Positions 1 to 64,000 of a stretch of DNA of 64,000 nt are shown one piece after another. The position numbers were made by a program, and so were the translations under genes. Every line of letters begins with the position of its first letter. The first letter of the stretch is position 1. The notes below the pieces were generated by a model. It was not told the DNA's origin, ran no database searches, and saw only the letters and a program-made list of their open reading frames with translations. The DNA is from Xestospongia bergquistia. Lineage: Eukaryota; Porifera; Demospongiae; Haplosclerida; Petrosiidae. The stretch is taken from assembly GCA_963965975.1 (NCBI GenBank), contig OZ014411.1:20240446-20304445 (forward strand), in the 5' to 3' direction.

Positions 1-1080
1 TGCTAAAAAACAGGTGTAATACAGTTGAACTGGTAATCTTTGCCCTGCAGAGAACTGTGAGGGTTAATTAATCACCTGCTAAGGCACGCAGAAGTAATTC
101 AACTTGTTATTAATTTATATATTATTTAAATATAGTATGTATTAGTATACCAATATTGCCAAATTATGACATTTGTAATTGTTTCAAATCTACCATAACA
201 AAGTTCATTTTCATTAAATAATGAAAAAACAAAGAACTTTATGCAAGGTCAAATTTATTACCGATATCCAATGATCTTAAACTGAATGCCTATGCTTGTA
301 GAAATTGCTTTACCAACGTACTTTCCACAAACTTTCCTTTTTTCTCCAATTGGTAGCCAGATATTTTCAGAATTATAAGAGACGGCTGATTGCTTGTAAC
401 CAAAAACAAACAGTGACAATGAATGTTTAGGATCAGAGTAAATTTCTATTTGTGCACCTAATGATGATTCAGAAATCCAACCAGAGTTAACATGAGCATA
501 CACAAGTACTTGTGTAGCTGTATCTGGCACATTGACAGAGTTTAGATCAATTACTGATGTTGTTCCCGGAGAAGATGCAGAAATGTCTGTAAAACAACAG
601 GTGATGGGAGTCCAAGTGCTCCACTATGTAACAAAATGAATCATAAACATTGTCAAATGTACTACAGTTACTTATATACCTTAGATTTGAACTCAGATAA
701 CTCCTTTGTTTGCTCACATAATGAGTCAGACAACTGCTTAATTTCCTTACGTAATGATTTAATGTCACTTGACAATTTCTGTTAAGTAAATAACAAAAAA
801 AATGAAAATCATTAAAGTACAAACCACTTGTCACAGTAGTAGGTCATTACAGAAATATTAATTTGCCATTCTGACACTGAGAACTTGTTAATTATAACTA
901 TAGTGTTGTATTTTGATAACTATAGGTGTGGCAATAATTCATCATAATGCATGGTGTGACATCAACAAAGTGACAGTTCTTAAAGGCTCTTTTTTGCTAA
1001 TCTACACATTCACCTTAAATCACAGAAAGGTTAACTGTAATTACTTTCAGCCCGAATAATGAGAAAACTTAACAACCAAC
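1..1080. repeat. Left arm of large inverted repeat
   Basis: The sequence from the window start to about 1080 matches the reverse complement of about 3297-4375, including exons 3 and 4 of the family gene, their introns and 3' flank. Shared landmarks include the block around 60-100 and its partner around 4290-4325. The arm may continue left of the window. The spacer is about 2.2 kb. Confidence 0.75.
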
Positions 1081-1750
1081 TCTCTGACCAACATGTGGAA
1101 GCTAATGATAAGGTGATATAAATATTTGTTATTGTTATATCAGAATTTGGTGAGTAAATTGCTTTAACTTTGAAGTATTTTACGGAAATTTCTATATTGA
1201 AAATGGAGAAAACTACTAATACACTGCAGTGTTTTGGAAACTGTAAAATGTGCCATATTGGCCTGTACTATTGAAACAGACAGATATACACACACAAGGT
1301 AAGTGCCACAACCCTCACCTGTGCAGTGAGAAGTGAGGGTTAATAAGGAATTCTTTAAAATACAAACAAAACTATAACTTCTCTCATTAATCAGGTTTTT
1401 TAAGTTTACTAACATGACAGTACCTTATGATCACCTCCTGTTTCATGGCTGTCACTCTTCGAATTCTGAAAAACATATTACATTTCAAGGTATTAGTTTT
1501 CAACAAAGTAATGAAGACAACTCATGGTTACAACATCTCCAGTCAAGATGTTAATATGATGATTATTCATTCATTAAAATTCTATTGACAATGCCAATAC
1601 AATTAGTATTATACACACTACATTAAGGTCTGAAAACTAGCCAAAATGAGTGTTTAATGTTTTACAAGTGCTAACCTTGTCCACTATGAATGCACCTAGT
1701 ATCATTAAAAAGGGAAGAGTGATGAAGAACAAGCTCATTTCAAATGACAT
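258..1750 (-). CDS. Small membrane-anchored coiled-coil protein, family copy A (unknown function)
   Basis: I do not recognise this family. Four exons read on the minus strand with GT-AG borders: 1676-1750, 1424-1465, 680-778 and 258-623, all phase 0, giving 193 residues. Exon 1 (25 residues) is a hydrophobic segment that could be a signal anchor. Exon 2 is short and polar. Exon 3 (33 residues, K/E/S/L-rich) looks like a coiled coil. Exon 4 begins with the W-S-T-W-T motif and codes a domain of about 120 residues that contains IEIYSDP, SYNSENIWLPIGEKR and GKYVG and ends in FKIIGYR. The same layout recurs at 19266-20195 and, with more exons, at 23507-24835, so it is a real family. It lies in one arm of a large inverted repeat. 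A type II membrane or secreted oligomer is inferred from the layout only. Confidence 0.72.
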
Positions 1751-2043
1751 GTTAGGAAATTGAAATCAGTCACTTTAGCTCCAGTTTCTACAAACAGTTC
1801 TTACGACAGTATGCCTTTCAAGTCTGACACTGCATTCAGCCACAAAATTTATACTAGAGACATTAAGTTGTAGCGCCTTATCTTTTATTTCCAAGTGTAA
1901 AAAGGAAGTTATAAGCAGAACATGTTAACACATGACAAACATTTGCTATCTATGTAATTATTTCCAAGTGACAATATAGGAATAGAGCAGCATGTGAAAG
2001 ATGAAAATCATTGTCATTGTCAGTGTCAAAAGAGTGTAAACAT

Positions 2044-2130
2044 AAGATGGGGAGTAGTAACAATTTCCTTCAGAGCTGCAGTTAAGCTACCACATCAAAA
2101 TGTATAATATTTATTACATTATACTGCTTT
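2044..2130 (-). pseudogene. Fragment of AP3D1 exon 34 and its flank
   Basis: The stretch at 2044-2085 closely matches 7780-7825, inside the penultimate coding exon of the AP3D1 gene. It then jumps to sequence matching the intron at about 7868-7900 (the poly-T/ATTATAC stretch), so about 40 bp have been lost. It is in the same orientation as AP3D1 and too short to code. It records a past duplication that joined AP3D1 sequence to the neighbouring gene family. Confidence 0.6.
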
Positions 2131-2935
2131 ATCATAATTATAGTTATATATATAACACTACTATAATACTAATTATCCAGCTGTAGAACTGCCACATTGT
2201 TGCTGTAGACACAGAACAAGCAAACTTTGTTTAATCAGGCTATATTCCATAGACAAGTTTCTTTTAATAAGTTATAATTATAACGACAATATATTTCACC
2301 AAACATTTCATTTTAGAATCTTCTATAAATTAACTTATTATGTCCTTTAGATTTAGTACATGAGGTGGGTTTGAGATTTTGTGTAGGTTCGATAGCCCTG
2401 TACTAGGAGCCATGACATTAGAAACAAAATGTCCTAAGCAAGTTGAGTGTAGATAACAGAACAGTCCTAGCTCAATTGTTTTGTTGTTTGTGCATGTTTA
2501 TGTCAAAAATGATTTATGTAGCACAAAACAATCAATGCAAGCTAGTATCACATCTATTTTGCAATGTGGTTTAATTTGTACATACACTGGACTGTTAACA
2601 CTTCTATGCCTTTAGTGCCACACCCACATTGATGCAAATATTTTGAGGGTGTCTGACCACTTGTGCTGGCCTTGCACTAGCTGTATGCAACAATATAGTT
2701 TTTGACATATATCACTATTTAAATAACTTTACCAATATTTTCTGATAAATAGGGATGGAGTAAAAGGTAATCTCATAGGAAAATAAGCAAATTGTACACA
2801 GTCACAACAGGACCAAGCACTTCATTGTTTAAATTTTAGTATTACGTACTTGTTAATTTGAACTTAGTGGTATTGATAATGTAGTTATTCACCATGTCAC
2901 AGATAAAGCACTCAAAAGCATATATCAACAACATG
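2131..2935. other. Intergenic, nothing recognised
   Basis: AT-rich sequence between family copies A and B. No open frame, RNA gene or clear transposon end was seen. Confidence 0.5.
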
Positions 2936-4120
2936 ACAGCCATGCTCATGAAACAGGAGGTGATGACAAGGTACTGTGATGTTAGAAAGCATAAAAAACT
3001 GCTTAATGAGAGAAGCTACAGTTTTGTTTGATTTTAAAGAATTTGTTGTTATTAATAAATTGTAATTAATTTTTATGTATTATTATTATTTACTCAATAG
3101 AAATTGTCAAGTGCCCTTAATTCATTACGTGAAGAATTGAAGAAAGAGTTATCTGATTAGGAATCTAAGGTCTGAATAACATTCTTTAATATTAATTGTT
3201 CATTTTGCTACACAGTGAAGTACTTGGACTCCTATCACCAGTAAAATAATAAATATCATTATGATGTGATCATTAACTTAAGTGTGTTGATCGTCAAATT
3301 AGTTGTTTTCTCATTAGTTTAGGCCAAAAGCAATTACAGTTAACCTTTCTGTGAATTACATTGGATGAGTACCTTAGCAAAAAAGAGTCTTTAAGAACTG
3401 TCACTTTGTTGATGACACACTATGCACTATGGTGAATTATTGCCACACCTCTAGGTATCAAAATACAGCATTATAATTTTATGTTAACAAGTTCACGATG
3501 CCAGAATGGCATATTAATATTTCTGTAATTACCTACTGCTGTGACAAGTGGTTTGCACTTTAGTGATTTTCATTGTTTTTGTTATTCACTTAACAGATAT
3601 TGTCAAGTGACATTAAATCATTACGTAAGGAATTAAGCAGTTGTCTGACTCATTATGTGAGCAAACGAAGAAGGAGTTATCTGTGTTCAAATCTAAGGTA
3701 TATAAGTAACTATATTATATTTGACAATAATTTATGATTCATTTGGTTACATAGTGGAGTACTTGGCTCCCATCACCTGCGATTTTATAAACATTTCTGT
3801 ATCTTCTCCCGGGAACAACATCAGTATTTGATCTGAACTCTGTCAATGTGCCAGATACAGCTACAGAAGTACTTGTGTATGTTCATGTTAACTCTGGTTG
3901 GGTTGCTGAATCACCAATATTTGCACAGATAGAAAGTTACTCTGATCCTGAACATTCATTGCCACTGTTTGTTTGTGGTTTCAAGCAAGCAGCCATGTCT
4001 TATAATTCTGAAAATATGTGGTTACCAATTGGAGAAAAAAGGAATCTGTGTGGAAAGTACATTGGTAAACCAATTTCTACAAACACAGCCGTTCTGTTTA
4101 CGATCATTGGATATTGGTAA
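2936..4120 (+). pseudogene. Broken family copy B
   Basis: This looks like two overlapping broken copies. An exon-2-like piece ends at 2971. An exon 3 at 3101-3169 has good splice borders but an in-frame TAG at 3158-3160. A stub of exon 4 follows near 3217, with its first Trp codon changed to TGA. A second exon 3 at 3597-3697 is 101 nt instead of 99, which shifts the frame. The full-length exon 4 at 3755-4120 has a 1-base loss near 3769 and a compensating 1-base gain near 3810, which puts a stop in between. The last 90 codons (from 3848) remain open and well conserved, so decay is recent. No exon 1 was found. Confidence 0.75.
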
Positions 4121-4375
4121 TAAAGTTGGTCTTGCATAAAATTCTTTGAATTTTCCTCATTATTTAATAAAAATTAACTTTGTTATGTTACATTTGAAAC
4201 AATTACAAATATCTAGTCATAATGGCAATATTGGATATGTACTATAATATTATAGTGAAGTTAATAACAAGTTCAATTACTTTTGCGTGCCTTAGCAGCA
4301 GGTGATTAATTAACCCTCACAGTTCTCCTCGGGGCAAAGGTTACCAAGTCAATTGTATTACTTCTTTTTTATAGC
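3297..4375. repeat. Right arm of large inverted repeat
   Basis: Inverted partner of 1-1080. It carries the broken family copy B. Small indels relative to the left arm destroy its reading frame, so this arm has evolved without coding constraint since the duplication. Confidence 0.75.
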
Positions 4376-4984
4376 AGACAGACAAAATCTTTGTATCCAT
4401 GCTTTTTTTGACAAGTAGCATAATATCATGTTATTCACTTCTTTAGTTAATTGATTGGTGAGCTATTTTCTGTTGCTACTGTAGCTGAATACACATTCAT
4501 GCAAAGCTTTAAAGAAATGCTGTTAGCACAAGAAAGTGTCTATGCCACATCCATTGTGGTTAAGTATATTATTGTCCCTAATTGCCAGAACATATTTATA
4601 AATATTTTGATATTTACATCTTTGAAAGAATTTCTGTTGTTCATTTAATTGCATGAAAACTTGCTGAATAAAACATAAGGCAAACGAACACACATTGTAA
4701 TGTATCATATTAGAGCTGAGACAAGGGTTCTGCACTATTGTCCTCACCTTTTCATTTTAATTCAGTCATTATTGGATGCAATGTTTGTTTATATGTGTGA
4801 CCAAAATGCAAAAAGGGTACATAGTATATATTCAGTTTTCTTGTAATTTTTAGCACAATCCAAAATCTATCAATTTAACAACATTCTTATTTGGCATCCA
4901 AAGTCTCATCTTTAAAATGATAATATTAAAACATCATTCACAGTCACTTATGTATTTACACTTTAACTCCTTCAAATCTTTGAA
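4121..4984. other. Intergenic between family copies B and C
   Basis: To about 4375 this is the end of the inverted-repeat arm. From there to 4984 I see no gene; the two short open frames are antisense to each other and have no recognisable content. Confidence 0.45.
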
Positions 4985-6290
4985 CCCTGAAAAACATAAT
5001 ATTACATTTCAAGGTATTTTTCTCAAGAAAGTAATTAAGACAATTCACGCTTTACAATATCTCCAATCAAGATGTTAATATGATAATCTTTCATTCATTA
5101 AATTCTATTGACAATACCAATACAATTAATACTGTGCAGATTATATTAAGGTCTGAAAACTAGTCAGAAGTGTTTAACATTTTGCAAGTGCTAACCTTGT
5201 TCATTATGAACGCACCTAGTATCTTTAAAAAGGGAAGAGTGATGAAGAATAAAGATGATTCAAATGACATTGTAAAGAATGCAAATCAATCACTTTAGCT
5301 CCAGTTCCTACAAACAGTTCTTACGACAGTATGCCAACAAAATTTATAGTAGAGACATCAAGCTGTAATATCTTTCATTTCCAAGTGTAAAAAGGATGCA
5401 GAACATGCTAACACATAACAAACATTATCCATCTCTAGTCTATAGTTACTTTCAAGTGACAATATAGGAATAGAGCTATACATAAAAGATGGAAATGATT
5501 GTCAGTGTTAAAAGAGTATAAGCATATGCTTTTAAACTCATATAAATGCTGTACAAAATTACACTTGTGCCTAGCTTTTAATGTAGAGTCACTTTACTCA
5601 ATGATAGGATGGTAGTAACTAAAGTACAGTTATATGGAGTCATTTGACATGACCGTAACATCGTATTTGTTGATCCACATATTGTCTATATTTTTGTCCT
5701 TATATAACACAATTCAATATAAAATGTTGCAATAAGTCAATGTGTAATTGTTTAGATTGTTCACTTGTATTAAAAAGCAGCAGTTGAAATACACTTTCAG
5801 AACTGTAGCAATATTCAAACATAAACAGTAGTAAAGAGTGAAACTACATTGGTTCAACCAATGTATATGAAGTAAGTCTTCATTAAATAGTAAATCCAAT
5901 CAAACCGTCACTGACACACTCATACATTCAGTACTCTAGAAGTTACAGCAAGACATACAGTCCAATAATTCAGTTATGTATTGAAAAATGAAGTATTTTT
6001 GTTATTTTAACATATTATAGTTCATTATAATAGCTTCATTATTTTTTATGCAGAATTGAAAACAGGCATTTTCCAATTACTACAATGTATTAAGCTGAAA
6101 CAATACATTGTTTACTCTAACACAAGTAATGTAATAGAAGTGCACAAGCATTTGCAATCCCAGTTAGAAATCTATAACTTTGCACTGAAATTTTCATCAT
6201 AGCCCTTAAATTAATTAACATACACTCTCACTTCTAATGTTACTAATAGGGATAGGGAAGGAGAAGCTAGGGGAGTTCAGCTGCCCCCTC
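4985..6290 (-). pseudogene. 5' half of a family copy (C) within an inverted duplication
   Basis: Matches the reverse complement of about 18230-19560. It holds the promoter-side flank and an exon 1 at 5196-5270 (25 codons, open, with Met-to-Lys and Val-Asp-to-Met-Asn changes relative to copies A and D). Homology stops inside the would-be exon 2 near 4985. Exons 3 and 4 are missing, so it cannot make the family protein. Confidence 0.7.
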
Positions 6291-6359
6291 CCAATGTTTG
6301 CTAAGCACAATAACCTTAATGTCAAAGGAAGTGTGGACGTTTATTTATTATTAATATTA

Positions 6360-6730
6360 AGTTATTGGAGAAGTTTTTAGTTATGTGAGGATCATCAAAA
6401 GAGATAAAAACTAGAAATGATTCAAATAACATTGTTAAGTTATGGAAATCAATTAATTCCACAAGTTCTTAGAGTATGCACTCTGCCTTTAATATTATCA
6501 CTTCATTCAGCTACTAAATTTGTATTCTCAGCATTTCCTATATCTTCAATAAGTGTAAAGAGGAAATGAAACCAGAATATTAAATTGACAAGTATGAACA
6601 CACATATTAACACAATGAAAGTTCTTCGCTGTCTCTATAGTTACTTCCAGGTAACAATATAGAAATAAACAAATTATGATATGTGAGAAAAGGAAATTAT
6701 TGTTTGCATTAAATATGACACAGACCACAT
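6360..6730 (-). pseudogene. Strongly diverged remnant of a family 5' region
   Basis: Weaker similarity to the exon-1 region and its upstream flank in copies A (about 1700-2040), C (5240-5530) and D (18990-19270). The signal-anchor frame is no longer intact. An older duplicate than the others. Confidence 0.5.
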
Positions 6731-7360
6731 CTCATAGATGCATCCATCATTTATCAACTTTCATCATGGAAAGAGGTTGCAACCACATTTATAATTGTAT
6801 CATCTAACTTGAGATAAATGTTGAGAGGAACTGAAGTTCCCAAGAGTACATTGGTTATAAGTCCATGCAAAAAATGAAAGGACACACATGGTCTTCATTG
6901 CTTTGCGACGGAAGACCATGGTGTCAGCCCTAACATTAAAATAATGGCTAAAGTATTTATGTAGTGTTCAGTGTCATTTCCTTTCTGTTGTGCTAGGTAT
7001 TTGCTTGTCTCTAATAAATTAATGTTGCTAGCATCTAGAATGGTATTATGAAGGAAGTATTAAATGATTTGTGGAGCTGACCATATGACATCACATTAAA
7101 AATGACAAATGACACTAACCCTAATTAATGCACATGCATTTGTTCACATGCGATATTGCCATCATTCTTTAGGACTTCTTTCAATGATATAAGTACCTTA
7201 AGATAGCGGGGACTAGGTAGTTTAGTTATAGAGACACTAAATTTAGCCATTGTTTCATATCTTTAAATTTTGTTAATCAGCTTTAATTCACACAACAGTT
7301 AACCTATGAAGTTCAAAATACTAAAATATTGTTCCAATAAAGTTCAAAAAACAATCGTTC
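6731..7360. other. Downstream flank of AP3D1, no gene seen
   Basis: AT-rich sequence after the AP3D1 stop codon. Presumably 3' UTR near 7300-7360; no other feature recognised. Confidence 0.45.
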
Positions 7361-17777
<10,417 letters not shown>

Positions 17778-18229
17778 TTCTTTTCATTAGTTTGCCTCTG
17801 TTAGACCACAGGGTTGAGTCTTCACTTGGTATCACAAGACCGGCGTTGTAGAAGGTGTGGTCTAGTTAATTGTATAATAGATTAAGTAAGTTATTAGCGA
17901 TGAATAATAATCCAAGAGGTGACTTGCTCGGAAATAAATAAGCCATAAAATTTTCTAGTCATTCAGGTAAGCTAAATACTAGTAGATACTAACGATACTA
18001 CTGTGAGTCTACAACTATTGAATTAACATACAATTCAGTTTTTGAAGGCAGCAACTAGCAAATTTATCATTTCACACAAAAATGCACCCATTAAAATTTT
18101 CCAACACACAGAGGTACAGCTATTAGCTAGCTTAGGGTAGGTGTGTAATTGAAGTTGGAGGGTTTGATGTAGCTTCCACATAGCCAGCTCTTCCATCTGT
18201 AATACACTAGGGGAAGGTGTCGGATACAG
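17778..18229. promoter_or_regulatory. AP3D1 upstream region
   Basis: The AP3D1 promoter should lie here, since coding begins at 17777 and the next homologous block begins near 18230. No TATA box or other specific element could be assigned. Confidence 0.4.
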
Positions 18230-19560
18230 GCTATTGGGGGCTGAAGTCCCTCTATCCCCCCTTTTCTATTCACATCTGTATTAGTACTATTAGATTATAT
18301 TAGAAGTGTGAGCGTATGCTAATTATTGAAAGGCTGGGCTGGCAATGCTGCATAGTCATAGATGGGATTGCAACAATGCATTGTATCAGCTTAACAATAT
18401 AAATGGAAAATGGCTGAAATTAGACTTTAAATTTTTGCAAAGTAAAATAGTACAGCTATTATATATAGTGAACTATAATAAGTTAAACTAACACAACAAT
18501 GCTTCATCTTTCAAGACATAACTGAGTTGCTGAACCATATGTCTTGCTACAACTTCTAGAGTGTTGAAAGTATGTGTACATCAGTGACCATATGATTGGA
18601 TTTATAATTTAGTGAAGAATTACTTCATATACATTGGTTGAACCAATGTACTTTCATTCTTTTATTACTATTTATGTTTGAATATTGCTAGAGTTCTAAA
18701 AAGTGTTTCAACTGCTTTTAAATACAAGTGAACAATTTCAACAACTACACATTGCATTGACTCATTCTAACATCTTATATTGTGTCATGTAAGGACAAAG
18801 ATATAGACAATATGTCGATCAACAAATATGAGGTTACAATCATGTCAAATGACTGTATATGACTAAATGCTAGTTACTGTCTTATCATAAAGTAAACTGA
18901 TTCTACATTAAAAGCTAGGCACATACACGATATTTATATACAATATTAATTATGGGTGATAAACATTTCCTTATATCATTTAACACTGACAATGATTTCC
19001 ATCTTTCACATGCACATTGTTCTATTCCTATATCCTATATTGTCACTTGAAAATAACTATAGTGATAACAAATGTTTGCCATGTATTAACATGTTCTGCA
19101 CAATTAAATTTCCTTTTACACTTGGAAATGAAGGAAGAGTTGCTACAACTTGATGTATCTAGTATAAAGTTTGTTGCTGAATGCAGTGACAGACTTGAAA
19201 GGCATACTGTCATAAGATCTGTTTGTAGGAACTGGAGCTAAACCGATTAATTTCCATTCTTTACCATGTCATTTGAATCATCTTTATTCTTCATCACTCT
19301 TCCCTTTTTAATGATACTAGGTGCATTCATAGTGGACAAGGTTAGCACTTGTAAAACATTAAACATTGTCATTCCGACTAGTTTTCAGACTGTAATGTAC
19401 TGTGTATAGTATTAATTGTATTGGCATTGTCAATGAATGAAAGATTATCATATTAACATCTTGATTAGAGATATTGTAAAGTGTGAACTGTCTTAAATAC
19501 TTTGTTGAGAAAAAAATACCTTGAAATGAAATACTATGTTTTTCAGAGTTCAAAGAGTGA
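18230..19560. repeat. Inverted duplication partner of 4985-6290
   Basis: The upstream region, exon 1 and intron 1 of family copy D, repeated in reverse on the far side of AP3D1. A shared near-perfect palindrome at about 18632-18652 and 5850-5870 marks the alignment. The AP3D1 gene is thus bracketed by inverted homologous blocks of about 1.3 kb, some 12 kb apart. Confidence 0.75.
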
Positions 19561-20195
19561 CAGAGATGCTCATGAAACAGGAGGTGATGACAAGGTACTG
19601 TTGTGTTAGTAAACTTAAAAAAAATTAATTAATAAGAGAAACTAATTTGTTTGATTTTAAAGAATTTGTTGTTATTAATATAATTTTATTATATTATTGT
19701 TATTTACTCAATAGAAATTGTCAAGTGCCCTTAATTCATTACGTGAAGAAATGAAGAAAAAGCTATCTGATTTAGAATCTAAGGTCTGAATAACATTCAT
19801 TAATATTAATTGTTCATTTTGCTACACAGTGGAGTACTTGGACTCCTATCACTAGTGATTTTATGAACATTTCTGCATCTTTTCCGGGTAAACCATCAAT
19901 AATTGATCTGGCCACTCTTAATATACCAGATACAGCTTTACAAGTGCTTGTGTATGTTCAGGCTACCACAAGTTGGATTACTGATTATGAAGGGTCTGCA
20001 AAAATAGAACTTTACTCTGATCCTAAACATCCATTGGAAATGTATGTTTATGCTCGCAAGCAATCAGCCAACTCTTACAATTCTGAAAATGTATGGCTAC
20101 CAATTGGAGAAAAAAGAAATGTGACCGGAAGGTACATTGGTCAAAGTATTTCTGAACACATAAATATTCACTTTAAGATCATTGGATATCGATAA
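19266..20195 (+). CDS. Small membrane-anchored coiled-coil protein, family copy D (unknown function)
   Basis: Intact member of the same family as 258-1750, here on the plus strand. Exons 19266-19340, 19547-19594, 19715-19783 and 19830-20195, all phase 0 with GT-AG borders, give 185 residues. Order: hydrophobic anchor (1-25, LFFITLPFLMILGAFIV), polar hinge (26-41), short coiled coil (42-64), conserved C-terminal domain (65-185) with the SYNSENVWLPIGEKRN motif and terminal FKIIGYR. An AATAAA lies about 50 bases after the stop (20245-20250). Function and fold are unknown. The invariant Ser-Tyr-Asn-Ser and Trp-Leu-Pro-Ile core suggests a folded domain kept by selection. Confidence 0.78.
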
Positions 20196-20449
20196 TACAT
20201 TTGTTGATCTTGCAGAAGATTCTTTAATTTATTTTTCATTATTTAATAAAGATGAACTTTTGCATATGTTACATTTGAAACAATTATTACAAAATGTCTA
20301 GTCAGTATTATTTAAAATCATCCATACTTAGTTATTGGTCAAATTAAAATAGTGTCACATTAGTTAAGTTTGAAGGAGAAAAACAGATATTGTTGTACGA
20401 CAACAAATTAATTGAAAAGTTATTGAGGACATTTATAATTGGACCTGAC

Positions 20450-20965
20450 ACTGACAATTTGGATAATGTTTGATTACATATGACTGCACAAATGACAGTC
20501 ATGCTCATGACATAATGACAATCATACCCATGAATCAGGAATTGATGAATTGACATTAGTAAACACAACAAATTAATGACAATAACAATGTGTTAATCTG
20601 TGCACCACTACTTGCCTAATTAATGCTACAAAATTCACTTCTTCTTTATGATTGGAAATGAAAGAACAGGTGCTGCTAATCTTGATGTAATTTTACTCAC
20701 ATTTTTGCATCTTCTCCATGTACAGCATTAGTAATTGATCTTGGATGTACCAGATATAGCTATACAAGTGCTTATATATATTTTTGTTGGATTACCCATA
20801 AAGAGGCTATATAGATAGGAATTTACACATACAATCAGCCATCCTACAATTCTGAAAACATATGGTCACCTACTGGACAAGAAAGGAATGTGAGTGAGAG
20901 GTTCATTGGTACTGTAAAATGCAAAACACAGTCATTTTCAGTTTAAGATAATTGGATTTCAGTAA
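20450..20965 (+). pseudogene. Degenerate family copy after copy D
   Basis: Exon-2-like scraps near 20480-20545, then a decayed exon 4 at about 20700-20965. Traces of the PDIAIQVL, SYNSENIW and terminal FKIIGFQ codons remain, but with internal deletions and stops. Tandem relic of copy D. Confidence 0.65.
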
Positions 20966-21389
20966 TAAAATTAACTTGTTATTCTTACAGAAGTTCTTTT
21001 AATCATTCGCTGAAAACAAAATTTGTTATTATAAAATGTCACAACAATATTAGATAAGCTCATACTCACTAGGCTAATTGTAAAGTTAATATAATAACCA
21101 GGCTATAGTACTTTGATATGTCTTAGTAGAAAAGAGCATGTGATGTTTTAATGTTAATTTTTGATAATGTGATGAATAAAGAAAGGTCATTTCAACTTTT
21201 CTTTAACTAGAACTTGTTCATATTGGGAAAATTATATTATCGTTGCTGAGTTTGAGTAATTCAACTGGTATACTGACAGACAGACAGACGCACCCACCCA
21301 CCAACAACTACACATGCACACACAAACACAAGGTAAGTACTGCAACTCTTGCCCATGTGGTGGTCAGCATGTATTAACAATTATGCTTG
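20966..21389. other. Intergenic, short CA/GACA-rich stretch
   Basis: Contains GACA and ACACAC repeats near 21279-21330 that also occur near 1277-1310. No gene seen. Confidence 0.4.
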
Positions 21390-21710
21390 GTCATCAACAA
21401 TTTCATAGAGTCTCCAAAGCAGCAGCTCTCATTTTAAAATGTTATAATTGGTCACTCACCATCCTTTGAAATCACATCTTTTAAATTTCAGTATCTCTCT
21501 TTTACTACCTGTTCCTCTGACAAGAACAATCTATTTATTCCATTTGTGCATACACTAAGTCAACAATCAACAATGTTTTTTGTATGTGATGTTAAATTAT
21601 GGAACACACTATCTCGTAAGACTCAGCCGTGCTATGGATCCAGAACAGTTTTTAAGTACAAATCTTAAGCACTTGTTAAGATAATGTAATTTAAAGTTCT
21701 TTTCTGTTTA
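21390..21710 (+). mobile_element. Probable 3' end of a non-LTR retrotransposon (LINE) ORF2
   Basis: In one frame near 21575-21670 the translation reads VKLWNTLSRKTQ followed by an FKYK-like end. This resembles the 'LWNSLP ... FK' tail of animal LINE reverse-transcriptase proteins. Stops and frame changes occur upstream. Only the tail is present. Confidence 0.45.
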
Positions 21711-23506
21711 AGGAAAATCTTGATTAGTTCTACTATTTATTGTCTCTTTTGTCGACTTTTATCAAAAGGTTATAATATATATATATTATATTTAAACATA
21801 AGATCACATTTTTGTATGATTCCAAACATCAGGTGGGAGCTACTAGCTAAGATAACATTAATTAACAATGATAAGTATCCAAAAAAGGTATTTTGCCTGA
21901 TTCCTTCACAGAATTGTGATAAGATATTTTGATAATTTGATATTTTGTTTGTATAGGAAAAGGAAAGCTGAGCATTGGATAAAGTGACTACTCTGCATTG
22001 TTAATTGTGATAATGAATGTATGTATAGGATGAACAGATACAGTTAAAAACTCAAAAATCAGTCCACACTTAGGAATGTTGGAAGCCAGGCAAAAATTCC
22101 AAACTTTTTAGGATAACAATGAGACTAAGACTCAGTCCTTCCACAATCAGGATAATCAGTCATATTTCAGCAAGATTTAAAAAATATGAGTTTTTATTGT
22201 CCCAATATTTTTATTCCCCCTTTTGGATAGGTAAAGTACTACAGTTATGTCTGACTGTATTATACTTTATTGTTGCATTACATTTTTCTGCATTATCTCC
22301 CTATTGTTATTGTTATGGTTACATTGCCTATTCCACTAAGTCCAAATGAACAAATTATAATACTATAACTCAAACTATAAAGTGAGCTCTGTCACACTAG
22401 GTGTTATGTTATAATATAAAGGACCAGGAGTGGTTATGACAATGTATTTCAACTTAATGAATCCCAACAATATTTGGTAGCACAAATATATAAACGATAA
22501 CACGACTAATGCCTATTATAGGCATGTTTTTCTATTAATGAAGTAATTTACTATCATAATAGTGTGATTAATTCAATATACAGCATGTCCATCCATTGAG
22601 CTAGGAAGAATCAAATCCATTTTCAACACCTTTTTGTCTTGAAAGACAGACTTATGCTTATGGAAAAAGGATATGTCTCCTTTGCTCATTTGGTCTATTT
22701 TTCTTTCTTTTTATACCTTCAATGGCCATCATTCATGTAAAGTGGACTCACTATGGAAGAATCATATCATATTTAAAAGACAAGGATACATATGAATTAG
22801 AGTATAGATGTATTCCATTGCATAGACAGAAAAGTCTCCATGTCAACCATACGTATAGCAAATTAGTTTCAAAGAATTAAATGGACCTTCATATAAACAA
22901 GTTATAGTTGTGATACATATTACTTAATAAGCTGAAAAAAACGAACATTTCATACACCAATATCATTTTTGTTTTTTCTACTATGCCTATAAATGTGCAC
23001 AGAAACGAATGTTCACATTGGGCACTCTGGAAACTTGTGGCAATGCATGGAGTTAAAAAGCAACAAAACATGGTGAACTAGGGAGCATAATGTAAAAGTA
23101 CATACTTTTCTGAAATAATGAAGGGACTTTTGGAATGCTGACTTTAGTCCAGTCCTTGAAAATAAAAATAAAGATGGAAATGACTTCATCCATATGACAG
23201 CCCGAAAAAGAAAGCTAGATTGAGAACCACATTATGCTTTTAGTTTTGATTATAACAACTAATTTGATTGTTGAAGTTTGCTTAATATTATGTAGACATG
23301 ATTGATATATACTGTTCATTTGTGGCTGCTATTGTCTTGTTTGTATTCATTGGTTCTTCCTTTCATTTCTTTCAGAATTGTTAAGGGGCATCTGATCATT
23401 ACAAACTTAGAATGTATAACAAAAATTATGAATGAACATGTCAGTAAGACATAATTAGTTTGTCAATTATTTGTATAGTATGTTTGATAGTAGATGTTTA
23501 CTGTAG
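21711..23506. other. Intergenic, nothing recognised
   Basis: About 1.8 kb of AT-rich DNA. Short open frames are no longer than chance would give and show no family motif, splice context or repeat. Confidence 0.45.
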
Positions 23507-24835
23507 TTATCGATGTCCTACTACCTTAAATTGAATCCTGACGTTACCACTAGTAGCTTTACCATCATATTTACCAAATACACTTGGCTGTTCAATAGGT
23601 AGCCATATACTTTTTGAGTTATAAGACCATGCATCTTGCTTATATGTGTGTAAAAGAAGTTGCTTTTTATGGTTAGGGCTTGAATATATATGGATCCTTC
23701 CACTTGTGTCTACTGTACAGGTACCAGTTTCAATTTCAACATAAACAAGCACTTGTTTAGCTGTCTTGGGTACACCAACTGATTCGAGATTGATTGCTGC
23801 TATTTTCTCTGGAACAGACGTTACAATGGTAGAGAATAAACTTGTTATAGGAGTCCAAGTGCTCATCTCAATAAAGAAAGAGAAGATAAAGATCCCATAT
23901 GATAGTGTTACCTACTGACTACCTTTGATTCAAGGATTGACAAGTCTTGCTTCATGGAGGTCTTAAACTCACTAATAGTCTGATCAACTTTCTTCATGTA
24001 CACCAACTTCTGTTGAAAAAGTCCCTTTTATTAAATGAGAAGTTTACTACCTACTTGCTCATGATCTTCTCTGTGCTTTTGACTTGTAGTCTTCATATGC
24101 TCCGATAATGATAAAATGCTACTTGACAAATTCTATTTAGCATACAAGTAAAAAGATGTGTAATCTTTTTGACAACTACTACAATTTCTTACTGCTGTTT
24201 TTTCAGCAATGAAAGCACCTACTTCTCTTAAAGTTGTATCCTTGTATTCTGAAAAGTCAGCAAGTATCTAAAACATTGTGAGATGTTTATTAAAAATACA
24301 AGATGGATTATACTTTATTAATACTAATGCTTGTATTCTCTGTCAGGTTAAGTATCATAGTCTGGAATCAATGAAACATTAGTTATTAAACAATTTAAAA
24401 TTCTGGCACTTACTTGTAGATGGTGAGTGTCTAACTCTAATCTCTAATAAGGAAATAAACAGAATACAATACTTTCATTTGAACTATATATTAATTGTTA
24501 TCTCGAAATAATCTGTAACAGTTTTATCATTACATTTGTTGTCTCAACAATTAGATTATCTACTGTTTTCTTGTACAGAGAAAGGTCTAGCAATATCTAA
24601 TAAAATTTATGGAAGCAAGTTTAACAATGCTCATTGTACCTCATCAAATCTAGTATTAATCTTTTGTTCCAAATCTTCTATCATCTGCAAAGAATATTAC
24701 TTAATGAATCAGATCAAATAATCAAAATATAGTAAACACCTTTGACACTTTAGCATCAATTTGTAACTGAACAGCTTCACTATCAATATGTGAACCCTGT
24801 ATAAAAAGCAAATACATAGCACAAGAATTCTCCAT
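23507..24835 (-). CDS. Longer coiled-coil member of the same family (copy E)
   Basis: Seven exons on the minus strand, all phase 0: 24740-24796 (possibly to an ATG at 24835), 24640-24684, 24414-24443, 24193-24267, 24055-24132, 23923-24009 and 23507-23866. The last exon starts M-S-T-W-T-P-I and carries the family domain (WSYNSKSIWLPI, GKYDGKA, terminal FKVVGHR). The upstream exons are short, polar and heptad-like, so the stalk is much longer than in copies A and D. If the ATG at 24835 is used the protein has 256 residues and lacks the clear anchor segment. The first bases of the 24740 exon also sit after a good acceptor, so a further 5' exon is possible. An LTR element is inserted about 500 bp upstream. 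Confidence 0.65.
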
Positions 24836-25338
24836 TGTTGATACAATAACATTGCATACTAATATTACTGATAAAGCAACTGTTCTCAAAAGTTAGCAAT
24901 ATTGACAAGTATTTGGATTTTAATTATCATTATCTTTTTTTGACTTAGAAATAAGAAGTCAGGAGTCTGTATCACTTTCTTTTATCATTGAACTACAATC
25001 TAGGAAAGATAAACACATATAATATTCCATCAAAAGCAATGAATATCCTGGACATTTTATTCATAGCAATGCTACCTAAATTAACTCAAATATTCAATGT
25101 TATAACAGAACAATTTGATCATGATTCATTAATTTTCCTAGGAAAAATTCTAGAGTCAAAGCCAGTTGTCACAGTAACCCTGCCATATCTCCAAGGCATC
25201 TCAGTAACTGTTTGTAAGATCATAACAGAGTATAGAATTGAGGTACAAAATTAAAACCTGACACAACCTTACAACAAGTCCTACAGTGAAACTCATTTTG
25301 ATTGGATGCAAAGGTGTGATATATTGAAATACATGTGC
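24836..25338. other. 5' flank of copy E up to the LTR element
   Basis: An open frame at 24988-25254 on the plus strand has no recognisable content and no promoter or splice support. Nothing else seen. Confidence 0.4.
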
Positions 25339-25343
25339 AGACT

Positions 25344-25506
25344 TGTAATAACTTTTCATAACTAGTTACAGTTGTATGGTTTTGTTGATATATAAGAGCA
25401 TGCATTTCCTGTTGTAGTTAGTTGTTATTGATGTTGTTATAGTTTTCATTTTGTCGGTAAAAGATTGTTGGGTTCTCTTTTCTATAAAGATTATAGAAAT
25501 ATCACA
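25344..25506 (+). repeat. 5' LTR
   Basis: 163 bp, starts TGTAATAAC and ends TATCACA. Contains a TATATAAG box near 25390-25397. Differs from the 3' LTR at three positions. Confidence 0.95.
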
Positions 25507-25549
25507 TTGGCGACGAGGGTCGGATAACATGTAAGCACAGATAGGACAA

Positions 25550-26244
25550 GTGGGTGAATTTGACACGAAACTCGAAAGCTGGGAGCAGTATGCAGAGAGA
25601 CTTGGTCACTTCCTAGAAGCAAACAGTATTAAAGACACTACCAAAAGAAGGTCAGTGTTCCTATCAGTCATAGGGCCGACCACCTACAAGGTGCTAGCTA
25701 GTTTAATCACACCAGAAAAACCAAGAGACAAGGACTACGAGAACTAGTAAAAGTTCTCAAAGAGCATCATAACCCTACTCCATCAGAGATCGTTAAGAGA
25801 TACAAGTTTCACACTAGAACACGGCAACCAAGCGAAACAACAACACAGTTCGTAGCAGAGCTGAGAGCACTCGCTCAGTATTGTAATTTTGGAGCTTCAT
25901 TGACCGACTTACTTAGAGATCGCATTGTATGTGGAATTAATGATGATCACGTTCAAAGAAGACTCCTTTCGGAAAAGGCACTTACATTTGAAAAAGCCTT
26001 GGAGCTAGCAGTGAGTTTAGAGACTGCAAGGAAAAATGTCTCAGAATTGCAGGGGACTGCAATGCCACAAGCTGTACATCAAATTGCAAATCACGCATGC
26101 TACCATTGCGGGAGAGGAGGACACCAACCGGACAAATGCAGATTCAAGCAAGCTAAGTGTCTCAGTTGTGGTAAAGTTGGCCAAATCCAAAGAGTTTGCA
26201 GAACCGCCCCCAAACCAGACAAGACCACCCCAAAGAAATATTGA
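25550..26244 (+). pseudogene. gag (capsid and nucleocapsid) with a frameshift
   Basis: The capsid-like part reads from about 25550 and is interrupted near 25735-25747 by a one-base change that forces a stop. The rest continues in another frame through 25900-26244. It ends in two zinc knuckles. The first (26098-26139) is a proper CX2CX4HX4C. The second (26158-26199) has Gln where the His should be, so its zinc binding is doubtful. Confidence 0.85.
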
Positions 26245-28229
26245 GACCACAAGCCTCAGTCCATCAAGCAACTCTCTGGGAAAAAAGAGGAGCCTATATT
26301 GAACTCTTTTTAAACCATTTTGGTGAGGACAATAATGCTATACAATTGACTGTTTATATTGAAGGGAAACCTGTACTTATGGAACTAGACACAGGAGCTT
26401 CTGTCTCCATTCTCTCATCATCAACCTGGACTAAACTGTTCCCAGGACAAGAGTTAAAAAGGACTAACACAGTACTTAAAACATTCTCAGGGGAGCAACT
26501 TCAACCAATTGGCAGTGCTGATATTAAAGTTCAGTACAAATCTCAATCTGTCACCTTACCCATAGTAGTGCTGGAAGGTGAAGGACCTGACTTATTTGAA
26601 CGAAATTGGCTGAAACACATCTGGATCGACTGGCAGAGTATGCATCAAGTAGAGGAGGACAAATTGCACACAATGTGGGCGGCTCATCACAAAAAAATAT
26701 TTCAAGAGGGATTAGGAAAAGTGAAAGATTTCAAAGCAAAGATTCATGTCGAGGCAGATGCTACTCCAAAGTTCTGTAAAGCACGACCAGTACCCTACTC
26801 AATGAAAGTAAAAATAGAAGAAGAATTGGACAGATTATTATCATTAGGTATATTAAAGCCAGTACAATTTTCTGAGTGGGCTACGCCAATTGTACCCGTC
26901 TTGAAATCAGACGGTTCAGTGAGGATTTGTGGTGATTTTAAGGTCACTGTCAATCCAGTGGCTAAATTGGATCGCTACCCTATCCCTTGTATAGAAGACC
27001 TTCTGGCAACGCTCGGAGGAGGTAAATCGTTTACAAAACTAGATACGAGTCAAGCATATCAACAAGTCGAATTAGAGGAATCATCAAAGAAGTTTACAGT
27101 TATAAATACACACAAAGGGTTATTTGAGTACACCCTATTACCATTTGGCATCTCTTCTGCACCTGCTATATTTCAACGGGTGATAGAGGGACTTCTCCAA
27201 AATATTCCAGAAGTTGTTGTCTATATTGATGATATCTTAATTACAGGCAAGACAGATGAAGACCATTTACAGTCATTAGAGACAGTACCGAAACGAATGG
27301 AGGATGCTGGGATGTTATTAAAGAAAGACAAGTGTTGTTTTATGACTAAGTCAGTATCATACCTTGGGTATATCATTGATGCAGAGGGTTTACACCCTAC
27401 TAAAAAGGAGCTACAGGCTATTCGAGATGCTCCCAGCCCTAAAAACTTAACTCAACTGAAGTCATATTTAGGACTGCTATCATATTATGGCAGATTTTTA
27501 CCTAATTTGTCAAATGTTCTTTTTCCTTTATATAGGTTACTCAGAAGGCAAACTCCATGGACATGGTCGAAAACAGAAGAAGAAATGTTTCAGAACTCTA
27601 AGAAACTTTTGATGTCATCCAAGCTACTAGTCCATTTTGACCAATCTCTAGAGCTAATATTAGCATGTGATGCCTCCAACTACGGTATTGGAGCTGTTCT
27701 GGCACATCGTCTACCAGACGGGTCGGAGAAACCTATAGGTTTTGCATCTCGTACTCTCACAGAAACCGAGAAACGGTATTCTCAATTGGAAAAGGAAGGA
27801 CTAGCCTGCACATTTGGAATTAAAAAGTTTCATTCATATCTATTTGGACATCCCTTTACTATTTACACAGATAACTTACCTTTGAAGTCGCTCTTTTGTG
27901 AGAAGCAAGCTGTACCCGCACAAAGTGCAGGACGAATTCAGAGATGGGCACTGATTCTCGCAAATTATGAGTACAAGATATTATTTCGCCCAACACATAA
28001 GCATAGTTATGCTAATGCTCTTAGTAGATTACCAAGTCCTACAACGTCAGTGGAAGAACCGGTACCAACAGAACTAATATTATTAATGGAAGCAATAGAG
28101 AAGATCCCAATTACTGGAGAAAGTATCAAGGATTGGACACAGAAGGATCCAACCTTATCGCGCATCTACAAGTATATACAAAATGGCTGGCCAAACCTGT
28201 GTCCAGAAGAGCTGAAACAATTTGTATAA
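26196..28229 (+). pseudogene. pol: protease, reverse transcriptase, RNase H
   Basis: Open frame of 677 codons overlapping the gag end in the -1 frame, consistent with programmed frameshifting. The aspartic protease motif DTGA is at 26388-26399. The RT catalytic YIDD is at 27222-27233. The RNase H region follows with LACDASNYGIGAVLA and YTDNLPLK. A TAA at 28227-28229 cuts it off from the in-frame integrase, so the polyprotein is broken. Confidence 0.92.
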
Positions 28230-29344
28230 TGGAAGTCAGAGCTATCAACCTTGAATGGTTGTATATTATTCGGCTCAAGGGTCTTAGTACCACCACCAGG
28301 GAGGAAGCAGCTGTTGTTGGAGTTACACCAGGGACATTCAGGAATCAGCAGAATGAAAAGTCTTGCACGAATGTATCTTTGGTGGCCTGGAATGGACTCA
28401 GAGATAGAGAAATTAGTAAAAGAATGTTCTAAATGCCAAGAGAACCAGAGGGATGTACCATCAGTACCTCTGAAACCATGGTCTTGGCTGAGTAGACCAT
28501 GGAATAGACTACACATCGACTACGTGGGTCCATTTATGAACTTCATGTTTTGCTCATTATTGATGCCCATTCAAAGTGGGTGGAGATATTTAAAACCTCT
28601 TCAACTATGTCAGCTGCCACTATTCAGTTGTTAAGAGGCACATTCGCTAGATTTGGTATTCCTCAAACTATCGTGTCAGATAATGGTAGTTGCTTCACAA
28701 GTAGTGAATTTGAGGAGTTTCTCAAGCTCAATGGCATTACTCATTTATTGACAGCATCGTACCATCCTCATTCAAATGGCCTGGCTGAAAGAATGGTTCA
28801 AGCTTTCAAAGGTGGAATGAAAAAATTATCTGAAGGTACCATAGACTTGAAATTAGCTAGATTCTTATTTAACTATCAAATAACGCCTCAAAGTACCACA
28901 GGCATGTCTCCCTCAGAGTTAATGTTTGGCAGACAATTACACACTCGTTTTGATTTATTACAACCTCAGTTGAACTCTAAAGTTTTAAAAAAACAGCAGA
29001 AACAAAAGCAATCATTTGATAGACATACTAAAAATAGAGATTTTGTTATTGGTGATATTGTGTATGTACGCAACTTCTCAAAAGAGAGTCATGTTAAATG
29101 GATACCTGGTACTGTTGTAGAACGTTGTGGAAATGTTACTTTCATCATACATCTAGAAGATTCAAATAGTTATGTAAAAAGGCACAAGAATCAAATGCGT
29201 CAACGTATGTCTGATTACTTTCCAGAGATTGAAGTCTCGCTTGACCAAACGCCTCCACCAGTGACACATTCTGACAATGCAAGAAGATATCCAACTAGAA
29301 ACAGACAACCTCCTCAGCATTTTGCTGAAGAATCTTGGGATTAA
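28230..29344 (+). pseudogene. Integrase with a frameshift
   Basis: Same frame as pol up to about 28548: an HHCC zinc-binding region (about 28320-28440) and the first catalytic Asp within HIDYVGP. A one-base loss in a T-run near 28547-28551 moves the rest to another frame, where the second Asp (VSDNGS) and the Glu (NGLAERM) are found. The C-terminal part runs to 29344. No chromodomain seen. Confidence 0.88.
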
Positions 29345-29355
29345 GGGGGGAGATC

Positions 29356-29518
29356 TGTAATAACTTTTCATAACTAGTTACAGTTGTATGGTTTTGTTGA
29401 TATATAAGAGCATGCATTTCCTGTTGTAGTCAGTTGTTATTGATGTTGTTATAGTTCTCATTTTGTTGGTAAAAGATTGTTGGGTTCTCTTTTCTATAAA
29501 GATTATAGAAATATCACA
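29356..29518 (+). repeat. 3' LTR
   Basis: 163 bp, same ends as the 5' LTR. It is preceded by the G-rich tract, and the duplicated AGACT follows at 29519-29523. Confidence 0.95.
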
Positions 29519-29523
29519 AGACT

Positions 29524-30380
29524 GTAATAGGTGCTACATTAACAAAGAAGCATTTCTGGCCTTAATATACCTTTTATCAGATTGATGCTTCTGTACATCA
29601 AGAAAGGAGCATTTCTTTGGTTCTAATTTGTACCTGTTGTTGTAATCGTAGATATAAGCTTTTTGTTTGTAGCTAAGCAGTTCTGCATTAAACTTAAAAG
29701 CATTTTCATCTTAAATGGTTTTTCACTGCTAGATATAAAATATATAGTTCAATTGGTCCCAGTCAGTGCATAGAATGTCACGGATTTATTCTTTGTCAGA
29801 ATAATATCCCTAATTTTGCCTGAAGCAGCTCCTTTTGGTGATTTTGGCAAATTTTGTCATAGTAGATACCTATTAGAGTGGCAAACAATTCAGTGTACAC
29901 AGTTATGTAGCTTGGTCTGTCATTGCAAATGAGCAGTCTACATTTTCATATGTTGCATGACACCAGAAATGGTTCATTAAAGACATTAATTTCTTCAATC
30001 AATTACTTATTAGTGGCAAAAGCTGTAGTGAAGAGCTGGAGATTTTCTATTATAGCTTTTATAGTGATAGGATCTAAATCCTTGCTCAACTGACTATTCC
30101 TGGTTGCGAACTGTGTAATAAGTGTCCAGTGGTTTAAAGTGTGCATGACTTCCTGCAACAGGATCTAGTACACATGATCACATATTTTCATCTTGTCAAG
30201 CTTATCAAGTCACTATTGGATTATTGCTGTGGCTGTTGATCCAAGAAGCACAGGTTATAAAGTTGTTGAAGTGTGGAGATTGACTTGGAATGTCATTCCA
30301 TCAATGCTAAAAGAGGTCAGTACTAAGTAAGAGGTCAGTACAATATGCAGTACCTACTTCAACAAATTCAATCTGTCATG
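29524..30380. other. Intergenic, nothing recognised
   Basis: AT-rich DNA between the LTR element and the MULE element. No coding signal. Confidence 0.4.
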
Positions 30381-31911
30381 CCCTTTCATCTAACAAAATG
30401 TACAAATGTCCCATTTCATCTAAAAACTAATAAGTTAAATAAATTGATACTATCTTTCAAGATATTTCACCACCTTTACTAGCCTTGAATCTATATTTCT
30501 TTGATTTCTAAGACCATGCCTTTGAGTTGTTAGGACTGTTCTATAAAGTTCCTTTGATTTCTAAGACAATAACCTTTGACTTGTTAAGATTCTTCCATTA
30601 AAACTAGCTTAAGCTTGAGGAGTGCTCTCAATGTAGAATCCATTCTCACTAGCAGCAATGGAAAATATTTCTACAACCAGAGGAGATCGATCACTTTTAC
30701 ATCAGGGATACAGGTATATGCTCAACCAAAGAACTCCAGATGGGCAGATGTATTGGAGATGCCAAGACAGAAGTTGCCCAAGAAGAGGAGGTGTCACAGA
30801 CACCAATGATCAGTTTGTCACCTGTAATAACAAGCACTCTTACCCTCCCTCCCCCAACACAACTAAAAGAACTATGGAGCTAGTGAAGGAGAAAATGAGA
30901 AGAAGGCAAAGTAAGAAGCAACCTTAATTCCACAGATTTATCATCAAGCACTGAAGGAAGTAGCCTAGTATGAGAATTGGGGGAATGTTGCTGCTATTCT
31001 ACCGACATTTCTTCAGTGCAGTTAGTTTCTACAGAAAGTGCCTTAAGAGATTGCCTCCACTTCCATGTTCTACAGATGACTTAACTTTGATGGAGAATGG
31101 TCCAAAACCCTGAATGGAGAAGATTTCATGGTAGCATCCAGAGATAGTGTTTTTATGTTTTCCACCAACACTAATCTTGTTCTTATCTCAGAGGCCCCTG
31201 TCCTCTGCTGGGATGGAACTTTCAGATCTGTCCTCATTTATTTTAGCTGGTGTTCATGCTACATGCCTTTAAGTATGGACAGCAATTTGCACTGGTCTCA
31301 TTTTTGGTACAAGCAAGAACTGAGAAGCATACAATACAAGATTTAACTTGCTTAAGGAGGCAGCACAAAATATAGGCATTGATGTGGACCCCCACGGGGT
31401 GCTGACAGACTTGAACTAGCTTTACAGCAGTCTGTTGCTATCTGCTTCCCACAAGCTAACAGGAAGGAGTGCCTCTTCCACTACACACAGGCTATTTGGG
31501 CTTTGTACCACCTATGTTCATGAGTGTGGCATGTAGAAAATTGGAAGGGGATGCTCCAGTGTTTTGTAAAAGAGATGACTTCTTCCAGTACTTCCAGAGC
31601 ACACGAATTAATAGCAACTATCCCATCTGTATGTGGAATGTTTCTTCCCTGAATAGTCCCCACCCTTATACAATAATTATGAGCACTCTAAAGTATGGAA
31701 GCTTGCTGTGAAAGAGCATCCCAATATTTATGAAGTTTCGTCACCCTCTTCAAATTTCAATTGGTTGAATTGTTTTATGTATGTATTATAAATTGTTTGA
31801 TGATGTAAAAGTTATGGTACTATTTCATTTCCATGAAAATTACTTATTTCAATTTTAGACAAAATGAGACATTTGTATATTTTGTTAGATGAAATGAGGT
31901 TAGATGAGAGG
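30381..31911 (+). mobile_element. Decayed FLYWCH/MULE DNA transposon
   Basis: Inverted terminal repeats of about 45 bp: 30381-30426 (with TTTCATCTAACAAAATG) and the reverse complement at about 31853-31911. The right end holds an extra internal copy of the TTTCATCTAAC unit. Inside are a FLYWCH finger and pieces of a MULE transposase. I could not find a convincing 9-bp target duplication, so the exact ends are uncertain. Confidence 0.65.
30658..31780 (+). pseudogene. FLYWCH finger + MULE transposase fragments
   Basis: 30658-30927 codes a FLYWCH-type zinc finger (GYRYMLNQ, YWRCQDRSCPRRGG, then NKHSYPPS). From 31128 a different frame gives a transposase-like DGTFRS motif preceded by FSTNTNLVLISEAPV. 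Downstream parts (about 31340-31780) are in several frames with stops. Not functional. Confidence 0.65.
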
Positions 31912-32423
31912 GATATAAATAATTCAGTCACTTCACTGATTTTTTAATTTCTAATATGTTAAAAATTGCTTATAGGGTTGCTTCCAAATAGAGAAAGCAC
32001 ATTGAATTCCCCTTATAGCTATTCCATGTGGATTGATTACTCTCCCAGCTATATTATATCACATGCCATGGTAAAAGTACTGAATACAGAGTGGACTGAG
32101 CAAGCACTCATATGGCTTTCTATTAAGCATGCCAACAGGGAGTACCAAATCTGCACTCTACCATTATTTGATAAATGTCATCCTTTTAAGTGAAGAAAAC
32201 TGTGGCTACTAGCCTGTAGATGCTGTGTGATTGCCTAGGGATGCCACATACGAAAAAAAGGGTGATCTAGTGGCATTAAATAATGGGAGCTTGTTGGGTC
32301 TCTTGATAAACTTGCATATTTTCTGACCTGTTTCGTGGAAAGGAACTGAAACCACCACATGAATAAGCATTGTTTTGGTGACTATATAATCGCCATACTT
32401 GAATTACGACCACAGGTATGATG
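31912..32423. other. Intergenic between transposons
   Basis: A short open frame at 31966-32193 has no recognisable domain. It may be more transposon debris. Confidence 0.35.
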
Positions 32424-32508
32424 TACTGTAAACGTCAAAATTTTCGAGGTGGTTTATATTTTCGCAGTTGAGTGACATTGCGAAAATTAGACTAGTGAAT
32501 AATTAGAG

Positions 32509-34741
32509 TAACTAATAGGGCTGGTTGATACATCAATATTATTGACATATCAAGCTTTTATAAGCACTCAATATCCATTATCGATCAATTATAAATTGTC
32601 AATAATTATTGCCTATTCAATAGTTATCGTTTTACCGGCGATACCGCGCATGCGCATTATCTATACATGACCCCGCACACTTTTATCAATATGGCTGAGA
32701 CCGAGAGTAATGTTTTTGATGATGTTGAGCTTGGTGCTATTGATGAGCTTGACGAGACAATCGAAGCAATTGAACCCGATTGTGATGGTGAAACTAATCA
32801 TGCTGTAAACCTGGTAAAAATTCCTAGCAGGAAGGCACTCGTCTGGAAATACTTCGGATTTTCATCACTTACCAATAAACACAAGCCTGTGTGTTCATTA
32901 TGCTACGAAGAAGTGTTAGCGAAGAACTTGAACACGTCAAATCTGTATAGCCACCTGAAGTTACAAGCATCCTGCTGAATATTTAGAAGTTAAGCCTCAG
33001 TTTAAACGCTTATCTTCAATATCGAGCGATACTTCGAGCTCAACAAGTCAAGTCTCGATTATCCATGCGTTCAAGAAGTGTAAGGTTCTTAGTACCACCT
33101 CTAAAGAGTATAAAGAGTTAACTGATGCTGTTACACGCTGCCTGGCAAGGATGGTCTCCCTATTTATACAGTAGAAAAGAAAGGGCTTGTAGAAATGCTT
33201 TGTTTTTTTAATCCATGATACTGCCTACCCAATCGTCATCATTTTTCTCGTGTTGCTATACCTACCTTGTAGATAGCTACAAAAGAAAGGGTACTGGCAG
33301 AGCTTGACTGTAACATGGAATTCTTTTCGGCTACAATCAACTTGTGGAGCTCAGCTACAATGCAACCTTACATTAGTAATTCTATTCATTTTATTGATCA
33401 GAGCTGGGTGTTGAATAGCTACTGTCTTCCGACTCATTTTATACCTGAAAACCACACTGGGGTCAACATAAAGGATTATTTTATTGAATCACAAGCTAGA
33501 TGGAGTCTTATTCCAGAGAAGCAAGTTGCTATGATGACAGAAAATGGTACTAATATTAAATTAGCCTGTGAGTTGTTGCACTGGAATCGATTAAGCTGTT
33601 TCGGACATAATTTAGACTTATCTGTCAAAAAGGTACTGGAAGATCCTAGGATTGGTTGAGTTTTAAGTGTTTGTTGTAAAGTAGTCTCTGCTTTCTCTCA
33701 CAGCTGGAAGCAGAGGAAGGAGCTAGCAGCAATTCAAGAGGAGAAAAATTTACCTAGCAACCTACTCATTAGAGATTGTAAAACAAGATGGGGATCTTCT
33801 CTTGCAATGATTGACCGTGTACTAGAACAACAAGATGCCATTAGAATAGTCCTTTCAGCTGATCGTACTGCTTCACATTTGATGTTTACCTAGAAAGATT
33901 TAGATTTTTTATGTTCAGTGTCTTCTGTACTCCGCCCATTACGCCAGATGACAGACTTGCTGTCTGGCGAGCAGTACGTTACTGTTTCTGTCGTCAAGCC
34001 ACTACTTAACCACATTCTTTCGAAGATTCTTCTTGAGAATGAGGAAGACACTACTCTTTCTAAAGAAATGAAAATTAGAATGCAAGAGAAGTTAAATTCT
34101 TATTATGTGGAAGGGAGTGTTACTCTATTACTTGGTGTATGTTCATTCTTGGATCCCCGATTTAAGCTGTCCTCATCTATAGTTTCTGATAATAAACAAT
34201 CAGAACAAATCCTTACAAAAGTAAAAGATGAAATGTCTTTACTGTGTACTGGTGACAACAGCTCAGAAGATTGTGATGATGGTAACACTAAGTAAAATTC
34301 TAGGAAACCAACCAAGTTCATGTAGTAAATTTTCTCTAGCAGAGAAGATAGAGAAAGAGTTAGATTATTATAAACACTCCCCTAACAATGACACTGATTC
34401 TTGCCCTTTAAGTTGGTGGAGAGACGAACAAAGAAGATTACCATTGTTATCAAAAGTGGCAAGAAAGTATTTATGTATTTGTGCCACAAGTGTTAGCTCA
34501 GAAAGAATCTTCAGCACAGGAGGACATATTCTTTCTGCTAATGTTTACAACCTCAAATGATTGACTACCTAGTTTTTTTTGTTTAAAATTTATAATAATT
34601 ACTTTTCTATTCGAAAGAAATGCAATTTATTGACTTATTGCCAATAATTTAAGGCAGTAGTTACTGACATGCAATTTTCTAATATTGAGCAACTTTAGTA
34701 ACAAATACTCATCTATTGCGTTGCTGCTTGAGGATACCAAA
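32509..34741 (+). mobile_element. hAT transposon with BED finger, decayed
   Basis: About 2.2 kb, nested in the MITE. The left end near 32517 begins TAGGGCTGG. No matching right terminal repeat was found, so the right end seems eroded. The coding content is described in the pseudogene entry. Confidence 0.65.
32691..34560 (+). pseudogene. ZBED-type hAT transposase, broken into pieces
   Basis: Starts near 32691 (MAETESNVFDDVELG). A BED zinc finger follows (WKYFGF, CSLCYEEV, LYSHLK), and a one-base insertion near 32970 shifts the frame just before its last His. The RNase-H-like core is at 33315-33659 (INLWSSATM, HFIDQSWVLNS, CFGHNLDLSVKK), with Glu in the usual TDNG position. Further pieces lie at 33918-34295 (LDPRFKL). 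The C-terminal hAT dimerisation region is at about 34380-34560 (SWWRDEQRRLPLLSKVARKY, SVSSERIFSTGG). Several stops and shifts exclude activity. Confidence 0.8.
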
Positions 34742-34856
34742 TATCTAAATATTCGTGAAGTCAAATTTTCACGGTTAACACAAAATGTGAAATTATGACT
34801 TTGGGAAAATTTTATGCGAGAAACTTTGAGCAGTAAAATTTTTAACATTTACGGTA

Positions 34857-37800
34857 TATGATTGTTGGTCACCTTACGTGATGATTATTGTAACTATAAG
34901 CACTAGTGCTAGTGTTAATTTTGCAAAGCAAATTAGGACTATGACTAATGCTTGTCTTGAGAGCCATGCAGATTGTTAGTTTTGTGTAGATTACTGTGAG
35001 TTAAAATATTATTTTCAGTTTGCAATCTTTGCTATTTAGGTATGCTAAGTAAGTCAAAAGGGCAAATTTTTAGAGTGTCAGTTGCCTAACAGATTCTCTT
35101 TAACATGCATCTAAAGGACGGGTCTACAGGTGATAGACGTGAAAATGCAGTTGCAAATGAAAACATGGTTACTGATATCAACTTTGTTGATGTATGCTGT
35201 CAGCAGTCAGCATATATGGATGGTCATAGTGATATTATAGAAGATATTCGGCTTATAAAAGCAAGTGAGTAGTGTATAAATATATGGGCTTCTTCCAAAG
35301 TTCATCCTATCAACTCAGGTGTAAGTGACAACAATGTTAGAATAAGAGTTAATTCTTACTCTTTAACTGTGTACTTCCAGGAAAATGACTGTTTCTAACA
35401 ACATTATTAAAGACCAAAAAGTACCATAACTATGGTAATAAATGATGTGAATTGGATGTCTGGAAGGATTAGAGCAATCTGATCTTTGGAAATTGAACTG
35501 ATACTAGCAAACTATGCATGGAATTGTTTTGTTACAAACAAACATACACATACTTGTGGTGAGTTTCATTTTCAAAAAACTTATATAGCTATATACCTTC
35601 ATAAAGCAGATTGTTTCAGAGGAACAAGCCAAAATGGCAGCGTTTGCTAAAAAGCAAATGATATTGGAGTCTCAATGCTATGCTTGAATATTCTCAAGCA
35701 TCAATACAGCCTGATATATTATTGTAAGTCATGTGACAATTTGTAGCTCATACATACCACAAGGTAGGAAATTTTCAAGGGCAATTGTTTTTGCTATTTT
35801 CGTAGATTTTATCAGATACTGCTAAAATCAAGGCTGTCACATTTATAGCTGCACACCTGTGAGCAAGTGCTGTTACAAATCTCTTTGTTTTTGTAGTTTT
35901 TCAAGTTTTGTTTTCATGGCTTTGTACCGGTATTTCATCATCAAAGAGAGACTCCCAAGAGAAGCATAATTATTTTCTATTAATTTTAATGGCCTCAGCC
36001 ACTGTTGCAGGAATAGTGCAAAACATAATATATAAGACAATAGAAGATAGGAAAAAGATGTAAATGTAAGCTTACATTATTATAGCTTACATTTAAATTT
36101 ATGAAGAGATCAAGATGAGGCAAACACTCTTTCCCAAAATTTGACGTATGTATTGCTTGAAGATTGTTAGCTTTTGAACAAATTTAATGAACACCATTGC
36201 TATAAGTTTGTATAAGGCTCTCTGCTTTTGCTTGCAATACCTCATCTGTCAAGGCTATGTGTTGCCAAAAACAAGAAAAATCATGGCTATTGTTCTGACT
36301 TCCTGCTTCATATCTGTTAGTCCAGAAAAAACGTCATATATAAGCTTGCAAAAAAATCACATCTGAAACTTGATACATTCCTTCATTAGCCTTACAAGAT
36401 GTAGAACATACTTCATAATAATTAATAACTTATTGTGAAGCACATCTTTGTAAATAATGTAATAGCAAAAAAATTCGTGACATGCTTTGTGTGCCAAGAC
36501 TACATTTTAAAGTGCCTTTGGGCCCCTTTAACCTCTCAGTAGCCCTGTACTTACTTGCTCAACTAGCTTGTTCTTCATTGGAATCTTGATATGATATTAA
36601 AAATGTTAAAGCGTGTTGTTATGTGCAGATTGTAGCAGACTAGTTTTTATCCCCAGACCATAAAATTTTACATGATAGGTTTTTTAGGCTCTGAACGAAC
36701 ATTTTTTTACCAGACTAATTTTACTGTGACAGTCCTCATGCAGCTATTCAACAACAAAATAGATAAAGCTATACCTTATTCCATATATAAGCACTCAGAA
36801 TCATCAACAATGGGAGACAGAAAAAGAATAATAACCATTTCTGACTACCCTGAGAATGTCTTGTCCAACCACCATCAGGATGTTCAGCCATCTTTATCAT
36901 GTAGGTGTGACTAAATGTGTATGAAGTCCTGTGCCTTTACACCCACTCGCTTAATGTGAGAAGCGCGTCTGTCCATGTATACACCAGCTGTCTTAACCTG
37001 AAGGGTTTGTGGTGAAATTGCATACGTTTACTAGTGTTATATTGACAACAGTTATCAAGTCCACCATTTCCACCTAATTATAAATGAAGAGAGAACCATA
37101 TTGTCTATACACAACAAATGAATTATCAAATATTTTAATAATCATAGTAGGACTCCTTCCTTCTTAACCTGGATGAGTGAGCTAGTTGTCATAAACAATG
37201 TACCAGAGCAAGTTGCAACTTTGGAAACATAGTGGAAGAGAGAGACAACTAAAAATGACATTAGATGATAAAACAAAATAGATAAAGCTATTCAAAATAA
37301 ATGAAGTGAATTTAAGTAGAAATAACCATGATATTGCAATGTCGTGCACTACAATAAGAAATCTAATTTTTTCCTACTATCTTTCTTCAAATTTGGCCAG
37401 CAAAATAAACAGCAAATACATGCAAATGCATTTATTTGATAAATAAAAAGTAACAAAAAACCACGTTATTAATTTCACATTAAAGTAGGGTGTTTCTTTG
37501 CAGGCTACCTAGACACTTAAACATATAAATAATGTAAATATTAATTGGTCCTAAAAAATAAAATAAAATCTATATTAGCATTCAGATATTATGACTTCAA
37601 TGACTGATGTATCTTAAATATCATGTGTTTAATTTTTTATAATAGATTCTTAATAACAGGATTTCAACGGATCTAATAAACCAGTCAAATCATTTAAAAA
37701 TTATTATCTAAAAAATTTAAGCATAAATCATTATTGTATAATTACTTGGATTATCTCAATCTGTCATTAGACAACTAAATACATGTAGTAATGAAATGCA

Positions 37801-38610
37801 CTAAAGTGCTTAAACTTGCTGCAGAGACTTTCTTTATTCTTTTCAGCCTCCTCAAGTAACCTATACCACATGTACAGAATACAGACAAGATATATCTCAC
37901 ATGATGCACAAGATAATTATTGATGACTCAGCATTTCTCTTCAATGAAAGGGGAAAAAAGCTTTGCCGTTTAGTGTATATACTGGGTACTTTGTACTCTA
38001 ATTGACAAAAGATCCAATACTTTCCAACTTCTTAGTAAACGTTAGTGATTCTCTAATGACAGCTATGGTGCTAGTATTTTTAGTTTGTGCTAAATGTATT
38101 GACAAAGATAACTACCAAAAGTTAGTAAAACTGTCATAACTTTCCAAACAAGTAAAATTCTCACATTTAAAAGTTGGAAAATGTCATAAGCTGTATGTAG
38201 GAGGTTTTTATTAAATTCTCGAGTCTTCACTGAAAGTTTTGCTTTTTTCCAAAGGTTTTTCAGACTTTTAAAGCTTTTTGTTCGTTTGATGCCTCTTTTG
38301 GCTGTATTCTTAAGTATAGACATTTTGCTACCGTCCACTATAGTTTAGTGGCTACCAGTGCCGTGTTTGCCGAGTTGAAGCAGTTCAAACCATTTGCCCG
38401 GGTAACACACACTGGCAGACTACAGTAACCCTTGCTATGCGCCCACGCACAGCAAGGTTAATAATATAACACTTAGTAGATGAGCTAACTTCAATCATTA
38501 GGATGATCTTTCCTAATTTTAAAACTAAATCCTTTGTTTCTTTGTGTAGTTTAACTGAAAGATTCTCATAATTAGGACTTAGAGGAGCTCTTAACTGGGA
38601 GGAATACATA
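34857..38610. other. Long non-coding stretch
   Basis: About 3.75 kb with no supported gene. Open frames at 36672-36914 (+), 38090-38338 (-) and 38385-38615 (-) are isolated, lack family motifs and have no splice partners that I could find. The Lys-rich 38090-38338 frame could be a transposon relic. Confidence 0.4.
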
Positions 38611-38614
38611 ATCA

Positions 38615-38800
38615 CAAGTCATGGAATTCATGTGTTAACATTTTTTAGTGTAATGTGGTTGGTGGGTGGAATGGCTGGTTTATCTGATTTAAGATTTTCA
38701 TTTACTGCCTCCAACTAATAAAGTAATACATTTTATAATAAAGTTGTATGGACACATTTACTTGAATAGATTTTTTAAAAAAATGTTAACTTCAAACTGT
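38615..38800. repeat. Left arm of an inverted-repeat element
   Basis: About 185 bp matching the reverse complement of 39065-39250, with TTTACTGCCTCCAAC and AATAAAGTTGTATGGA as anchors. The spacer is about 265 bp. The total of about 640 bp fits a fold-back transposon or long-TIR MITE. Confidence 0.7.
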
Positions 38801-39064
38801 GCATTAAGTAATAGGTCACTCTAGCTTCATGAGGAGTTAGATTTGTTAGAGTATGTCCATTCAACTAGTGCAATAAAGTCAGAAGATAACTTATAAATAT
38901 TATAAATTACTTGGATTGTTTCATCTCCAGGATGGATCAATCCAGTTTTATCAGCTTGTAAGCCATTAGTACACTACTCACAAAACTACAACCTACAATA
39001 ATTATAGTAATACAATATCTGTTATCAAATGAGACTTTGTTAAACTCTTTTAATAATTATGTAC

Positions 39065-39250
39065 ACAGGAGTTAATATTTATCGTAAAAATTCTACTCAA
39101 ATAAGTGTCTCCATACAACTTTATTGTATAATGGATATAGTTGGAGGCAGTGAATGAAGATGCTAAAGATCTTATATCAGATAAACCAGCAACTCCACTC
39201 ACCGATCACACTATACTGAGAAATGGTAACACAGGAATTCAGAACATAAC
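39065..39250. repeat. Right arm of an inverted-repeat element
   Basis: Inverted partner of 38615-38800. An open frame of 60 codons at 39141-39323 crosses it and is probably accidental. Confidence 0.7.
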
Positions 39251-40226
39251 AATTCAGAATCATCTGATAACTACTTCTATTTTGCCAATATATTCTTGTG
39301 ACAAGATGGTAGTAACACTATAATGTTAACAAAAATATCCTTTATTAGTAAACTTCATTAACTAGAACTATATTTGGTGAACAGTGTAAAGACCTCATAC
39401 CATATTTACAGCTATTACACACCTTCATGCAGCAATCACAATCACAAAAGCTATCGCACAATATCTATCTAAAAAGTCTTTACCAGTTAAAAGGAAAGTG
39501 TCATCAAATGAAAACTGTGAGACCAATGAAAGTTTTTTTCAACTAATCAGAAAAGAAAAACTATAGCCACTATATATGTCAAAAATAAATCAATCACAAA
39601 TTAATACAGCTAAGAAAACTTTTGTGAAAAAGAGGTAAAGTTTGTGGAGGCTGCTTTAAAGAAACTGTTATATAAATACAGTGTGACTCCTGTCTATTAT
39701 GAATGTACCTTACATGTACTATTCCAAAAATAACTGCAATAGCTGATAACTACATTTACCAATTTTCTAATACTGAGCATGTAGCTAAATAGTATAGTTG
39801 TCTGTTTGTGTAAAAATAGTTGTTTTATTGTGTTCATTTCATATTACTAATGTAAATATCATTGTGTCACTTTTTATGTTACAAAAAATATAAATCCTTA
39901 CCTAAAAACTCTTCTTCATTATCTTTTATTCCTTCTATCTAAGTTCATAACAGTTCATTTAGTTCTTCCAGACAAGCAATCACTTCAGCTATTGCTCACG
40001 TGAGAGAATGTAATATAAAAATTGAAAAGAAGAGGTTAAAATTCGGATCATTTTTCACTTTCTCCGGCCAATGATGTCCGTAATTCCGTATATTGTTGAC
40101 CGCCATTTTCTGACTGCTACCTACAAGACAGGAGTAAGAGTACACAGATTTATTCTATTTATTTTTCTGTGTTGTAGTCTCTTTAGATTAAGTTCATTAC
40201 AGCTTGTCTTCTCTGTATAAGACAGA
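39251..40226. promoter_or_regulatory. Upstream region of the 40.2-44.8 kb gene
   Basis: No gene in most of it. The last 170 bases are less AT-rich and hold a CCAAT word (about 40068) and a GCCATTTT word (about 40102) resembling a YY1-type site, plausible promoter elements for the gene starting at 40227. Confidence 0.4.
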
Positions 40227-43200
40227 ATGTTTTGGGAAGGCCGAGAGATTTCTGTATCAGTTGAAATGAGTTTTGATGATGGTTTAGTAGTGTCTCATGC
40301 AGATTCTTCCTCACGTACTTTCTTCAAGGGAGTATTGCTGCCCCTCAAAAAAGGAATTTCTGGATTATTTGAGTGTACATCAATTGATGGACTTGTAACC
40401 ACTAAAAGAAGAAAGAGGTGAGTGTATGTGTACTCTTTAATGTTAAAACTGTACAATGCCAGGCTCATACAATTAAACTAAAAAGTTTATCACTTATTTT
40501 TGGGATTACTAATTATATTGTGATATTATATTAATGACGGTAAATATTAAATTACCTTTACCTGTTACGTTCAGATAATTGATGAAATCTAGGAGTTAGC
40601 ATTACCAGTTTCAAATATATCCATACTATGTTCAGGACTGACATTGATTATTACACATAATTAACAATAACTTTGTACTTAATTCCAAAAGAATGTTATG
40701 CAATTTCTAGTCAGAATTAATACCACTATTATCTAATATTTCATAAGTTACATGAAGTATTACAAGTTAAATGCTGGGAGATGTCATAGTCTTGTCAACA
40801 AAATCTAATGATGTTGTAATGCTTGATATTATGATGTGTGCCAGCAAACAATGTTTAACAGTTTCATAGTGAAGCTGTAATTGATCTATATTATCAATGT
40901 TGGCAAAGAACACTATGAATTTGCCATCATCGATATTCTATAATGAAATTCCTGAACTGTGGACAGGTAAATTCCCTTTTAAAAGTGCAAAGATCATTTA
41001 GTAGAGATAGATTGTTTCATTAAAATTTGATGTGACTAACATGGAGCGACATGTTTTCTTTGAGTACATACCTAGCTACCGTAAACGTCAAAATTTTAGA
41101 GGTAGTTATATCTTCGTGGTTGAGTGACATTGCGAAAATTAGACTTGCGAATAATTAATAATTAATAATCTAATTTTCGCAGTTGACACAAAATGTGAAA
41201 TTATGAGTTCGGGAAAATTTTACGTGCGAGAGTTTGAGCGGCGAAAATTTTGAGATTTACGGTATATTGCTGTAAAAGTATATGTATGTATGTATATGTA
41301 TGCTTTAGTGATATAAATTTTTGGAGCACATTCAGTAGAGACAGTGATCTTGTGGCTTTTCATGTTGTATGATGGAAGGAAACCATAAAATTATTCATGA
41401 AGTATTAGACCACAACATTATTCAAACATCACGTATCCCATGAACAGCAGCAATAGTTCTTGTAAGGAAAAGCAATAAACTGATCTAACTCCGTATTGAC
41501 TATTGTATGCAAAACTCAATAAAATGTGAAATGGTTACCTTATTTCTTGCATGCATAGATCAGCAACTTGACTTCAAAATATCAGACAATGAAGAAGCCT
41601 TGATACATCCAGCTCTTTGCAAAAAAGCAAATGAAAAACTCCATGAAATGGAATGTATTTCTAAAACTCATGGATTGACTGAATAATGGTCATAGTTAGA
41701 AGTTCATGACAATATTCTGTGGAGAAGGTATCAACCACTAAATGGAAAACTAGTCAATAAAGTTGAAGGAGCTATGCGAAGGATCAATTGTGGAATCATC
41801 TAGGTAATAGGTATACAATAATACTTACTTCATTAAACAGTCTGGCCTAGCATGCACACAAATTGCTCATTGAATTCTGTTGATTTTCTATACCTAATCA
41901 ACTTCATACAAAATAGGCTGACGATTTTAATCATCACTTATCCCAGTGATTTGTAAACATCAGAAAACAACATCCTACTATTCTGAGGATGACTGTCTCC
42001 TTCTATAGGACTATACTACATGTGCTCTGCACTATAGCTGAAGACTAAGGTCAATAGAAAGAATTTCACCTAATTTGCATAGCCTATTACAGCTTGCATT
42101 ACAACTGGGTACTCAACTTTCTTTTAATGTTTTGTCATCTTTTCTAACTTCTTTGTCTCTAAGAAACGAATTTTTGTGAACTCCATAAGTCATTTTAAGT
42201 CAATGAACTGTTTTCAAGCCACAATGTGCCTAAAATTTACTAGGCTCATTCTGAATAGATCCTTACAGTACAAGTGCAGTCATTATTATTACCTTCTGTC
42301 TTTGTCTTGGTTAGTCTTCTCTTCCTAGCCGGATATCTGTGTTGTGTATTGATGACTTACTGATCCTATCAATTTCTCATGATAAACTTTGGTCAAGGTA
42401 ATACCCAAACATTTGCTTTAGGTTTTGATGGAATTAAAGGGTGTTGCCATGCTAAAATCAACAAATGATAGTCAAAGACCTGCCTTGAAGTTATTTAATG
42501 AAACATAGCCTGTTTCTTAAACTACTTTAGGGTGTTTGTTGCAGGGACTAGAATATCCTGAAATCAGGTTTTCAAAAATGTTGTTACAAACTTCTGCTTT
42601 CTTTGACTTATTTAGCTCAACTTTGTAGTGAGAGTGGTTACTTCACTTCCCATTACTTGCCTCTGTTTACCTCTATTTGTCAAATTGAAGCTACTTTGCC
42701 ATTCCTGACATTAAGTCTTCTGTAGTTGCCGACATTTCTCCTTGATAGCTCATCCAAACAGCAAGAAAACTCATTTAGGGGCTTGTTTAGGTGGTTATGA
42801 ACTCCATCACACTATACCCTCAATCCTCATCTGAAACAAATTCTCACTTTATCTTGTTGACAACATTAAAAGGGATTTTTCCATGATAGAAAAGTTGTTA
42901 GAAAACACCAACTTAGTGTTGTATCCATACTGTTTATGGCTACATGATGATGGTTGATGTACACATCCTTTTCTCCATTGTTTGTGTGTTGTATGTTTTT
43001 TTCTTTGTGGTTTACACCTCATATAGCATCACGATTTGCTGCTTACCTTAAGCCTGGGTGAAGTTAACAAAAGTACGAAGGTAGCTATTTGTAAGGATGT
43101 CTACATGACATAAACCATGTAAACTGAGGCCCCAGGTGTTCCTGACCTAGCTATTGCAGGATTGGGGTAGTTAGTTCAGTGCATAAATCTGGGCTGATGC

Positions 43201-44771
43201 TGTTTCAAAGTGTGTGTCTTACCTGGTCATTTAAGACTGTCTCTTTATCAGGGAAGATGCAGTGCACGATTGCTTGTGAACGTAATCTTTAGAAGGTAGC
43301 ACTGTGTATGTATATAGGTTATAATTATACAATATTTTTCATATCATTTTGTGGCTAAACTTGGACTTGTGTACTACCATGTTATCCTTTATTGATGAAC
43401 TCATAGTGTAACATTAGGTCAATGATGACTGACTAGCTATGGTAGTTATTGTATTTCTTATTCACCTATTTCTGTTTATTTCTTATTGTTGTACTTACAT
43501 TTTCAGACTTTGTCAGGATTACCACAACATCAAATCAGCTCAGATCTTTGATTCACCAGGTAGATCAGTACAGAAAAAGAGCAACAATTGTCAAGGTACT
43601 AGTTAAAATAGTGTGTGCATTACCAAGAAGTTAGCAGGTTATAAATTAATGTTGTACGGATAATCAATTAAGCATTAGTTGTATGGCTGATGTTAGCTGA
43701 ATCTGTTAAAATCAGTATCAAAGAAAAAACTCTGTGAATGAGTAATTTATTCCACAAGCTTTATACTTGTGCAAAGTGCTAAGCACGTTGTTAAGCATGT
43801 CATGAACTGATGGTGAAATACTGAAAGATAGATTTGCTTTCCAAAAAATAAATTATAAGACATTAATTATAAATGCTGAAATGTGAGCACTTGGAATGCA
43901 TTGCCAGGCGTAGCAAGTCTAATGTTACATATATGCATGCAATGCCAGTATTCAAATGTTCCATCAGTCTATAGTTTATAATATGTAGGTCCCATTAAGG
44001 CTTTTCCTTTCTGAACATGATACTTGTGTGTAATAGTGATACAATATATGTGTTGCTCTGCATCAGAAGATTTAGTGACACCTAGAACTTGTCAGAAATG
44101 TGGTGTTTTCCAGCTGTGTATTGTGTCATCATATAGACAGGTTCTCTTCTTAGGTGAATTGTTGTCAAACTTTAGAAAAATTAGTAGTCATATTAAGCTT
44201 TTTAATGAAGAACAAAGGGTATTGCTAGATGTAGCAATGCCTGTTAATGATTTTGACAGTAATGGTTGACCTTTTAGCCTATAGTGTTTAAAATAGTTAA
44301 AGCATCTGTACAATTGGTCTTTATTCAAAATTTGAGTATTTTCATTTATTTGTAGCTTTGAAAGTATGTCTCATTAGATTTTTCTGCTTTGAATTAGGTA
44401 CAATGAGAAAGGCAAAGACATCAAGAAGGCATGTGAGAATAAAGGCAAGAAAGGTATGATCATACATAATACCTAAGAATGACTGTGTTATTGATGTGTA
44501 TTTTCAGCTTCCTAAGGTACAACTGTTATTGTCTAAAGAGCAGGTGATGCAAACCCAAAGCAATACAAGCCATTCCTCAAGGCCAACAATTAAAGAGAAT
44601 GATGTTTGTCACACAGCAACAGATAAAACAGACATAATTGAAGTTGCTGCTGACATGGAATCACACCATACTGTTTTTAACTTTGCTGATAATTCCGATA
44701 ATGCAGGTGTATCCCCTATAACACCAAAATTGAAGACCTTTACTTTGGAATTATCAAAATTGAATAATTAA
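40227..44771 (+). CDS. Five-exon gene of unknown function (265 residues)
   Basis: I do not recognise this protein. Exons 40227-40417, 43507-43595, 44067-44264, 44398-44453 and 44508-44771 have GT-AG borders, and all phases (2, 1, 1, 0) join into one frame ending in TAA. That agreement over four junctions is the main evidence for a real gene. Exon 1 (63 residues and 2 bases) ends in a KRRKR cluster. Exon 3 has TCQKCG and a Leu-rich segment. Exon 4 is very basic (RKAKTSRRHVRIKARK), a likely nuclear-localisation or nucleic-acid-binding stretch. The C-terminal 87 residues are polar and acidic. A nuclear role is inferred only from the basic segments. Intron 1 (3.1 kb) contains a MITE and a retroelement relic. 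The 3' end converges on the ADAR-like gene. Confidence 0.62.
41079..41262. mobile_element. Intact TA-flanked MITE
   Basis: 184 bp, starts CCGTAAACGTCAAAATTTT and ends in the inverted counterpart TTTACGG. TA is present at both sides (41077-41078, 41263-41264), as for Tc1/mariner-type insertions. No coding capacity. It is the reference copy for the split one at 32426-34854. Confidence 0.85.
41380..42480 (+). mobile_element. Relic of a Ty3/gypsy-like reverse transcriptase
   Basis: Two short motifs in order: about 41395-41505 reads like the start of an RT core (EVLDHNIIQTSRIP, VLVRK, LRIDYC), and about 42333-42390 gives VLCIDDLLILS, a diverged YIDD box. They are about twice as far apart as normal and separated by stops, so an insertion or rearrangement lies between them. 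It sits in intron 1 of the 40.2 kb gene. Confidence 0.42.
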
Positions 44772-45651
44772 CCACAGTATTATAAGGAAGTTAAAGCTAT
44801 CTCAATGACTGACAATTACTCTGTGCATATATATGATGGTGATTAGTAGTTAACTCAGCAGACAGTAACTTCTTTTTCACATTCATGCAGGTATTGTGTA
44901 ACTAAACAATTTCTCCTATCTTTGCAAAAGAACTCATTTGAATAGAAAGGTCATAACTGCACTATAACTTTGAGGATGTTTTATATTAATGATTATCTAT
45001 ATAAATTACTGCCATCATGCAAGGATTTTGAATACCAAAAACAGTTTTGGGGCACATTCTCAAGCAATGAAAGTTGCCAATGTCAGAGTGTTAAACATAC
45101 AGATGAATAGATTAGCTGAGCTATTTATGTTTAGGTGGTGTTGTACAAACAACACAGTATCATTTGAGGCTGAAGCAATGTGATAGTTGACTGTTATTTG
45201 TCTACAGAAATAACATCATATTGACTTATCTCACAGGAACATTTTGTTGCCAGTATTATTCTGATTACGTATTACAATGCATAGCTCATTGCAGTGTATG
45301 TAAACATTATAACATGTAACAACTTAGTGATGGACACAATTCAGCTTGTTTGACCACAAATGTGGATGACAAACAACTTGGAAGTACAAGTTGGAGATAA
45401 AGTGACATTTAAATGGTTTCACGTGGGAAATACAATATACTAAACTATGTCTATATTCAGTTTTCTGAGCAACTGTTTATATCTTTTACTCTTACTGTGT
45501 GCTAATACATGTGTAGTTGTCATTAGCAATTATTAATTAAAATAAGGTCAGACTAACATATACCACAAGCAAATTTGCATTCCTTTTTGCACTTATTAGG
45601 AAAGAGATTTCAAGAAAATTAGTAACAAAAGAAAGGTAATAAGAAAACAAA
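44772..45651. other. Convergent intergenic region
   Basis: Between the 3' ends of the unknown gene (plus) and the ADAR-like gene (minus). Presumably holds both 3' UTRs. No other feature seen. Confidence 0.45.
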
Positions 45652-48600
45652 TTAAATATCTAAACCAAGTTGTAGCAAATCATGTTCATTAAACTGATCT
45701 TGCTCTTGTGGTTTGCAAACCCATATTCCCATTCCATGCTCTTGGCTATACTGATATAGCAACGACTTTGCGTGTTGGAAAATAGTGGCCTTTGATTTAG
45801 CTTCATGATATGAAAGTGAATCATGTAGATCATCATTACCCATTAATTTGCTTAAAGACAGAAAATGAGAATACAGTTGTGCTTTGCATACTTGTGACAA
45901 AGCATATGATGAAGATACAGGACGACCTGTTGTTCCATCTGTAACTTCAGGCTTGTCATCATTAATAACCCAGTTCATGCAGTAACTGGAGGTTTTTTCC
46001 ACANNNNNNNNNNNNNNNNNNNNNNNNNNNNNNNNNNNNNNNNNNNNNNNNNNNNNNNNNNNNNNNNNNNNNNNNNNNNNNNNNNNNNNNNNNNNNNNNN
46101 NNNNNNNNNNNNNNNNNNNNNNNNNNNNNNNNNNNNNNNNNNNNNNNNNNNNNNNNNNNNNNNNNNNNNNNNNNNNNNNNNNNNNNNNNNNNNNNNNNNN
46201 NNNCCTCCTTCCATTTTGGTCCTGAAGACACCTTGTACTTTTGTTGCCATTGTTGGAAGATGAGAACAATCTGGTGGTGGTTCACGATTTCGTGCATCTT
46301 CTCTAGAAAACTGAGCACCATCACCACATGGTGCTGTACTTATGTAAAGATGAAATTTGATCGAGTCCTTAACACCTACATAATTCTTGACACTTTCATC
46401 AGAATCAAAAATGGTCTCAACACTTTCACCATGTTCGTAAAAGTTGCAAAGCTCTTGGTAAAAGAATCTGACCAAGCCTCGACGGGCCAAAATTTCAGCA
46501 TGAGAATCATTAACAACATCACCTTTTAAACTCATTTTGTCTCCTGTTATACAACGTGTACCACTGCCAAATGATACCACATCCATTTGTCCAGTTTCTG
46601 TATCCTCCATAATAAAACAAGCAATAACTTTACGTCCAGGCTGTGGCATATCTACAGCAGCCTCTAATCTAGCATACAATCCATGAGCTAAAGTAGCAAT
46701 ATGATCTTGAAACTCTGTGTTGACATCACTTTCAAGAGAGTTATGTGAGGGTTGTACTAGATTGTGTCCTGTTCGTATTATAGTGCTGGCTCGTACAGTC
46801 TGAAGAGCTAAATCAGCTGCCATTCTTCTGGCTTCCTTCTTATTAGTAGCTTCTGCTTCAAACCTGTATGTTCCAAAAATGGCTGCAACAACAAAATGTT
46901 TCAGATGAGGAGGACCATACTCACGAACAACAGGAAATTCCAAAGTCAACTTGTGAGCTTGACAATACTCACTAAGTGCACTGACAGGATTGCGATTCAA
47001 CTCATTGACAATTGAAGCATTGACATGTCCACTATCTTGAACTGGAAGTAGTTGAGGACTATCAATTTTGGGATTAGATATGATCTCATGTCTACTGCTT
47101 TCATCAAGTACTTCTTGATTAGAGTCTGATGTACTTTGATCTTGGTTTGACATTGCTAATGAACTAGACTCTAAGTTAGGGTTTCCAGGTATTCCCCATA
47201 ATGGTGGATTACTTTCATTAAGTGAACATATTGCTCCTTGACATTCTAATTCTTGAAGGTATTCTTCAACATCACTTGGTTCACCTGCATGAAATAAAGA
47301 AGACAGTAGAAGAATATCAAAAAACAATTAAAATCACTTCATGTATGGTAGTATGGCAATGTTTAATTACCAATAGCTTTGCTATGTTTTTTATGAAGGT
47401 ATTCAGTAATACTTTGTGAACTCATCAACTCAGTTCTTGATTGCAACAGAGAAATGATCTCTCCTGGTATGCTCTCAACATTTGTCTAAGAAATAAAGAA
47501 ATAAAAGGTAAAATCACCACATTGTTACATATATTTACAAACACGCAAGTTTGTTAATAAATTTTTACACAAGATCAAATTTTGCAATCTATTTCTGTCT
47601 ATCAAGTTTAATTCCTCCTGATGTAGTCTTTCATATTATTTATTTTTGTGCAATGTTGGTTTTGTGGATTTTGATCATCTTTGTACTATCTTTAAAGAAT
47701 GGACGGCACTTTAAAAGCATGATTCAAAGTACTATCATATTTTTATTATAACAAACATAATTTGTACTATCACTTCAAACAATCAATGACATGGAACTCA
47801 AGAAGAGGTCAGAAGACTAACACTACAGTGACTTTCCAAGACAATAGTAGAAACATTTACAATCCTTTTTTGTTTTTTGATTATAACTACAAGATGTAAG
47901 AAGATAGTTGATGGTTTAACAGAGAAGCTAAAAGGATGAATGAAGACTTGTATGGAAAAGGCATTTCACAACTTATCAGTTAATTTCATTTATTGTTTCT
48001 CTATATTGAAGAATTATTTTTTATGATGAAATTGTTCAGAGTGATAGGATTAAAACAGATATTAAGTGATACTGGCCAATACAAACTAATCCAATAGATG
48101 GCTAGGTTGAAAATGACAATTAACATATAGTATTTTAAGAGGTGTAAAACCTCATAAAGGTAAATGACTAATTTTAGAGTGGGAGGCAAAACGGTGACAT
48201 TCACTTTCTATTTCAAGGAAACAAATTTACCACAACAAAATGATATTAGAAATGGGTTTAACCTTCTTTCAGACATCCTTATTATATACCTCTAACTGTT
48301 AGAGACAATTCCTCATATCGTTCCTGACAATGTGACGAAGTACAATACAGTTGAACAACACTAAAGGGATTTATGACTTATTTCTTCTATATTGAAATAA
48401 AGCCGTGAAAGCAGCACTAGGTGAGTGAACCTTCGATTGAATTGGCTTAAACTCAGGTCAAGGATCACATTGCGTGAAACAGCCATCACTTTAATCTGCT
48501 TAGGTAGAATGACTTGCATAAGCTTTAAGGAGGTTCATTGGTCTAATTTAGTTCGACATATTGGTGACATCTGCAAAGGGACAACTAATGGTGGATTAAT

Positions 48601-51600
48601 GGTCTCACAGAATACTTCAGTGCTGGAATTCAAAACTCATGGCAATGGTGACAATTCAAATAAAGGCTGTGACAAAGGTTTCATAGGATCATTTGTACAC
48701 TAACTTGAAGTTTTTTGCTTTGACGCTTTATTGATGTGGTGCTTATTTAAAGTACACAACCTCACATGACTTATATATGATTATTGCTCTTGCTTGAGTT
48801 TACCTACTTTAGTAATATTTCCTTTGTTTCTTTAATACATTGCTAATAAAATTGTTAAGTGAGACTTGTAAGAGCATTTTTAAAGATTGTGTCACCAAAA
48901 ATGAAATGCACATTGTGCTCCAATAAATGTTGCCACTGTGGAGGAATAACTAAACTCAGATACTGTCTCACAGTGAAACACTCTCTCATTTAAACTTTCA
49001 GATAAACCATAAAAAAACAGAGACTACTAGTAAGGAACAAGAATGTTCAAAAAATAGGAGCCTTGAGATTTCTGAATTCATGGCATATTGATTGTAAAGG
49101 ATATAAGGTCCATGAACATTTTAGAAAGCAACAGGCTGTTAGAATACCTAGAACTAAGTGTAGCTTTTCAGCAACATGTTCACATAAATGCACATGAAGT
49201 TGAGAAATTGAAATTGCTGTAACCTAGACACTAGCTTTGATTAATAATATTTAGACCAGATCATGAGCAGGTCAGGTGTGTTACAGCCAGTTCATTACTT
49301 TGTCCAAATTGGAGTAACCTGTATTGATAACACCAACATTTCCCAAATACCACACTATGAAGGAGATAGCAGATAAATAGAGACAAATGACTGGGAAAGG
49401 GAGGTCACAACTATAGTCCATAACCAGGCACCATATATGTAACAGACCTCTCTTATACGGGATGCGAAGTGCTTGAATATCTGAAGTGCTCATCATATTG
49501 TCTTCAGCTGTTTCAAACATGGCTTGTAAGTAAGAACAATTGATACTTGCAGATTGTTGCAAGCCTGTTGGTCCTATTGATTATAGTGTTGTTATTGTGG
49601 AAGCTCTTAAACACAAATATGCATATATGAAGATAACTAGTGCTTATACAAGGTTGTTGCATATCTGATCAACCCCAGGATTTGAAGTCAGAACTGAGGA
49701 AACTAGCTCAAGAGTTTGTTAAGATATTGAGCCCTTTTAAGTTGTAACTACTTTCTTTGAGAATTTTTTCTATATCTTCCTTTACTAATGAATCAACCAT
49801 GAAAGAATCTACAGGTGACTTACTAACCATTAAACAGTTGAAGATAGTAACAGAGGAGATACAGCAGATGTGGTAATTCGATGCACTGTATAACCATGCA
49901 GTATTTTAGAGTTGTGTATTGGATACTAGATTTAAGTTTTTGGACAAGGTCAAGCATGACTTACACGTGTACATGAGTGGAATGGATTGGTTCATACTAC
50001 CAGTAGTTCTGGATCACCTAATGATGCAGTTATAGAGGTAGTTGGAGATTCAGAGCGAGAATTTACCGAATTAAACCAGTCAAGGCATTGGATGATTTTC
50101 TTGGTCCAGAAGGGAGTTTCAATAAAACTATTACTACAGCTAAAGAACTTCTGACTGAGGTATTAGCTTCACAAGAAAAGAAGTCCTATTGAAATTTGTT
50201 ATTATGTTACTTTTCTCTCTACTTAACACAATGACGACAGAATTTAAAAGTATATTATACCATACCAGATATTTTTGCTATACCAGACAAATTGTCTTTT
50301 GTGGTTTACCCCATCCTATACAAAGACACCTCACCAATCCTGTTATTATATATGCTGATTAGCAGTAGGCATAGTAGACAAACATGTTGAAGGCTTGAAT
50401 TTTTCAGGGCAGACCTTTAAAGGTAAAACCTTGCATTATTTTCAGTCTTAATTCAAATGAATCTGGAAGACATCAATCTAACACACCAATTTAAATCTTA
50501 CTTCTGAGTCATTTAAAACAATTCTAAGCTTCGAACATCCTGATAATAGTACACTTTGTCTCGGCATCCAGAGTTTGTCTAAAAAAACACATGCTTCTGA
50601 CAGTGCTTTAGTGTTACAATAGCTTGTGCGAGTAAACTTGTTCATTGCTTTTTGGTAAAGCAAATCTTGATGATCTAGGATTGTACAAGCAAATAAAATT
50701 CATTGCTTGTCACCTGTATCAGCACTTGAAGATTGTAGTTGAGTTTTATTCATTGCTTTAAATTGTTAGATACAACAATAAAATAAACTATGTGAATGGA
50801 TGTAACAATGTAATCGAAAACAATCATAGAACTGTCAGGCAGTAAAATATAAAAGTGTTAACATTGTAAAAACCATAACTAAAACACAGAAAATGCAAAT
50901 AACAAGTCTCCATATTCAGTAGACAAATATATGTACATTTAATACCCATTAGAAAGTTAGAAAGGTAAACAACTTTTATAAGCTACATTCTTTTTTTGTA
51001 AACGTTTCTTAGCTATTGAAGTTAAACACATTGTGACTGATCAGTCATTGCATAGCTAAACTAGTTAGTTTATTGACTGCGTAACAAGTGCATTTACTGA
51101 TGGAACATGTAGAAGTTGCAGGTGTTAAAAGGAATTCCTTTTAGTAGTAGTTTACTTTGTATTAAAAAAATGCTGTGTCTAGGTAGCCGGTACCGGCTAC
51201 TAACATTTCAAACTTATATAGCCGGCCGAGTGAATAAAGGGTTAATATTCGTAAATTTAACCCCCCCACACCCCACACCAGCTGTAATAATGGCTCTGAA
51301 ACATGTGTCTTCATCTCTTGTTGACCAAAAGACTCAAGACGATGTATCTTTTTCTGTTGGTGACCAATTTCATAGCTACCAGGAACTTGAGATCAAAATA
51401 AACGTCTTCCAAGAAAAGAATGGAGTGTAGCTATGGAAAAGTGACTCTAGGACCATTACAGCAGCTGCTAGACGATCCAATAAGGTGATTAAGCAGAGTT
51501 TAGTGTACTCTGAACTACGCTTCTGCTGTATAAATGGAGGGAAAAAGTACAATGGCAAAGGAAAAGGAATTCGGAAAACTTCGTAAGTATGTACACGTGG

Positions 51601-54600
51601 TCTGATTGGGAGTGGTTTTGATTTTTGATTGGGCAGAGTATACTGTGACATATATACAGAAACTAACATTCTTTGTCTTTAATTGATTTGTTTCTTACAG
51701 GACATTTTGACAAAAATGTCCATTCAGAGTTAACCTCAGAGTAAATGAAGCTGGGGCAGCATTAGTAGTGCGGAGTGTTTGTCCTGATCATAATCATACA
51801 GTTTCAAAGGTGATTTCATTAGTTTATGGCAATGATAGTGTATCATTACCTAATGCAGGTGCTTTTCAAGCATTTGCCCAGACAAAGATCTCTCAGAGAA
51901 AGACAAAGAAAATACAAAAAATTACTTGAGTTGCGAGCTAACAAAAAATTGATCCGACAGCAACTTACTCAAGAGAGTGGAAAAATTGTTTTGCTGAAGG
52001 ATATATCCAACATAGCTTCACAGGCAAAAGAAGGAAAATCTCGTAATGACCTTACTGCTATGGTAAAAGATCTGATAGAGCAGTATGGTAAGTATATCTA
52101 TACTGAATGGTTCAATATTTTCTGTTGTTTTAGGGGCACAAGTGGCTGTGCTAGTCGATGACAACAAAGCTTTGCGTGGGTTGTTTTTCCAAGATCAGTC
52201 AATGATTGACACTTTCAATGCATACCCAGAAATCATCTTTGTTGATGCCACATACAAACTCCTCGAATTGTCCCTTCCAGTATTTTTGATCCTTTGTGAA
52301 GATTCTAATGGCTGCAGTGAGGTAGTTGGTGTGTGCCTATTAGTGTGTGAAGACTTGGAGAGTATGAAATGGATGATGGAAACATTCAAACAACACAACC
52401 CAAGATCATCAGATATTCGAATTGTCATGTCAGATAAAGATATTAAAGAATGAGATGCTTTTAAAAGTTGCCTTCCCAATGTTAGGACATTAATCTGCCT
52501 GTTCCACACATTAAAATCATTTCGTGTGAAAAAATGGGAATTACAAAGTGTGAATGAGAATTTTGCTTAGAACTATTGCATGATGAAATCTAATCCTGTG
52601 TGGTATTGCAGGCAATGTTCTGGAAGAATTGATGACAACACTGAAGAGTCTATTGTTTGTGATTCATGCCTAAATTGGAACCATTTTGATTGTGCCACCA
52701 TAAAAACAAGGCCTAAATGTAAATTTTGGTTTTGCTCATCTTGTAACAAGCAAAAGCATTTGTGACTTAATAGTTTAAATAGTGAAGTGTTAAAACCTGT
52801 TGCTTAAACTTGGTCGGGTGTGAGGGTTAAAAATATGAATCACGTTTCAGAGCCATTATTACAGCTGGTGTGGGGTGTGGGAGGTTAAATTTATGAATAT
52901 TAACCCTTTATTCACTCGGCCAGCTATATAAGTTTGAAATGTTAGTACTTAGTAGCCTATACCGGCTACCTAGACACAGCGTTAAAAAAAGTAAATTGAC
53001 AAGACAAAACTGCTTATGACAATTACTAGGTACAGTAATAAATATTTAGATGGTGTAACTGCACTATTTTTGTTGTATACTCTGTTCAGATTGAGTTTGA
53101 CCAGTGAATTTATATTATATCTCAAGCTAGGATATGCTAGAAAAAATGGTTAGCATCACTCAATCATAACAGTACTAAAATATCCATAAACTGTAGCAAT
53201 ATCTTTACAGGAAGTAAAAAAAATCCCATATAAAGTGAATATACTTTAGGTTAAGAATAAACACTAACTCATTGACATAATTTAGACAAGGAAAGAGCTA
53301 GAATGGTTTGTACTATTCAAAATGCCTTGCAAATCCAAAAATTTTATCCAAACTCTAGAGACCTAGCTAATTAGGAAAGTCACAAACCAGAAATCCCACA
53401 TAAAAGTGAATGGTATTCTTCAAATTTTACCATGACCAATATCATGCATAGACTGCTCAAGCAAACTCTTATCAGCTACAAAGAAAAGCTCAGAAACTGT
53501 TAGATTTACTTTTTATAATTTAATATGATAGATTAAGAAGATATAGCAACAAAGAACCACAAAAAGCTTTGGTATGACTCACCAAAAATTTTGCAAGTAC
53601 AACACCAAAATTTAATGCTGATATAATTGAAATCCCAATAAACCACAGTCATTGCTAATAGAGTATAACATTATTTTGAGTTCTAAAGTGACATCTGTCT
53701 TGAACAGTTTGCATATTATTAACAGATGTTTGTATGTGTGCTCTGCAACTGCAACAAAAACATTTGAAATGTCTTATAAAACATAAAACTATGAATCAGG
53801 GTAAAACGTCTCAAGACTTGCAAAGAAGTTTCAATATACAAAGCCACATCCATATTTTGCTAATGACAAAGCTTGATCATTATCATTACTGAAATTCCAA
53901 AACCATAAGTCAAACTCAATGTGAACAGAGTATAGTTTAATTTAGAAATGATTAATAACAAAAGTGGAAGTCTTAGGTAGGGTTAGCATCTGGTATGACT
54001 TGATTAGTGCACATATAACATACATACTTGCCTGACATAAAATCAATCTCATATTGATCTTAGACTCTATTATCTGATCTTATAGCTTTTGCAAAGGTCT
54101 GTTGAGACATTCTTCAACAAACACTCAATACTACCATTTAAGACTACCTTGTATGGTCCTCAATTGACTTGTGAATAGAACACCTCTATTGACAAGTCTA
54201 TTGAAGACTGAGCAGGAAAATTAAAAACTATGGTTTTTGGCCAACACACTATTATTTGAATTAATGTCACAATAATTATTACTTTAACATTACAAAAAGT
54301 GAACTCACCTCAAGATCAGATAATACATGTGAGTCACTCAAACTGCCAGGAGAAGGGGTATGCTGACTTTCCAATAACCTGCGATAGACGTCAGCTCCTC
54401 GACCAACTGATTTAGTCTTAACTATCTCTGGCTCTTGTTGTCTCAAGACCCAAGTAGGAGGACCACTACCTCTAAAACTAGTAACCAAATGCTCCTTTTC
54501 TAATTGATAAAGAATGCTGTTGGCTTGATGACGAGATATTCCTGTCTTTGCGGCTAAAGCAGATGCTTTCTGAGGGTGTTCTAGATTTTCTTTAAGGACT

Positions 54601-55367
54601 TGAAGAATTTTATGTCGATCCACTTCAGTTGATTGTTGGTTATCTCTGTATGATTTATGAGAAGATGGGTTTACTGATGTATGGGAAAACCTAGGGTACA
54701 TCCCTTCATGAGAATGTGAACTTTGGCCATGCAATGGAAAAGGTGAAGTATGTTTTTGAACAGACATTGATGATTTTGATTTAACTGTTTTTGAAGAACG
54801 AGAGGCTAATTCCCAGCGAACATTACTACCAGGCTTGATAATACGCCGTAACAAGCCATTTTTTTCCATGGCTGCCAATTCAGAATTTACAGCAACAGCA
54901 CCACGAAGACCTGCAACTTTAGCAAGCTCAGTGGCAGTTTTTGGACTAGAACTGTGAAGAAGTGTTTCAAGAATATGCGTCTGAATTTCACTTGTTGTGG
55001 AACTAGAAGCAGAAGGCTTCGGTGATATAGACCGACTCCTAGCTGTTGATGGAAAATGAATTTCTTGATCTCGACCACTTGGAGAGTAGGGACTTGGTCC
55101 ACTTGCATGTCCACCAAAAGAGGATCGATCACGGCCACGATGAAAACTGTCTCGACTGGAAGGTCCTGACAGCCCACTAGGTATAGAGGTCCATGATGGA
55201 GGTGACTCAGATACTTTTCTCACCCTTCCTTGTCTCTCCAAAGCATATAAGCATCTGTTAATATCCTTACGCGTATAGCCTGGTCCAACAGCTCGCACAA
55301 TTTCTTGTGTTGTGAATTCACGACCAGAAAGGAGACCAGGAAGGTTTAACGAGAGCTCCTCATCCAT
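45652..55367 (-). CDS. ADAR-type adenosine deaminase with four Z-alpha-like domains
   Basis: Deaminates adenosine to inosine in double-stranded RNA. Exons 54309-55367, 47371-47485 and 45652-47284 have matching phases (0, then 1). The last is broken by an assembly gap at 46004-46203. Exon 1 (353 residues) has three winged helices: residues 5-62 (R33 K34 N37 R38 Y41 and P56 P57 W59, canonical), 127-188 (Tyr position Ala, no Pro pair, degenerate) and 249-308 (N283 Y287 and P303 P304 W306, canonical), joined by Ser/Arg/Pro linkers. Exon 2 plus the start of exon 3 make a fourth (358-422), which keeps PPLW but lost the Asn and Tyr. One dsRNA-binding domain lies at about 489-555. The deaminase has HAE (H653, E655) and PCG (C711). 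The gap hides the second zinc-binding Cys. The C-terminal part after the gap (MNWVIND ... DGTTGRPVSS ... GIWVCKPQEQ) fits ADAR. The start at 55367 is preferred; an in-frame ATG at 55454 would add 29 residues. Confidence 0.88.
46004..46203. other. Assembly gap (200 N) inside the deaminase domain
   Basis: Exactly 200 N. Comparison with the ADAR deaminase layout suggests roughly 110-120 residues (about 350 bases) are missing between the two open parts. The reading frames on either side also disagree, so 200 is a nominal length and not a measured one. Confidence 0.95.
47486..49559. other. ADAR intron, 3' part: nothing recognised
   Basis: Part of the 6.8-kb intron between 47486 and 54308. Short open frames at 48425-48703 (+) and 49281-49562 (-) have no recognisable motif. 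Confidence 0.4.
49560..50200 (+). mobile_element. Probable hAT transposase remnant in the ADAR intron
   Basis: Near 49915-49970 one frame reads VLDTRFKFLDKVKHDL, close to the 'LDPRFK' signature of hAT transposases, and near 50085-50200 another reads LDDFLGPEGSF and KELLTEVLASQEKK. Stops separate the pieces. Very decayed. Confidence 0.4.
51171..52981 (+). mobile_element. MULE-like DNA transposon with PHD finger, 9-bp target duplication
   Basis: Complete element of 1811 bp in the ADAR intron. Terminal inverted repeats of about 140 bp (51171-51310 and 52835-52981) start with GCTGTGTCTAGGTAGCCGG. An exact 9-base direct repeat, TTAAAAAAA, flanks it at 51162-51170 and 52982-52990, as expected for Mutator-like insertion. 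The coding content is described in the pseudogene entry. The internal deletion suggests a non-autonomous copy. Confidence 0.85.
51291..52765 (+). pseudogene. ZSWIM-like MULE transposase with a C-terminal PHD finger
   Basis: Pieces in order: an N-terminal domain from 51291 (MALKHVSSSLVD ... FSVGDQFHSYQELE), with a stop at 51428 and a continuation (RFCCINGGKKYNGKGKGIR); a Lys/Arg-rich helical part at 51870-52085; a transposase core at 52130-52453 with FVDATYKLLELSLP and VMSDKD, two likely catalytic Asp; then LICLFHTLKSF near 52490. After about 52570 the frame resumes directly in a PHD-type finger at 52580-52765 (CRQC, CDSC, HFDC, CSSC spacing). The C-terminal transposase and any SWIM finger are missing between them. 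Several stops and shifts are present. Confidence 0.7.
52991..54308. other. ADAR intron, 5' part
   Basis: AT-rich intron sequence. A pair of inverted words of about 25 bp (about 53075-53100 and 53909-53935, TATACTCTGTTCA...) may mark the ends of an old 860-bp MITE. Nothing else recognised. Confidence 0.35.
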
Positions 55368-55484
55368 ATTTGTCAACCACGAGTAACAATTAAACCACAC
55401 CTCTTGTTTTAACGCCCCATTAATAGAGGTAGTCTTTGTACTAAGACGGAACACCTACCTACCTTTGCGTAGCTCGAGACTACA
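55368..55484. promoter_or_regulatory. Shared bidirectional promoter of the Z-alpha gene pair
   Basis: Only 117 bases separate the ADAR-like start codon (minus, 55367) from the start codon of the tandem Z-alpha gene (plus, 55485). There is no space for two separate promoters unless they overlap. No TATA box is seen; the sequence is less AT-rich than its surroundings. If the longer ADAR start at 55454 is used, only 30 bases remain. Confidence 0.65.
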
Positions 55485-56477
55485 ATGGATGAACAGATTA
55501 GATCTTTTTTGCGAGATGCTGGTAAACCCACAACTGCTCAAGATATTAGTAAAGGAATAAAAAAGACAAAGAAAGAAGTAAATCAAATTATTTATAAAAT
55601 GAGCGATGTCGAAAAGATAGAGGATAAACCGCCTAAATGGATGTTAAGGGGAGGTGCCTCCTCCACAGTTACTGTGTCTACCCCACCACTTGAAGTATCT
55701 CCCTCAGTGATTGATCCCACCACTGGGATGTCACCAGATGGTGCATCATCAACCACTTCTTCAGCATCTGATGAGTTACTGAAACAGAAAATAAGAGCTG
55801 TTTTAAATGAAAGTGGCACTACACCACTGACAGCCCCGCAGTTAGCAAGAAAACTTAATGACTCATTGATAAAGATGGTAGATGTTAAAAGACTTCTTTA
55901 TGATATAGCAACCAATGTAGCTTCTAAAGGACAAAAGCCTATGTGGATATTACCTGAAAACAATACCAGTGGGGTGGCTACTCTTGATCTTCCTGTTCAA
56001 CTTGCTGGCAAGCCGCTTTTTGTTAAAGAAGAAAATGATGATCAAATTATTTTTACCAAAGTTAAAGACAGTGATATTGCTGTTCCAACAATAGGTACAG
56101 CTAAAGAAGATGAAACAGAGAAAGACGGCATTGGAAATCCCAGTGATCAGTGTAGTAATGATAGCAAACTACAAAATGAAGATGTCTCAGATGAAGTAAA
56201 ATCAAAGCCAAAGTTAAAGCCTGGTGTACAATTAGCAGCTAATTTTAACGGACTCCAAATCAACAATATTGATTCCTCACCACTAGATGAAGAGGCCCTT
56301 AAGACAAAAGTCCAACAATTTCTTAGTGATCATTCAGAAGATAGTTTCTTAGCAAAGGACATTGCAACAGGGGTGGGAGCACCTGCTCGTCATAAGGTCA
56401 TGGTTTGCCTAGACCAACTAGTTGAAAGCGGATTTGCAGAGAAACTTAATGATGAAAGATACAAGTTATCTAAGTAA
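55485..56477 (+). CDS. Tandem winged-helix (Z-alpha) protein, Z-DNA/Z-RNA binding
   Basis: Single open frame of 330 residues, no intron needed. Domain 1 (residues 2-55) is a canonical Z-alpha fold by sequence: K29 K30 E31 V32 N33 and Y37 on the recognition helix, and P49 P50 K51 W52 in the wing. These are the residues known in the ADAR1/ZBP1 family to hold left-handed Z-form DNA or RNA. Domain 2 (about 98-161) keeps the Tyr and the final Trp but not the Asn or Pro pair. Domain 3 (about 268-330) keeps only the fold pattern. Linkers are Ser/Thr-rich (56-97) and acidic (162-267). No dsRBD, deaminase, kinase, RHIM or nuclease was seen. It lies head-to-head with the ADAR-like gene, whose first domain resembles its own. 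Likely a competitor or sensor for the same RNA; that role is inference. Confidence 0.85.
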   Translation: MDEQIRSFLRDAGKPTTAQDISKGIKKTKKEVNQIIYKMSDVEKIEDKPPKWMLRGGASSTVTVSTPPLEVSPSVIDPTTGMSPDGASSTTSSASDELLKQKIRAVLNESGTTPLTAPQLARKLNDSLIKMVDVKRLLYDIATNVASKGQKPMWILPENNTSGVATLDLPVQLAGKPLFVKEENDDQIIFTKVKDSDIAVPTIGTAKEDETEKDGIGNPSDQCSNDSKLQNEDVSDEVKSKPKLKPGVQLAANFNGLQINNIDSSPLDEEALKTKVQQFLSDHSEDSFLAKDIATGVGAPARHKVMVCLDQLVESGFAEKLNDERYKLSK

Positions 56478-57005
56478 CAAACTTTCTTTTAAGCTATATG
56501 CATATGTGATATGATACACATATTAAAATAACACAACCTCTAGACTTTAATCAAAAAAAAATCTTTATTTTGTCTCTATTGAATTTTTTGTTCTATATTT
56601 CACTGTTTGGTTGTAAATCATCAGTAATGGCTTTAGACTATATCTATGATTTTATATACTATTTCCGTTGTTTAAACTCTGTGTGATATTTAAGTAATTT
56701 AATTCTTTAGTTCACTTTAATATTTGTAACATTGACAATTTGTTGTATCATAATTGTCTTTTAAATAATATTTTTAAAACTATAAATTAAAAAAATATAT
56801 ATTGATTTAGTACAACTTAATTAAATGTTCAAATGGTTTGTTTGTAACAAAATTTCAACTACAATTTCCAATATATAAAAATGTTAGATTCGTTAGGTAA
56901 TGAAAATAATGCGTGACACAACTCTTTGTGATTAAAATTCATACCAATATACTTAAGTATAATAGCATTACACACACATACATACACACACAGAAATTGG
57001 TGACA
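56478..57005. other. Convergent 3' region
   Basis: Very AT-rich; presumably 3' UTRs of the tandem Z-alpha gene and the following minus-strand gene. No other feature seen. Confidence 0.5.
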
Positions 57006-60000
57006 TTATAATCTTGTTCTATGTTCATTTGATTCAAGCATTAGTGCACTTTCTGCACTACGTGTCCTTTGAAGTGCTTGTTTACCTTTAGATGGAGTAG
57101 TTCCAACATTGAGTTGACATGTTGTGTGATTGACTTTGTGGGTGTGGTCATCGGAGGCAGTAATAGATTGTCCTACAGTAAATGTTGTAGCATCTTCACC
57201 TAAAACAAATATGTCATAATAGATAAGACTTTAATAATAAGGCTTGTTCATGCTTGTAACTTCATCTATACGTTTAACTACTTTATTTTTGCCTAGTGAT
57301 GCGGCTTAAATTTTTTAGTGTAACTTTATTTTTGGAATTTAAGAGTTTATATATCCCTTTTTGTAACTTAGATGAAAGAAGTTAAGAGTACACAAGACAA
57401 GAACAGATGAACAAGTCATAACTAGTCCTTTTAGTCCCTTTTTATTAAAAATATAATAATGAGACTTATTAGGTTGTTCTATACTCAAACAATATAGATA
57501 TCTAATAAGATGAATATCATGGAGAGGTGTAGCTATAAGTTATAAAAGATATTGTTCCTGTGCATGTAAATACAAATGAGCTTGTATGTACTATAGTTTA
57601 CCTAGTTCTAAGAGTGCTTGAGTGGCCGCCATTTTCACCGGAGAAAAGTCAACCTTTGCCAAATATTTCAACTGTGAAAGAGCAATTACTGCCTATACAA
57701 TGAAACAAGAAAGTTAGTAAGTTATTACCGAGATGAATTATAGATCCAACAAGTGAAATGACTTTCCAAGTAAAAATAATCAATAGATGAATGAAGTTTA
57801 ATCATTACATTGTCTTGCATAATCGTGTAAAAAATTGTAGTAGTCAAAAATGATATACATCAAAATTGTTGTGAAGATGGGAAAAATTGTTGAGCAAATA
57901 AAGAGTGGTAATTAACTAGAAACTTTAAAAGACAAATATTGTAGCATTTGCAGTGGAGGCTGATTAGTCATTGGTTGTGAAGGTTAAAGTATACCGTTTA
58001 TTTAAATTGTTGATCTCAGTTGTCGCATAGCAATGGAATACTAATAACAGCCCAAAATAATTGTTTCAGGCAGTAAACATAGATTTAGACATAATAGTAA
58101 TCATTTGTTCACCTTGAGTTGTCCAAGAGCTGAGCAAGCTCCTATTCTTACAGCTTGATCAGAATGTTCCAATGCTTCAATATAATATTTAATAGCCTAA
58201 ATAGAGAAATGAAAAGTTATTAGCTATATAACCTGACCACTTACTTACCTTTGACCTCCAAGGACTGTTCCCAGCAAAGTTGTTAAGGTAGGCGACTATA
58301 ATGAAGTAAACATGAAGAGAGTAAACCAAATGATAATATCACTATGTCCACCACACCTGTTACTGTATGCAGTTATGTGTATGGTGTGAATTAATTATGT
58401 ACATGTAGATATGCTCCCACAGATAACTTTAGTCAAATAAATCATACCATTAATTATTGATATGCATGATTATCACAAATTTGGAATTTTTCTTTAAGGT
58501 ACTAAATCTTACCTGCTGCATCTTTTGAACTGGTTTCCTTGTCAGATAATAAGTAAGCAGCTGCTAATAAAGCACCATGATTAAAGGGATACGTGGGAAG
58601 AAGTGAAGCCTATAAGTAACCACAGCAACATAAATAATAGCAAACATAAAACTAACAATTCTTCTTCTTGACTCTATATCACCATCTCTTAAACCTTCAG
58701 TAATACTCACTAAACAGGATACAAATCATTTAATAACAGGATCACAAAAGTATGATGTTAACTATTGTACTCTACATATACCAGACCACAGTGTCGTATT
58801 ATACAAGGAAATATACGTCAATTTTGTATATGTATTTATAATAAGTAATTTTAAAGAATCTTACATTCTTGTGCAATCTCCTTTAGAGCTTTAGGAATAG
58901 CTTTTGTACTCCCAACAATAAGGAAGAAAGATGCAAATTGAAATGCTGTGACTGACATCTTGGACTCTACAGGATCACACTCATCACCTTCAAGGTCAAG
59001 AATTCGACTTAATAGCTCTGAGAAAACTAGATAAAAACAAATCAAAAAGCATTGTGTTTAATTATGTTTAATAAATGATAAGTAATAAACAATTTACATG
59101 TGCAAGTGATAATACCTTTATTTGCTATTTCTGGGAATTCGTTCCATAAAATTTGTCCATACTTTTCATCTAGAGCTACAATGAATAGTTCACAACTGAT
59201 ACAAAGATCCTGAAATGAACAGAAAAGTAGAAAAATGATAGCAAAATAATAATATCAAAACTAAATACACATTAACATCAGATGAATGTGTTGGTATAAG
59301 CCATTCAGTTATAGTCATGTAAAATATTCCATACTATTTTGTTGTGTTAAAACTACAAATGATACATAAACTTACATCATCCTTGGCAGATACTTCCTTC
59401 CAGAATCTTATTAAATGATCATTGGCTGCCAGTTCAGGTAATACTGTGAGAAAAAGTTTAGCGAGTAAGTTGTCAAATCTAGCATATATTATGTATGAAT
59501 TTCACACTTAAGGGTTTGTTGAATGGATGTAATTTCTAAAATAATTTTGCTGTGGCTAAATTTTGTCTAAACAGTGTTCTAAATTATCAATTTAAATACT
59601 CGTACATCTTTCAATTAATACAACTAAGAACACCTACTTATAGGAGGTATATGCTTTGTGGTTCCAACTTCCAAACATCACTTTTTGGTAACAATGTAAT
59701 TATCATAAGATCTTACTTTGTTCTAGTTTAGGTATGTTGTCTAAGTCAGCAGCAAAGTTAAGTAGATCCTTAATAATCTCAGCTTCATGATATAACTTCT
59801 TTACTCCAACAGTTAACTTGTGATTGAGTGGACCAACAGATTGTAAGTGCTACAGCAATAAATAGAAAGTCATTAAAGAAACCATTAATATCATACTACA
59901 CAGAGCATTGCTAAGTAAATAACTGTAATTATGCTATATTAAGTTAAATTTCTGATTGCAGAGATAATTTTTGACAGAACATAATCTTCTCATCAAAATT

Positions 60001-63000
60001 ACTATGTCACTTATTTTATTTCTAAAATATGTAACAAGGATCAGTGAACATGAGATAGTAAATACCAGTAGAGGGTCTATTAGGATAAAACAATGTGTGA
60101 TGAAATTAATACTTATATTAAAAGTTTCTTCTACTACCTCATGTCCACCAAACCTTATCATATATTCCAATCTCTATGTTACCATGGCATTAGTGAAGGA
60201 TCAGTAGTCATTTAACAGGGTTTTTCAAAAAGATTACATTAGAACAGTATATAATATTATACTCCAAACGTTTTCTATAGTTGATTAATTTATCAACACA
60301 CAGAAGACTCTATTCAAAATATAGGTCCGGTCTTCAATTCTTACTTGCAATAGAAATTCACAGTGTAGAAGATGCTGTAATAGAATTCTATCAATACTTG
60401 TAGAGCCTGTAGTTTCACTGACAATAGGCATGTCACGAAGATCCACACTATGAGTATCATCTATACAGTCTTCTTCTATGTCATGAATAGCATGTTCTTC
60501 TTGAAGAGAAATGAAATCACTAAATGATCCTGTCCTCAAACCTGTTAAAATACAACAACAAAGAATGAAGCCAACATGATTAACAAAAGAACAACTTAAT
60601 AAAAATGACAAAGGTCTTCATGCAAAAATTGATGGAAACTTAAATGGTTCATCCATCACACAAATATTTTACATAGAATTAAGCATCAACATGTATATAT
60701 CACATCTTGATTGAATCAACAAAATGATAGGATTATTGAATTGCTACAACACTCATATTTGAACTCCAAACTTTAGTATTGAATTTCCATGTGACATAAT
60801 AATATTAAATGTAGACATCAACATTACTACATAGTAATACAATCAATGTACATTATACGCTAACCTTCTGATATTTGAGAGAGTTGAGATGCTCTCCGAT
60901 AGTCGTCACTTTCCAAAAAGCCAAATGAATCCAAAGCATTACTTTCACTGAGTGTTACTGATGGAGCTTTAGTCAGCCTACCACCCTAAGTAATGATAAT
61001 AACTAGTAATATAATCTAAACATACACAGTGTCAGTCAAATACTGGTAAATTTAATCATAATATCTTTTTAATTTTACATAAAAGCTGGATATCGATCAC
61101 ACCATTAACGTGTCTACTCAATTTAGTGATTTTTATATGCGTAAATTTTTTACTGAGTTCCCAATATAATTCAAATTTTTATGCATACATATTTTAGTGA
61201 TTATTAGAGTGGTTGCTAAAATAGCTAAAACTACTACAGGTAATTGTAAGTAGGGTAAATATAGCAATGATCATATAACTTAGTGCTACTGCTCTGTGTT
61301 ACTAAGAGTATATTGTATAATATATATTTTAAATAAACTTACTTTGAGAGCTGTTTGTAATCTTAGTAGCTGTGTCTCTAATATACGTAACTCTTGATAT
61401 ATCTCTTTAAGGAAACAATGTATAAATTATAGCAGTTTAAAAGATAATTTTGTAAACATGTCAAAATTATAATTAGTATAGTTTTGAAGATGCTGATTTA
61501 ATAATAAAAACAGAAGATAAAAGACTATGTTGGAAGCAGCTGTCGAGCCACTACAGAAAGCAAGATGGCTAAAGTTTCAAAAATGTATAATCCATTCATC
61601 ATCAAAGCAATCATCATAGAAGCTATTATACAGTTGATTAAAGGATGTTGTTTTAATTGTCAATATAATTAAGTAATTAAATGATGGGAGCAGAAATACT
61701 GTACATAACATGTGACCCAAAACAATTATACGACTGAAATATTTTGCCATCTTGAAGATGTTTAAAATAAAGCTGTCTTCATAAGTATGGATTCCAATTA
61801 TAACAGTGTTAGATAAATGAAGTTGTGTTCAATCTATGGACACTAAATAAATAATACCTTTAGGTTCTTCAAGAGCACTTAACATAGATTCCAATAAAGA
61901 TGACAAAGATATATTTTGATGAGTTCTAGTAGTAGTAGATCCAGTATCAGATCCATTAGAACCCTGACTTATTTGGTCAGTACTTGGTTGACTCATTGAA
62001 GCTAAAGAAATAGTTGTAGCTGTTCGACTACCTAAAGAGAAACCAATAAACATTAATGTACATGTTTTAATGATAATAGTTCAAGGTAAACTAATCTAAA
62101 TTTTTATATCTATCTGGGCATTGTTACTTCTATACACATGAGCATTGGAAGGCACATAAAAATGGTAGGGCAAGGCAAAAAATATAAAAAATTATCTAAT
62201 TAATTATTCATAAGATACAGTCAATTGTTATGATCTTAGCAATGAAATATATCAGTGAAATACAAGAGTTTTGTAACTTTAAAAATTGGAAAGTTGTCAG
62301 AGGGTTTTATGTGTTTAAACAGGACCCAAGAATGTTAAACGAGCCATTGCTATAACACTCTCAAGGGCTGTGCAGGTAATCTATTACTAATTGTAAATAT
62401 AATAATATACTGAAAATTATTGGTATTGTTCCTGACACCTATGAAAGAACTACACATATTGGACTAAGACTATATAGCTGGCTAGCAACAATTTACTAGC
62501 ATCCTGTAAGGCTACAGTCATGTTAAATGTTATTATTTACAAGATGTTATAGTAGTCCCTTCAATGATACCTAAGATATATGTGATGATAACTCTTAACT
62601 TTACAGTATTATATATTTTAAAAATCATCCTAAGATCATTTATTAGTACTGTTCTTGCTGCACAGGGAAGGTTTGGTAATTTCAAATACCATAACAATGT
62701 GGTACAAAGCAATCTTAAGACTGCCTGTCAGATATATCAGATGCCATACAGTAAAAGAGATTGAATGGAAAAGCTAAACTTCATGTACATTATAAGTGAA
62801 TACCCTGTAAATCATGTTCAATTATGTTAATCAAATATTTTAATGTACATATAAACATGTAAGGCTCCATACCAGCACTGCTACTTCTATGGTGACGCTG
62901 TACCAATGGAGATCTTCTTTCTGAAGGCTGAGAATAAGAGCCTAATGAAAGATAGAAAGATATGAACAACATAAAGAATAGTAGATATTATGCAACATAT

Positions 63001-64000
63001 GTAGAATAACACTAAAGAATACTTACTCTCAAACATTTTGTTACGAGCTTTTTCTTGTCCTTCCAAAATATCAGGAGTCGATATTCTTTTTGACAATATG
63101 TCAGATGTACTCTTTGGCCTTAGTTTCTCAACTTTTACATTATGTCTCTCAAAACTACTAGTACTAGGTTCTGGAGACTACAAACAAAAAGAGATAACAT
63201 TAAAAATCAATGACAATCTAAATAGTACAAAATGAGACAAATCTAGAAAAAAATGGAAACTTTGAAGTTCAAATCTTGTTGGTTCAGATTTTGTGGCTTT
63301 GTCTCTCTGAAATAATTATTGCCTTTACTTATTGGTGATTATACAAATTCAATAAGTATTAATTATTGAGATATGGTCATGCTTGTAGTAAACATGTTTT
63401 TAACTCTCAGAGGAAAATTAATTGCTTCACTAAGTGCTTCAACTAATTACTATAGTGAATTTTACACTCTATATACCTTTGACAAGTAATGAAAATCAAA
63501 TCATTAAATGTCAAAGGTCAACAGTGGATATGTGAGTAGAAAATGGAAAGGATGTCTAGAGGGCACTAGAGGGAGTCAAGTACAGGTACATATATGCCTG
63601 GACTTAAGAGCATCCTATATCACTTTGAAGTTTAGAAGATATAATGTCTCCTGCCATATAGTGCTAAAGATAAAATATAATTTAGTTCTATAGGTGATTA
63701 CACTATATAGTAATTATAGCTACCTCTGTATGAAGTCGTATTTTTTCAGCTGATCCTTCTCTTGATCTTCTTTTATCAATAGCTTTGACATGAGTTCGAG
63801 AAACATTACTAAGCCTAGTAATACAAATAATCCATTATAATATAGCCAGAGGTTATAAGTCATTTGATGTACATGTAATGAAATATATATAATTATATAC
63901 TTCATCTACATTGTACAGTTCACTACCTATGATGAGGTCCTGGAGTAGGTGGAGCTCCAACGTAACAGTAGATAGGTTTAAGGTCCAAATCAGAGAGGAA
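57006..64000 (-). CDS. HEAT-repeat protein, possibly RIPOR/FAM65-like (3' part of gene)
   Basis: C-terminal 653 residues of a gene that enters from beyond the window. Eighteen exons with consistent phases: 63927-64000+, 63724-63814, 63027-63177, 62873-62941, 61858-62031, 61343-61404, 60865-60985, 60345-60541, 59717-59849, 59376-59443, 59116-59209, 58865-59026, 58657-58709, 58513-58609, 58249-58295, 58113-58196, 57602-57692, 57006-57199. The first part is Ser/Arg/Pro-rich (likely phosphorylated and disordered). A helical segment follows (SLLESMLSALEEPKEIYQEL). Then LLQHLLHCEFLLQ and a run of helical repeats (VRIGACSALGQLK, VKMAATQALLELG) of HEAT type, and a polar tail. RIPOR proteins, which bind Rho GTPases, have a disordered middle and HEAT-like C-terminus in this order. 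The N-terminal domains that would settle it are outside the window. Confidence 0.6.

Follow-up and report, generated by a model that had tools for sequence, protein, structure and literature searches.

The analyzed window, a 64,000-nucleotide stretch of the Xestospongia bergquistia genome on contig C1 of the assembly (146 Mb, 21 contigs), carries two divergent genes that both encode Z-alpha domains. The minus-strand gene is a predicted ADAR1-like ADAR that combines Z-alpha, dsRBD, and adenosine deaminase domains in one gene model, and the plus-strand gene, here called TZ, has a canonical Z-alpha domain and no catalytic or signaling domain that Pfam could find. Z-alpha also occurs outside this pair, in a third gene, a paralogue of TZ that lies on contig C7 upstream of a kinase-RNase. 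A putative free Z-alpha binder beside an ADAR, and its paralogue upstream of a kinase-RNase, both appear to be new. ADAR1 and ZBP1 of vertebrates compete with each other for Z-RNA, and the age of this type of antagonism is the question on which the locus bears. If an editor is accompanied here by a dedicated binder and possibly by an RNase linked to Z-alpha, then either more than the editor dates back to near the base of the animal tree or this logic evolved on two occasions.

A sequence-only reading of this DNA had described two divergent genes with start codons 118 bases apart, one a Z-alpha editor and the other a Z-alpha binder, across a short spacer. Both descriptions hold: the ADAR start codon is at 55367 on the minus strand and the TZ start codon at 55485 on the plus strand (118 bp apart, 117 bp between), and Pfam recognizes Z-alpha in both products. 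The features of the locus are collected in Table 1.

Table 1 Coordinates of the ADAR and TZ features, given as positions in the window
Feature	Position	Strand	Details
ADAR exon 1	54309..55367	-	353 aa; encodes three winged helices; donor gtgagt; 3 stretches match Pfam z-alpha (2.4e-19)
ADAR winged helix a1, canonical Z-alpha	55176..55367	-	N37, Y41, P56, P57, W59; z-alpha 8.9e-8 alone
ADAR winged helix a2, Z-alpha-like	54798..54992	-	without Y, without PP
ADAR winged helix a3, canonical Z-alpha	54435..54632	-	N283, Y287, P303, P304, W306
ADAR exon 2	47371..47485	-	splice sites and frame
ADAR exon 3	45652..47284	-	dsRBD and deaminase; stop at 45652; part of deaminase reads N
ADAR double-stranded RNA binding domain	46800..46988	-	dsrm 1.9e-10
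ADAR deaminase, N-terminal part	46281..46574	-	A_deamin 3.5e-31, model 1-98; HAE and PCG motifs
ADAR deaminase, C-terminal part	45709..45996	-	A_deamin 2.6e-18, model 228-329
Divergent spacer	55368..55484	.	117 bp; 5 CpG, CpG o/e 1.05
TZ 5' flank conserved with relative P0003	55443..55484	+	10/14 in-frame codons translate alike
TZ gene	55485..56477	+	single exon, 330 aa
TZ domain 1, canonical Z-alpha	55491..55646	+	N33, Y37, P49, P50, W52; z-alpha 1.1e-9 alone
TZ domain 2, Z-alpha-derived	55764..55961	+	52% identical to C7 domain 2
TZ segment GKPLFVKEENDDQIIFTKVKDSDI	56007..56078	+	recognizable in most TZ relatives and in C7
TZ domain 3	56283..56474	+	predicted helical, low confidence; seen in P0002, P0003, P0004

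Domain structure of the ADAR

The ADAR exons join in frame, and the Pfam profiles z-alpha, dsrm, and A_deamin were all matched over them. A 6.8-kb intron separates exon 1 from exon 2, and exons 2 and 3 together encode a fourth winged-helix-like domain that ends in NPPLW and lacks the N and Y. The joined exons stay in a single frame until the deaminase, where 200 consecutive bases read N. Before this run the A_deamin match breaks off at model position 98, and beyond it the match picks up again at 228. The roughly 130 model positions in between would take more than 200 bases to encode, so the N run may mark an assembly gap entered at a fixed length, or a withheld stretch. Of the deaminase catalytic motifs HAE, PCG, and SCSD, the first two are visible and the third falls outside the readable part.

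The ADAR1 residues named as essential are N173, Y177, P192, P193, and W195 (PMC11298590), and their equivalents are present in ADAR a1, ADAR a3, and domain 1 of TZ. Scanned alone, a3 matches Pfam z-alpha at 1.4e-6, a2 reaches 16.6 bits, which is below the Pfam cut-off, and the intron-split fourth domain gives no z-alpha match. By its residues and profile matches, the predicted ADAR is thus an enzyme with two canonical Z-alpha domains among four domains of winged-helix type. The earlier claim that both genes encode canonical Z-alpha domains stands for a1, a3, and TZ domain 1, by Pfam and by residues alike, and does not extend to a2, the fourth ADAR domain, or domains 2 and 3 of TZ. The Z-contact residues of a1 are invariant in all three sequences aligned, and two relatives of exon 1 are 95% (P0008) and 87% (P0009) identical to it. 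With exon 1 as the phmmer query, the PDB yielded ADAR1 (best 2.4e-4) and a weak match to ZBP1.

Published ADAR1-like genes of sponges carry between one and three ZB domains (Grice and Degnan 2015, PMC4323055), and Z-alpha is placed in ADAR from Porifera onward (Herbert 2024, PMC11293857). The ADAR described here therefore belongs to a known kind. It falls in the same architecture class as ADAR1 of Amphimedon queenslandica (three ZB, one dsRB, and one AD; PMC4323055), but canonical Z-alpha accounts for only two of its four domains of winged-helix type. The excerpted text of that survey mentions no neighboring Z-alpha gene. With two canonical Z-alpha domains, the ADAR described here would be expected to bind and edit Z-prone dsRNA.

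TZ retains one canonical Z-alpha domain

The whole TZ protein matches Pfam z-alpha at 8.9e-12, above the curated cut-off and in two stretches at E up to 1. Domain 1 alone scores 38.6 bits against a cut-off of 21, and in a phmmer search of the PDB it found the Z-alpha domain of ADAR1 first (2acj, E 2.1e-4) and then ZBP1. Its residues N33, Y37, P49, P50, and W52 are invariant in 7/7 aligned sequences and are also kept in P0010 and P0011. The sequence-only reading had proposed a profile-HMM search and a structure prediction. In the former, the first domains of both proteins match Pfam z-alpha (8.9e-8 for ADAR and 1.1e-9 for TZ), as that reading had expected, and the latter returned a poor AlphaFold model of TZ (pLDDT 44.5) in which no wing is shown.

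Domain 2 keeps Y139, P152, and W154 and has K135 in place of the N and K151 in place of the first P; all five are invariant in 7/7 aligned sequences, and the domain thus lacks the full Z-alpha residue set. When domains 2 and 3 were scanned singly, neither matched Pfam z-alpha at E up to 1. Because domain 2 is 52% identical to its C7 counterpart, which alone scores 21.5 bits against the cut-off of 21, it appears to descend from Z-alpha. Since the N contact is lost in 7/7, binding by TZ may rely on a single domain. Domain 3 shows neither the N/Y/PP/W pattern nor a Pfam match and may be a third winged helix. To judge by these comparisons, the name tandem Z-alpha is right for TZ by descent, with only domain 1 canonical.

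One paper names ADAR1, ZBP1, and PKZ as the sole eukaryotic Z-alpha proteins identified (PMC10523160). Further ones have been predicted, among them an anthozoan protein (PMC11298590), and the non-ADAR Z-alpha proteins are ascribed to vertebrates, some anthozoans, protists, and viruses (PMC11298590, PMC11293857). Like ZBP1, TZ has tandem N-terminal domains of Z-alpha type and no deaminase, followed by a long C-terminal part; ZBP1 chains are among its PDB matches, and a conserved segment follows domain 2. These likenesses would fit a ZBP1-like positive sensor that recruits an effector through the conserved middle segment or the third domain. In contrast to ZBP1, however, TZ has a domain 2 without the N and possesses a third domain, Pfam found no known domain in its C-terminal part, and no RHIM (PF12721) was matched in it at E<=1. 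Searching the entire genome for RHIM also gave 0 matches, although its control was weak (1 of 14 control genomes matched, below the cut-off). Because Pfam finds no RHIM in it, we rejected TZ as ZBP1, and a ZBP1-like architecture is not supported. A ZBP1-like sensing role in the broader sense seems to us quite unlikely. TZ was likewise rejected as PKZ, since Pfam finds no kinase in it and the kinase beside its C7 paralogue is of IRE1 type.

Relatives and descent of TZ

By sequence comparison, TZ is a real, conserved gene and one member of a family of tandem Z-alpha-type proteins. A protein search returned six relatives besides the window's own protein, 67-88% identical to it; P0010 and P0011 came from a further search with a profile. 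The longest contigs listed for TZ relatives (14487, 11588, 9790, 4182, 3441, and 987789) and for ADAR relatives (13891 and 24892) differ in length, a comparison that is neutral on linkage of the two genes. A tree of ten sequences sets TZ apart together with P0002, P0003, and P0004, all of which have the third domain (support 0.964). On the other side lie P0005, P0006, P0007, P0010, and P0011; none of them shows the third domain, an absence that may partly reflect truncation because several are fragments. The long C7 branch groups with these five (support 0.945).

TZ adjoins the ADAR, and each protein begins with MDE and has two or three domains of winged-helix type encoded in a single exon. 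These features would fit a recent origin of TZ as a by-product when the Z-alpha exon of the ADAR was duplicated locally in inverted orientation. Such an origin is nevertheless highly improbable. Domain 1 of TZ is no closer to ADAR a1 (30% identity) than to the Z-alpha domain of human ADAR1 (37%) and is far closer to C7 (49%). Only three inverted repeats connect the two genes, each of 14-18 nt and 81-86% identity, so that neither the domain identities nor the inverted repeats gave a sign of recent copying. Moreover, TZ has relatives that are 75-88% identical over the whole length, and it is therefore older than their split.

The C7 paralogue adjoins an IRE1-type kinase-RNase

The C7 paralogue (G000:C7:2088742-2089473, minus strand) is 48% identical to TZ. 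Its frame of 263 aa, counted from its ATG, matches Pfam z-alpha at 1.5e-9 in two stretches, and both Z-alpha domains keep the N and Y by eye; paired with the domains of TZ, they show 49% and 52% identity. The same strand carries, about 1.4 kb downstream of this frame, a kinase-RNase whose ten exons have AG/GT borders and join into 414 aa. The joined protein matches Pkinase (4.8e-40) and Ribonuc_2-5A (8.6e-34), as well as IRE1 (PDB 5hgi) with an E of 5.2e-97 over residues 8-392. The kinase keeps HRD and has DCD at the DFG position; the RNase motif RNKKSH fits the Rx4-6H motif given in PMC3710099. Eleven KEN-domain matches were found in the genome, two of which are the C7 gene and the rest of which lie on C12, C4, and C5.

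If the Z-alpha exon is spliced to the kinase-RNase, the product would be a Z-alpha sensor-RNase, a predicted fusion to which we give about an even chance. By eye, the kinase start exon follows a phase-1 intron in one locus each on C5 (L034), C4 (L036), and C12 (L037); the C5 loci L035, L038, and L039 gave no match to this exon. At the C7 locus (L019), the candidate acceptors of the kinase exon at 3577 and 3559 both fit a phase-1 donor, and the tail of the Z-alpha frame holds phase-1 GT sites at 5173, 5128, 5035, and 5014. The splice scores of these sites are middling and none is outstanding. At 5035, P0006 retains a similar peptide, and this site scores no better than 92 of 1090 GT sites. Ten short frames between the Z-alpha and kinase pieces gave no Pfam match. 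The kinase has its own ATG at 3575, with an in-frame stop four codons upstream, and could be a separate gene that starts there.

If the predicted splice is real, the C7 gene resembles PKZ, the fish Z-alpha kinase, in pairing two Z-alpha domains with a kinase, whereas its kinase is of IRE1 type with an RNase domain and not an eIF2-alpha kinase. The upstream parts of RNase L and IRE1 are ankyrin repeats or a luminal domain. The C7 gene shares the kinase-KEN module with them but has a Z-alpha frame upstream and DCD in place of DFG. No description of a Z-alpha-triggered KEN RNase sensor was found in the literature searched.

Proposed roles of editor, binder, and sensor

We propose that TZ is an effector-less binder of Z-RNA or Z-DNA, made together with the ADAR, that competes for or buffers the ligands of C7 or of some other sensor, and we rate this reading at slightly under an even chance. 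The ADAR would edit and destabilize these ligands. Together, the two proteins would set the threshold of sensing from two sides. Vaccinia E3 and other effector-less viral Z-alpha proteins antagonize Z-RNA sensing, and by analogy with them competition or buffering is the likeliest role for TZ. TZ resembles these proteins in having Z-alpha without an effector; it differs from E3 in being a host gene and in having no dsRBD by Pfam. If C7 encodes a Z-alpha-kinase-RNase, TZ, as its paralogue, would amount to the binding half of that sensor without its RNase. A complete early-animal Z-nucleic-acid circuit, with the ADAR as editor, TZ as decoy, and C7 as a sensor-executioner joining Z-alpha to an IRE1/RNase L-type module, is a possibility that we consider rather doubtful.

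Divergent arrangement and spacer

Stand-alone winged helices are often transcription regulators. The adjacency of the two genes might be incidental in a compact genome, with TZ acting as a nuclear regulator that binds Z-DNA or B-DNA and is unrelated to the ADAR. The drift of domains 2 and 3 from Z-alpha and the sub-threshold Pfam matches of TZ to TrmB and HTH are in line with this explanation, as is the genomic layout: in Amphimedon, 45% of genes are head to head, 11,379 genes whose start sites lie no more than 1 kb apart (PMC4773876). The head-to-head layout had been read as a hint of functional pairing. Such pairs being ordinary in sponges, that argument is weakened, and the arrangement alone is no evidence of pairing. 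Of the earlier interpretation, the divergent pair of editor and binder is supported, whereas the argument from gene order is weakened. Yet the count of Z-alpha loci in the 146-Mb genome is just three, as a lower bound, and two of these are neighbors; the C7 locus was recovered with TZ as the query and missed by the first profile search. Domain 1 of TZ, furthermore, retains its full Z-contact set in 7/7. We hold incidental adjacency to be fairly unlikely.

Under the proposed pairing of editor and binder, TZ and the ADAR would be produced together from a shared promoter region. The CpG o/e of the spacer compares with 0.27 for the whole window, and the enrichment extends beyond the spacer, with 5-7 CpG in each 200-bp bin of ADAR exon 1. 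The leader of P0003 aligns in frame (10/14 residues) to the DNA just upstream of the TZ start; its next best place in the six frames of the window matches 7/14. Because the leader matches in frame even though the window carries a stop there, the 5' flank of TZ is conserved as DNA.

Z-alpha genes and KEN-domain loci outside the window

On contig C7, a second tandem Z-alpha gene, a paralogue of the Z-alpha gene TZ of the window, lies directly upstream of an IRE1-type kinase-RNase (locus L019), and the two together possibly represent a Z-alpha sensor-RNase fusion. Further matches to KEN, the RNase domain of the IRE1/RNase L type, are clustered on C5 (G000:C5:7735800-7844300; L034, L035, L038, and L039), and another is found on C4 (L036). 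A Death domain frame lies upstream of one C5 match (Pfam, 3.9e-5) and a leucine-rich-repeat frame upstream of the C4 match (LRR_6, 1.5e-9). Of the five matches on C5, two are interrupted by stops.

For the TZ relatives P0007 and P0011 the listed longest contigs are equal in length (987,789 bases), which suggests two TZ-like genes on a single contig of a related species; both appear shortened or out of frame compared with TZ. The 24-residue segment 3' of TZ domain 2 (window 56007-56078) is recognisable in the C7 gene and in most TZ relatives.

Besides the window ADAR, the genome holds three deaminase loci (G000:C14:4614481, C15:1574243, and C14:1054606). Judged from their frames, one has a single dsRBD-like start and shows CHGE in place of HAE, another appears ADAR2-like with more dsRBD-like frames, and the remaining one appears tRNA-deaminase-like.

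Other frames in the window

The transposase-type frame and a PHD finger are located within the long ADAR intron, antisense to ADAR. The reverse transcriptase, RNase H, and protease of the Ty3-type retroelement frames fall within 26175-28226. Four short frames, with zero Pfam matches at E up to 0.01, look related by eye (WSTWTPIT...NSENIWLPIGEKR).

Features at the C7 locus (L019, G000:C7:2083700-2093600, local positions) and in the window
Feature	Position	Strand	Remark
Z-alpha frame, second tandem gene	L019 5007-5798	minus	
IRE1-type kinase-RNase	L019 3577-367	minus	
ZSWIM/MULE transposase-type frame + PHD finger	window 52079-52762	plus	3.2e-31; PHD 8.2e-6
Ty3-type retroelement frames	window 25702-29341	plus	
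FLYWCH frame	window 30637-30924		after Ty3-type frames
Short frame, ~110-130 aa	window 264-623	minus	by-eye likeness to other three
Short frame, ~110-130 aa	window 3791-4117	plus	as above
Short frame, ~110-130 aa	window 19794-20192	plus	as above
Short frame, ~110-130 aa	window 23513-23911	minus	as above
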